A stretch of DNA of 51,661 nucleotides from Geoalkalibacter sp. (GCF_030604225.1 NZ_JAUVWH010000005.1:1-51661), one strand, 5' to 3'; counted from the first letter of the stretch, positions 1 to 51,661 are shown. The notes: generated from the letters alone by a model not told the origin. Translations and numbers: made by a program.

Positions 1-1649
1 GGCAGCACGTTTTCCTCCCGCGACACCTTGAACTCCATGATCACCGGACCGGGAATCTCTAGGGCGCGGCGGATCAGCGGCGCCACCTCCTCGGGTTTCT
101 CGGCGCGCAGGCCGACGGCGCCATAGGCCTCGGCGAGCTTGACGAAGTCGATGGGCAGTTCCATGCAGGTGTGGCTGTAGCGGCGCTGGAAGAACATCTG
201 CTGCCACTGGCGCACCATGCCGAGAAAGTTGTTGTTGAGGATGGCGATTTTTACCGGCAGGCGGTACTGCACCAGGGTCGCCATCTCCTGGGAATTCATC
301 TGAAAGGAGCCGTCGCCGGAAATGTCGATCACCTGCCGCTCGGGAAAGGCGACCTGGGCGCCCAGCGCCGCCGGCAGACCGAAGCCCATGGTGCCGAGCC
401 CGCCCGAGGTCAAAAAGGTGCGCGGCTGGAAAAAATCGAAGAACTGCGCCGTCCACATCTGATGCTGGCCGACTTCGGTGGTGATGATGGCATCCTCGCG
501 CGTCAACTCGCGAATCTGCTCGATGACGAACTGGGGTTTGATGATGCTTTCGGACTTCTGGTAGGTCAGGGGATGGGTCTGTTTCCACTCGTCGACCTGG
601 CGCCGCCAGGCGGCGGTGCTCTCAACGCTCCCGTCGAGGGCCGCGCGATCCTCGCCCAGGCGCGTCGCCAAATTCTTCAGCACCTCGGGCAGATGCCCGA
701 CGATGGGCAGATCGACGCGCACGTTTTTCTTGATGGAGGTGGGATCGATATCGATGTGGATGATTTTCGCATCGGGAGCGAAACTGGCGATGCGCCCCGT
801 CACCCGGTCATCGAAGCGCGCACCCGCGGCAATCAGCAGATCGGCGTTGGTCACCGCCATATTGGCGCAGTAGGTGCCGTGCATGCCCAGCAGGCCGAGG
901 CTCAGCGGATGACGCGTGGGAAAAGCCGATTTGGCCATGAGGGTGGTGGTCACCGGAACCTGCAGCAGCTCGGCCAGGGTTCTGAGCTCGGCGGCGCCAT
1001 CGGAGAGCACCGCACCACCTCCGACGTAGAGCACCGGCCGGCGTGCCTCGAGCATCATGGCGGCAGCCTTTTCCACCTGGCGCGCGTTGGGCCCGAAGGT
1101 CGGCTTGTAGCCGGCAATTTCCACCTTTTCCGGATAAACAAAGCGGGTGCTGTCGACCTGCACGTCCTTGGGCAAATCGATGAGCACCGGTCCGGGACGA
1201 CCGGTGCGGGCGATGAAAAAGGCCTGCTTGACGATGCGCGCCAGGTCCTTGACGTTCTTAACCAGGTAATTGTGCTTGGTGATGGGCCGGGTGATGCCGA
1301 CCATGTCGGCTTCCTGAAAAGCATCGTTGCCGATGAGCGGGGTGGGCACCTGGCCGGTGATCACCACCAGGGGAATCGAATCCATGTAGGCGGTGGCGAT
1401 GCCGGTCACGGTGTTGGTCGCGCCGGGTCCGCTGGTGGCCAGGGCGACTCCGACCTTGCCCGTGGCGCGGGCGTAGCCGTCGGCGGCATGAACCGCCGCC
1501 TGCTCATGGCGCGTCAGAATATGGCGGATGGGGGAATCGAAAAGATCATCGTAGATATTGATGACGGCGCCGCCGGGATAACCGAAAATCGTATCGACGC
1601 CCTCGCGTTGCAGACATTCCAGCAGAATCTGGGAACCAGTCAGCTTCAA
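1..1649 (-). CDS. ilvB: Acetolactate synthase large subunit (3' end outside window)
   Basis: This is the ThDP-dependent enzyme that condenses two pyruvates to acetolactate, or pyruvate with 2-oxobutyrate, the first common step of Val/Leu/Ile synthesis. The frame reads through the left edge, so the C-terminus is missing. Visible hallmarks are the N-terminal ThDP-binding glutamate in [19 protein letters not shown], the central FAD/ThDP-fold domain, and the Mg-ThDP motif starting GDGSF near the C-terminal part. I place the start at a TTG (1649): a strong AAGGAGGAG lies 7 bases upstream, and the nearby upstream ATG is in another frame and stops at once. It lies downstream of ilvD on the same strand; ilvN and ilvC would be expected beyond the edge. 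Confidence 0.95.
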
Positions 1650-1692
1650 GGCTTGTCTCCTCCTTCAACGAACATGCTCAGAATAGAGGCGC

Positions 1693-1718
1693 GTGCGGCG
1701 GCCTCCCCGCCGCCGCAC
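1693..1718 (-). terminator. GC-rich hairpin between ilvD and ilvB
   Basis: A perfect 10-bp inverted repeat (GTGCGGCGGC / GCCGCCGCAC) with a 6-base loop lies just after the ilvD stop and before the ilvB ribosome binding site. There is no U tract, so it may be a processing or attenuation hairpin rather than a simple intrinsic terminator. Confidence 0.4.
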
Positions 1719-1733
1719 GGCCAGGAATCCAGC

Positions 1734-3404
1734 TCAATCCTCGGCGCGGGTTACGGCGCCGGTGTAGGCCGAAGTCACCACCTTGGCGTAGCGCGCCAGC
1801 CAGCCGCCCTTGATTTTCGGCTCGGGCTTTTGCCAGGCCCGGCGCCGCTCCTCCAGGATCGCGTCATCAACCTTGAGCTCAAGGCTCCGTGCCGGGATGT
1901 CGAGCACGATGGGGTCGCCATCCGCCACCAGGGCGATGGGGCCGCCCTCCGCGGCCTCGGGGCTGATATGACCGATGCAGGGGCCGCGGGTGCCGCCGGA
2001 AAAACGCCCGTCGGTAATCAGCGCCACGCTGTCGCCCAGGCCCAGCCCCATGAGAGTGGCGGTGGGGGCGAGCATTTCGCGCATGCCGGGGCCGCCCTTG
2101 GGGCCCTCGTAGCGGATCACCACCACGTCGCCGGCAACCACCTGGCCGCCCATGAGCGCCGCCATGGCGGCCTCCTCGGAGTCGAAGCAGCGAGCGCGTC
2201 CCTCAAAACGCATCATCTTCTCGGAGACGCCCGACTGCTTGACCACCGCCCCCTTGGGCGCGAGGCTGCCGCTCAGGATGGCGATGCCGCCCTCGGGGCG
2301 CACGGGCGAGCTTAGGGGATGTATGACCTCTTCATCGACCTCGCGCACCTGGGAGATGATCTGCTTGACGGTGAGACCGCTCAGGGTGGGGTTGTCGAGA
2401 ATACGGTCGCGCAGCTGATAGAGCACCCCGGAAACCCCGCCGGCGGCATCGAGATCCTCCATGAAATACTTGCCTCCCGGATTCATCGACGCCAGTTGCG
2501 GAGTGTTGCGGCTCAAGCGGTCGAATTCCTCCAGGGGCAGGTCGACACCCGCCTCACGGGCAATCGCCAGCAGATGAAGAACGGTATTGCTGGAACCGCC
2601 CAGGGCCAAATCGACGCGAATGGCGTTTTCAAAAGCATCCTTGGTCAAAATCTGGCGCGGCGTGATGTTGTCGCGCACCAGCTGCACGATGCGCTGCCCC
2701 GAGGCAAAGGCCAGCCGGCGCTTGTAGGCCGACACCGCCGGGGTCGTGGCGCATTGCATGAGACTCATGCCGAGGGTTTCCGTCAGAATCGCCATGGTGT
2801 TGGCGGTGAACAGCCCCTGGCAGGAACCGGCGCCGGGGCACGCCTTGTCCTCGCACACCTGCAGCTGCTGCTCGTCGATGACGCCGGCCTTGAACTGCGC
2901 CATGGCCTCGAAGGTATCGGTGACGAAGGAATAGGCTCGCCCCTCGCGGCCGCGGCCCGCCAGCATGGGGCCGGCGGTGACGACGATGCAGGGAATGTCG
3001 AGACGCGCCGCCGCCATGAGCATGCCCGGGGTGATCTTGTCGCAGTTGGTCAACAGCACCAGACCATCAAGCCGGTGGGCCTCGGCGATGGATTCGATCA
3101 TGTCCGCGATCAACTCGCGCGTCGGCAGCGAGTAGTGCATGCCCTTGTGGCCCATGGAAATGCCGTCGCAGACCCCGGGGATGCCGAAAATAAAAGAAAA
3201 GCCGCCGCCGGTATGAATCCCTTTTTCGATGAAGCGTTCCAGATCACGCATGCCGATGTGGCCGGGAATCAGATCGGTGAAGGAGCTGGCGATACCGATG
3301 AAGGGTTTGTCCATCTGCTCGCCGGGCACCCCGGTCGCCTTGAGAAGCGCGCGGTGGGGCGTACGTTCGAAGCCTTTGGTGATGACGTCACTGCGTTTGG
3401 TCAT
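1734..3404 (-). CDS. ilvD: Dihydroxy-acid dehydratase
   Basis: This enzyme dehydrates 2,3-dihydroxy-isovalerate and -methylvalerate to the 2-keto acids in Val/Ile synthesis. It is 556 aa, normal for the IlvD/Edd family. Candidate Fe-S ligands are Cys79 (GVCDG), Cys121 ([10 protein letters not shown]) and Cys195 in CPGAGSCQG. The early segment reads SFTDLIPGH, as in the E. coli-type enzyme, rather than the Cys-containing variant of other IlvDs; an oxygen-sensitive cluster is therefore likely by inference. It is transcribed toward ilvB, 84 bp away. The start has a moderate AGAGG upstream, and a palindrome sits about 50 bp before it. Confidence 0.95.
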
Positions 3405-3456
3405 GGTCGCTCATTACCTCTGCAAATAATATCGGTGGCGTTTCTCAAAACGACGA

Positions 3457-3479
3457 CAGGGGTCCTGCGAAGACCCCTG
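3457..3479. promoter_or_regulatory. Palindrome upstream of ilvD
   Basis: A perfect 8-bp inverted repeat, CAGGGGTC / GACCCCTG with a 7-base loop, lies 53-75 bp upstream of the ilvD start. No T tract follows on either strand, so it could be an operator or a weak end for the DUF465 transcript. Function is not established. Confidence 0.3.
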
Positions 3480-3538
3480 CCCTTGAATTTAGCCCTGCGG
3501 CCGGTGCGGTCATGGCCGAAGGGTCGGCTGAGACGGAA

Positions 3539-3580
3539 CGGAGGGTTCAGGACCCGGCCCGAACCCTCCGAAGAATTTTT
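3539..3580 (-). terminator. Hairpin after the DUF465 gene
   Basis: A perfect 10-bp stem (CGGAGGGTTC / GAACCCTCCG, loop 12) begins 14 bp past the stop of the DUF465 gene. Read on the minus strand it has an A-rich lead (AAAAATTCTT) but no clear U tract after it; on the plus strand the T tract follows. It most likely ends the short DUF465 transcript. Confidence 0.55.
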
Positions 3581-3583
3581 AGA

Positions 3584-3814
3584 TCAGTTGACCGTCGCGC
3601 TGAAGTCGCGAAGGATGCGAGCCATTTCGTCCTTTCCGGCCAGCTTGATTTTTTGGATTTTCTTGCGCTCCATCTCTTCTTCAGCGGTCAAATAGCGTTT
3701 TTTTTCAAATTCGTTCAGCTCTTTCTCCAGCAACTGGTGTTCTTCGAAAAGCATGCGAAATTTCGGATTTTCGCCCACCAGTCGCTCAACCAACTGCATG
3801 TCCATTTCCTCCAT
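3584..3814 (-). CDS. DUF465 (YdcH-like) small coiled-coil protein
   Basis: This 76-aa, highly charged protein is predicted all-helical. It carries the DUF465 pattern: an N-terminal helix ending in NPKFRMLFEEHQLLEKELN, then a Lys/Glu-rich second helix ending KLAGKDEMARILRDF. Family members are small cytosolic proteins of unknown function. A good AGGAGGTG lies before the ATG. The gene is monocistronic: a near-consensus promoter lies about 55-85 bp upstream and a hairpin follows immediately. Family assignment is confident, function unknown. Confidence 0.85.
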   Translation of the reverse strand: MEEMDMQLVERLVGENPKFRMLFEEHQLLEKELNEFEKKRYLTAEEEMERKKIQKIKLAGKDEMARILRDFSATVN

Positions 3815-3868
3815 GGAACACCTCCTGCAAGGTTAGAGGGTTGAAAGAGTTTGGAGAAACACTTTTTG

Positions 3869-3897
3869 AACATAGCGAATGCCAGGGGCCTTGTCAA
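3869..3897 (-). promoter_or_regulatory. Sigma-70-type promoter for the DUF465 gene
   Basis: The minus strand reads TTGACA, 17 bases, TATGTT, beginning 4 bp after the tsaB stop codon. The spacing is ideal and the -35 box perfect. It would give the DUF465 gene its own transcript. Confidence 0.65.
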
Positions 3898-3900
3898 CCG

Positions 3901-4623
3901 CTAAGAATTGGAGTTGGGAATCTCCTTGAGCTGCTTCAGATTCAGCGAAATTTCCGCCTCGGAAGCGCGAATGTACGCGGGTTTGAGGGCATGCGGGCCG
4001 GTGTCTTCGGCAAGCCGCAAGCGCTCCAGGGCCAGGGCGGCCGCCATGGACGCCCGCGGCAGGTTCAGCGGCCAGGGGGCGAAATGAGCTTGGGCACCGA
4101 AGTGAGCCTCGATGAGTACGCGATAGACCCGCGCGCCTTCGCCGACAAACAGCAACGGCCCCTCCAGACGCGGCAGAAGTTTCGCCGGTGCAATCACCTG
4201 CTCCGGCCCCAGCGGCTGAGGGTGTTGGCGGCGCATGCGGAACAGGCCGGCATAAACCTCTTGCTTGCGCGCATCGAGCAGTGCGCAGACCGGCATTTGC
4301 GCCTCGCCCAGGTTCATGGCGAGAACCTGCAGGGAGGACACCCCGATGACCGGTCGGCCCGTGGCCAGCGCCAGCCCCTGAGCACTGGCCATCCCCACCC
4401 GCAAACCGGTAAAGGAGCCGGGGCCGTGAACCACGGCAAAGGCGTCGACCTCGGCCAGACTCAAACCGGTTTCGACAAGAAGCTGCCGCACCGTCGCCAT
4501 GAGGCGCTCGGAATGGGTACCGCGCACATTGAAGAGGATTTCGCCAAGCAGCGTTTCATCCCGGCACAGCGCCACGCTGCCGGCAGAGGTAGCGGTATCG
4601 ATGGCCAGAAGTGTGCGGGTCAT
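3901..4623 (-). CDS. tsaB: tRNA t6A modification protein TsaB
   Basis: TsaB is the inactive Kae1/TsaD paralogue that scaffolds the TsaBDE complex making N6-threonylcarbamoyladenosine at position 37 of ANN-decoding tRNAs. The 240-aa ORF begins MTRTLLAIDTATSAGSVAL and has the ASKHA-fold pattern HSERLMATVRQLL and VVHGPGSFTGLRVGMASAQG, typical of TsaB. The start overlaps the rseP stop by 4 bp (ATGA), so the two are probably translationally coupled. It is the last gene of the long rpsB-to-tsaB run. Confidence 0.93.
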   Translation of the reverse strand: MTRTLLAIDTATSAGSVALCRDETLLGEILFNVRGTHSERLMATVRQLLVETGLSLAEVDAFAVVHGPGSFTGLRVGMASAQGLALATGRPVIGVSSLQVLAMNLGEAQMPVCALLDARKQEVYAGLFRMRRQHPQPLGPEQVIAPAKLLPRLEGPLLFVGEGARVYRVLIEAHFGAQAHFAPWPLNLPRASMAAALALERLRLAEDTGPHALKPAYIRASEAEISLNLKQLKEIPNSNS

Positions 4624-5948
4624 CCCTTGATTCCGCCGAACAGACGCATGATGTCGTTGTAGAAGGCCAGCACCATGAGCAGGATGAGCAGCATCAAACC
4701 GATCTGCTGGGCAATTTCACGGGTGCGCGGCGATAGGGGCCGGCGAAAAATCAACTCGAAAAGATTAAAGATGATGTGCCCGCCATCCAGAATCGGGATC
4801 GGTAGCAGATTGAGAATCCCCAACTGAATGCTGAGAAAGGCCAGCACCGAGAGAATGGCCGCCAGATCGGTCTGGGCGGCCTGTCCGGCGATCTGCACCA
4901 CGGTGATGGGGCCGCCGATGTTTTTCGCAGAAACATTGCCGCTGAACAGTTTCTGAATAAAGACGATGGTCAGCTCGATGAGCTCGATAGTTCGCTCGGC
5001 GCCGGCCTTCACCGACGCGACAAGGCCGTAGCGCTTGGTCACCAGGTCTTGCGCCGGCGCAATGCCGATCAGATAGTCATCATCGCGCTGGCCGCGCTGG
5101 GCGGTCAGGGTGAATTCCAGAAGCTCGCCCTCGCGCTCCACCACCACGATTTGCGCTTCGCCCTGACCTTTCTGAATGGCGATGCGCAGGTCGTACCAGG
5201 AACGGATGGGTTCCTCCCCCACCTGCTTGATCAGATCGCCTTTGCGCAAGCCGGCGGCTTCCGCGGGCATGCCCAGGGCGAGGCCGCCGATGCGCGCCTC
5301 CTGGTCGGGAAACAGCCCCAGTCCCTGGGTTTCCAGATGTCCGGCGTCGGCGGCAACGCGCAGGCGCAGGCGTTCGCCATTGCGCAGTACCTCAAACTCC
5401 AGGGGCGCGCCGGCAAAGGCGATGAGCTTTTTATTGGCCTCGCTCCAATTGGGAACCGCCTCGCCGTTGATCGTCTCGATGCAATCGCCCGACGCGAAGC
5501 CGGCCTGCGCGCCGCTGCTGTCGGCCACCACGTAGCCGATGCAGGGCCGCTCGTCGAGAAACGCCGGCATGTTGACGCCGACCAGAAAGGCCAGGGGCAA
5601 GACGAGAAACGGCAGGGCCAGATTCATCAGAGGGCCGGCGGCTACGATGGCCACCCGCTTGGCGGGAGATTTGGCGGCGTAGGAGCGCTCGCGTTCCTCG
5701 GCCGTCAGCTCGCCGGTTTCGCCGTTTTCGCCGCTGCCCTCGCCGAGCATCTGCACGTAGCCGCCCAAGGGCACCGCGCAGATCATGTATTCCGTTTCTC
5801 CCCATTTGCGCGACACCAGCCGCGGCCCGAAGCCCAGGGAAAACTTCAACACCTTGACGCCGGCCATTTTCGCCACGCAGAAATGGCCCAACTCATGAAT
5901 GAACACCAGAATCCCCAGCATGATGATTCCGGCAACAATGGTCACCAT
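4620..5948 (-). CDS. rseP: Site-2 intramembrane zinc metalloprotease RseP
   Basis: This inner-membrane protease performs regulated intramembrane proteolysis, for example of anti-sigma factors, and clears signal-peptide remnants. It is 442 aa. The zinc motif HELGH is at residues 18-22 in the first transmembrane helix. Two PDZ-like regions occupy roughly 110-280, with GXXSGAQAGF- and GMPAEAAGL-type carboxylate-binding loops. The second metal-ligand motif, PIPILDGGH, is in the third helix near residue 390. It sits 11 bp downstream of dxr and overlaps tsaB by 4 bp. This position in the dxr-cdsA-uppS block is classical. Confidence 0.95.
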   Translation of the reverse strand: MVTIVAGIIMLGILVFIHELGHFCVAKMAGVKVLKFSLGFGPRLVSRKWGETEYMICAVPLGGYVQMLGEGSGENGETGELTAEERERSYAAKSPAKRVAIVAAGPLMNLALPFLVLPLAFLVGVNMPAFLDERPCIGYVVADSSGAQAGFASGDCIETINGEAVPNWSEANKKLIAFAGAPLEFEVLRNGERLRLRVAADAGHLETQGLGLFPDQEARIGGLALGMPAEAAGLRKGDLIKQVGEEPIRSWYDLRIAIQKGQGEAQIVVVEREGELLEFTLTAQRGQRDDDYLIGIAPAQDLVTKRYGLVASVKAGAERTIELIELTIVFIQKLFSGNVSAKNIGGPITVVQIAGQAAQTDLAAILSVLAFLSIQLGILNLLPIPILDGGHIIFNLFELIFRRPLSPRTREIAQQIGLMLLILLMVLAFYNDIMRLFGGIKG

Positions 5949-5959
5949 AATCCCTCCAA

Positions 5960-7117
5960 TCAGGCAATCGCCTCGATCGTCTTGCGCGCGCGGCTGCGCG
6001 CGCGGCGATCAGCCCGAAGAACGTCGTCGATGTGATCCAGCCGATGATCCCAGGGTTGCTCCAGCACCGCGGCGATGACCCGGCTGATGTTGAGGAAACT
6101 GATTTCCCCGTGCAAAAAGGCGTCGACAGCCACCTCATTGGCCGCATTGAGCACCGTCGGCGCCGTGCCGCCCTCGCGCAAAGCCTCGTAGGCCAGCTTC
6201 AGGCAGGCAAATTTTTGCAGATCGGGACGCTCGAAGGTCAGGCGACCGATCTGGCAGAGGTCGAGTTGCGGAATATTGAGGGCAATGCGCTCCGGATAGG
6301 ACAGGGCATAGGCGATGGGCGTGCGCATGTCGGGAAGCCCGAGCTGAGCAATGACCGAACCGTCGATGTATTCGACCATGGAGTGCACGATGCTCTGCGG
6401 ATGCACATGAACATCGATGCGCTCGGCGGGCAGATCGAAGAGCCAGCGCGCCTCGATGACCTCCAGCCCCTTGTTCATCATGGTCGCCGAGTCGATGCTG
6501 ATCTTGCGCCCCATGCTCCAGTTGGGATGATTCAGGGCATCGGCGGGGGTGACCTGGCTCAATTCGGCCAGGGAACGCTCGCGAAAGGGTCCGCCCGAGG
6601 CGGTCAGGATCATGCGGCGCACGTCGCCCCGGCGATGCCCCTCCAGGGACTGAAAAATGGCGGAATGCTCGCTGTCCACGGGTACCAGCCGCACGCCGCG
6701 CGCCGCGGCGCGCGCCATGACCAGCGGCCCGGCGGTCACCAGGGTTTCCTTGTTGGCCAAGGCGATGTCGTGACCCGCTTCGATGGCCGCCATGGTCGGC
6801 ACCAACCCCGCCGCCCCGACAATGGCCGACACCACCATGTGCGCCGACGAATGAGAGGCGCAGGCCATCAGGCCTTGAACGCCCCAAAGAATGTCCGGTG
6901 GCGCGCCGCCCAAGCGGTTACGCAGCAGGCTGGCCTGGGACTCCGACACCACCGCGACGACCTCGGGTCGAAAGGCGCGGATCTGCTCCTCCAGGCGCTC
7001 GATGTTGTTGCCGGCGGTCAAGGCCAGCACCCGGTAGCGATCAGGATGAGCGGCAACAATATCCAGGGTGTTCACACCGATGGAGCCGGTGGAACCCAGA
7101 ATCACCAGGTTCTTCAT
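5960..7117 (-). CDS. dxr: 1-deoxy-D-xylulose 5-phosphate reductoisomerase
   Basis: This NADPH-dependent enzyme converts DXP to MEP, the committed step of the non-mevalonate isoprenoid pathway. It is 385 aa, as usual. Visible features are the NADPH motif GSTGSIG (8-14), ANKETLV near 121, the metal-binding DSEHSA near 148-153, the substrate loop [19 protein letters not shown], and [11 protein letters not shown]. It feeds isoprenoid precursors toward uppS, two genes upstream. A GAGG motif precedes the ATG, and cdsA ends 13 bp upstream. Confidence 0.97.
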
Positions 7118-7130
7118 GACAGGGATGGCC

Positions 7131-7931
7131 TCACCCGAAGCCCCTCAGCAGAGCGTAGAAATAAACCGGCGGGAACACCAGCAATAGACTGTCCAGACGA
7201 TCGAGAATGCCGCCATGCCCGGGGATGAGGGTTCCCGAATCCTTGACTCCGAAACTGCGCTTGAGCATGGACTCCACCAGATCGCCCGCTTGCGCCAGCG
7301 GCCCGAGAATCAAGGCCAACAGCAGGCACTCGGCGAGGTTCAGCACGGGAAAAAACCAATACTTGGCCACCAACACGCCCACCAGTGCCCCTGCCAGTCC
7401 CCCCAGGGCGCCCTCGACGCTCTTGTTGGGACTGATGGCCGGATAGAGCTTGCGGCGCCCGAAATTGATGCCGACGAAATAGGCCGCCGTGTCGCTGGCC
7501 ATGGTCAGCAGCAGGATGAGAAACACCCATTGGCGACCCCAGGCAAGATCGCCCAACGCTGCGAGCAGGCCCAGAGGCAAGGCGAGATAAATCAGACCGA
7601 GGAAAAGCAGGGCCAGGTGATGGATGACGCTGGAGAGTTCACGAAAGCGAAGAAGAAACCAGCAAAGCCAAAAAATCAACAACAGGCTCAGCCCCCCCAA
7701 CGCGAGGCGAGCATTTCCCCCCGCCAGCAGCAGGACCAGAAGAGCGCCCGCGGCGGTGCCGAGCCGGCGCTCGACATGGCGCTCGTCGGGCAACGCCATG
7801 CGAAGGAATTCGAACAGCGCCAGGCCGGCGACGACCAGCACCAGCAGCCGAAAGAAAAAGGTATTGGCGTAGGCAATATAGAGAATCAGCGCCGGAAGCA
7901 GGATGATTCCCGTGAGGATTCGCTGTTTAAT
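7131..7931 (-). CDS. cdsA: Phosphatidate cytidylyltransferase, apparent ATT start
   Basis: CdsA makes CDP-diacylglycerol from phosphatidate and CTP at the inner membrane. It is polytopic, with the family signature near the C-terminus ([20 protein letters not shown], then GILDRLDS). Homology-like sequence ([20 protein letters not shown]) extends about 30 codons above the first in-frame GTG (7841). In that stretch the only plausible initiation codon is ATT at 7929-7931, 6-7 bases after GGGGAG and overlapping the uppS stop. Starting at the GTG would remove the first transmembrane helix. I therefore annotate 266 aa from ATT. Family call is firm; the start is inference. Confidence 0.88.
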
Positions 7932-8670
7932 GGCAGTCTCCCCGCTCTTTGGGGCCCTCGCGCAACTGCTCGCCGGTCAAGCCGAAGCGCCTTTCCCGCT
8001 GGGCGTAGACCTGAAGCGCCTCATGCAGGTGGGCCGGCTTGAAATCGGGCCATAGGGTTTCGGTGAAATACAACTCGGTGTAGGCCAATTGCCACAGCAG
8101 AAAATTGCTGATCCGCATTTCGCCACTGGTGCGAATCAGCAGATCGGGATCGGGCAGCCCGGCGGTATCCAGGCGGGAAGCCAGGGCCTGTTCGTCGATG
8201 TCCGCCGGATTGAGTTCCCCGGCGGCAATGGCCCCGGCCAGGGAGCGCACGGCCCGAACCAGTTCGTCCCGCGAACCGTAAGAGAGGGCCAGGGTAAGCA
8301 CCATGCCCTGCTGATCCCGGGTGCGCTCCACGGTTTCGAGCAGCATGGCCCGCACCGAGGAGGGCATGCGGGCGATATCGCCGATGACATGGAGGCGAAT
8401 GCCATGGCGCAACATGGATTCGAGTTCCTTGCCCAGATAGGTGGCAAGCAGATCCATGAGGGCGCCCACCTCATCCTCTGGCCGCCCCCAGTTTTCATGG
8501 CTGAAGGCGTAGAGCGTCAGCCAGCCGATACCGAGTCGCGAGCATTCCTCGACGATGTCGCGCACCACCTCGACGCCTTGGCGGTGTCCCAGGATGCGCG
8601 GCAAGGCACGTTGCTGGGCCCATCGGCCATTTCCGTCCATGATGATCGCCAGGTGCCGGGGTAGGGACAT
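7927..8670 (-). CDS. uppS: Undecaprenyl (di-trans,poly-cis) diphosphate synthase
   Basis: This cis-prenyltransferase builds the C55 lipid carrier for peptidoglycan and LPS from FPP and IPP. The 247-aa protein has the catalytic MDGNGRWA loop (Asp12), the TLYAFSHENWGRP motif, and the C-terminal RTSGEMRISNFLLWQLAY IPP-binding region. It ends inside the cdsA start region (5-bp overlap), consistent with coupling. A 146-bp gap with the ferredoxin terminator lies upstream, so uppS may have its own promoter, although I did not find a convincing one. Confidence 0.96.
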   Translation of the reverse strand: MSLPRHLAIIMDGNGRWAQQRALPRILGHRQGVEVVRDIVEECSRLGIGWLTLYAFSHENWGRPEDEVGALMDLLATYLGKELESMLRHGIRLHVIGDIARMPSSVRAMLLETVERTRDQQGMVLTLALSYGSRDELVRAVRSLAGAIAAGELNPADIDEQALASRLDTAGLPDPDLLIRTSGEMRISNFLLWQLAYTELYFTETLWPDFKPAHLHEALQVYAQRERRFGLTGEQLREGPKERGDCH

Positions 8671-8779
8671 CCGAAAAACTCTAAAAAGAAAATGATTTCA
8701 ATGGAAATGAGTTTAACAAGCTAGCATGAAAAGCGGCGGGAGACAAGAACCACGGCGAGCTTTGGGGAGAGGATAAAGA

Positions 8780-8810
8780 CCGCGGGACGCCCGAGAGGGG
8801 CGTCCCGCGG
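8780..8810 (-). terminator. Strong hairpin after the ferredoxin gene
   Basis: Arms CCGCGGGACG and CGTCCCGCGG form a perfect 10-bp stem starting 7 bp past the ferredoxin stop, followed on the minus strand by the short T-rich TCTTTATCC. It is a likely intrinsic terminator between ferredoxin and uppS. Confidence 0.7.
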
Positions 8811-8816
8811 CGAAGC

Positions 8817-8981
8817 TTACTGCACAATCGCGTTGACCGGGCAGCTGTCCGTGCAGGCGCCGCACTCGGTGCAATCGGCGCTGATGGCGAAGCTCTCGCC
8901 CTTTTCCACGATGGCCCCGACGGGACAGCTGTCCACGCAGGTGCCGCAGGCAATACAATCCTGAGTAATCTTGAACGCCAT
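8817..8981 (-). CDS. 2x[4Fe-4S] ferredoxin (54 aa)
   Basis: This is a small bacterial-type ferredoxin carrying low-potential electrons in the cytoplasm. It has two clostridial-type cluster motifs: Cys9-Cys12-Cys15-Cys19 (CIACGTCVDSCP) and Cys37-Cys40-Cys43-Cys47 (CTECGACTDSCP). Start choice: AAAGGAG lies 8 bases before the ATG at 8981; an ATG two codons earlier would sit only 2 bases from it. Hairpins on both sides (after frr and after this gene) suggest a separate transcript. It is inserted in the otherwise classical frr-uppS junction. Its partner enzyme cannot be inferred from context. Confidence 0.95.
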   Translation of the reverse strand: MAFKITQDCIACGTCVDSCPVGAIVEKGESFAISADCTECGACTDSCPVNAIVQ

Positions 8982-9006
8982 GTGCATGTCTCCTTTGCGA
9001 ATAAAT

Positions 9007-9032
9007 GGAACGGGCGAAAAGTGCGCCGTTCC
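9007..9032 (-). terminator. Hairpin after frr
   Basis: Arms GGAACGG and CCGTTCC flank a 12-base loop directly after the frr stop, followed on the minus strand by ATTTATT. It is a probable terminator or attenuator ahead of the ferredoxin gene. Confidence 0.5.
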
Positions 9033-9034
9033 GT

Positions 9035-9592
9035 CTAGATTTCCATGACCTCGGCTTCCTTGGCGGCAACCAGATCGTCGACCTTCTTGACGAACTGATC
9101 GGTAAATTCCTGCACGTCCTTTTCCCCGCGCTTGAGCTGATCCTCGGAAATCTCCTTGCTCTTTTCAAGCTTCTTCAATGCCTCGTTGGCATCGCGCCGG
9201 GCGTTGCGGATGGCGATCTTCGCCTCCTCGCCCATGCGTTTGGTCGTCTTGACCATCTCCTTGCGCCGCTCCTCGGTGAGGGGCGGAAAGACGATGCGCA
9301 CCAACTGGCCGTCGGAACTGGGATTGAGCCCCAAATCCGATTTGAGGATGGCCTTTTCGATGGCGGAAATCAGGTTTTTTTCCCAAGGCTGGATGGCGAT
9401 CATGCGCGGTTCGGGCACGGTGAGGGACGCCACCTGATTCAGTGGGGTCGGATTGCCGTAGTAATCGACCCGGATGTCGTCAAGCAAAGCCGTGGAGGCG
9501 CGGCCGGTACGCACCTTGACAAAGTCGGCCTTGAGCGCCTCGATGGCCTTCTCCATGCCGGAGCGGGTTTTCTTGATGATATCGTCGTACAT
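9035..9592 (-). CDS. frr: Ribosome recycling factor
   Basis: RRF acts with EF-G to split post-termination ribosomes. It is 185 aa, the standard size, with the family pattern [20 protein letters not shown], then [15 protein letters not shown], and the long C-terminal coiled-coil helices rich in [13 protein letters not shown]. It starts 4 bp after pyrH, as usual in the rpsB-tsf-pyrH-frr operon. Confidence 0.98.
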
Positions 9593-9596
9593 GGGG

Positions 9597-11268
<1,672 letters not shown>

Positions 11269-11344
11269 GGGTCTACCTCCCACTCATGGACGGCCGCGGC
11301 CGTCGGAATTTTTGTGAATATTTTTAAAGGTCTTGACGGGCAAA

Positions 11345-11370
11345 AGGCGGTTTCCGGACAGAAACCGCCT
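11345..11370 (-). terminator. rpsB-tsf intergenic hairpin
   Basis: Perfect 10-bp arms AGGCGGTTTC / GAAACCGCCT with a 6-base loop, then TTTTGCCC on the minus strand, lie 25 bp past the rpsB stop. A partial terminator here would lower tsf expression relative to rpsB; such rpsB-tsf attenuation is known in other bacteria. Confidence 0.65.
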
Positions 11371-11395
11371 CATGCCTTACCCAAAAAGAAAGCTC

Positions 11396-12190
11396 TCAGG
11401 CCTGGGCGGCCGGCTCAACCGCGTCAACGTCGGCGGATCCGGCGACGTCCGCCTCCTCGCCGGTCTGAATCTCGCCGCCTTCGGCATCGGAACGCAGTTG
11501 GGTTTCGCGCGCCTGCAGGCCGTCGGCGCAGGCATCGGCCATGCGCGCGGCGAACAGACGAATGGCGCGAATCGCGTCGTCGTTGCCGGGAATGATGTAA
11601 TCGATATCGTCGGGATCGCAGTTGGTGTCGACGACGGCAACCACGGGAATCCCAAGCTTGCGTGCTTCCTTGACGGCAATGTACTCTTTCTTGGGATCGA
11701 TGACGAACAGGGCGCCGGGCAGCTTGGTCATGTGCTTGATGCCGCCCAGGCTTTTTTCCAGCTTGTCTTTTTCACGCTCAAGCTGAAGGACTTCCTTCTT
11801 GGTCAGCAGGTCATAGGTGCCGTCCTCGGCCATGGTTTCGATTTTCTTGAGACGGTCGATGCTGCCCTTGATGGTGACGAAGTTGGTGAGCATGCCTCCC
11901 AGCCAACGGTTATTCACGTAGTACTGGCCGCAGCGCAGCGCTTCTTCTTGAATGGCGTCCTGGGCCTGCTTTTTGGTCCCGACGAACAGAACCTTGTCGC
12001 CGTTCTTCACCGTTTCGCTGAGAAAGGCATAGGCATTTTTGAAATAGCGCACCGTTTTCTGCAGGTCGATGATGTAGATGCCGTTGCGCGCCCCGAAAAT
12101 ATAGGGCTTCATCTTGGGATTCCAGCGGCGGGTCTGATGCCCGAAATGCACGCCGGCTTCCAACAGTTGCTTCATGCTGATCTGTGCCAT
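11396..12190 (-). CDS. rpsB: 30S ribosomal protein S2
   Basis: S2 binds late at the 30S head-body junction with S1. The N-terminus [27 protein letters not shown] is diagnostic, followed by [17 protein letters not shown] and [11 protein letters not shown]. It is 264 aa; the C-terminal tail is Asp/Glu/Ala-rich, as in related species. A strong AGGAGAT precedes the ATG. It is the first gene of the large minus-strand operon and is preceded by a putative promoter. Confidence 0.98.
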
Positions 12191-12303
12191 GGTTCCATCT
12201 CCTTGTGGGGTTGTCGGCCTCCGCCCCCTTCCTTGCCCTCCCTGACCGGACGAACCGGCACCCAGGGAGATCTCCAGGGGCGTGCGTTTTGAATAACCAC
12301 GAG

Positions 12304-12333
12304 TCTATAGCACGCGCTCAAGGCGCGGAGCAA
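12304..12333 (-). promoter_or_regulatory. Candidate sigma-70 promoter for rpsB
   Basis: The minus strand reads TTGCTC, 18 bases, TATAGA, about 115 bp before the rpsB start. The leader between them is long enough for S2 autoregulation. It is in the divergent gap with lptF; no clear plus-strand promoter was seen there. Confidence 0.45.
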
Positions 12334-12383
12334 GGGAAAAATGCCCCATTTGCCGGTTTACAACCCCCGGCAACTCGACTAAG

Positions 12384-13580
12384 ATGGCCCGCGCCATGCT
12401 CTTCGCCCGCCGCCATCAGTATCTTTTCCGGGAAACCCTCGCCCCCTTTCTGCTGGGAGTGGTGGTCTTTACCTTTGTCCTGCTCATGGGCCGCTTGCTG
12501 CGGCTGGTTGAGCTGGTACTCAACAAGGGTGTGCCCCTGCTCGACATCCTCAAGCTTTTTGCCTTCCTGCTGCCGTCCTTTCTGGTTCTGACCCTGCCGC
12601 TTGCCTTTCTGCTCGGGGTTCTGCTCGGTTTTGGGCGGCTGTCCGCCGATGCTGAAATCGTCGCCCTCAAGTCCTCGGGGGTGAGTCTCTACGACATGGC
12701 CCGCCCGGTGGCCATTCTCGCCCTGGTTGTTTCCGCGGCCACCGCCGCCCTGACCTTCTACGCCCAGCCGCAGGGCAAACGGGCCTTTCGTGACCAGGTG
12801 TTCGAAATCGCCCACGGCCGGGCCACCGTCGGCATGACGCCGCGCGTGTTCAACGATGAATTCGATGGGTTGGTGCTTTACGCCAACGCCATCGACGAAC
12901 GCAGCGGCGCCATGCAGGGGTTGTTCATCTCCGACGAGCGGGTGGGCAAGGATCCCTCGGTCATCGTCGCGCGCAGCGGCCGCGCCATCTCCGACGCGGA
13001 AAACCTGACCCTCACCCTGCGCCTGCGACAGGGCGCCATCCATCGCCAGGCGGAACGCCGTGGTGAGAGTATCTACCAGATCATCGATTTCGACACCTAT
13101 GACATTCAGCTCGATCTCGGCAAGGAATTGCGCGGTTTTCGCGAGCGCCAGAAGCGCGAGAGCGAAATGTCCCTGGCCGAACTGAAGCAAGCCATCGCCG
13201 GAAGCGAAGCCGGGCAGCGCCTCAAATATGAAGTTGAGAAGCATCAGCGCCTGGTCATGCCCCTGGCTCCCCTGCTGTTCGCCCTGGTCGGCATCCCCCT
13301 CGGCATCCAGTCCCAGCGCTCCAGTCGCGGGGGCGGCTTCGCCCTGGCGTTGGCGGTGTTTCTCGCCTACTATCTGACCTTCTCCCTGGCCGAAACCCTC
13401 GGCAGCGAAGGCCTGGTGCCGCCGGCCCTGGCCATGTGGCTGCCCAACCTGCTGTTTCTTGTAGCGGGCATTTTGCTGCTGCGCATGACGGCCCAGGAAA
13501 GGAAACTGGCTCTGTTCGAGCGCCTCGATGACATGGGTCGCCGTCTGATCCTCTGGCTGCGCCGCAGGAGACCGCGGTGA
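12384..13580 (+). CDS. lptF: LPS export ABC transporter permease LptF
   Basis: LptF pairs with LptG to form the inner-membrane channel of the LptB2FG machine that extracts LPS and passes it to LptC. The 398-aa ORF shows the YjgP/YjgQ layout: three N-terminal helices (about 20-130), a periplasmic beta-jellyroll (about 135-270) and three C-terminal helices. The segment ALKSSGVSLYDMARPV between helices is typical. No strong Shine-Dalgarno precedes the first ATG; a second in-frame ATG lies 4 codons on, so the exact start is uncertain. It overlaps lptG by 4 bp (GTGA). Confidence 0.93.
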   Translation: MARAMLFARRHQYLFRETLAPFLLGVVVFTFVLLMGRLLRLVELVLNKGVPLLDILKLFAFLLPSFLVLTLPLAFLLGVLLGFGRLSADAEIVALKSSGVSLYDMARPVAILALVVSAATAALTFYAQPQGKRAFRDQVFEIAHGRATVGMTPRVFNDEFDGLVLYANAIDERSGAMQGLFISDERVGKDPSVIVARSGRAISDAENLTLTLRLRQGAIHRQAERRGESIYQIIDFDTYDIQLDLGKELRGFRERQKRESEMSLAELKQAIAGSEAGQRLKYEVEKHQRLVMPLAPLLFALVGIPLGIQSQRSSRGGGFALALAVFLAYYLTFSLAETLGSEGLVPPALAMWLPNLLFLVAGILLLRMTAQERKLALFERLDDMGRRLILWLRRRRPR

Positions 13581-14662
13581 AACGTATCAACAGCTACATC
13601 CTCGGCAAATTCTTCCAGGTGTTCGCCCTGGCCCTGGCCGCCTTCGTGGGGCTCTATCTGCTGGTGGATTTTTTTGAGAAAGTCGACGACCTTCTGGAAA
13701 ATCGCGTCGCCCTGGAGGTCTACTTCACCTATTTCGCCGCCAAGGTGCCGCTGATCCTGGTGCAGGTCTGTCCCCTGGCGATGCTCATGGCGGTGTTCAT
13801 GACCATCGGCGGACTCTCGCGCACCAGCGAACTGACGGCCTTGTGGGCAGGCGGCGTCAGCCTGATCCGCATCGCCGCCCCCTTGCTCGGCACGGCGGGA
13901 CTGATCGCGCTGGCCATGCTGCTGATCAGCGAGAATCTGGTGCCGCCGAGCGTCAGGGCCACCAACGAAATCTGGGCCACCCGCGTGCAGGGCCGCGCGG
14001 CCGTGGTCTTCAAGCTAGACCGCCTCTGGTTGCGGGAAGGCGACCAAATTCTCAACGTGCGCCTCGCCGACCCCGATGCCGGTGAACTCCAAGGGCTTTC
14101 GGTCTTTCGCTTCAGCGAGGATTTTTCCCTGGTCGAGCGCCTGGAGGCACCGCGCGCTGTCTACCGCGAGGGCCGGTGGACCGCCGAATCCGCTCAACGT
14201 TTCCACTTTTCCGCCAAGGACGGGCAGATGCTCGACAGCCAGAAACTTTCCGACAGCGCGCTGGCGTTGGATAAAAAACCCGAGGACTTTCGCCTCACCC
14301 GCAACGATGCCGAAGAGCTCAATTTCGGCCAACTGCGGCGGCTCGCGACGAAACTCGCTGCGGAAGGCTACAATCCCCGGCGTCTGATCGTCGATATGCA
14401 CAATCGCCTCGCCGCTCCGGTGGCCACCTTCATCATGGCCTTCATCGGCATTCCCTTCGCGCTGCAAAAGGGCCGCGGCGGACGCATCGCCCTGGGCATC
14501 GCCGTCACCCTCGTCATCGGTTTCGGCTATCACATCCTGCACGCCGTCAGCATGGCCCTGGGTTATGCGGGCCTGCTGCCGCCGATTCTCGCCGCCTGGA
14601 GCGTCAACCTGCTCTTCTTGCTTCTTGGCCTCTGGCTGCTGCTGCGGGAACAGGCGGACTGA
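13577..14662 (+). CDS. lptG: LPS export ABC transporter permease LptG
   Basis: This is the second permease of LptB2FG, 361 aa, with the same 3-helix, jellyroll, 3-helix plan. It begins VKRINSYILGKFFQVFALAL and contains SELTALWAGGVSLIRIAAPL, the coupling-helix region, and a C-terminal NRLAAPVATFIMAFIGIPFAL. The GTG start overlaps the lptF stop and has GGAGACC upstream. The partner genes lptA, lptB and lptC lie about 16 kb away on the minus strand (29590-31378), completing the inner-membrane and bridge parts within this window. Confidence 0.94.
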   Translation: MKRINSYILGKFFQVFALALAAFVGLYLLVDFFEKVDDLLENRVALEVYFTYFAAKVPLILVQVCPLAMLMAVFMTIGGLSRTSELTALWAGGVSLIRIAAPLLGTAGLIALAMLLISENLVPPSVRATNEIWATRVQGRAAVVFKLDRLWLREGDQILNVRLADPDAGELQGLSVFRFSEDFSLVERLEAPRAVYREGRWTAESAQRFHFSAKDGQMLDSQKLSDSALALDKKPEDFRLTRNDAEELNFGQLRRLATKLAAEGYNPRRLIVDMHNRLAAPVATFIMAFIGIPFALQKGRGGRIALGIAVTLVIGFGYHILHAVSMALGYAGLLPPILAAWSVNLLFLLLGLWLLLREQAD

Positions 14663-14708
14663 TCCACGGCTCCTTGAGTTGGTGGGCGAATCTGGTTTAC
14701 TTAAACGC

Positions 14709-15593
14709 ATGAGAGCTGCAATCGCACTGACCAAATTCCTGCGCCCGACCCTGCTGCTGATCGCTTGCCTCGCCCCTTTGGTCTGGTGCGCGCCTAGCGC
14801 TTCGGCCCTGGAAATCCGCTCCATTTCTCCTTCCACCGCCGAAGCCGGAGCCTTGCTGACCCTGACCGGCGGCCCCTTTCCCGCCGACGCGGAGGTGCTG
14901 TTCGGCAGCGAAACCCTGCTGCCCGAATTGCGCGAGGACCAGCGCCTGGTGGTGCGGGTTCCGCCCCTTGCCGAAGGCGATTACCTTCTGCTGGTGCGTG
15001 GCAGCGTCGGCACCTCGCCGCGCGGCCTGCTGTTTCGCCTCGTGGAGCCACCGCCTTGGATCAGCGGCCTCAGCCCCACCCGCCTGGATGAATGCTCTTA
15101 CGAGAATGAGCGCCAGATCCGCATCAGCGGACGCGCCTTTCAGTCCGACGCCCAGGTGCTGGTCAACCAGGCGGCGGTGCCGAGCTCCTCGGTCACGGCC
15201 GAGCAGATCGTTTTCAGCTTTCCGCCGCTCAAAAGCGGCATGCACAGCGTGCAGGTGGTCAATCCCGGCGGCAAGTCCTCCCTCGCCCATGGCGTGCAGG
15301 TCAGCGGCCTGCCGGAAATCCATTCCGCCACCCTGGGCAGTGATCAGGTCAACTCCTACGAACTGATCATCAGCGGCCGCAACTTCCAGTTCAATTCGCG
15401 CCTGCTGGTCAACGGCGAGGTCATCCGCGGGGTAGCCGGCGTGCGCCCCAGCACCGAATTCGTTCAGGTCCTCGACTGCCGCACCCTGCGCTACCTGCGC
15501 TATCCGGTCACCCGCGAGCCGCGTTCCCTGGAATTGCAGGTGGTCAACCCCGACGGTGAGCAAAGCGCGATCTTTCGCGTCACGGCACCCTGA
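14709..15593 (+). CDS. Secreted IPT/TIG-domain protein
   Basis: I recognise a fold, not a function. The 294-aa product has an N-terminal signal peptide (hydrophobic stretch about 8-30, ending in APSASA) and three consecutive immunoglobulin-like IPT/TIG units at roughly 33-112, 113-200 and 201-294. Each opens with an I-x-x-(I/L/A)-x-P/L-type strand and includes a G-x-x-F motif (GGPFPADAEV, GRAFQSDAQV, GRNFQFNSRL). The second and third units end in VVNPGG / VVNPDG. It follows lptG by 46 bp on the same strand and precedes a strong terminator, so it is probably the third gene of an lptFG operon. Surface or periplasmic location is inferred. Confidence 0.8.
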   Translation: MRAAIALTKFLRPTLLLIACLAPLVWCAPSASALEIRSISPSTAEAGALLTLTGGPFPADAEVLFGSETLLPELREDQRLVVRVPPLAEGDYLLLVRGSVGTSPRGLLFRLVEPPPWISGLSPTRLDECSYENERQIRISGRAFQSDAQVLVNQAAVPSSSVTAEQIVFSFPPLKSGMHSVQVVNPGGKSSLAHGVQVSGLPEIHSATLGSDQVNSYELIISGRNFQFNSRLLVNGEVIRGVAGVRPSTEFVQVLDCRTLRYLRYPVTREPRSLELQVVNPDGEQSAIFRVTAP

Positions 15594-15608
15594 GTTTTGT
15601 TAACGACT

Positions 15609-15652
15609 AAATGCAAAAAGCCCCGTCGGCAGCGACGGGGCTTTTTGCATTT
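15609..15652. terminator. Bidirectional terminator between IPT gene and ahcY
   Basis: A perfect 20-bp inverted repeat (arms 15609-15628 and 15633-15652, GCAG loop on the plus strand) has the core GCCCCGTCG / CGACGGGGC flanked by A5 and T5. It therefore works on both strands and serves the convergent plus-strand IPT gene and minus-strand ahcY. Confidence 0.92.
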
Positions 15653-15668
15653 GCCTGGCCGGAAAACA

Positions 15669-17081
15669 TCAATAGCGGTAGTGATCGCTTTTGTAGGGGC
15701 CTTGCTTGGGCACGCCGATGTAGGCGGCCTGCTCGTCGGTCAGTTCGGTGAGCATGGCGCCGAGCTTGGTCAATTGCAGGCGCGCCACCATCTCGTCGAG
15801 GTGCTTGGGCAGGATGTAGACGCCCACGGGATAGTTCTCGGGTTGCGTCCACAGCTCGATCTGGGCCAGAACCTGATTGGCGAAGGAGGAACTCATCACA
15901 TAGCTGGGATGCCCGGTCGCGCAGCCCAGGTTGACCAGGCGCCCCTCGGCGAGCAGGATGATGCGCTTGCCGTCGGGAAAGATGATGTGATCGACCTGGG
16001 GCTTGATGTTTTCCCAGGTATAGCGACGCAGGGCGGCCACTTCGATTTCATTGTCGAAATGGCCGATGTTGCAAACGATGGCATTGTTCTTCATCCGCGC
16101 CATGTGGTCATGGGTGATGACGTTGATGTTGCCCGTGGTGGTCACGAAAATATCGGCCTTATCGCAGGCATATTCCATGGTCACCACCTTGTAGCCTTCC
16201 ATGGCGGCTTGCAGGGCGCAAATGGGATCGATTTCCGTCACCCACACCTGGGCTTGCAGGCCGCGCATCGCCTGGGCGCAGCCCTTGCCGACCTCGCCGT
16301 AGCCACAAATCACCGCGACCTTGCCGGCGATCATGACGTCGGTGGCGCGCTTGATGCCGTCCACCAACGACTCACGGCAGCCGTAGATGTTGTCGAACTT
16401 GGACTTGGTCACCGAGTCGTTGACGTTGATGGCGGGAAACTTGAGGCGCCCTTCCTTGTGCATCTGGTAGAGGCGATGCACCCCAGTGGTGGTTTCCTCG
16501 GTGACACCGCGGATGTTGGCCGCCACCCGCGCGTACCAGCCGGCATCGGCGGCCAGGCGCTTGCGGATGGCGGCGAAGAGGTATTCCTCCTCTTCACAGG
16601 TGGGATTGGCGATGAGGGAGGGATCGTTCGCCGCGCGGCTGCCCAAGTGCAGCAGCAGTGTGGCATCGCCGCCGTCATCGAGAATCATGTTGGCGCTGCC
16701 GCCATCCGCCCACTCGAAGATGCGGTGTGTGTAATCCCAGTATTCCTCGAGCGTTTCACCCTTGTAGGCGAACACGGGTACGCCGCTTGCGGCGATGGCG
16801 GCCGCGGCGTGGTCCTGGGTGGAGAAGATGTTGCACGAGGCCCAGCGCACCTCGGCGCCCAAGGCCGTGAGGGTCTCGATGAGCACCGCCGTCTGGATGG
16901 TCATGTGCAGCGAGCCGGCGATGCGCGCTCCCTTCAACGGGCGGTCGGCGGCGAATTTCTCGCGGATCGCCATTAATCCGGGCATTTCCGTTTCGGCGAT
17001 ATTCATTTCCTTGCGCCCCCAGGCGGCAAGGCCGAGGTCTTTGACGAGGTAATCCTGGTTGGACGGGGTGGCATTATTCAT
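15669..17081 (-). CDS. ahcY: S-adenosylhomocysteine hydrolase
   Basis: This NAD-dependent enzyme hydrolyses SAH to adenosine and homocysteine, relieving product inhibition of methyltransferases. It is 470 aa, the long bacterial form with the insertion near residues 150-190. Hallmarks are [15 protein letters not shown], the [15 protein letters not shown] substrate loop, NAD motif [15 protein letters not shown], and C-terminal [10 protein letters not shown]. The start at 17081 ([11 protein letters not shown]) has AAGGAG upstream; a longer frame lacks conserved sequence. It shares its terminator with the convergent IPT gene and has a 170-bp leader with an inverted repeat. Confidence 0.97.
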
Positions 17082-17140
17082 GTCAGAAAACTCCTTGTGT
17101 GTCGAACCGAAAGCACGTCGGACGATCGATCCCAAAAGAA

Positions 17141-17187
17141 GGCCTCAATTGGCAGACATCGCGAACAGATGAATGCCAATCAAGGCC
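17141..17187 (-). promoter_or_regulatory. Inverted repeat in the ahcY leader
   Basis: Arms GGCCTCAATTGGC (17141-17153) and GCCAATCAAGGCC (17175-17187) are complementary at 11 of 13 positions. They would form a hairpin with a roughly 21-base loop 60-106 nt upstream of the ahcY ATG. It does not match the SAH or SAM-I riboswitch cores as I remember them. It may be a regulator site or an RNA structure. Confidence 0.3.
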
Positions 17188-17254
17188 GAAGCGAAGATGA
17201 TTTGCAACCTGGTTATTCTCAAAAGTTCAACAGTTCAGCCAAACTTGAAAGATC

Positions 17255-17986
17255 CTAAAGACCGAAGGAGGCGGTGTAGACGGCACCGGTGTCGACATCG
17301 CGTACCTGCAACCGCAACTGGGTCGGCTTGCCGGCCTCGGCCGGGAAAAACAGAAAGCCGCGTCCGAGAAAGCCCGGCCCGACGGGTTGATTGCGCAATT
17401 CCTTGTTGCCGAGATCGCGGGCGATCTCCCGCCCGGCTTCATCACTGCCCAGTTCCTGCCCGCCGCCGATAACCGCGCCGCCGGCGCCGCCGACCGCCGC
17501 GCCCTTGCCTGCCGCGGCGGCCACGTTTTCGCCCGTGAGCACACCGATGGCCGCGCCCACCAGGGCGCCACCGGCCGCGCCAAGCATGCCGCCGCGTCCG
17601 GCTCCGCGGGCAATGCGCGAATATTCGGAACTTTTTTCCACACGCTCATAGGCCGTGCGGCTGTCCAGGATGTTCCACAAGTGCCCCGTATCATCAATCA
17701 GGAAGGTCTGCTCGGGCACGATGCGCAGGGCGCTTTGGCCCTGGTTGTCAATGACCACCTGAACCGGCTGGATTCCGGCACTGACAATGTCGAAGCCAAA
17801 GGCATCGCGCGCCGCCCTCTGATCCGCATAGGCCGCCGCCGCGATCTGGGCGCCGGCGATCACCTGCATGTTCGGATAGGCCGCCGGAATCCTGAAACCG
17901 ACTTCCTGGCGCTTGTAGGTTGTGCACCCCGAAACCGTCAACAGAACCGCCAACAAAAGCGCCAGCGATTTAAGCGTGCCGTGCAT
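17255..17986 (-). CDS. Glycine-zipper lipoprotein, function unknown
   Basis: The 243-aa product starts with a lipoprotein signal and lipobox LTVSGC (Cys21), so it should be membrane-anchored in the envelope. Residues about 120-175 form a Gly/Ala-rich glycine-zipper-like hydrophobic segment (GGMLGAAGGALVGAAIG and later GGAGGAVIGGG) that may insert in or cross a membrane. The flanking parts (about 30-115 and 195-243) look like beta-rich soluble domains. AAGGAGG precedes the ATG. It lies 45 bp downstream of the glycosyltransferase gene on the same strand. I do not recognise a specific function. Confidence 0.82.
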   Translation of the reverse strand: MHGTLKSLALLLAVLLTVSGCTTYKRQEVGFRIPAAYPNMQVIAGAQIAAAAYADQRAARDAFGFDIVSAGIQPVQVVIDNQGQSALRIVPEQTFLIDDTGHLWNILDSRTAYERVEKSSEYSRIARGAGRGGMLGAAGGALVGAAIGVLTGENVAAAAGKGAAVGGAGGAVIGGGQELGSDEAGREIARDLGNKELRNQPVGPGFLGRGFLFFPAEAGKPTQLRLQVRDVDTGAVYTASFGL

Positions 17987-18031
17987 GGGAACCTCCTTAA
18001 AGTACGAATTATTTCAACTTTGATTCTATCA

Positions 18032-19114
18032 TCAGCCGCCGGGGGCGTCCACCGGCCTTCGGCCCCGCCGCAGAAAGACCAGGGTGGTCAGAAACCACCA
18101 GCGCACCAGGGTGGCGCTCAATCGGTTTATCCAGCCACGGTCGGTGCAGCGCTCCCACAGATCAAAAAAATTCTCCCCCCAACCGCTCAGCCGGGAAGAA
18201 CGACGCAAACCATAGCGTACCAGGGAAACCAAGGCGAAGGGTACCTGCCAGGCCTGCGAGCGCACGTAGCGCCCGGTGGCCAACCACAGTCGATCTTGTT
18301 CCTTGAAATCAAGTTCGTTCAAAAGCGCGGCGATGCATTGAAAAAAAGGCAGAAGGTCAAGGCGCTGCGTCACCGCCTGGCAGCGATAGATTCCAGGAGC
18401 ACGGTGCAGAAACTCGTTCCAGCCGATGGAGTGAAAATTCATCAGCAAGGCATTGAGCACCTGACGCTCGCGCAAGCCCTCCTTCTCGAAGCGGCGCGCC
18501 GAGGTATGAATATCCACGGGCAAAAGCAGCCAGGTGCCAACCTCGGCCACCCTCGCGGCAAGCCTTGTGTCCTCGAAAAGCGGGAGGCTGTCGTCGAAGG
18601 GGCCGATCTCCTCGAAAAAAACCCGCGGCAGAAGCATCCCCTGGTCGCCGTGGATGCAACCCGGCAGATTGAGGCGCGCTTTTTCCTCGTAAAAGTAATA
18701 CCCCCAGCCTCCCGCGCTTTGCTCGCGCCTGAAGCGCAAGGCAAAACGGGCCGCGACGCGATGGCTCCCCCGCCGCGCCATGGCGGCGCGCAATTCGGCC
18801 AGCCCCCGGGCGAAGGCATGGGGATCGAGAAAAACACTGTCGACGTGAAGAAACAGAAGATATTCGCCGCGCGCCTGTGCCGCGCCGACATTCAACTGTC
18901 GACCCCGTCCGGCGGCGCTGCGCAGAATCCGCAAGGCGAAGGGCTGGTTCGGCGCGGCAGCCGCGAGCAACCCGAGGGTTTGATCCTGGGATCCTCCGTC
19001 GCAGCAAATCACCTCGAAACCACACCCCTGCTGAGCGGCCAGGGTCGCGAGCAGGGCGGGCACCACCTGCTCCTCGTTAAGCAAGGGGATGACGACGGAT
19101 AATTCACAGGTCAA
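18032..19114 (-). CDS. Family 2 glycosyltransferase (TIGR04283-like)
   Basis: This is a GT-A fold, nucleotide-sugar-dependent glycosyltransferase. The N-terminus ELSVVIPLLNEEQVVPAL, then VICCDGGSQDQT, GRGRQLNVGAAQARGEYLLF and the metal-binding LHVDS motif are typical, followed by GDQGML and FDDSLPLFEDTRLAARV. The GRQ-N-GA and GDQ motifs resemble the TIGR04283 group, some members of which are named arsenosugar glycosyltransferases. At 360 aa it is longer than that group, with about 120 extra C-terminal residues including a hydrophobic stretch near the end that could tether it to the membrane. It lies 114 bp downstream of metK; its acceptor is unknown. Confidence 0.83.
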   Translation of the reverse strand: MTCELSVVIPLLNEEQVVPALLATLAAQQGCGFEVICCDGGSQDQTLGLLAAAAPNQPFALRILRSAAGRGRQLNVGAAQARGEYLLFLHVDSVFLDPHAFARGLAELRAAMARRGSHRVAARFALRFRREQSAGGWGYYFYEEKARLNLPGCIHGDQGMLLPRVFFEEIGPFDDSLPLFEDTRLAARVAEVGTWLLLPVDIHTSARRFEKEGLRERQVLNALLMNFHSIGWNEFLHRAPGIYRCQAVTQRLDLLPFFQCIAALLNELDFKEQDRLWLATGRYVRSQAWQVPFALVSLVRYGLRRSSRLSGWGENFFDLWERCTDRGWINRLSATLVRWWFLTTLVFLRRGRRPVDAPGG

Positions 19115-19158
19115 GCTCGAAGCACCCTCTCGCCTCGATCACGACGCGATTCCTTGAC

Positions 19159-19196
19159 GCTTCTGCCCGTCTCGGCAAACCGAAACGGGCAGAAGC
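19159..19196 (-). terminator. Long hairpin after metK
   Basis: Arms GCTTCTGCCCGT / ACGGGCAGAAGC extend inward through TCGG/CCGA around a TTTG loop, making a stem of about 17 pairs with one G-T. It lies 33 bp past the metK stop. No U tract follows, so it may stabilise the metK 3' end or partly terminate before the glycosyltransferase. Confidence 0.55.
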
Positions 19197-19228
19197 AAAG
19201 CCAACGGGGGACACGGCAAGAAAACGGC

Positions 19229-20398
19229 TTAAAGACGCGCGCGCTGCCGCAGGGAGTCGATGCGATCGGTGCGTTCCCAGGAGAATTCGGGCTCGTTGCG
19301 GCCGAAGTGACCGTAAGCGGCCGTTTTGCGATAGATGGGACGCAGCAGGTCGAGGGCTTCGATGATGGCGCGCGGCCGCATGTCGAATTCCTCGCGCACC
19401 ACGCGGGCGATGTCGTTGGAGGCAATCCTGCCGGTGCCGAAGGCATTGATCATGATCGACACGGGTTCGGCGACACCGATGGCATAGGCAAGCTGGACCT
19501 CGCACTTGTCCGCCAGGCCCGCGGCCACCACATTCTTGGCGATATAGCGGGCCATGTAGGAGGCGCTGCGGTCGACCTTGGACGGGTCCTTGCCGGAGAA
19601 GGCGCCGCCGCCGTGCGACCCCTGGCCGCCATAGGTATCGACGATGATTTTGCGCCCGGTCAGGCCGCAATCCCCCATGGGCCCACCGACCACGAAACGT
19701 CCGGTGGGATTGATGAAATACTTGGTTTTCTCGTCGAGCAACTCGGCGGGAATCACCTTCTTGACGACCTCTTCGATGATGCCCTCGCGCAGGGTCTCAT
19801 AGGTGACCTCGGGGGCATGCTGCGAGGAAACCACCACGGCATCCACGCGAATGGGCTTGTCGTTGATGTACTGGATGGAGACCTGGGACTTGCCGTCAGG
19901 GCGCAGAAAGGTCAGCAACCCGGACTTGCGTACTTCAGCCAGACGCTTGGTCAGGCGGTGGGCGAAAATGATCGGCATGGGCATGAGTTCAGGCGTATCG
20001 TTGCAGGCATAGCCGAACATCAGGCCCTGATCGCCGGCGCCCTGCTCCTTGTACATCCCCTCGCCCTCGGTGACGCCCATGGAAATATCCGGCGACTGAC
20101 GGTCGATGCTGGTCAGCACGGCACAGGTTTCCCAGTCAAAACCCATGGCGGAATCGTTATAGCCGATGTCGCGAATCGCCTGACGCACGATGTCGGGATA
20201 ATCGATGCGGGCACTGGTGGTGATTTCGCCGGCGATCACCGCCATGCCGGTGGTCACCAGGGTCTCGCAGGCTACGCGCGCCCTGGGATCCTGAGTGAGA
20301 ATGGCATCGAGAATGCTGTCGGAAACCTGATCGGCGACCTTGTCGGGGTGGCCTTCCGTCACCGACTCGGAGGTGAAGAGAAAATCGGTCATGGGCAT
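19229..20398 (-). CDS. metK: S-adenosylmethionine synthetase
   Basis: MetK makes SAM from methionine and ATP. The 389-aa protein has [20 protein letters not shown], the [12 protein letters not shown] signature, and [20 protein letters not shown]. Of two close ATGs, the one at 20398 is chosen because AAGGAG lies 9 bases upstream. A clear promoter sits 50-75 bp before the start, leaving no room for a SAM riboswitch. SAH produced from its product is cleared by ahcY further downstream. Confidence 0.98.
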
Positions 20399-20445
20399 GG
20401 AGCGCTCTCCTTACGCGCAAGAGGTCAATGTGAGGTGAAGCTAGA

Positions 20446-20474
20446 TTAATAGGCAAATCGCCCGGAAAAGTCAA
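20446..20474 (-). promoter_or_regulatory. Sigma-70-type promoter for metK
   Basis: The minus strand reads TTGACT, 17 bases, TATTAA, between the ptsI stop and metK. The spacing is ideal and the matches are good in both boxes, so metK has its own transcript after the PTS cluster. Confidence 0.75.
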
Positions 20475-20491
20475 TGAAGGCTCGCGTTTTT

Positions 20492-22279
20492 CTAGATCTG
20501 CAGGGGCGCGAACAGTTCGGGAAACCGTTGGGCCAGGTGCGCCTCGACAAAGCGGGTCACGTCCTGGGCGGTGGGCAGACCGAGCAATTCGCGCAGCAAA
20601 TCCTCGCCGTCCGCGCGGCGCACCTGACGAATCACCCGCTTGACCCGTGGGATGCAGGCGGCATTCATGGAAAGTTCGTTGAATCCCAAGCCGAGCAGAA
20701 TCAGCGTATAGATGGGCTCCGCGGCCATCTCGCCGCACATGCCGACCGCGATGCCGGCCTTGCGACCCGCATCGCTGATCATTTTCAGCGCCCGCAAAAT
20801 GGCCGGATGCAGAGGCTCATAGAGATAGGCCACGTGCTCGTTGCCGCGATCAACGGCCAGGCAGTATTGAATGAGATCATTGGTGCCGACGGAGAAAAAG
20901 TCCACCTCTGGCGCCAGCAGGTCGGCGATCAGGGCGGCCGAGGGCGTCTCGATCATGATGCCGACGGGCATGTCCGGATCATGGGTCTGACCGCGCTGGT
21001 CGAGTTCGGCGCGCACTTCCGCCAGCAACTCCTTGCACGCCCGGATCTCGCCCACGCCGCTGATCATGGGAAACATCAGACGCACCTGCCCGTAGGCCGA
21101 GGCCCGCAGAATGGCGCGCAGCTGCTCCTTGAACAACCGGCGTTCCTTGAGGGAAAAGCGCACGGCGCGCAGCCCCAAGGCGGGATTTTCCTCCTCGGCC
21201 AGACTGATCTCCGGCACGAATTTGTCTCCACCCACATCCAGCGTGCGAATGGTCACGGGCTCGGGGATCATTTTCTGGACAATGTCGCGATAAACCTGAA
21301 ATTGCTCCTCTTCCGAAGGCGGCCGGGACTGATTGAGAAAGAGAAACTCGGTGCGGAACAGACCGACGCCGGCGCCGCCCTGCGCGAGGACTGCGGGGAC
21401 TTCCCGGGCAAGCTCCACGTTGCCCCGCAAAGTCAGGGAAAAGCCGTCGAGGGTTTGCGCCGGCAAGTCCCGATAGGCGCGCAGTTCCTTTTCCAGGTAT
21501 TCGTAGGCCTGTTTTTTTTGCAGGTACTCCCGGAAGGTTTCCGCGGACGGATTGAGAATCACCGTGCCGGCGCCGCCGTCGATGATGATCGGCATGCGCG
21601 AACGCGCCAGGGCGCTAATGTTTTCCAGGCCGACCACGGCGGGAATTTCCAGGGAGCGGGCCAGAATGGCGGTATGGGAGGTGCGCCCGCCGACATCGGT
21701 GACAAAGCCGATGACCTTGTTGCGATCCATCTGCATGGTGTCGGCCGGGGAAACCTGATGGGCCACCACCACCGCCTTGCGTTCGATTTCCGCAAGGCTG
21801 CGCTGGCATTCCCCCAGCAGGTTGCGCATCAGGCGCTCGCCGACGGAATCGATATCGCTGCGCCGCTCGCGCAGATATTCATCCTCGATGGCGTTGAAAA
21901 ACTGGCGGAACGTATCGAGGGTGCGGCGCAGGGCGCTCTCGGCGTTGAGCCGTTCCTGCTCGATGAGCGCCAGGGTGTCCCGCACCAGCATGTCATCCTC
22001 GAGGATGAGCAGATGGGTATCGATGATATAGAGGTGCTCGCGCAGTTCGGGCGAACTGGCCCGCTCCTTGACCTCGCGCAATTGGCGACGGGACTCGTCG
22101 AGAGCCTCGTGGAACCGCCGCACCTCGCCGTCGACCAGTTCCTGCGGAACATACCAGTCGGCAAGCGTCTGGCGCGCGCGGTTATAGAGAAAAACCTCGC
22201 CGATCGCGATCCCGGGCGAAACGCCGAGCCCCACCAGAAAGGTATCGGGAGCGAGGTTACTTTTCTCCGAATCCGTCAT
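20492..22279 (-). CDS. ptsI: PTS enzyme I (phosphoenolpyruvate-protein phosphotransferase)
   Basis: Enzyme I takes phosphate from PEP and passes it to HPr. The 595-aa protein (from ATG 22279) has the phospho-His motif GGRTSHTAILARS with His202, the PEP-binding RTEFLF segment, and the C-terminal TIM-barrel motifs MIETPSAAL and FSVGTNDLIQY. The start overlaps the end of ptsH by 23 bp, and GGAAGG precedes it, so translation is probably coupled. It is the last gene of the rpoN-to-PTS run. Confidence 0.96.
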   Translation of the reverse strand: MTDSEKSNLAPDTFLVGLGVSPGIAIGEVFLYNRARQTLADWYVPQELVDGEVRRFHEALDESRRQLREVKERASSPELREHLYIIDTHLLILEDDMLVRDTLALIEQERLNAESALRRTLDTFRQFFNAIEDEYLRERRSDIDSVGERLMRNLLGECQRSLAEIERKAVVVAHQVSPADTMQMDRNKVIGFVTDVGGRTSHTAILARSLEIPAVVGLENISALARSRMPIIIDGGAGTVILNPSAETFREYLQKKQAYEYLEKELRAYRDLPAQTLDGFSLTLRGNVELAREVPAVLAQGGAGVGLFRTEFLFLNQSRPPSEEEQFQVYRDIVQKMIPEPVTIRTLDVGGDKFVPEISLAEEENPALGLRAVRFSLKERRLFKEQLRAILRASAYGQVRLMFPMISGVGEIRACKELLAEVRAELDQRGQTHDPDMPVGIMIETPSAALIADLLAPEVDFFSVGTNDLIQYCLAVDRGNEHVAYLYEPLHPAILRALKMISDAGRKAGIAVGMCGEMAAEPIYTLILLGLGFNELSMNAACIPRVKRVIRQVRRADGEDLLRELLGLPTAQDVTRFVEAHLAQRFPELFAPLQI

Positions 22280-22523
22280 CGATAAGCCTTCCGATCGTCT
22301 CCATGGCCTCGTCGGCATCCTCGCCGTCAACACTCACCTTGATCGAGGTTCCCTGGGCCGCCGCCAGCATCAAGATACCCATGATGCTCTTGCCGTTGAC
22401 GTCCATGCCGTCCTTGCTCACCGTCACGTCGGCACGAAAGCGGTTGGCCGTCTGCACCAGTTGCGCCGCGGCGCGGGCGTGCAGCCCCAGCCGGTTGCGG
22501 ATGATGAAATCCTTGCTGATCAT
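22257..22523 (-). CDS. ptsH: PTS phosphocarrier protein HPr
   Basis: HPr relays phosphate from EI to EIIA domains. From ATG 22523 (GGGAGATCC upstream) the product is 88 aa and His15 falls exactly in RLGLHARAAAQ, with Ser46 in NGKSIMGIL, the canonical numbering. Ser46 is the target of HPr kinase, and hprK is encoded about 3.5 kb upstream in the same array. Both the catalytic and the regulatory phosphorylation routes are thus preserved. Confidence 0.97.
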   Translation of the reverse strand: MISKDFIIRNRLGLHARAAAQLVQTANRFRADVTVSKDGMDVNGKSIMGILMLAAAQGTSIKVSVDGEDADEAMETIGRLIDDGFGEK

Positions 22524-22539
22524 GGATCTCCCTTCGTCT

Positions 22540-23304
22540 TCATACAATGAGCCCGGCCAGCAGCAACACGGCCAGGGTCGCGAGAATCAACAGCAGGTTG
22601 GACACCCCCTTGCGCGCCAGCCAGCCGAGCAGCACCACCAGGGGAAAAAACAGCAGTCCCCAGCCGGCGGCAATTTCCTCTTGCTTCAGGCAGACCAGGG
22701 TCAGATAGGCGCACAGCCCGCCGAGCAGCACCACCGTTGCTTCCTTGGCACGCAGCGCCCAGTCGGGCAACCGCAGCCGCTGAAGGGTCTCGACCAGGCG
22801 CAGGCCCCTGGAATAGCCGCGCCAGAGTCCGGCGCAGCGAAACCAGAGATGCGGCAGATTGAACAACACCAGAAACACCAGCGGTGCCAACAAGGATCCC
22901 TTGAAGGCAAAAAACAGGGCGATGACCGCCGCCAGGGGTCGCAGCCCTCCCCAGAACAGCGCATCGCCAATAGCGGCAAGGGGTGCCATGACCATGTCGC
23001 GAAATTCCACGGCGCTGATGGCGCAGTCTGCGCCCTGCGCCTGCTCTTCCTCCAGGGCCGTCACGGCGCCGAGCAGCGGCGGCGCCATGTAGGGATGGGT
23101 ATTGAAATAGACTAGGTGACGACGAAACGCTTCTTCGAGATCCTGGCCCCGATACAGAAAACGCAGGGCGGGCGCCAGGACGTAGAGGGCGCCCAGGCTC
23201 TGCATGCGCTCGAAACTCCAGCTGGCTTGCAGAAAAAAGGAGCGCCCAAGCATGCGCGCAAGCACCCGGAAAGGCAGTTTGCGACGAGCCGTCCCCGCCT
23301 TCAT
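22540..23304 (-). CDS. PTS mannose-family IID component
   Basis: This is a membrane subunit of a mannose/fructose/sorbose-class permease. The 254-aa protein shows the IID pattern: SFFLQASWSFERMQSLGALY, a middle region reading YFNTHPYMAPPLLGAVTALEEE, the AIGDALFWGGLRPL segment, and hydrophobic C-terminal helices. It is somewhat short for IID. The start overlaps the IIC stop by 4 bp (ATGA). ptsH begins 17 bp after its stop. Confidence 0.9.
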   Translation of the reverse strand: MKAGTARRKLPFRVLARMLGRSFFLQASWSFERMQSLGALYVLAPALRFLYRGQDLEEAFRRHLVYFNTHPYMAPPLLGAVTALEEEQAQGADCAISAVEFRDMVMAPLAAIGDALFWGGLRPLAAVIALFFAFKGSLLAPLVFLVLFNLPHLWFRCAGLWRGYSRGLRLVETLQRLRLPDWALRAKEATVVLLGGLCAYLTLVCLKQEEIAAGWGLLFFPLVVLLGWLARKGVSNLLLILATLAVLLLAGLIV

Positions 23305-23993
23305 AGCAGCCACAACAACAGCAGCACCGTGGTAAAGGATGCGGCGAAGAGGGTCAGGGACCGGCTGACATTGATGGTTCCTAGCAGGGTCGCCGTACCG
23401 ACCAGGGGAAAAGCCAGCAGCAGCCAGCCGTCCATGCCGTCGAGAGCCGGCAGGAGGCGCTCGCCGGCGAATCTCACCACCAGCCAGCCGGGAACAACGA
23501 TGAGGACGTAGGTTCCCAGCGCCGCCGCGGCAAAATGGATCAGACCTCGCAGATGCCGGCGCTCCAGCGCCGCCGTGCGCCCCGCTGTCACGTCGGCCTC
23601 GGCCTGCCGCACCAGGCGCGAATTGCGGCTGCGCGCCAAACGGTCGAAAATCTGCCCGATCTTGCCCAGGGGCATGGCCACCAGGACACTCAGGAGAATC
23701 AGCAGCATTCCTTCCAGGGCATAGTAGTGGCCGGCCGCCACGGCGAGCACCGTTCCCGCCACGGCAACCTGCGTATCGTCGGGCGGAATCGCCGCTCCCA
23801 CCGGCAGGCGGCCGAGCCAGAGCAGCTCGACCAGCGCGCCGACCTGCAGACCGACGAGGGGATCGCCGACCAGCCACCCGGTCAACGGTCCGGCCACCAC
23901 CGGACGGGCCAGCATGAACTGGCCGGCCGCGGTGCGATCCAGGCCCAGCAGCAACCCCGCCAGGCCGCCCATGAAGAAAACACTCAGGGTCAT
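23301..23993 (-). CDS. PTS mannose-family IIC component
   Basis: This is the substrate-channel subunit of the mannose-class PTS. The 230-aa, strongly hydrophobic protein includes GLDRTAAGQFMLARPVVAGP, QVGALVELLWLGRLPVGAAI and PPDDTQVAVAGT, which match the IIC family. It is short for the family (about 260 aa). The gene starts 2 bp after IIB and overlaps IID. No sugar specificity can be read from the sequence. Confidence 0.9.
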   Translation of the reverse strand: MTLSVFFMGGLAGLLLGLDRTAAGQFMLARPVVAGPLTGWLVGDPLVGLQVGALVELLWLGRLPVGAAIPPDDTQVAVAGTVLAVAAGHYYALEGMLLILLSVLVAMPLGKIGQIFDRLARSRNSRLVRQAEADVTAGRTAALERRHLRGLIHFAAAALGTYVLIVVPGWLVVRFAGERLLPALDGMDGWLLLAFPLVGTATLLGTINVSRSLTLFAASFTTVLLLLWLL

Positions 23994-23994
23994 G

Positions 23995-24483
23995 TCAACC
24001 GGGCATGTTGCGAATCAGCTTCTTCCAATGCTGCCCCCGATCGGCCGGAATGCAGCGCGAAACGATCTCGACCCCCTCGAGTTCAAGACAGCTGAGGTTT
24101 TTGACGTCTTCCTCATCCAGATGAATGGTGCAGGACAGCTGATACTTGCCCTGCCCCTCATGCATGTTGCCGAGGTTCAATTCCTTGAACCCGATCCCGC
24201 GGCGATGGGCACGCAAGGCGTCGGCGGAGGTGGCGAAAAGCAGCAGCACCCGCTCCTTGTCAAACGCCGGATTCGCAAAAAGGCGGCTGATTTCCTCGAC
24301 GTTGCCGATGACCACCTTGATGCTGCGCGGGACCGCCGCCTCCATCATGGCGCGCCGCAGGGACGGACGGGCCAGTTCGTCGTTGGCCACCACGATGCAA
24401 TTGGCATGGGTGAAGGGAATCCACGCCTCCAGCACCTGTCCGTGAATCAATCGATTATCGATCCGCGCCAGAACTATGCCCAT
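23995..24483 (-). CDS. PTS mannose-family IIB component
   Basis: This is a cytosolic phosphocarrier. The 162-aa protein starts MGIVLARIDNRLIHGQVLEAW, in which His14 is the phosphorylation site, and continues with IVVANDELARPSLRRAMMEAA, typical of EIIB-Man. It takes phosphate from the IIA encoded just upstream. It lies 55 bp after IIA and 2 bp before IIC. Confidence 0.94.
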   Translation of the reverse strand: MGIVLARIDNRLIHGQVLEAWIPFTHANCIVVANDELARPSLRRAMMEAAVPRSIKVVIGNVEEISRLFANPAFDKERVLLLFATSADALRAHRRGIGFKELNLGNMHEGQGKYQLSCTIHLDEEDVKNLSCLELEGVEIVSRCIPADRGQHWKKLIRNMPG

Positions 24484-24537
24484 CGCCTTGCAATCCTGAT
24501 GTCATCGGGGTCATGGAATATCAAGCAAAACCGTTGG

Positions 24538-24939
24538 TCAGCGCTCGAGAAACTCGCTGGCGAGCGCCATGCTCTGCTGGCCGTAGGCCTTGATCATGCC
24601 GGCCAGTTCCGTCACGTTGAGATCGTCGCGACTGTTGAAAAATTTCAGCACCATGGGCAGATTTACCCCGGTGAGCACTTCCACGCGCGGCGGGTCGAGA
24701 AAGGAAATGCTGAGATTGGCCGGAGTGCCGCCGAATAGGTCGGTCAGGATCAGCACGCCGTCCTCGCCGTCCTTGACCGCCGCGATGGCCTCGGCAATGG
24801 CGCCACGGACTTTCTCGACGCTGTCGTCACGCTCGATGCCCACCGCCTGGGCCTGCTCGATGGGGCCGACGATCATTTCCGCGGCCAGCAACAATTCGCG
24901 CGCCAACCCCGCATGGCTGGCGATCACCAGTCCGATCAT
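24538..24939 (-). CDS. PTS mannose-family IIA component
   Basis: The 133-aa EIIA-Man-type protein has active-site His9 in VIASHAGLARELL and the LTDLFGGTPANLS motif. It accepts phosphate from HPr. It starts 4 bp after rapZ, so it is part of the hprK-rapZ-PTS operon. In proteobacteria such IIAs often also act in regulation; which role applies here is not visible. Confidence 0.95.
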   Translation of the reverse strand: MIGLVIASHAGLARELLLAAEMIVGPIEQAQAVGIERDDSVEKVRGAIAEAIAAVKDGEDGVLILTDLFGGTPANLSISFLDPPRVEVLTGVNLPMVLKFFNSRDDLNVTELAGMIKAYGQQSMALASEFLER

Positions 24940-24942
24940 GAT

Positions 24943-25809
24943 TTACCCCTTGTCGATGTCCCGATGACTGATTTCAACGACGAACCCCTGACCGGCCAGA
25001 AACGGCCGCAACTCTTCCGCCAGGGACACGCTGCGATGACGCCCGCCGGTGCAACCGATGGAAAGCGTCAGGTAGCTTTTCCCCTCCTGCCGGTAATAGG
25101 GCAGAAGAAATTTGAGCATATCTTGAAATTTGGCGAGAAAATCGCGGCAGGCCGGTTGCTGGACCACATATTCACGCACCTCGGAATTAAGCCCGGTGAG
25201 CGGCCGCAATTCCTCGATGAAATGGGGATTGGGCAAGAAGCGCACATCAAAGACCAGATCCGACTCGATGGGCAGCCCGTAGCGAAAGCCAAAAGACTGC
25301 ACCTTGACGACCAGCGGCATTTTGCTGCTGCGCCCCAGCACCGTTTCCAGCACCTGATCGCGCAGGCCATGCACGGTCAGTCCCGAGGTGTCGAAGACCA
25401 CCGTCGCCAGCCGCTTGAAACCGGCCATCAGCTGGCGTTCGCGGGCAATCCCCTCGGGCACGCCCTCCTGGCGCGCCAGGGGATGGCGGCGGCGGGTTTC
25501 CGAATAGCGGCGGATCAGCGCCTCGTCATTGGCTTCGAAGAAGAGAATTTCGACGGGATAGCCCTCCTCGCGCACCTGCTGGAGGGTCGTTTCGTAATCG
25601 GCGAGAAAATCGCGATTGCGGATGTCGATAACCACCGCAACGTCAGGCGTGAAGCGCACCCCCTGCTCGGTCAGCTGCAAAAAACGCGGCAGCAGCGCCA
25701 GGGGCAGATTGTCCACCACGAAGAAACCCTCATCCTCCAGAACGCGGGCCGCGCTGGATTTGCCCGAGCCCGAGAGTCCGGTGAGGATCAGCACCCGTTT
25801 GCGGCTCAT
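24943..25809 (-). CDS. rapZ: RapZ/YvcJ-family nucleotide-binding RNase adapter
   Basis: This P-loop protein controls glucosamine-6-phosphate synthase expression through small RNAs in enterobacteria; other functions occur elsewhere. The 288-aa protein has Walker A GLSGSGKS at 11-18, VDNLPLALLPRFL, and the conserved C-terminal GCTGGRHRSVSLAEEL. The start overlaps the hprK stop by 4 bp. It lies between hprK and the PTS genes, a common linkage. Confidence 0.95.
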   Translation of the reverse strand: MSRKRVLILTGLSGSGKSSAARVLEDEGFFVVDNLPLALLPRFLQLTEQGVRFTPDVAVVIDIRNRDFLADYETTLQQVREEGYPVEILFFEANDEALIRRYSETRRRHPLARQEGVPEGIARERQLMAGFKRLATVVFDTSGLTVHGLRDQVLETVLGRSSKMPLVVKVQSFGFRYGLPIESDLVFDVRFLPNPHFIEELRPLTGLNSEVREYVVQQPACRDFLAKFQDMLKFLLPYYRQEGKSYLTLSIGCTGGRHRSVSLAEELRPFLAGQGFVVEISHRDIDKG

Positions 25810-26780
25810 TCGAGATTGTCTCCGATAATGGTGTGCGAATGCAGCCGGGCGGTTTCCGCCATGCGCTGTTCCAGGCGGTCCTGAAACTCCCGGGCGCTGT
25901 GATAGCCCATTTCCTTGAGCAGGCGATTGCGCGCCGCCACCTCGACCAGGGTGGTGATATTGCGCCCAGGCCGCACCGGCACCCGTTGCAGCGGCAGTTC
26001 CATGCCCAGCAGGCTGGTGGTCTCCTCCTCCAGCCCCAGGCGATCATACTCCTGGCCATCCTGCCATTGCACCAGTTCAATCACCAGGTCGATCTTCTTG
26101 CGTTCGCGAATGGCGGCGACGCCGAATAGATGCTTGATGTTGATGATGCCCAATCCGCGGATTTCCATGTGATGATGCAGCAGATCCATGCCCTCGCCGA
26201 ACAGCACCGCGGGCAGCTTGGATCTCACCCGCACCACATCGTCGGCCACCAGGCGGTGCCCGCGCAGAATCAGATCCAGGGCGCATTCGCTCTTGCCGAT
26301 GCCGCTCTTGCCGGTCAGCAGAACGCCGACGCCCAACACATCCACCAACACGCCGTGAACGATGGTGGAGGGCAGCAGCCGCTCCTCAAGAAATTTGGTG
26401 ATGAGGGAAATGAAAACAGAACTCTGATGATGGGTGCGCAGCAGGGGAATGCCGCGAAGCGCCGCCTCCTGAATCAACAACTCGGGCGGATTCTGACCCT
26501 TGGTGATGATCATGCAGGACATGTCGAGGGCGCAGAGCTGCTCCAGATTGAGCCGCGCCTTGTCCAGCGGCAGTTGCGCGAGATAGGTCAGTTCGGTGGA
26601 GCCCAGAACCTGGATGCGGTCAGGATGAAGATTGGTCGTGTAACCCGCCAGCGCCAGGCCGGGCTTCTGAATGCGCGGCACGCTGACCTTCTTGCCCAGC
26701 CCGGCTTCGCCGGCGAGCAGTTCCAGGTCAAGACCGGCTTCCTCCTCGCCGAGCAGTTCTTGGATACTGATTTCCGCCAT
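25806..26780 (-). CDS. hprK: HPr kinase/phosphorylase
   Basis: This bifunctional enzyme phosphorylates and dephosphorylates HPr at Ser46 in response to metabolite levels. The 324-aa protein has an N-terminal MurF-like domain (about 1-130), a conserved His at about 142 (STIVHGVLVDVLG), Walker A GKSGIGKS at 157-164, and the C-terminal HprK signature region containing LPVRPGRN-like sequence (VPVRPGRNITTLVEVAARN). Its substrate site Ser46 is present in the HPr of this cluster. It starts 19 bp after ptsN. Confidence 0.96.
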   Translation of the reverse strand: MAEISIQELLGEEEAGLDLELLAGEAGLGKKVSVPRIQKPGLALAGYTTNLHPDRIQVLGSTELTYLAQLPLDKARLNLEQLCALDMSCMIITKGQNPPELLIQEAALRGIPLLRTHHQSSVFISLITKFLEERLLPSTIVHGVLVDVLGVGVLLTGKSGIGKSECALDLILRGHRLVADDVVRVRSKLPAVLFGEGMDLLHHHMEIRGLGIINIKHLFGVAAIRERKKIDLVIELVQWQDGQEYDRLGLEEETTSLLGMELPLQRVPVRPGRNITTLVEVAARNRLLKEMGYHSAREFQDRLEQRMAETARLHSHTIIGDNLE

Positions 26781-26798
26781 GAATTTGGGATCTCGAAA

Positions 26799-27260
26799 TC
26801 AGAGTTGATCTTCCTCTTCGCTGATGATCCGGAACAAATCCCCCGCATCCGCGGCCTGGAGCAACCGTTGGCGCACCTGGGCGTTTTTCAGCAGCTTGGA
26901 AATGCGCGCCAGGGTTTTGAGATGCACCCCCACGGAATCTTCCGGAGCGATCAGGAGAAAAAACAGATGGGCCGGCCGGCCGTCCATGGCATCGAAATCA
27001 ATGCCCGAGCGGCTGCGCCCAAAAGACAGCATAAGATGGTCGATGTTCTTGAGCTTGCCGTGGGGAATCGCCACGCCCTCGCCGATGCCAGTGCTGCCAA
27101 GGCGTTCACGCTCCTTGAGCACGTCCACGACCAGGGCGCGGTCCAATCCTGTTTCCACGTTGGCCAAGGCGACCGTCAGTTCTTCGAGCAGGGCATTCTT
27201 GTCGGTTGCTCTGAGTTCGGCGACGACCGCGCCGGGATCAAGCAATTCGGAGATTTTCAT
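26799..27260 (-). CDS. ptsN: PTS IIA-Ntr-type regulatory protein
   Basis: This EIIA-fructose/Ntr family protein typically regulates potassium transport, nitrogen or RpoN-linked processes rather than sugar uptake. The 153-aa protein has His67 in GEGVAIPHGKLKNIDH. It lies after rpoN and hpf, the classical rpoN-hpf-ptsN order, and precedes hprK. A strong hairpin lies between hpf and this gene, suggesting attenuation of read-through. Confidence 0.95.
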   Translation of the reverse strand: MKISELLDPGAVVAELRATDKNALLEELTVALANVETGLDRALVVDVLKERERLGSTGIGEGVAIPHGKLKNIDHLMLSFGRSRSGIDFDAMDGRPAHLFFLLIAPEDSVGVHLKTLARISKLLKNAQVRQRLLQAADAGDLFRIISEEEDQL

Positions 27261-27293
27261 AGGTACCAGAGCTTCCCCGTCTTTGGGAAAATA

Positions 27294-27329
27294 GGAGGGG
27301 GGAAGAAGCTTGAGGTTCCTCCCCCCTCC
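27294..27329 (-). terminator. Hairpin between hpf and ptsN
   Basis: Arms GGAGGGGGGA and TCCCCCCTCC form a 10-bp, very GC-rich stem 23 bp past the hpf stop, followed on the minus strand by TATTTTCCC. It is an intrinsic terminator or attenuator upstream of ptsN. Confidence 0.7.
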
Positions 27330-27351
27330 ATGTGCGGAAAAGTTGTCGCGA

Positions 27352-27900
27352 TCAGGATGTTTGCGGAATGATCAGACCGTAGTTGCCGTCCTTGCGCCGG
27401 TAAACCACGTTGATCGCTTCAGACTCGTCATCGGTGAAGACCAGGAACTCCTTGTTGAGCAGGTCCATCTGCATCACCGCTTCCTCGACGGACATGGGTT
27501 TCACGGGAAAGCTGTGGCTGCGGATGATGGACGGCTCGCCGCGGCCCTCGTCGATGCTCTCGGCGGCGAACACGGTCTTTTGCACCTGACGCTCGCGACC
27601 GGCGGCGGGCTTGTGGTTCTTGATCTTTTCCTTGTAGCGCTTGAGCTGACGCTCGATCTTGTCGACCACGGCGTCGACGGCGGCGTACATGTCGTTGGTC
27701 TCTTCCGTGCCCTTGATGGTGATGCCCTTGGCGACCAGCGCCACCTCGGCACGGTGACGGATTTTTTTCTCCACGCTCAGCACAACCTGGGCATCGATGG
27801 GTTCATCGATGTACTTTTTCACCCGCTCCAGTTTCTCCTCGGCATAAGCACGAAGGGGGTCACTGGCTTCCATATGCCTGAAGGTCACGGCAATCTGCAT
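27352..27900 (-). CDS. hpf: Long-form ribosome hibernation promoting factor
   Basis: HPF binds the 30S decoding region and the long form dimerises 70S ribosomes to 100S. The 182-aa protein starts MQIAVTFRHMEASDPLRAYA, has the YfiA/HPF beta-alpha fold to about residue 100, a charged linker, and a C-terminal dimerisation domain (KPMSVEEAVMQMDLLNKEFLVF). The start at 27900 has AGGAGG 7 bases upstream; an upstream in-frame extension is not conserved. The length identifies it as the long type. Confidence 0.95.
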   Translation of the reverse strand: MQIAVTFRHMEASDPLRAYAEEKLERVKKYIDEPIDAQVVLSVEKKIRHRAEVALVAKGITIKGTEETNDMYAAVDAVVDKIERQLKRYKEKIKNHKPAAGRERQVQKTVFAAESIDEGRGEPSIIRSHSFPVKPMSVEEAVMQMDLLNKEFLVFTDDESEAINVVYRRKDGNYGLIIPQTS

Positions 27901-27927
27901 ACAATACCTCCTGATTTTATAAACTAT

Positions 27928-27947
27928 CCCGGTCACTGCCGGGATAT
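27928..27947. promoter_or_regulatory. Small palindrome upstream of hpf
   Basis: ATCCCGG / CCGGGAT with a 6-base loop lies about 28-47 bp upstream of the hpf start, next to the AT-rich GTTTATAAAATC. It could be an operator, or a weak terminator between rpoN and hpf. Confidence 0.3.
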
Positions 27948-28029
27948 CGCTTGAATTCAAGTATAGCGCGCTTGAGCGGGTTCATCAAAACGATGCCGCG
28001 CTCAACAAGGCACCGATGGTCCACGAGGA

Positions 28030-29487
28030 TCAAAAAAGCCGCTTGCGCTCGGTGGATGAGCCGATGCCGAGCATTTCACGATATTTGGTCACGGTGCGTC
28101 GGGCGATGTTTATGTTGTCCTTCTCCAGGATCTCGACGATCTTGCGATCCGAGTAGGGCTTTTTGGGATTTTCCCCGGCGATCAGGTCACGAATGCGGCT
28201 CTTGACGCTTTCCGAGGCGATGGCGTCGCCGCCGGTGGTATTGATGCCGCTGTTGAAGAAAAACTTCAGCTCGTAGAGACCCTGCGGAGTCTGCACGTAT
28301 TTGTTGGTGGTCACGCGGCTGATGGTCGATTCATGCATCTCGATGTCCTCGGCGACATCGCGCAACACCAGGGGCTTGAGATAGTCGATGCCCTTCTCGA
28401 AGAACTCGCGCTGAAACTTGACGATGCTCTTGGTGACCTTGTAAATGGTGCGCTGACGCTGATGGATGCTCTTGATCAGCCAGACCGCGCTGCGCAGTTT
28501 TTCCTGGATGTACTCGCCCGCCTTGGCGTCGACCAGCGACTCGTTGGTCATGGCCTGGCGATAGAAGGCATTGATGCGCAGGCTAGGCAGCCCCTCGTCG
28601 TTGAGCACGACGACGAACTCATCGCCGATCTTGTAGACGAAAATGTCGGCGGTGATGTACTGGACGTCTTCCTGATTGTACTGGCGACCGGGCCGGGGAT
28701 CGAGGTTGGAGATGATGCGCGTGGCCTCCAGCACCTCGTCGAGGCTCACGCCGAGAGCCTTGGCAATGGCCGGGTAGCGGCGGTTTTCCAAATCCTGAAT
28801 GTGATCGCGCAGCAGGGCTTCCACCAGGGTTCCGCCCATGCCCAACATCCGCACCTGCACCAGCAGGCATTCCTGGAGATTGCGCGCGGCGACGCCGGTG
28901 GGATCGAATTCCTGCACCAACGACAGAGCTTTCCCAACCTGCCCGACCGTGGTGCCGGTGGCGGCGGCGACCTCCTCGAAAGTCGCCTTGAAGAATCCAT
29001 CCTCATCCAGATTGCCGATGATCTCGGCGGCCGCCCGCCGGGTCTGATCGTCGAGACGCGACAGGTTGAGCTGCCACATGAGATGATCGGTAAGGGTGCC
29101 TTTCTTGGTCAGCAGATTTTCATAGGAGGGGCGATCGTCATCCTCTTCGTAGGCATCGGCCACCGAGCCGCCAAGATTGTAGCCCTCCAGGTAGGTCTGC
29201 CAGTCAATGTCGTTGAGCCCTTCCTTGTCGCCCTTGACCTCCTGGATCTCGTCGAAGCTCTCGCTCTCGCCGCTCTCCTGGGTGGCGACGGTGGGTTCCT
29301 CGGCACCGTCCCGCTCCTCGACGATTTCCTGGCCCTCGTCGAGAATGGGGTTTTCCTCCAGCTCCTGCTGCACTAGGTCGATCAGTTCCATGCGTGAGAG
29401 TTGCAGGAGCTTGATGGCCTGTTGCAACTGGGGCGTCATCACCAGTTGCTGGCTCAGTTTCAGTTGTTGGCGGATTTCCAGAGCCAT
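28030..29487 (-). CDS. rpoN: RNA polymerase sigma-54 factor
   Basis: Sigma-54 directs RNA polymerase to -24/-12 promoters and needs AAA+ activators. The 485-aa protein has Region I (LKLSQQLVMTPQLQQAIKLLQLS), an acidic Region II (about 55-115), a core-binding domain, a helix-turn-helix region, and the C-terminal RpoN box ARRTVTKYREML. All parts are present. It lies 102 bp after lptB and upstream of hpf and ptsN. Confidence 0.97.
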   Translation of the reverse strand: MALEIRQQLKLSQQLVMTPQLQQAIKLLQLSRMELIDLVQQELEENPILDEGQEIVEERDGAEEPTVATQESGESESFDEIQEVKGDKEGLNDIDWQTYLEGYNLGGSVADAYEEDDDRPSYENLLTKKGTLTDHLMWQLNLSRLDDQTRRAAAEIIGNLDEDGFFKATFEEVAAATGTTVGQVGKALSLVQEFDPTGVAARNLQECLLVQVRMLGMGGTLVEALLRDHIQDLENRRYPAIAKALGVSLDEVLEATRIISNLDPRPGRQYNQEDVQYITADIFVYKIGDEFVVVLNDEGLPSLRINAFYRQAMTNESLVDAKAGEYIQEKLRSAVWLIKSIHQRQRTIYKVTKSIVKFQREFFEKGIDYLKPLVLRDVAEDIEMHESTISRVTTNKYVQTPQGLYELKFFFNSGINTTGGDAIASESVKSRIRDLIAGENPKKPYSDRKIVEILEKDNINIARRTVTKYREMLGIGSSTERKRLF

Positions 29488-29589
29488 AATTGCTACCCGA
29501 CGACTTCCTTGATTTTTAGAGCCATTTAAACCTGTTTCGCCGACAAAGACCAGAAAAAATCTGAATCCCCAACGGCATGTTTGGGCCGC

Positions 29590-30315
29590 TCAGAGGGAAA
29601 ACTTATCTCCCAGATAGACTTCCCGCGCCAGCGGACTGGCGGCGATTTGCGCCGGCGAGCCTTTTTCGAGAATGCGTCCTTCGCTCAGGATGTAGGCCAG
29701 ATCGCAGACGCCCAGCGTTTCACGCACATTATGGTCCGAAATCAGGATGCCGATGCCGCGCGCCAAGAGTTGGGCGATGGTTTTCTGAATGTCGAGCACC
29801 GCGATGGGATCGATGCCGGCGAAGGGCTCATCCAGAAGAATGAACGCCGGATCGAGCACCAGGGCGCGGGCGATTTCAACCCGGCGCCGCTCGCCCCCCG
29901 ACAGGGCATAGCCCATGCTGCGGGCAATATGCGTGACACCGAACTCTTCCAGCAGCTGATCGCAGCGACCGCGGCGCTCAGCCGGACTCAGGCCGAGGGT
30001 TTCAAGAATCGCCAGCAGGTTGTCCTCGACGGTCAGTTTGCGAAAAATCGACGGTTCCTGGGGCAAATAGGAAATCCCCGATCGGGCGCGTTGGTACATG
30101 GGCCAGTCGGTGATGTCGCGCTCGTCGAAAAAAATTCGCCCCTGATCCGGGCGGGTCAGTCCGACCACCATGTAAAAGGAGGTGGTTTTTCCGGCGCCGT
30201 TGGGTCCGAGCAACCCGATGACCTGGCCTGAACTCAGTTCCAGGTCCACCTCGCGCACCACCTGGCGGCCCTTGTAGGCCTTGCACAGCCCCTGCGCCCG
30301 CAGCACATGGCTCAC
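29590..30315 (-). CDS. lptB: LPS export ABC transporter ATPase LptB
   Basis: LptB powers LPS extraction with LptF and LptG. The 241-aa ABC protein has Walker [12 protein letters not shown], the Q-loop region [12 protein letters not shown], signature [15 protein letters not shown] and Walker [14 protein letters not shown], and the LptB-type C-terminus. The start overlaps lptA by 4 bp. Its permeases lptF and lptG are encoded on the opposite strand at 12384-14662. Confidence 0.96.
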
Positions 30316-30797
30316 GGGCTGCTCTCCCGCGGATGGAAAATGGCCCGCACCGGCGCGCCTTCGCGGCTTTTCACCAGGCTGCGCTCCTCGCGCAGGTAAA
30401 CCGTGATTTCATCGCCCTCGACGGAGTCCTTGCCTTGGTGAACGCGCGGGTTTCCGGTCAGCACGACCATCTCCTGGTCACGGTGAAACACACCCTGCTC
30501 TCCCGTGGCGACCCGGTCGCCCTGCACGATGCGCACGCGGCCCTGGGCCAGGATGCGCGAGACCTCCTGAGTGCCCTCGGCGAAAAAGACCGTCATCTGG
30601 TCGGCATAGATCACGACATCGTCTTGGGTCGCCACCACGTTGCCGCTGAACAGGACGCGCCGCGGCGCACTCAATCCTTCCATGCGCTCGGAGGTGACCT
30701 GGATGGGCGCCTGGTTCGCCGTTGCCGCCCAGACCGGCTCCAACAACAGCGCCAAGGACCCAAGCAGTCCCAGAAAAATCAGAAAAATGCGATTCAT
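30312..30797 (-). CDS. lptA: Periplasmic LPS bridge protein LptA
   Basis: LptA polymers carry LPS across the periplasm from LptC to LptD. The 161-aa protein has a signal peptide (hydrophobic to about residue 24, cleavage near PVWA-A) and the OstA-like beta-jellyroll: ITSERMEG-type start ([20 protein letters not shown]), ADQMTVFF, and [21 protein letters not shown]. It overlaps lptC and lptB by 4 bp each, so translation is probably coupled. Confidence 0.93.
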
Positions 30798-31378
30798 GGC
30801 TTGACCTGCGCGGCTCCGGAACTCAGGGTTGCCCGAACGTCGGCCGGGATTTCGACCCGCCGGGATGTGACATCCAGACGCAGGCCGTGCCCGTGGATCT
30901 CGAAAGCGTCGGACAGAATCCGCACCGGCTCGTCGGTGCGGGCAAGCTTGCCGGCGTCATCGTACTCAAGACTTTGCGTGAAAAGGGTATACGCGTCCGC
31001 ACCCTTCACCACCACCTCGCCCCACACCCACAGGCGGCGGGCATCCACGTCGATGCGCCCGTGCTGCGCGGTCAGGGTCAGCTCGGCGCGCTCGCCGCTC
31101 TCGTCGTAAAAAAAGACCCTGGGCATTTCGATGAGGGCCTCGTTGCGCTGCTGATGAAAGCCGGCGGAATCCCCCTCGACGGTCCACTGACGCCGCCCGT
31201 CGCGGGTTTCGGTGTACTCGAAGGCCTGCAAGGCGAGATCGGCCTCGCGCAAGGTCTCGACCACCTCTTGCAGGGCCCGGCCACGCGGCAGATTACGCAG
31301 AACCAACACCGCCAGCAGCACCAGCAGCAGGATGATGGCCAGCACCAACACACGGCGCGTTTGGAAACCCTTAATCAT
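30794..31378 (-). CDS. lptC: LPS export protein LptC
   Basis: LptC links LptB2FG to LptA. The 194-aa protein has a single N-terminal transmembrane helix (about 10-28, VLVLAIILLLVLLAVLVL) followed by a periplasmic jellyroll with repeated strands (for example WTVEGDSAGF, GRIDVDARRLWVWGEVVVKG). It lies upstream of lptA with a 4-bp overlap and 86 bp after kdsC, in which a possible promoter is found. Confidence 0.88.
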   Translation of the reverse strand: MIKGFQTRRVLVLAIILLLVLLAVLVLRNLPRGRALQEVVETLREADLALQAFEYTETRDGRRQWTVEGDSAGFHQQRNEALIEMPRVFFYDESGERAELTLTAQHGRIDVDARRLWVWGEVVVKGADAYTLFTQSLEYDDAGKLARTDEPVRILSDAFEIHGHGLRLDVTSRRVEIPADVRATLSSGAAQVKP

Positions 31379-31390
31379 ACAGCGCTGACC

Positions 31391-31420
31391 AGTCTAGCAC
31401 CGGCCTTTGGGGACTGTAAA
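31391..31420 (-). promoter_or_regulatory. Possible promoter for lptCAB
   Basis: The minus strand reads TTTACA, 18 bases, TAGACT in the kdsC-lptC gap, 13 bp before the lptC start. Matches are moderate, and the predicted start site lies very close to the ATG, so this is tentative. Confidence 0.35.
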
Positions 31421-31464
31421 GAAGGAATCTTCAGCTTGGCACGGAATTTGTAAACCAATCCGGA

Positions 31465-31992
31465 TCAACCTGCCGCCGCCGGAAAATAGCGCGACGTCAC
31501 CCCGTCCCAACGGTCGGATTGCTTGAGGATGAGATCGCAGACTTCTCGCACCGCGCCGCGTCCGCCGGGGCGGCGGGTCACGTAATGCACATAGGGCTTG
31601 ATGTCCTCGACGGCGTCCGCCACCGTCACGGCCAGGCCGACCCGGCGCAAAACGGGCAGGTCGATCACGTCATCGCCGACGTAGGCCACTTCCTCGTCGC
31701 GCAGGCCCAAATCGGCCAGAATCCTCTCATAGGGCAGGAGCTTGTCCTTGGCCCCCTGGTGGACGATGGCGATGTCGAGTTCGGCGGCACGATGGGCCAC
31801 CACCTGGGAGCTACGCCCGGTAATGATGCCCACCTGAATGCCGGCGCGCTGCACCAGCTTGAGGCCATGGCCGTCCTTGACGTCGAAGGCCTTGGTTTCC
31901 ACGCCTTGGTTGTCATAGATGATGCGGCCGTCGGTGAGCACACCGTCCACATCGAGAAGCAGCAGGCGAATCTTGCGGCAGCGCTCCTGCAT
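31465..31992 (-). CDS. kdsC: 3-deoxy-D-manno-octulosonate 8-phosphate phosphatase KdsC
   Basis: This HAD-family enzyme removes phosphate from KDO-8-P. The 175-aa protein has motif I DVDGVLTDG (Asp14 and Asp16), GITGRSS (motif II) and GDDVIDLPVLRRVGLAV (motif IV). It is a C0 (capless) type HAD, as expected for tetrameric KdsC. The start overlaps the kdsD stop by 1 bp. Confidence 0.95.
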   Translation of the reverse strand: MQERCRKIRLLLLDVDGVLTDGRIIYDNQGVETKAFDVKDGHGLKLVQRAGIQVGIITGRSSQVVAHRAAELDIAIVHQGAKDKLLPYERILADLGLRDEEVAYVGDDVIDLPVLRRVGLAVTVADAVEDIKPYVHYVTRRPGGRGAVREVCDLILKQSDRWDGVTSRYFPAAAG

Positions 31993-32963
31993 CAGGCCAC
32001 TCCCGCCTTGAGCAGATCGTGGATGTGAATGATCCCGACCGGCACCCGGCTTTCGTCGGACTCAAACACGAACAGCGAGGTGATGGAGTGCTCCTCCATG
32101 CGCTGCAGGGCCTTGGCGGCCAGATTGGAGCGCAGGATGCGCTTGGGGTTGGCGCTCATGATGGTGCCGATGGGCGCGTTGAGGATGTCGAAACCGCCTT
32201 CGATGCGTCGCCGCAGGTCGCCGTCGGTGAACACGCCCACCAGATTACCCTGCCCATCCACCACCCCGGTCACGCCGAGCTTCTTGCTGGTGATCTCGAA
32301 GAGCGCTTCCTTGAGCAGAGTGTTTTCGCCCACCAGGGGAATGGCCGAGCCGCTATGCATCATGTCCTCGACGCGCAACAGCAGCTTCTTGCCCAGGGCG
32401 CCGCCCGGGTGAAACAGGGCGAAATCCTCCTCGCGAAAGCCGCGCCGTTCGAGCAGCGCCACCGCCAGGGCATCGCCCATGGCCAGCGTCGCCGTGGTGC
32501 TGGCGGTAGGCGCCAACCCCAGGGGACAGGCTTCTTCCTTAACGGAAATATCCAGGGTCACGTCGCCGGCGCGCCCCAGGGTGCTGCGGATATTGCCGGT
32601 CATGGCGATGAGCGGCAGGCCCATGCGTTTGATGACCGGCAGGATACGGGCAATCTCCTCGGTTTCCCCCGAATTGGAAATGGCGATGACCACATCGCCC
32701 TTCATGAGCATGCCGAGATCGCCGTGAATCCCTTCGGCAGGGTGCAGAAACAGGGCCGGAGTCCCGGTGGAGGCCATGGTGGAGGCGATCTTCTGGCAGA
32801 TCAGGCCCGACTTGCCCATGCCGGTGATCACCACCCTCCCCTGGCAGGCCAAAACCATTTCCACCGCCCGTTCGAAGCGCTCGTCGAGGCGCTCCATCAG
32901 CGCCCGGACGGCGTCGGCCTCGACGGCGAGCACCTGGCGTGCCGTAGCGAGAATCGAAGACAT
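31992..32963 (-). CDS. kdsD: Arabinose-5-phosphate isomerase KdsD
   Basis: KdsD converts ribulose-5-P to arabinose-5-P, the first KDO precursor. The 323-aa protein has an N-terminal SIS domain (about 30-170) with VITGMGKSGLICQKIASTMA and HPAEGIHGDLGM, then two CBS domains (about 205-320). Its product is used by kdsA, which is adjacent, 1 bp upstream. Confidence 0.96.
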   Translation of the reverse strand: MSSILATARQVLAVEADAVRALMERLDERFERAVEMVLACQGRVVITGMGKSGLICQKIASTMASTGTPALFLHPAEGIHGDLGMLMKGDVVIAISNSGETEEIARILPVIKRMGLPLIAMTGNIRSTLGRAGDVTLDISVKEEACPLGLAPTASTTATLAMGDALAVALLERRGFREEDFALFHPGGALGKKLLLRVEDMMHSGSAIPLVGENTLLKEALFEITSKKLGVTGVVDGQGNLVGVFTDGDLRRRIEGGFDILNAPIGTIMSANPKRILRSNLAAKALQRMEEHSITSLFVFESDESRVPVGIIHIHDLLKAGVA

Positions 32964-32964
32964 A

Positions 32965-33795
32965 TCAGTTGCGCTCCTTGATCAGGCGGTCGATGACCAG
33001 AATCTCACGCAGCATGGCCGGCAGTTGGTCGAGGCGCAGGCTGTTGGGGCCGTCGCACAGCGCCAGGTCGGGATTTTCGTGAACCTCCCAGAACAGGGCG
33101 TCGATGCCCACCGCCACCGCCGCCCGTGACAGGGCTCCGACATACTGGCGCTGGCCGCCGGAGCTGGTCCCGGCACCGCCCGGCAACTGCACCGCGTGGG
33201 TTGCATCAAAGACCACCGGACAGCCGGTCTCGCGCATGATCACCAGGGAGCGCATGTCGACCACCAGATTGTTGTAGCCGAAGCTTGCGCCGCGCTCGGT
33301 GAGCAATACTTGGGAATTGCCGGCCTGCTCGATCTTTTTCACGGCGTTGGCCATGTCCCAGGGCGCGAGGAACTGGCCCTTCTTGACGTTGACCACCTTG
33401 CCGGTGCACGCGGCGGCGAGCAGCAGATCGGTCTGGCGCGAGAGAAAGGCGGGAATCTGCAGAATGTCGAGCACCTCGGCCGCCGCCGGGATCTGGCTGA
33501 GGTCGTGGACGTCGGAAACCACGGGCACATCCAGCTCGCGCTTGACCTTGGCCAGGATTTCCAATCCTTCCTCCATGCCCGGGCCGCGAAAGGAGCCGAT
33601 GGAAGTGCGGTTGGCCTTGTCGAAGGAGGCCTTGAACACCAGGCCGATGCCCAACTCGGTGGTCAATTTCTTCAGATATTCGGCGATGCGCAGGGTCAGA
33701 CCCTGCTCCTCGATGACACAGGGCCCGGCGATGAGCACCAGGGGCCGGTTGCCGCCGAAGGTCACATTGCCGACGGAAATCTCACGCACCTTCAT
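32965..33795 (-). CDS. kdsA: KDO-8-phosphate synthase KdsA
   Basis: KdsA condenses PEP with arabinose-5-P. The 276-aa protein has [30 protein letters not shown], the [15 protein letters not shown] loop and [13 protein letters not shown], all typical of KdsA. The segment FLAPWDM has no Asn/Cys metal-ligand indication that I can settle by eye, so the metal-dependent versus independent subclass is left open. It lies 1 bp after pyrG. Confidence 0.97.
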
Positions 33796-33796
33796 C

Positions 33797-35461
<1,665 letters not shown>

Positions 35462-35533
35462 TCAATTCAATAAGTTAACCTCAGCAGCCACCCCGTCCGG
35501 AACGGCTCAAAGGGGTGATTCTACACGGCGCAA

Positions 35534-35564
35534 CGCAAAAAGAAAACCCCCATTTCAGCGGGGG
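35534..35564 (-). terminator. Intrinsic terminator after kdsB
   Basis: A 5-bp C5/G5 core stem with loop CATTTCAGC (plus strand), followed on the minus strand by TTTTCTTTTTG, lies about 30 bp past the kdsB stop. The T tract is strong, so kdsB is probably transcribed apart from pyrG. Confidence 0.75.
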
Positions 35565-35590
35565 CGACGAGGACGGCGCGAAGCACGCGC

Positions 35591-36340
35591 TCAGGCATCT
35601 TGCAGGGTCCGGCGCACCCGTTCCAGATCCTCGGGCGTATCCACTCCCAGGGACGTCAAGGCGGTTTCGACCACGCGAATGCGAAAGCCGTGCTCCAGGG
35701 CGCGCAACTGCTCAAGCTTTTCCAGATTTTCCAGGGGCGTCGCGGGCAGGTGCGGATAACGCAGAAGAAATTCACGACGGTAGACGTAGAGCCCAACGTG
35801 TTTGCAGGGGGCGACCTCGACCAAATGCGCGGCCAGATCGGCGGAAAAATCCCGGGGATGGGGGATGGGCGCGCGGGAGAAGTACAGGGCGAAGCCCTCG
35901 CGATCGGTCACCACCTTGACCACGTTGGGATTGAGGAATTCCTCCAGCGAGGCGATGGGCGTCTTGAGAGTGCCCATGAGGATGCTCGGATCGCGCCGCA
36001 GCGGCTCAACGGCCAGTTCGATCATGCGCGGATCGATGAGCGGCTCGTCGCCCTGCACATTGACCACCAGCTCCGCGTCGATGCGCGCCGCCACCTCGGC
36101 CAGGCGATCGGTGCCGGTGGGATGGTCCTCGCGCGTCATGGCGACTTCGCCGCCGAACCCACGCACGGCATCGAAAATGCGCCGGTCATCGGTGGCGACG
36201 ATCACCTGGTCGATGCCCGCGGCCAGCGCGACGCGCTCGTAAACGCGCTGGATCATGGGCTTGCCGAGGATGTCGACGAGGGGTTTGCCGGGAAAACGGG
36301 TGGAGGCGTAACGAGCGGGTATCAGGGCGGCAACGGTCAT
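35591..36340 (-). CDS. kdsB: 3-deoxy-manno-octulosonate cytidylyltransferase KdsB
   Basis: KdsB activates KDO to CMP-KDO for lipid A inner-core assembly. The 249-aa protein begins [20 protein letters not shown] and has [17 protein letters not shown] and [12 protein letters not shown]. It has its own promoter and terminator on either side, although its pathway partners kdsA, kdsD and kdsC follow in the same direction. Confidence 0.97.
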
Positions 36341-36375
36341 GGGGCGCGGGCATCCTGTCGAGGGAAAGTTGCCCT

Positions 36376-36405
36376 AGCCTAATCAAACCGCCGCCGACCT
36401 GTCAA
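36376..36405 (-). promoter_or_regulatory. Sigma-70-type promoter for kdsB
   Basis: The minus strand reads a perfect TTGACA, 18 bases, TAGGCT, ending about 35 bp before the kdsB ATG. The -10 box is weaker than the -35. Confidence 0.6.
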
Positions 36406-36436
36406 GCCGAGAAAACAGGGCGAATTTCGGTGATTT

Positions 36437-36718
36437 TCAGGATTTGTCGAGGTTGCTGCCGCAATGGCCGCAGAAGCGCCAGTCCGCCTCGATGAAGGCT
36501 CCGCAGCGACAGCGCGGCAGCACTGGCGGGCGCGCCTTGAGAAACAGCAGCACCGCGAGGGCGATGCCGTTGCCCGCCAGCAGCAGTCCCCCCGGCAGGC
36601 TCAGGCGCGTGAGGTTTTCCAGGGTGCAGCGGCCCCAGCAGAACAGCCAGGTGTTATAGGCCAAAACCACCGCCACCACCACCCCGCCGAAAACCAGCAT
36701 GCCCGTCAGCCGTTTCAT
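36437..36718 (-). CDS. Two-helix membrane protein with C-terminal zinc ribbon
   Basis: The 93-aa product has two predicted transmembrane helices (about 5-22 and 41-60) with an inter-helix loop carrying Cys27 and Cys31 (FCWGRC). A C-terminal zinc-ribbon-like module has Cys70, Cys72, Cys83 and Cys86 (CRCG ... CGHC). The start overlaps the preceding zinc-ribbon gene by 4 bp (ATGA), so the two are coupled. It is the last gene of the metal-linked operon. Function unknown; the domain call is from the Cys spacing only. Confidence 0.8.
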   Translation of the reverse strand: MKRLTGMLVFGGVVVAVVLAYNTWLFCWGRCTLENLTRLSLPGGLLLAGNGIALAVLLFLKARPPVLPRCRCGAFIEADWRFCGHCGSNLDKS

Positions 36719-36978
36719 GCCCAGCCCTCCCCACTGTCACTGCCGCAATGGGGACAGTACCGCAGCAGGCGCGCCTTGAGCCGCCCGCAGAAAGCGCAGC
36801 TGACCCGCAGCAGCTGGGCGCAGGAAGGACACACCAGCCAGTCGCGCGACACCGCTTGCCCGCAACCGCAGCGACACTGGGCGTCGGCGCCCGCCAGGCG
36901 CGTCTGCTCGCGCTTTTCCATCTCCCCCAAAATCAGGTAAGAGACACCGGCCAGAGTCAGCAGAAACAGCAGAACCAC
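36715..36978 (-). CDS. Single-helix membrane protein with double zinc ribbon
   Basis: The 87-aa product has one N-terminal transmembrane helix (about 2-18) and then a Cys-rich domain. Cysteines are at 35, 37, 39 (CRCGC), 50 and 53 (CPSC), 61 and 64 (CAFC), and 75 and 78 (CPHC), suggesting two zinc-ribbon knuckle pairs (DZANK-like) plus one extra Cys. It starts 14 bp after the ABC ATPase stop. Topology would put the Cys domain in the cytoplasm or periplasm depending on orientation, which I cannot decide. Function unknown. Confidence 0.8.
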   Translation of the reverse strand: MVLLFLLTLAGVSYLILGEMEKREQTRLAGADAQCRCGCGQAVSRDWLVCPSCAQLLRVSCAFCGRLKARLLRYCPHCGSDSGEGWA

Positions 36979-36991
36979 GGATGCTCCCTTC

Positions 36992-37699
36992 TCAGGCCGC
37001 GCTCGAGGTCGCGACGCGGCGCAGGCTCTCGTCCGCCACCACCAGGCCGTCGCGCAGTTGCACCATGCGATGGAAATAGCGGCGGTTTTCCTCGTTGTGA
37101 GTCACCATGACGATGGTCTGCCCCTCCTGGTTGAGGCGGGTGAGCAGTTCCATGATTTCCTCGCTGGTGGCGGTATCGAGGCTGCCCGTCGGCTCGTCGG
37201 CGAGCAGCAGCGGCGGACGGTTGACCAGGGCGCGCGCCACGGCGACGCGTTCCTGCTCGCCGCCCGAAAGCTGCGAGGGCAGATGCGCCGCACGGCCGCC
37301 CAGCCCCACCCGCTCGAGCACCTCCAGGGCTTGGGCGCGCTTTTGCGCAGCGGGCATCTTCTTCACCGCCAGGGGCAGCATGACGTTTTCCAGGGCGGTC
37401 AGATAGGGAATCAGATTGAAGGACTGAAACACGAACCCCAGGTACTCGCGCCGAAAATCCGCCAGCTTCTCGCCGGAGAGGGCGTAGAGGTCGATGCCGT
37501 CGACGCTCACCTTGCCGGCGGTGGGATGCGCCAAGCCGCCGAGGATGCTGAGAAAGGTGCTCTTCCCCGAGCCCGACTGCCCCATCACGCCGAGAAACGC
37601 CCCTTCCTCAACCCGCAGATCAACACCGCGCAGGGCCTCGACGCGATCGGCATCGCTTTCGTAAATCTTGGTCAAACCGGTAATTTCGATAAAAGGCAT
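36992..37699 (-). CDS. ABC transporter ATPase (MacB/LolD type)
   Basis: The 235-aa ATPase has Walker [11 protein letters not shown], the Q-loop [11 protein letters not shown], signature [15 protein letters not shown] and Walker [13 protein letters not shown], followed by the H-loop [12 protein letters not shown]. The TGSLD and QSFNL sequences place it in the MacB/LolD/FtsE subfamily, whose members drive mechanotransmission or lipoprotein export instead of ordinary import. Its FtsX-type permease lies 194 bp upstream, separated by a repeat element. Confidence 0.92.
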
Positions 37700-37711
37700 G
37701 AAAGGCTGTCC

Positions 37712-37739
37712 TTTGTCATTGGTCCTTGGTCATTGGTCA
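37712..37739. repeat. Four tandem heptads (TTGGTCA-type)
   Basis: Consecutive 7-mers TTTGTCA, TTGGTCC, TTGGTCA and TTGGTCA lie immediately before the ABC ATPase gene (transcription order). This is a short tandem repeat within the otherwise non-coding gap between permease and ATPase. Confidence 0.75.
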
Positions 37740-37759
37740 AAACCCGACAAACCCAGGCA

Positions 37760-37868
37760 GGGGACGCGGATTTTCAGGATGAACGCGGATTAGAATCAAT
37801 ACCGATAAATTCGGCATTTTCCGCCCGATCCGCTGTGATCCGTTTGATCAGATGTGATCTGCGTCCCC
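37760..37868. repeat. Palindromic REP/MITE-like intergenic element
   Basis: Terminal inverted repeats GGGGACGCGGAT (37760-37771) and ATCTGCGTCCCC (37857-37868) match at 11 of 12 positions. Inside, GCGGAT and ATCCGC copies and the small hairpin CCGATAAATTCGG add further symmetry. The 109-bp unit fills most of the permease-ATPase gap (37700-37893) and contains no ORF. It resembles a dispersed intergenic repeat; copy number cannot be tested here. Confidence 0.6.
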
Positions 37869-37893
37869 AAAGGGTATTCCCGGCCTTCGTCGC

Positions 37894-39051
37894 TCAAAGA
37901 GCCCGCAAAGCTTCCGTCGGGTCCATGCGGCTGGCGTGCAGGGCCGGGTAGAGGGAGGCCAGGGCGCCTACCGCCACCGCCAGCAGGATCGAGCCGCCCA
38001 TGAGCAGGGCGCTCCATTCGAAGTGCGGGTGCTCCGTGGCGAGAAACGGCAACAGGGCACGGGTCGCCCCGATTCCCGAGAGGTAGCCGAGGATGCCCGC
38101 CACGAGACTTACAATGAAGGCTTCAAGCAGGATCAGGCCGACCACGTGGCCGCGGCGAAAGCCCAGGGCGCGAAAGATGCCGATCTCGCGGGTGCGCTCG
38201 TTGACCGAGCCCATCATGGTGACGAACACCACCAGGGCGCCGATGAACACCACCACCCCGGCGACGCTCAGAGACAGCAGGCGGAACTGATCGAGGGCGT
38301 GCATGCGGCTCTTGACCACCTGCTGCATGGCGATGACCCGCGTGTAGGGCAGCACCTGGGCAATCTGCTCGACGATCTCCTCCACCGGGCAGTCGGCGCA
38401 CAGGGCGGCCACTTCCACCAGGGAGATATTGTCCTGCTTGCCGAGCAGTTGCTGCGCCATCCCCAGGGATCCGATGAGCATGCGGTCGTCCTGCGCTCCG
38501 GTGGGCTGCAGCAGGCCGACCAGGGTAAAGGTGCGGCCGTTGATTTCAAGCTGTTGTCCCATGCGCAGATCCAGGGCGGCGGCCACCTCGCTGCCGGCGA
38601 CCAGTTCGTCGTCGGCGGCCACGGGCCGGCCGTCGATCACCCACCAGCGCTTGAGAGCGAATTCCACCTCGCGATCCACGCCCATGAGCACCACGCGCTG
38701 CTCGCCGACCCGCACCGCGCCCAGCACCTTGGGCGCCACGGCGGCGATGTTGCGCCGCTCGGGAATGGTACGGATCAGGGGCAAGTCCGCCTCGCGGATC
38801 GGTTCGTACTGCATGGCGACATCGCCCACGGTAATGCCGCCGTAGGAGATGGCCAGATCGTCGCTGCGCGGCGTGATGAGAATGTTGGCGCCGAACTGGT
38901 CGAGTTTGTGCTCGGTTTCCATGGTCAGGGCCTCGGTGAGGGACACCAGGGTCACCACCGTGGCGATGCCGACCAGCAGGCCGATGACGAGAAAGGCCAT
39001 GCGCGCCTTGCGCCGGCGCAGATTATTCAGGGCAATGGTTTTAAGAGTCAT
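37894..39051 (-). CDS. FtsX-like ABC permease (MacB type)
   Basis: The 385-aa protein has the four-helix MacB/FtsX layout: one N-terminal transmembrane helix (about 15-40), a large periplasmic MacB-PCD-like domain (about 45-255) and three C-terminal helices with the conserved NERTREIGIFRALGFRRGHV segment. The periplasmic domain includes a pair of cysteines in AALCADCPVEEI. It starts 12 bp after the DUF2318 gene. Such permeases in DUF2318-linked loci (for example the Campylobacter P19 iron locus) accompany metal handling. Confidence 0.88.
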   Translation of the reverse strand: MTLKTIALNNLRRRKARMAFLVIGLLVGIATVVTLVSLTEALTMETEHKLDQFGANILITPRSDDLAISYGGITVGDVAMQYEPIREADLPLIRTIPERRNIAAVAPKVLGAVRVGEQRVVLMGVDREVEFALKRWWVIDGRPVAADDELVAGSEVAAALDLRMGQQLEINGRTFTLVGLLQPTGAQDDRMLIGSLGMAQQLLGKQDNISLVEVAALCADCPVEEIVEQIAQVLPYTRVIAMQQVVKSRMHALDQFRLLSLSVAGVVVFIGALVVFVTMMGSVNERTREIGIFRALGFRRGHVVGLILLEAFIVSLVAGILGYLSGIGATRALLPFLATEHPHFEWSALLMGGSILLAVAVGALASLYPALHASRMDPTEALRAL

Positions 39052-39062
39052 GGGTCATCCGT

Positions 39063-39575
39063 TCAGCGTGCCGCGGCGAAATACCAGGAACCGGATTGCA
39101 GGGCCGCCACAGGAATCAGCACCTGCCCGTCGCGCACCACCCGCTCCAGGGGCGCCGGATTGCAGCCACCCTTGACTTCGTTGATCCGGTCCGAGGCGAA
39201 GCGCTGGTCGCAGGCGTTGCACACCATCACATCGCCTTCCTGGCGATAGCCCTTCTTGTCCCGGTAACAGACGTCGCAGGTGTCGAACGCCGCGCGAATC
39301 ACGCCGTCATTGCTCTTGAGCACGAAAAAATTGATGGTGGTGGCGCCGTCGCGATAACTGAAGAAATGCGCCTTGCCGTCGCTGACCTGGGATGCGGGGA
39401 TGGCGACCACGCCATCCTTGGCGCTGACGGCGGGATACCCGCCCGCGCCGCCGAACAGTCCCCAGGCCGCGGCGGCCAGCGCCACGGCCAAAACCAGGGC
39501 GACACCCAGGATCAGCGGCCGCTTGCTGCTTGTCTGATGTTCAAACTGGGCTTTCTTTTCCTGACGATCGGTCAT
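39063..39575 (-). CDS. Membrane-anchored DUF2318 (FtrD-like) Cys protein
   Basis: The 170-aa product has one N-terminal transmembrane anchor (about 20-41) and an exported domain with FDTCDVCYRDKKGYRQEGD, VMVCNACDQRF and INEVKGGCNP. The Cys positions are 100, 103, 119, 122 and 138. This is the DUF2318 pattern, named FtrD-like or Fe-S-containing membrane protein and usually found with Ftr1/P19 iron systems. No Ftr1 or P19 gene is adjacent here. Metal or cluster binding is inferred from the cysteines. Confidence 0.85.
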   Translation of the reverse strand: MTDRQEKKAQFEHQTSSKRPLILGVALVLAVALAAAAWGLFGGAGGYPAVSAKDGVVAIPASQVSDGKAHFFSYRDGATTINFFVLKSNDGVIRAAFDTCDVCYRDKKGYRQEGDVMVCNACDQRFASDRINEVKGGCNPAPLERVVRDGQVLIPVAALQSGSWYFAAAR

Positions 39576-39646
39576 CCTTGCAACTCCTGTTTATGTGCGA
39601 GTTAAATTTCTTGCCTGCCGAAAAACCCTGTAGGGCGCAACCTGTC

Positions 39647-40489
39647 TCAGCAACACCCGCCGCAGCCGCCCTGCCCGCTCAGGCGCGCCTTAAGCCCCGC
39701 GTCGAATACCGTCACCGGAACCCGGGTCGCCACGTCCCGCAAACGGCGCTCGACCAGTTGTTGGCGTTGGCGCGCATCGGCCTCGCCCTTGGCCAGGTTC
39801 TGTTCCACGTGACGGGCGATCACCAGATCGGCCCTGAGGCGCTGCTCGTAGGCTGCCACGCTGCCGAAACGCGCCGCGACCAGGGCATCGAAGCCAGGCA
39901 TGGCCTGGCGCATTTTTTCCAACTCCCGCGCCAGGTCTTCATCGCCCACATCGACCTGGTGCGCAGCGGCATCACCCAGCAGCAGTTCGCGCTGCACCAG
40001 CTCCTGCCAGGCCCAGGCATCGAGTCCCGCCGGGACCAGGCCCTGCGGGTAGCCGTTGGAGAGCCGGGCGAGATGTTCGGCAAATTCCTCGCGCGACACC
40101 AGCCGCTCACCGATCTGGCCGACGTAGCGCAGGGCCAGTTCATTGTGCGCCTGCTCTCGCGCCTGGATTTCCCCGCGATCCAGGACATTGACCAACTGCG
40201 CGGGGTAACCGGCCGCGGTCACGGCCGCGGCGATCCGCCCGCCATCGACGCGCGTGGGGTCAAACGCCACCCGGCTGCTGCCCGTCGCCACATCGACCTC
40301 GACGGAGGCCACGCCGTCCAAGGCGCCGGCGGCCGTTCGCACCCGCCCGACGCAGGCGCCGCAGGTCAGGTTGTCCACCTTGAGTTCGGCCACCGCCGCC
40401 GCGTCCGGGGCACGCTGCCCAAACAGGGTACTTCCCACGGCCACCGCCGCCACCAGAACCAGAGCCGATACGATCATGCGCGATTTCAT
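39647..40489 (-). CDS. Exported HMA-domain protein with SurA-like region and Cys tail
   Basis: From ATG 40489 the 280-aa product has a signal or anchor helix (about 5-23), an HMA ferredoxin-like domain (about 35-100) with metal-binding Cys43/Cys46 (NLTCGACVGRV), and a helical region (about 115-265) resembling SurA-type periplasmic chaperones (DEDLARELEKMRQAMPGF). It ends in GGCGGCC. AAAGG lies 10 bases before this start; upstream in-frame ATG 40510 would add MKKGCGC but has no ribosome binding site. It is the first gene of the metal-linked run. A copper or other soft-metal role is inferred from the HMA motif. Confidence 0.82.
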   Translation of the reverse strand: MKSRMIVSALVLVAAVAVGSTLFGQRAPDAAAVAELKVDNLTCGACVGRVRTAAGALDGVASVEVDVATGSSRVAFDPTRVDGGRIAAAVTAAGYPAQLVNVLDRGEIQAREQAHNELALRYVGQIGERLVSREEFAEHLARLSNGYPQGLVPAGLDAWAWQELVQRELLLGDAAAHQVDVGDEDLARELEKMRQAMPGFDALVAARFGSVAAYEQRLRADLVIARHVEQNLAKGEADARQRQQLVERRLRDVATRVPVTVFDAGLKARLSGQGGCGGCC

Positions 40490-40598
40490 GCAGCCACAGC
40501 CTTTCTTCATCAACGTCAGGGATCAGGATTTGATCTTGCGGCGGGAAGGGATGAACAATCACGGACCAGCCCGCGCGGAACTATTCCTATCAGTTTTT

Positions 40599-40604
40599 GT
40601 GCCA
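40599..40604 (-). promoter_or_regulatory. TGGCAC -24-like element upstream of HMA gene
   Basis: The minus strand reads TGGCAC followed 5 bases later by CTGAT. The first half matches the sigma-54 -24 box, but the -12 GC is missing, so this is only a weak candidate. The 40514-40785 gap otherwise holds the DUF2059 terminator and two TGTGGAA copies 21 bp apart. Confidence 0.2.
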
Positions 40605-40748
40605 ATCCGTCCCGATTCGCTCAAGACCTGAAAATCACTCGAACTTCAGTTTAGGGAAGAAATCCGGCGGAACGCGGAAAGTGTGGAAAATCCTGTAGGT
40701 GCTGTGGAATATTCTTCAAACAGACGGGCGAGATAAAGGGCGAAGGAC

Positions 40749-40776
40749 GGGAGCCGGCAACGAACCGCCGGCTCCC
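40749..40776 (-). terminator. Hairpin after the DUF2059 gene
   Basis: A perfect 10-bp stem GGGAGCCGGC / GCCGGCTCCC with an 8-base loop lies 9 bp past the stop, followed on the minus strand by a T/C-rich stretch ending CCCTTT. It is a likely terminator separating DUF2059 from the HMA operon. Confidence 0.65.
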
Positions 40777-40785
40777 GCAGGAAGG

Positions 40786-41289
40786 TCAGCGTTGGTCTTG
40801 GTCGGCGGATTCGTCGGCAAAGAAATCGTTCAGGATCTCCTGCATGCGCGGCAACGCCTGTTGGGCGCGCCGTTGCCCGATCTGCATGGTTTTTTCCATG
40901 AGCCGCGGCATCTTGGCATTGATGCCGCGTCCCGCCTCGCTGCGGCTGAAATCAAGCAGGGCCTGCAATTCCTCGGGCGTGAACACCTCGGTATAGGCCG
41001 CGATGTACTCCTCCTTCATGCTCTCCCAGCTCAGTTCCTCACCCAGCACCGCCAGAAGCTTCTCCTGCAGTTGCTCGGCCTCCTCGGCACGCTCCGGCGG
41101 CAATTCGAGGCTCTCCAATTGTTGGATCTGAATCTGCTTGACCTGCGCGAACACGCGCTCGACATTCTGCTGCACGTTGTTGATGGTCAACAGTTCCGCC
41201 GCCAGGGCGCGCGGCTCGGGTTGGGCCTGGGCACCCGCGGTGGTTGTGTAAAAAAATACAGACAGGGCGAGGATGACGATGTGCCGCAT
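40786..41289 (-). CDS. Secreted DUF2059-domain protein
   Basis: From ATG 41289 (AAAGGAG upstream) the product is 167 aa. It has a signal peptide (about 1-22, ending AGAQA) and an all-helical, Gln/Glu-rich body with the DUF2059 core YIAAYTEVFTPEELQALLDF then SEAGRGINAKMPRL. Family function is unknown; it is predicted periplasmic. A longer upstream frame lacks a signal peptide and is rejected. Confidence 0.88.
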   Translation of the reverse strand: MRHIVILALSVFFYTTTAGAQAQPEPRALAAELLTINNVQQNVERVFAQVKQIQIQQLESLELPPERAEEAEQLQEKLLAVLGEELSWESMKEEYIAAYTEVFTPEELQALLDFSRSEAGRGINAKMPRLMEKTMQIGQRRAQQALPRMQEILNDFFADESADQDQR

Positions 41290-41403
41290 GCGAATCTCCT
41301 TTGGGGATAAGAGTTGGGTCAGCGCCACGAAGCGCCCCTCGGCGACGCCGGAACCCGTGGTGAAAAGCGCGGTCATTCTAATGCCACAGGGTTCTTTTTG
41401 CCA

Positions 41404-42591
41404 TCATAAACCACCGGCCCTGCTAGAAGATTCGCTCCGGGCAGACAGGGCGTCGGGCATTAGCAACAAGCCGCCCGCGCAGACCGCCGCCGCGGCAATG
41501 AGCAGGGACAGGTCGAAACTGCCGGTGCGCGCGGCCAGCATGCCGGCAAGCGAGGGACCGATGATCTGGCCGATGCCGTAGACCCCGGTCATCAGGCCGA
41601 TGACCCGGCCGCGGGCGGCGGGCAGCAGGTTGCCGCCCAGGGACAGGGACAGGCCGACGATGCCCATGAAGGTGGCACCGAAGAGGAGCGCGCCGAGGAT
41701 CACACCGGCGGGTTGCGGAAAAAACACCGGCAAGGCAATGCCGACGGCTTGCATTCCGTGGGCCAGGATCAGCGGACGCAAGGCCCCGTGGCGGCGTGCC
41801 GCCAGCGACCAGAGATAGGCCGAGGGAACCGCGGCGCAGCCGGCCAGAATCCACACGCTGGCGGCGCCTCCGGAATCAAAGGTGGTGCGGGCGGCGGCCA
41901 CCAAAAAGGTGCCGGTGATGATATAGCCGAACCCTTCCAGTCCATAGGCGGCCACCAGGCGCACGAACCGGCCGTGGCGCGGCAAGGGGAAAGACGCCCC
42001 GCCGCCCTGGGGCCGCCGCTCGGCGCAGCCCGCGCTCAGCAACCGCCAGGCGCAGGCGGCCAGCAGGGCGCTCAACAGTCCCAGCACAAGCCAGGAACCG
42101 GCGGCGCCGAAGCGCTCCACCAGGGGCACGGCCAACAAACCGGACAATACGATGCCGCACCCCACTCCGCCATAAAACAGCCCGGCCAAGCCGTCGCGCC
42201 CTTCGCGCGCCAAGGCGGTGAGCACGACCCCCGAAGCGGCGACAAAACAAAAGGCACTGGCCAGCCCTGACAGCAAGCGTGCCGCGCCCACCCAAGAAAA
42301 ATCCAGGGACAGCCCGGCCGCCGCCGTGGTTGCCGCCGATAGCGCCAGCCCCAACGCCAGCAGGTTGCGCTCGCCCAGGGCGCGACACAGGGCCGCCGCC
42401 AGGAAGGCGCCGACCAGATAGCCGAGATAGTTCAGCGAGGCCAGCAGCCCCACCTCCTCCGCGCCGAAGCCATACTGACTCATCATTGGCGGCAATAGCG
42501 GCGTATAGGCAAAGCGCCCGATGCCCATGGCCAGCAGCAGCACCAGGAATCCGCCCGCCAGCAAGGAACGTAGGTCCAGAGTCCTGTTCAT
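41404..42591 (-). CDS. YbfB/YjiJ-family MFS transporter
   Basis: This 395-aa, 12-helix major facilitator starts near MGIGRFAYTPLLPPMMSQYG, the typical helix-1 motif of the YbfB/YjiJ family, followed by LNYLGYLVGAFLAAALCRALG. Substrate is unknown. GGGAGG precedes the ATG. It stands alone between DUF2059 and a small hypothetical gene. Confidence 0.9.
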   Translation of the reverse strand: MNRTLDLRSLLAGGFLVLLLAMGIGRFAYTPLLPPMMSQYGFGAEEVGLLASLNYLGYLVGAFLAAALCRALGERNLLALGLALSAATTAAAGLSLDFSWVGAARLLSGLASAFCFVAASGVVLTALAREGRDGLAGLFYGGVGCGIVLSGLLAVPLVERFGAAGSWLVLGLLSALLAACAWRLLSAGCAERRPQGGGASFPLPRHGRFVRLVAAYGLEGFGYIITGTFLVAAARTTFDSGGAASVWILAGCAAVPSAYLWSLAARRHGALRPLILAHGMQAVGIALPVFFPQPAGVILGALLFGATFMGIVGLSLSLGGNLLPAARGRVIGLMTGVYGIGQIIGPSLAGMLAARTGSFDLSLLIAAAAVCAGGLLLMPDALSARSESSSRAGGL

Positions 42592-42715
42592 GTCGGTCCT
42601 CCCGCGGATGGACTATGCCAGAGGCACGACGGCAAAGCAATGGGTCGGGAAAGGCACAGGGCTAAGGGGAAGGTTCGGCAGAGGAAACCCGAGGGAGGCC
42701 GGGAAGGGGGCGTTG

Positions 42716-42955
42716 TCAGGCGTGCCCGCAATTATCCAGAAGACCCGCCTCGCACAGCCAGCGGCGAATGCCGGGCAATTCCGCGCGAAAATCGCCCAAC
42801 ATGCGCTGCGCCTCGGCGTCGGCGAACTCTTCCGTCAGATCGACATTGCTGATCAGGTCCTCGGCCAGCATGGCGCTGAACAAAGTTTCGGCGGTCTCGG
42901 GATCTTTTCCGGACGCTTCAACAAGAATCTGCAGAATGATGTCGCGGCGGGTCAT
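42716..42955 (-). CDS. Hypothetical 79-aa protein
   Basis: I do not recognise a family. The product from ATG 42955 begins MTRRDIILQILVEASGKDPE and is acidic and helical, with no transmembrane segment and a C-terminal CEAGLLDNCGHA. No strong ribosome binding site is visible (only GGGG about 12 bases upstream). The frame is open about 42 codons further upstream, but that part looks like non-coding sequence. Existence as a gene is likely, not certain. Confidence 0.5.
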   Translation of the reverse strand: MTRRDIILQILVEASGKDPETAETLFSAMLAEDLISNVDLTEEFADAEAQRMLGDFRAELPGIRRWLCEAGLLDNCGHA

Positions 42956-42991
42956 GGAATTGAGAAAACCCCTGGACAAACGCAAAAGAAA

Positions 42992-43008
42992 ATAGAACGA
43001 TTTTCTAT
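42992..43008. promoter_or_regulatory. AT-rich palindrome upstream of the 79-aa gene
   Basis: ATAGAA / TTCTAT with a 5-base spacer lies about 40 bp upstream of the hypothetical gene in an unusually AT-rich patch. It could be an operator or part of a promoter. Confidence 0.25.
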
Positions 43009-43157
43009 AAATTTGCCAGACTTTCGGTGATGCGCAACGGTACGAGAGAAAAAGGTCATGAGGACGCCCCATGACCACCAATGCCTCAACAGCGATTAGT
43101 CTAGCCGAGCCGCGGGGGATTCCAACTTGCCGCGCAGGACAAAAAGCGCCCGCCGGA

Positions 43158-43907
43158 TCAATTCACCCGCCCCACCCGCAGCGCCAGGGGCCAGCGCACT
43201 TCTCGCTCCGGCCCCTCGCCCCAGGCGCGAAACAGGTCCTCGGCAACCGCCGGCACCGGATCGGTGCCCGTGCGTTGCCGGTACTCCTTGACGGCGGACC
43301 AAGTGGTCAGATAGCCGACCAAACGCTCCACATCCCAGGTTTCAACCAGCGCGAAGGAGGGGGCGGCCATCTCGGGGAAGGGAAAGGGCAGGGACTGGTA
43401 GCCGCTGTCCACGTGACGGCGCTCCGGCGGCCAGTAGTCCGCCAGCAGGTCGTGATAAAATTGGCCGATGACCTCGTCGACCGCCCCACCCAACTGGATG
43501 AGGCCATAGGTAAAGGCGGCGAAGATTCCCCCCGTGGGCCGCGTCACCCGACGCAACTCGGCATAGAAGCGCTCGAAGTCGAACCAGTGCAGGGCCTGCC
43601 CCGCCACCGCCAGGTCGATGCTGCCGTCCGCCAGCCCGGTGACTTCCGCCGGCGCGACGCGGTAGTCGACATTGTCCCGGGGCATGGCGTTGAGAATCTG
43701 CTCGCGGCTTGGATCGACGGCGAATACGGTCTTGAAGTGCGGCGCGAGGAGCACGGCCGCCTGCCCGTTGCCGCACCCGCAATCGAGGGCCGTCTCGCGC
43801 GCCGGGGCGATCCGCGCCAGCCACTCGAACAAGGCGGCGGGATAGGTCGGACGAAAGACCCGGTATTGGTCGGCGGTCGCGGAAAAATGATCCTTGAATG
43901 AACTCAT
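43158..43907 (-). CDS. Class I SAM-dependent methyltransferase
   Basis: The 249-aa protein has the Rossmann methyltransferase motifs: motif I ETALDCGCGNGQAAVLL (residues about 38-55), acidic motif II VFAVDPSREQIL, and GQALHWFDFERFYAELRRV after the motif IV region. It resembles UbiE/trans-aconitate methyltransferase-like proteins. The start at 43907 has AAAGGG upstream; a longer in-frame start is unconserved. It lies 35 bp after the UMF1-family transporter gene. Substrate is unknown. Confidence 0.88.
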   Translation of the reverse strand: MSSFKDHFSATADQYRVFRPTYPAALFEWLARIAPARETALDCGCGNGQAAVLLAPHFKTVFAVDPSREQILNAMPRDNVDYRVAPAEVTGLADGSIDLAVAGQALHWFDFERFYAELRRVTRPTGGIFAAFTYGLIQLGGAVDEVIGQFYHDLLADYWPPERRHVDSGYQSLPFPFPEMAAPSFALVETWDVERLVGYLTTWSAVKEYRQRTGTDPVPAVAEDLFRAWGEGPEREVRWPLALRVGRVN

Positions 43908-43942
43908 GCCCTGCCCTTTCCGTGATAGAATCCGTGCCCCAT

Positions 43943-45286
43943 TCAACGTCCCGGCCGATAGGGTCTTGCGCGACCTCGCCCACGCCCTTCATCGACCCTC
44001 AGCACCACCAGCAGCGCCAGGCCGAAGAGCAGGATGCAGAACAAAATCGAGGCCTGCAGGCCGAAGGCCATCTGCAACAAACCCAGGCCCAACAGACCGA
44101 CAATGGCCGCGGCCTTGCTCACCAGCCCCCAGAAACCGAACAGCTCGGCCGCCTTGCTCCGGGGCGAGAAGAGCCCCACCAGGGCGCGCCCCGCCGACTG
44201 GGTCGAGCCCAGGCAGGTGCCGGCCAGCACCCCCACCACCAGAAAGATGTACTGCGCCTGCCAGTTCAGCCCCAGACTCTCCCGCGCCCAAACCGCCAGT
44301 TGCGGCGTCAGATAGATCAGGGTGATGGCCAGCATCCAGAGCCCCAACGTCAGGGCGTAGGTCAATTTGGCCCCGACGTGATCCTGAATAAAACCGAAGA
44401 TCAGCGCGCCCAGGGTGGCGGTGATCTGCACCACCACGAACATCAGCACCCGTACCGGTTCATCCCAGCGGATCACCTGGGCGCCGTAGATGAAGGTAAA
44501 GGCGATGATGATGGAGATGCCGCACATGGCGAAGAAAATCGAGCCCATGAGAATCGCCAGGTCGCGATAGTCCGCAAGACTTTTGCAGGTGCGCCACACC
44601 CGGCGCATCCCCAGGGCCAGATAGTTGCGCGAATTTTTCAGGCGGCGCGGGCGCCCGCGCTCCTTGAGCCAGAGAAAAGTGGGGATGGCCGCCAACAGGA
44701 AAAACGCTCCGGCGAAGGGTCCGACCCAGCGGATGCGCGCGAAATTTTCCTCGCTCACCGCGCCGAGAAACAGCAGGGCGAAGGCCGTCGCCACCAGCCC
44801 CCCGACATAGCCCAGGGCCCAGCCGAAACCGGAAATCTTGCCCAGATCCTCGGGGCGGCCCAGATCGGGGAGAAAGCTGGCGATGAAGGATTCGCCGATG
44901 GCATAGGCGTAGTTGGACACAATCAGCAACAGCACGCCGAGCAACACATAGCCCGGCGCCACGAAGTACAGCAGGGAGGTAGCGATCACCGTCACCAGGT
45001 AACTGGCAAAGAGAAAGCGCTTGCGCGTCGCGGAGAAATCCATGATCGCCCCGCACACCGGACCGGTGAGCACCACCAGCAGGTAGCTCAGGGACAGGGC
45101 CAGGCTCCACAGCAGATTGCCCAAACGGTAGCCGCTTTCGGCATCGCCGACGATGATGCGGGTAAACAGATCACCGTAGATCACGGTGATGATGAGCAGG
45201 GTGTAGGCTTGGTTGGCGAAATCGAACATCGCCCAGCCGAAGATCTCCTTTTTCGAGGCTCCGGGCGCGGAAACGGATGCTTTCAT
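43943..45286 (-). CDS. UMF1-family (Atg22-like) MFS transporter
   Basis: The 447-aa, roughly 12-helix protein starts KEIFGWAMFDFANQAYTLLI, the typical WxxYDWANSA-like opening of the UMF1 family, and contains SFLPDLGRPEDLGKISGFGW, also typical. Substrate is unknown. Its ATG overlaps the stop of the HerA-like ATPase gene (TGATG), so the two are probably co-translated. The extended start (TTG one codon earlier) is disfavoured. Confidence 0.9.
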   Translation of the reverse strand: MKASVSAPGASKKEIFGWAMFDFANQAYTLLIITVIYGDLFTRIIVGDAESGYRLGNLLWSLALSLSYLLVVLTGPVCGAIMDFSATRKRFLFASYLVTVIATSLLYFVAPGYVLLGVLLLIVSNYAYAIGESFIASFLPDLGRPEDLGKISGFGWALGYVGGLVATAFALLFLGAVSEENFARIRWVGPFAGAFFLLAAIPTFLWLKERGRPRRLKNSRNYLALGMRRVWRTCKSLADYRDLAILMGSIFFAMCGISIIIAFTFIYGAQVIRWDEPVRVLMFVVVQITATLGALIFGFIQDHVGAKLTYALTLGLWMLAITLIYLTPQLAVWARESLGLNWQAQYIFLVVGVLAGTCLGSTQSAGRALVGLFSPRSKAAELFGFWGLVSKAAAIVGLLGLGLLQMAFGLQASILFCILLFGLALLVVLRVDEGRGRGRARPYRPGR

Positions 45287-46740
45287 CAACGCTTTCCGCC
45301 GAACAGCGCCCCGAGCACGCCGCGCACCACCTGGCGGCCGATGTTGCTGCCGATGGAACGCGCCGCGCTCTTGGCCAGGGCGCTCACCACGTCGTCACCC
45401 TGCCGAGCGCGCGGCGCGGCGGCACGTGGCGCGGCCTTCTCCAGCACCGGTTGCTGGGAGGCGCGAGCCAGCAGCACTTCGTGGGCCGATTCGCGGTCGA
45501 TGGCTTTTTCGTAGCGCCCGGCAAAGGGCGAGGCGGCAATCACCGCGATTTGTTCCGTGGGGCTCAGGGGTTGCATGCGGCTGCGCGGCGGGCGGATCAG
45601 GGTCCGCTGCACCGGCGTCGGCGTGCCGCGTGCGTCGAGCAGGGAAACCAGCGCCTCGCCCACGCCCAACTCGGTGATGGCCTGTTCGACATTGAGCGCC
45701 GGGTTGGGGCGAAACGTCTGCGCGGCCACCCGCACCGCCTTCTGATCACGCGGGGTAAAGGCGCGCAGGGCGTGCTGGATGCGCAGGCCGAGCTGGCCGA
45801 GGACCGAGTCGGGCAGATCCGTGGGATTCTGCGTCACGAAATAAACGCCCACCCCCTTGGAGCGAATCAGGCGCACCACCTGCTCGATCTGACTGACCAG
45901 GGCGGGCGGCGTGTCGTTGAACAACAGGTGGGCCTCGTCGAAAACAAAAATCAGCTTGGGCTTGGGCGGGTCGCCCACCTCCGGCAGCCGCTCGAAGAGC
46001 TCCGCCAGAAGCCACAGCAGGAAGGTGGCGTAGAGCTGCGGCGAGCGCATCAGCCGCTCGGCGGCAAGGATGTTGATGATGCCGCGCCCATCGGCCGAGG
46101 TTTTCAGCAGGTCATCGAGATCCAGCGCCGGCTCGCCGAAAAAACCCGCGCCGCCCTGGTCGCCCAAGGCCAGCAGCGCACGCTGGATGGCGCCGATGCT
46201 GGCCGTCGAGACATTGCCGTAGCGGGTGCGAAACTGCGCGGCGTTTTCACCGACAAAGGCGGCCATGGCTTGCAGATCCTTGAGATCGAGCAGCAGCAAT
46301 CCCTGGTCGTCGGCCACGCGGAAGATCAGATTGAGCACGCCGCTCTGCGTGTCGTTGAGCCCCAGGATGCGCCCCAGCAGCTGCGGGCCCATTTCGGAGA
46401 CCGTGGCGCGCACCGGATGCCCGGCGCTGCCGTAGAGATCCCAGAAGGCCACGGGGTAGCCGCGAAAGGCAAAATCGCCCAATTCCATGCCTTGCACGCG
46501 CTCGCGCACCTTGGGATGGTCGCCGCCCGGCAGGGCCAGACCCGTGAGATCGCCCTTGGCGTCGGCCAGAAACACCGGCACCCCGCCGTCACTGAACGAT
46601 TCGGCCAAGGCACGCAGGGTCACGGTCTTGCCGGTCCCCGTCGCCCCCGCCACCAGTCCGTGGCGATTGGCCATGACCGGCAACAGCGAAATTTCCTCCT
46701 CACCTCGACCCAACCACCAAATATCGTTCGATGCCATCAT
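45286..46740 (-). CDS. HerA-like ATPase, DUF853 family
   Basis: The 484-aa protein has Walker A GATGTGKT near residues 33-40 and Walker B LIFVFDEAHLLF, with the family pattern VFLADAKGDLTGLALPG and FWDLYGSAGHPVRATVSEMG. It belongs to the DUF853/YjgR group of HerA-FtsK-type ATPases of unknown role. The first of two adjacent ATGs (46740) is chosen because GGGAGG lies 6 bases upstream. A near-consensus promoter precedes it. Confidence 0.92.
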   Translation of the reverse strand: MMASNDIWWLGRGEEEISLLPVMANRHGLVAGATGTGKTVTLRALAESFSDGGVPVFLADAKGDLTGLALPGGDHPKVRERVQGMELGDFAFRGYPVAFWDLYGSAGHPVRATVSEMGPQLLGRILGLNDTQSGVLNLIFRVADDQGLLLLDLKDLQAMAAFVGENAAQFRTRYGNVSTASIGAIQRALLALGDQGGAGFFGEPALDLDDLLKTSADGRGIINILAAERLMRSPQLYATFLLWLLAELFERLPEVGDPPKPKLIFVFDEAHLLFNDTPPALVSQIEQVVRLIRSKGVGVYFVTQNPTDLPDSVLGQLGLRIQHALRAFTPRDQKAVRVAAQTFRPNPALNVEQAITELGVGEALVSLLDARGTPTPVQRTLIRPPRSRMQPLSPTEQIAVIAASPFAGRYEKAIDRESAHEVLLARASQQPVLEKAAPRAAAPRARQGDDVVSALAKSAARSIGSNIGRQVVRGVLGALFGGKR

Positions 46741-46775
46741 AAAAGACCTCCCAGGAAAAGCGTTGCCTGCAAGTG

Positions 46776-46803
46776 ACTGTAATTGACGCGGAGCGATTGT
46801 CAA
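46776..46803 (-). promoter_or_regulatory. Sigma-70-type promoter for the HerA-like ATPase gene
   Basis: The minus strand reads a perfect TTGACA, 16 bases, TACAGT, starting 30 bp past the upstream MFS stop and ending 36 bp before the ATG. It probably drives the ATPase, UMF1 transporter and methyltransferase genes. Confidence 0.6.
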
Positions 46804-46833
46804 ACCGAGGGGATAGGAGAATTGGCCTGTCCT

Positions 46834-48060
46834 TCACGGCACGGGGCGTGCCCGCCGCAACAGGGCCGCGCCCACCGCGAGCAGCGACCAGACGCCCAGC
46901 GCCGCGTAGGCCAACCCCCAGGCCGTCACCGATTCGTTGCCGCCCGCCAAGTCCAGCACCAGACCGAAGGCGAGGGGCGCGAGAAAACCGGCGCCGAAAC
47001 CCATGAGGGAATGCAGGGCCATGGCCGCGCCCTTGCGCCCGGGTTCGGCGGCGGCGACCAGGCCGGCGGTGAGGGCCGCCGAATCGCCCATGACCAACAG
47101 AAAATACAGGGTCACCAGGGGAAAGACGATGAGCATCGGCAGGGGCGCGCTAAAACCGACCAGACAGGCCAGGGTGCCCGAGGCGGCCATGGTGGCCAAC
47201 ACCACGGGCTTGCGGCCGCGGCGCACGGCGACTTCGTTGCCGAAGATGCTGGCCAGCGGCCCGATGAGATTGACCCAGGCGGCGAGCGCCGCGGCGCCGA
47301 ACCAGAAGCCGCCCTGGGTGGCGGACAGTCCCAGGCTGAAGGCGAAAAAGGCCGGCAGCCAGGAGCGCAGACCGAACAACTCCCAGCAGTGAGCGGCATA
47401 GCCGAGAATATAGCCCATGGCCTCGCGGTTGCGTAGCACCGGGCGAAAATCGAACAACAGACCGGGCGGCGCACCGCTGGTCTGGGGCGGCCGCGCCGGA
47501 AAACTCAAAAACACCAGGGGCCCGGCGATGGCGGGGCCAATCGCGGCGGCGGCGAACGCCCAATGCCAGCCCAGGGGCTCCAGCGCCCCGGCGAGCAGCA
47601 GCGAGCCGGTGGTGCCCAGGCCGAAGGTGGCGGTATAAAAGGCCACCCCCCGGCTGGGGGTGGCGCCGCGAAAATGCTCCGTCAGCAACCGCAGGCCCGG
47701 CATGTAGGTGCCGGCCAGTCCGGCGCCGACCAGGGCCTGAAAGAACATGGCGGAGAGCAGCCCCTCGGCCAGCAGGGCGAACCCCAGGCTGCCGACCAGG
47801 GCCAGCGAGGTGGCGAGCAGATAGATGCGGCGGGTGTCGATGCGATCCGTCAGGCCGACGAGAAAGGGCGTGGCGACCATGTACCCGGCGAAAAAGACCC
47901 CGCTGACCAATCCCGCTTGGGAATTGTTCAGACTCCAGTGCGCCTGCATCACCGGCAGCAGCGCCGGATAGGTGGCAAAACCGGTCATGCTGAGGATTTC
48001 CGCCACGCACAGCAGCAGCACCAGCCGCGCCGGCGAAAGCCGCTCGGCCAGGGAACTCAA
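46834..48060 (-). CDS. MFS transporter
   Basis: The 408-aa protein is a 12-helix major facilitator. It has helix-1 sequence [18 protein letters not shown] and the loop 2-3 motif [18 protein letters not shown]. It cannot be assigned to a narrower family or substrate by eye. The start overlaps the aroC stop by 4 bp (ATGA), so aroC and this gene are co-transcribed. Confidence 0.88.
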
Positions 48061-49145
48061 ATCGGGCCCCGTCGCGCCCGCTGCCGCAGCAGCAGATCCA
48101 TGAGCACCAGCGCCGTCATGGCCTCGACGATGGGCACCGCGCGCGGCACCACGCAGGGATCATGGCGCCCCTTGGCCTCCAGCACCACCTCGCGACCGTC
48201 CATGTCCACCGTGGTCTGCGCCAGGCCGATGGTCGCCACCGGCTTGAACGCCACGCGGAACAGGACCGCCTCGCCGTTGCTGATGCCGCCCTGCACCCCG
48301 CCGCTGTAGTTGGTCAGGGTGCCGAGGCGCTCGCCCTTGCGCACGAAGGGATCGTTGTGCACCGAGCCGCGCATGCGCGCCCCGGCAAAGCCCGAGCCGA
48401 TCTCGAACCCTTTGCTCGCCGGCAGCGACAGCATCGCTTGGGCCAGCAGGGCTTCGAGCTTGTCGAACACCGGCTCACCCAGTCCCGCCGGCACCTTGCG
48501 ACACACGCAGCTGACCACGCCGCCCACCGAATCCTGTTCCTTGCGCACCTGCAGAATCTCGGCCTCCATGGCCGCGGCGGCCGCCGCATCCGGGCAGCGC
48601 ACCGGGTTGGCATCCACCGCCATGCGGCTCACCTGGGTGCTGTCGATGTCCGGAGCCTCGACGCCGCCCACCGCGCTCACCCAAGCGACGATTTCGATCC
48701 CGAAAGTTTCCCGCAGGTATTTTTCCGCCACCGCGCCCGCCGCCACTCGGCCGATGGTTTCGCGGGCGCTCGAACGTCCGCCGCCGCTGGAGGCGCGGAT
48801 GCCGTACTTCATCTGATAGGTGTAATCGGCATGAGAGGGGCGCGGCACCTGGCTCATCTCGCCGTAATCGCCGGGCCGCTGATCCTTGTTGGCGACCAGC
48901 AGGCCGATGGGGGTGCCCAGGGTTTTGTCGAATTCCACGCCGGAGAGAATCCGCACCCGGTCGGCCTCCTGACGGTCCGTGGCCATTTTGCTCTGACCGG
49001 GACGCCGACGGTCCAGTTGCGCCTGGATGTCCGCGGCGCGCAGTTCCATACCCGGCGGGCAGCCGTCGACGATCACGCCGACGCCCTCGCCGTGGGATTC
49101 GCCGAAGGTGGAAACTCTGAACAGCGTACCGAAGGTACTCGACAT
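48057..49145 (-). CDS. aroC: Chorismate synthase
   Basis: AroC converts EPSP to chorismate using reduced FMN. From ATG 49145 (AAGGAG upstream) it is 362 aa, starting [20 protein letters not shown], with family signatures [46 protein letters not shown] and RFRGS-type variants. Chorismate is the substrate of the pabB product encoded divergently, 165 bp away. Confidence 0.97.
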
Positions 49146-49241
49146 GGTGTACGGCTCCTTGGGAAAAAAGATGGAAGGCCAATGGTAAAAGAAAAAGAGC
49201 GGCAAACGAAAACTTTTTTTCGCCCGCCGCCCGGTGTCTCC

Positions 49242-49270
49242 TTGGCATCCTCAAAAATTTCGGGTATCTT
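49242..49270 (+). promoter_or_regulatory. Candidate promoter for pabBC
   Basis: The plus strand reads TTGGCA, 17 bases, TATCTT, about 40 bp before the pabB ATG in the aroC-pabB divergent gap. Spacing is ideal with moderate matches. No comparable minus-strand promoter for aroC was clear. Confidence 0.5.
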
Positions 49271-49310
49271 GCCGGCTGCATCACCCAATCCATGAGAATT
49301 CCAGCGGTTC

Positions 49311-50672
49311 ATGACGCCGACTTTTTTGACTCTGCCCCTCGATTTTTTCGACCCCCTGCCCCTCTACCTGCATCTCTGCCCACGGGGTCCGGGTTTTCTC
49401 GAAAGCCTCAACCCCACGCCGCGCACCGGACGCTTCAGCATCCTGCCCCTGCGGGTGCGCGATGCGTTTCGCCTCGACGCGCGAGGGCTGATGCAGATCG
49501 CCGACGGGCAAGCCACGCCTCTGCCGGGCGATCCCTTCGTGCGTCTGGAGGAGGTGCTCGCCGCGCGGCGCATCCCCCGCGACGCCGCGACGCCGCACTT
49601 CCCCGGCGGCTTTTTCGGCTATCTGGGATATGACCTCGCCTGGTGGATCGAGGATCTGCCGCGTCGCGCCCGGCGCGACCTGCCCCTGCCCGCCCTGTGG
49701 CTGAGCTGGGTCGACACCGTGGCGGTCTACGATCACGCGGAGCGATGCATGACCCTGGCGTCCCTCGACGCGGACTTTGACCTTGACGCCCTGGTGCCGA
49801 GGATCGAGGCGGCCCTCGCCTCTCCCCTGCCCGCGCCGCGACCGGCCGTGCCCCCCAGCCTCACCCCGGTGCTCAGCCGCGAGGCGTTCATGGCGCGGGT
49901 GGAGCGCGCCAAGGAGTACATCGCCGCGGGCGACATCTATCAAGCCAATCTCTCCTGCCGCTTCGACGGCTTGAGCGACGAGCCGGGCACCGACCTCTAC
50001 GCCCGCCTGCGCCGGGTCAATCCCTCGCCCTTTGCCTGCTACCTGCGCACGCCCGAGGTGGAAATCATCTCCTCCTCCCCCGAGCGTTTGGTTTCGCTGC
50101 GCGGACGTCTCGCCGAAACCCGCCCGATTGCGGGAACCCGTCCGCGCGGGTATACTCCTCCGGAAGACGCGGTGCTCGGCCGCGAGTTGCTCGACCATCC
50201 CAAGGAACGCGCCGAGCACGTCATGCTTCTCGATCTCGAGCGCAACGATCTCGGCAAGGTTTGCACCGCCGGCAGCGTCGAAGTGGATGAATTCATGGTG
50301 CTCGAGCGCTACTCCCACGTCACCCATATCGTCTCCAACGTGCGCGGCCTGGTGCGCGAGGATTGCGGTCCCTTCGCCCTGCTGCGCGCCATGTTTCCCG
50401 GCGGCACCATCACCGGGGTGCCCAAGAAACGCTGCATGGAGATCATCGAGGAGCTCGAACCCGTCGGCCGCGGCACCTACACGGGCAGTGCCGGCTACAT
50501 CAGCGCCACCGGCGACATGGACTGGAACATCCTGATCCGCACGTTTCAGCGCTGCGGCGCACACCTCAGCTACCAGACGGGCGCGGGCATCGTCGCCGAT
50601 TCGGACCCGGCCCGCGAATGGGAAGAATGTCTCGCCAAAGGCGCGGCCCTGCGCAAGGCCCTGGAGGGGTAG
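49311..50672 (+). CDS. pabB: Aminodeoxychorismate synthase component I
   Basis: The 453-aa chorismate-binding enzyme probably makes 4-amino-4-deoxychorismate for folate. It has the TrpE/PabB fold with SSSPERLVSLRGR, ETRPIAGTRPRG, LLDLERNDLGKVC and the GGTITGVPKKRCMEI region. At the position of E. coli PabB Lys274 it has Ala274, as in anthranilate synthases. The pabB call therefore rests partly on the adjoining pabC gene 2 bp downstream. A glutamine amidotransferase (pabA) is not in the window. Confidence 0.85.
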   Translation: MTPTFLTLPLDFFDPLPLYLHLCPRGPGFLESLNPTPRTGRFSILPLRVRDAFRLDARGLMQIADGQATPLPGDPFVRLEEVLAARRIPRDAATPHFPGGFFGYLGYDLAWWIEDLPRRARRDLPLPALWLSWVDTVAVYDHAERCMTLASLDADFDLDALVPRIEAALASPLPAPRPAVPPSLTPVLSREAFMARVERAKEYIAAGDIYQANLSCRFDGLSDEPGTDLYARLRRVNPSPFACYLRTPEVEIISSSPERLVSLRGRLAETRPIAGTRPRGYTPPEDAVLGRELLDHPKERAEHVMLLDLERNDLGKVCTAGSVEVDEFMVLERYSHVTHIVSNVRGLVREDCGPFALLRAMFPGGTITGVPKKRCMEIIEELEPVGRGTYTGSAGYISATGDMDWNILIRTFQRCGAHLSYQTGAGIVADSDPAREWEECLAKGAALRKALEG

Positions 50673-50674
50673 CA

Positions 50675-51523
50675 ATGATCGTCAACATCGATGGCGGATT
50701 TCTCGAACCCGGCGAAGCACGCCTGCCGGTGGACGACGGCGGCTTTCTCTACGGCGAGACCCTGTTCGAAACCCTCAAGGCCCGCGAGCGCAAACTGCTG
50801 CTGGTCAACGAACATCTCGACCGCCTGGAGCTATCCGCCCGCCTGCTTGATTTTCCCTGCGACCGCAAGCGCATCGAAAGCGCCCTGGAACGCACCCTGC
50901 CGCGCCTGACCGCGCCGGTTTCACGCATCCGCCTCACCCTGACCCGCGGCAGTTTCGAGGGCCTGGACTACCCGCCCACCAAGGCGGCGCGCTTCGTCAT
51001 CCTCACTTTTCCCTACGAGGAGCCCGGCAACCCGGAACGCGAAACCGGAGCGGCCTGCGTCTTCGCTCCCAACCGCCGCGTCAACCCCCTCTCCCACCTG
51101 CCGCAGATGAAGCGCGGCAACTACGCCGATTGCCTCTACGCCGCCAACCATGCCCGGCAAAAAGGCGCGCGCGAGGCACTGTTCCTCAGCGCCCAGGACG
51201 AGGTTCTCGAAGGCGCCACCAGCAACCTGTTCATCGTGCACGACGGCGAACTCCTCACACCCCCCGCCGGCGAACTGGTGCTGGCGGGCATCATGCGCCG
51301 CCAAGTGCTGGCTGCGGCGCATAAAATGGGCCTCGCTGTGCGCGAAACCCCCATCCGCCGCGACGAACTGCTGCGGGCCGAAGAAGTTTTTCTCAGCAAC
51401 TGCCTCATCGACATTCTCCCCGTCACCCGCATCGAAAACCAGCCCGTGGGCGGCGGCGGCCTGTGGCGCAGCCTGCTTGCGGAGATTTCCGGCAAAACTC
51501 CTGCTGGCAAAACTCCTGCTTGA
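50675..51523 (+). CDS. pabC: Aminotransferase class IV / aminodeoxychorismate lyase
   Basis: This PLP enzyme of fold type IV releases pyruvate from aminodeoxychorismate to give p-aminobenzoate. The 282-aa protein has candidate PLP lysine Lys146 in LPQMKRGNYADCLYA and the EGATSNLFIV motif. The C-terminus ends in two copies of GKTPA from a 15-bp tandem duplication. It starts 2 bp after pabB. A D- or branched-chain aminotransferase is the alternative; linkage to pabB favours PabC. Confidence 0.85.
   Translation: MIVNIDGGFLEPGEARLPVDDGGFLYGETLFETLKARERKLLLVNEHLDRLELSARLLDFPCDRKRIESALERTLPRLTAPVSRIRLTLTRGSFEGLDYPPTKAARFVILTFPYEEPGNPERETGAACVFAPNRRVNPLSHLPQMKRGNYADCLYAANHARQKGAREALFLSAQDEVLEGATSNLFIVHDGELLTPPAGELVLAGIMRRQVLAAAHKMGLAVRETPIRRDELLRAEEVFLSNCLIDILPVTRIENQPVGGGGLWRSLLAEISGKTPAGKTPA
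51491..51520 (+). repeat. 15-bp tandem duplication at the pabC 3' end
   Basis: The 15-mer GGCAAAACTCCTGCT occurs twice head to tail and encodes GKTPA twice, just before the stop codon. It looks like a recent slippage duplication; the reading frame is preserved. Confidence 0.9.
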
Positions 51524-51548
51524 CCAGGCCCGCCCTTGCCTTTATAAT
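51520..51548 (+). promoter_or_regulatory. Near-consensus promoter for tRNA-Leu
   Basis: The plus strand reads TTGACC, 17 bases, TATAAT. The -10 box is perfect and the -35 box overlaps the pabC stop codon (TGA at 51521-51523). The tRNA begins 22 bp after the -10 box. Confidence 0.85.
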
Positions 51549-51569
51549 CCGTTCCCTGCCGCACCCAAA

Positions 51570-51656
51570 GGGGGCGTGGTGAAATTGGTAGACGCACTGG
51601 ACTCAAAATCCAGCGGGCGCAAGCCCATGTCGGTTCGACTCCGACCGCCCCCACCA
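51570..51656 (+). tRNA. tRNA-Leu (anticodon CAA)
   Basis: An 87-nt cloverleaf starts GGGGGCG and pairs with CGCCCCC before discriminator A and an encoded CCA end. The anticodon stem CTGGA/TCCAG holds loop CTCAAAA, giving anticodon CAA (reads UUG). The T arm has GGTTCGACTCC. The long variable arm (about 51613-51630) marks it as a class II tRNA, as expected for leucine. Confidence 0.97.
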
Positions 51657-51661
51657 CTTAA

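Follow-up and report, generated by a model that had tools for sequence, protein, structure and literature searches.

The known home of DUF2318 proteins is the Fet cluster (PMC10783030), and DUF2318 genes were reported to lie almost always within clusters of this type (PMC6083913). The DUF2318, permease and ATPase proteins of Fet are required for growth at low iron, and the authors describe the ABC part as unclear in both function and substrate (PMC10783030). In gut Firmicutes, the inferred CsoR copper regulon includes DUF2318 proteins as well as HMA-DsbD-DUF2318 proteins (PMC4938975). As comparator for the present study, the Fet locus of Pasteurella with the gene order FTR1-P19-DUF2318-FtsX-FtsX-ABC was used. 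ABC systems of type VII (MacB, LolCDE, FtsEX) usually act on periplasmic proteins, and those of the MacB class exert mechanotransmission on periplasmic partners.

The locus described here was found in a stretch of 51,661 nucleotides from Geoalkalibacter sp. (GCF_030604225.1 NZ_JAUVWH010000005.1:1-51661), referred to as the window. The initial annotation had proposed six consecutive minus-strand genes at positions 36437-40489, and the ORF check of the window located all six. In the direction of transcription these encode an HMA/SurA-core protein (39647..40489), a DUF2318/FtrD-like protein (39063..39575), an FtsX/MacB-type ABC permease of 385 aa (37894..39051), an ABC ATPase of the LolD/MacB class (36992..37699) and two zinc-ribbon membrane proteins, ZnR1 (36715..36978) and ZnR2 (36437..36718). 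The first two were assigned by Pfam, alignment and a predicted model, the ATPase by profile searches. The permease matches the Pfam families FtsX (1.6e-22) and MacB_PCD (7.6e-17), and the ATPase matches ABC_tran (5e-33) and is closest to LolD/MacB. The "FtsX ABC pair" in the title of the initial annotation calls for a correction, as it consists of a single permease and a single ATPase. ZnR1 consists of one hydrophobic helix and a double zinc ribbon, ZnR2 of hydrophobic helices, a region with conserved N-x-W and C-x-G-x-C, and a C-terminal zinc ribbon; the zinc-ribbon Pfam matches of both are sub-threshold.

The gap between permease and ATPase holds a dispersed-repeat segment (37730..37895, minus strand) with 23 mostly short matches in the genome, which does not belong to the conserved cassette. 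For sigma70 promoters and terminators, the counts in this region were close to those of shuffled sequences. With MacB, LolCDE and FtsEX the system has in common the MacB core and FtsX permease domains and the LolD-like ATPase. It differs from MacB in that the ATPase is on its own chain, no MacA-like adaptor is present and the partner proteins are metal-binding; neither a MacA-type adaptor nor a TolC partner was found among the six cassette genes.

Conservation was analyzed at two levels. When 136 genomes of the order were searched, the genes for the HMA protein and DUF2318 were adjacent in dozens of them, the carriers being dozens of sediment bacteria. Gene calling in 40 fetched loci and the window (41 loci) gave the gene order HMA, DUF2318, FtsX, ATPase, ZnR1, ZnR2. 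The DUF2318-FtsX-ATPase succession was intact in the window and in 38 of the 40 fetched loci, from about 20 families of the taxonomic order, which is far beyond chance. The permease is nearly always 385 aa long, and the flanking genes vary between loci. DUF2318 was absent or on a different contig in two of the 41 loci, and ZnR1 and ZnR2 were called in 24 and 28, respectively. A wider scan of named genomes yielded 466 relatives and 80 loci, the wider set amounting to 84 loci. The trio was found in order in 76 of these 84, with an HMA/SurA gene in front in 38 of the 76, and it ranges over Desulfobacterales, Desulfobulbales, Desulfovibrionales, Deferribacteres, Nitrospirota, Acidobacteria and further groups. 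Only Desulfuromonadales-type loci have the SurA insert and the two zinc-ribbon genes. Since the neighbourhood is conserved, the objection raised in the initial annotation, that it might be confined to this genome, does not hold.

Compared to the Campylobacter fetMP-fetABCDEF and Pasteurella loci, DUF2318, the FtsX-type permease and the ATPase are homologous and in the same order. By tblastn, the FetA query matched in 84 of 84 cassette loci and the FetD query in 78 of 84, which bears out the suggested kinship to the DUF2318-FtsX-ATPase part of Campylobacter-type clusters. FTR1 (FetM) was detected in none of the 84 loci, with a positive self-hit control, and P19 (FetP) likewise in none, as had been noted from the window for both components. 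The cassette permeases are related over their full length to FetB and FetC, with identities of about 20-25%. Each cassette has one permease, compared to FetB plus FetC in Fet, and the cassette permeases form a single group (100/98 support) apart from Fet and from MacB-like proteins of their own genomes, in a tree whose long Fet and MacB branches leave the deep placement unsure. Further differences to Fet are the free-standing DUF2318 protein with its CxxC-x15-CxxC-x15-C motif, the addition of the HMA/SurA protein and the zinc ribbons, and a sigma54/NtrC switch in common with Cus efflux.

These homologies would fit a stripped-down Fet-type system of iron uptake or reduction, in which DUF2318 and the ABC part would provide an iron permease encoded elsewhere, e.g., FeoB, with electrons or energy; the Fet counterparts (FetA, FetB/C, FetD) serve growth at low iron (PMC10783030), and a few loci have FeoB- or Fur-like genes upstream of the cassette. 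This explanation is considered quite unlikely, given that FTR1 and P19 are missing throughout, that the single permease falls in a separate clade, that the partner protein carries a copper-type HMA domain and that the promoter switch is common to heavy-metal efflux. Since the defining FTR1 and P19 are lacking, the cassette is best filed as one built around a DUF2318-FtsX-ABC unit and not as a member of Fet.

The HMA/SurA protein consists of an N-terminal membrane anchor or signal, the HMA domain (CGAC), the SurA core and a C-terminal GCGGCC cysteine tail. Its start MKSRM (40489) is also that of the same-genus relative; further in-frame starts are present at 40510-40513. The Pfam match to HMA (PF00403) has an E value of 5e-13, and that to SurA_N_3 (1.3e-5) is just below the gathering score. 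In the AlphaFold model (pLDDT 89), the HMA domain matches a copper-binding domain with a Z score of 15.5, and the SurA core aligns over 145 residues at 2.9 Å (Z 13.2), so that the "SurA-like" region of the initial annotation is borne out by predicted structure. This core fold is shared with the SurA chaperone; the cassette protein differs in its fusion to HMA, in the terminal cysteine tail and in having no parvulin isomerase domains, for which no Pfam match was obtained and the model shows no further domain. The CxxC of the HMA domain is conserved among the aligned homologues. NCBIfam models of selenoprotein HMA domains (UxxU) scored below their cut-off, the homologues have CxxC and the main matches contain no in-frame TGA; a selenoprotein was therefore rejected.

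In some lineages the protein is short, with HMA and a C-terminal GCGGSCC tail and without the SurA part, and a plasmid search with the HMA/SurA protein gave HMA-domain matches only. Since several lineages keep HMA, the cysteine tail and the rest but lack the SurA part, this part is an optional insert that the system can do without. The same absence speaks against a role in envelope protein quality control, in which HMA-SurA would act as a metal-gated chaperone on damaged haem proteins or proteins rich in cysteine, with clients extracted or released by the MacB/Lol-type ABC. The clear structural match of the predicted SurA core and the established action of type VII ABC systems on periplasmic proteins agree with such a role, which is nonetheless regarded as unlikely.

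The DUF2318 protein (FtrD-like/DUF2318, PF10080, E value 1e-32) has one N-terminal helix followed by the CxxC-x15-CxxC-x15-C motif, which was kept in all 80 of 80 relatives. Its AlphaFold model (pLDDT 87) resembles Rieske ferredoxins, with a best Z score of 9.8 over 101 residues at 2.9 Å and a Foldseek value of 3e-4; residues 55-165 of the model align with residues 2-109 of the 1vm9 chain. From these ranges, C100/C103 and C119/C122 lie approximately at the presumed sites of the Rieske ligands. In a Pfam scan of 48 DUF2318 members at an E value of 10, Rieske was not among the 25 families shown, and the matches were DUF2318 itself and weak zinc-finger families; the Rieske fold is therefore a property of the predicted model. 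No solved DUF2318 structure was found by sequence. The predicted fold is common to both groups, whereas DUF2318 has CxxC/CxxC in place of CxH/CxxH, plus a fifth conserved cysteine.

Upstream of the HMA/SurA gene, two putative upstream activating palindromes were identified on the minus strand at 40703..40718 (TGAAGAATATTCCACA, one mismatch to TGYRGAATATTCYRCA) and at 40682..40697 (TACAGGATTTTCCACA, 21 bp from the first). They are followed by a sigma54-type −24/−12 element at 40586..40605 on the same strand (TTGGCACAAAAACTGATAGG). In the cassette statistics for the palindrome, which are partly circular as the motif was discovered there, it was found upstream in 49 of 78 loci compared to 0.27 in shuffles, and 47 of the 53 cassettes with a palindrome have a −24/−12 element downstream within 170 bp (expected 0.49). 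A strict −24/−12 element is present upstream of 33 of 78 cassettes compared to 0.43 in shuffles. Paired palindromes are mostly 21-22 bp apart (33 bp in Deferribacteres), and the distances between palindrome and −24 cluster near 101, 113, 123 and 136 bp.

For tests free of this circularity, 22 genomes were scanned for the TGYRGAATATTCYRCA palindrome with one mismatch allowed. The scan gave 0-6 sites per genome and none for the reversed-pattern control; the cassette palindrome itself was recovered at this threshold in only 12 of the 22 genomes. Outside the cassettes 43 sites were found. Ten of these, in eight genera, precede a TolC-CusB-CusA operon by at most 400 bp (expected 0.009), and seven precede copies of one histidine kinase/NtrC-type regulator pair (expected 0.002), where the expected values assume uniform placement and ignore intergenic preference and shared ancestry, and the margins are very large. 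A −24/−12 element was present in each of the 12 examined Cus promoters; two of the 12 are from the genus of the window and have weaker palindromes. In one genome of this genus, a 1.5-kb interval with transposase-like genes separates the palindrome from the Cus operon; in the genome of the window, the Cus operon sits at a contig end and its promoter lies beyond it.

The cassette has palindromes, promoter type, a soft-metal theme and presumably the regulator in common with CusCBA efflux, from which it differs as an ABC-type envelope system and not an RND pump. E. coli CusR is of the OmpR type, in contrast to the NtrC-type (sigma54) regulator here. With considerable confidence, the cassette can be assigned to the Cus regulon as a module for metal stress. 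Its presumed co-regulation with an efflux pump speaks for the handling of stress over supply, contrary to the "assembly pathway" or "cofactor delivery" of the initial annotation. It likewise weighs against copper delivery to cuproenzymes (oxidases, nitrous oxide reductase) or to their assembly, since expression would be expected in excess rather than on demand. Among the recurring neighbours, no cuproenzyme gene could be recognised. Such delivery thus appears very unlikely, even with an HMA domain at hand and one group of loci that runs into cytochrome c assembly-like genes (assigned by eye).

Orthologues of the NtrC-type protein were found in 83 of the 136 genomes, including that of the window (contig C13). 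Regulator and cassette occur together in 59 genomes, the cassette alone in 9, the regulator alone in 24 and neither in 44, which corresponds to an odds ratio of 12, uncorrected for phylogeny. In nine genomes, all without the cassette, the regulator lies about 5 kb or less from heavy-metal RND genes, and in Desulfobacterales and Deferribacteres a kinase/NtrC pair of the same families adjoins the cassette. In the kinase, a sensor region with weak similarity to DUF4118 is present; no strong palindrome was found at the kinase gene of the window's own genome. From these patterns we infer that the NtrC-type protein acts as activator of both pump and cassette via the palindromes.

The surroundings of the pair touch on two of the explanations above. 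In the genome of the window it precedes genes resembling TlpA, CcdA, Fur and FeoB (the CcdA and Fur assignments being by eye), and in several other genomes an HtrA-type protease (and TlpA) belongs to the regulator operon, which favours quality control. The regulator often adjoins such TlpA-CcdA-Fur-FeoB-like genes, with FeoB at most 10 kb away in 26 genomes, as might be expected under iron or thiol stress. The pair is often 2-6 kb from a Fur-FeoB cluster, and a broader link to the envelope or to iron is conceivable. Near the cassettes themselves, FeoB was found in two of the 68 cassette genomes compared to 0.9 expected, i.e., without enrichment, and an iron reading from FeoB proximity was rejected.

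Heavy-metal RND genes, in contrast, lie within 10 kb of the cassette in 10 of 68 genomes (expected 1.9), or in 8 of 35 genera (expected 1.8). Copper P-type ATPases were not enriched near the cassettes of the 68 genomes (two compared to 1.2 expected). On a plasmid of Pelobacter propionicus the order CsoR-CopA-...-HMA-DUF2318-FtsX-ABC-M23-HK-NtrC-TolC-CusB-CusA was found. As in the Firmicutes CsoR regulon, HMA and DUF2318 are linked under inferred copper control, whereas the FtsX-ABC unit is not reported there and the regulator differs (PMC4938975). Because the RND family TIGR00914 takes in both Cus- and Czc-type pumps, the choice of Cu/Ag over Zn/Cd depends on the CusB/CusA-like relatives, the CsoR-CopA neighbours and the HMA domain. 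Taken together, the plasmid island, the RND proximity and the Firmicutes regulon favour copper/silver as the probable metal. Of the "copper- or iron-linked" role first proposed, the copper side thus gains from the promoter shared with CusCBA and from the RND enrichment, and the iron side loses with FeoB; the broader proposal of envelope metal handling is supported. We estimate a probability of about 0.6 that the cassette is a copper/silver (soft-metal) envelope-stress module.

How such a copper/silver module might work can be sketched by analogy. The DUF4118-like histidine kinase would sense metal-related envelope stress, and the NtrC-type regulator would bind both palindromes and, via sigma54, switch on the CusCBA pump and the cassette together. 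The anchored HMA protein may then capture Cu(I) or Ag(I) through its CxxC site and cysteine tail, and dock through its SurA-like part onto either a client or the ABC partner. The predicted Rieske-fold, four-cysteine DUF2318 protein could hand over metal or electrons, and permease and ATPase would convert cytoplasmic ATP into periplasmic movement by which metal is released or the chaperone reset. Released metal would be handed to efflux, and the zinc ribbons may help assembly. Relay or reset is preferred to metal transport through the permease because MacB-class ABC systems work by mechanotransmission. An ATP-driven metal relay of this kind is put forward tentatively, with the odds leaning against it. 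Still more speculative is a new type of machine with related cassettes in several phyla, in which a mechanotransmission ABC, a membrane-anchored copper chaperone and a four-cysteine protein of Rieske fold would move or redox-reset periplasmic Cu(I) under a sigma54 regulon common to CusCBA.

No description of this cassette was found in the open-access literature on DUF2318 with FtsX and on copper-responsive sigma54 regulators in Geobacter. The cassette is real, widely conserved and undescribed in the literature searched. DUF2318-FtsX-ABC units have so far been studied only in iron uptake, and a version without an iron permease, tied by its promoter to copper/silver efflux, suggests that the unit is a separable envelope module. 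The cassette offers a simpler system for working out what this unit does, and both the Rieske fold predicted for DUF2318 and the fusion of a SurA core to a copper chaperone are testable. The palindrome and the sigma54 switch define a putative metal-stress regulon in Desulfuromonadales that is directly accessible to experiment.

Between the permease and ATPase genes of the cassette, a short dispersed-repeat sequence was found at positions 37730-37895 of the window, with 23 matches genome-wide that are mostly 25-45 bases in length.

The Desulfobacterales cassettes (L133, L149, L157, L175 and similar loci) contain an extra gene between DUF2318 and the permease, and its product of approximately 147 amino acids has no Pfam match. 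At L067, a locus fetched from another genome, an orphan HMA/SurA protein is encoded at 7398-8267, and a DUF2318 match is absent from that genome. The orphan gene adjoins a NitT-like ABC transporter and an apparent Ni-CODH gene (assigned by eye).

His/Met-rich proteins with a weak similarity to YtkA were identified at the end of CusCBA-type (Cus) efflux operons, and in several cassettes the zinc-ribbon genes are followed by proteins from the same cluster (L265, 11311-11916; L259, 899-1525; L118, 9068-9595).

At L228 and L229, a palindrome pair, spaced by 22 bp, adjoins a small double-zinc-ribbon protein around position 5000, which is a possible further member of the regulon. In a genome of the same genus, transposase-like genes separate the palindrome from the Cus operon (L209, 6082-7316), an arrangement that may disconnect the pump from its regulator.

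On contig C13 of the window's own genome (L260, 2688-10747), the kinase and NtrC-type regulator pair belongs to a conserved cluster together with TlpA-, CcdA-, Fur-, FeoB- and DtxR/FeoA-like genes. The cluster may link metal stress, thiol redox and iron.
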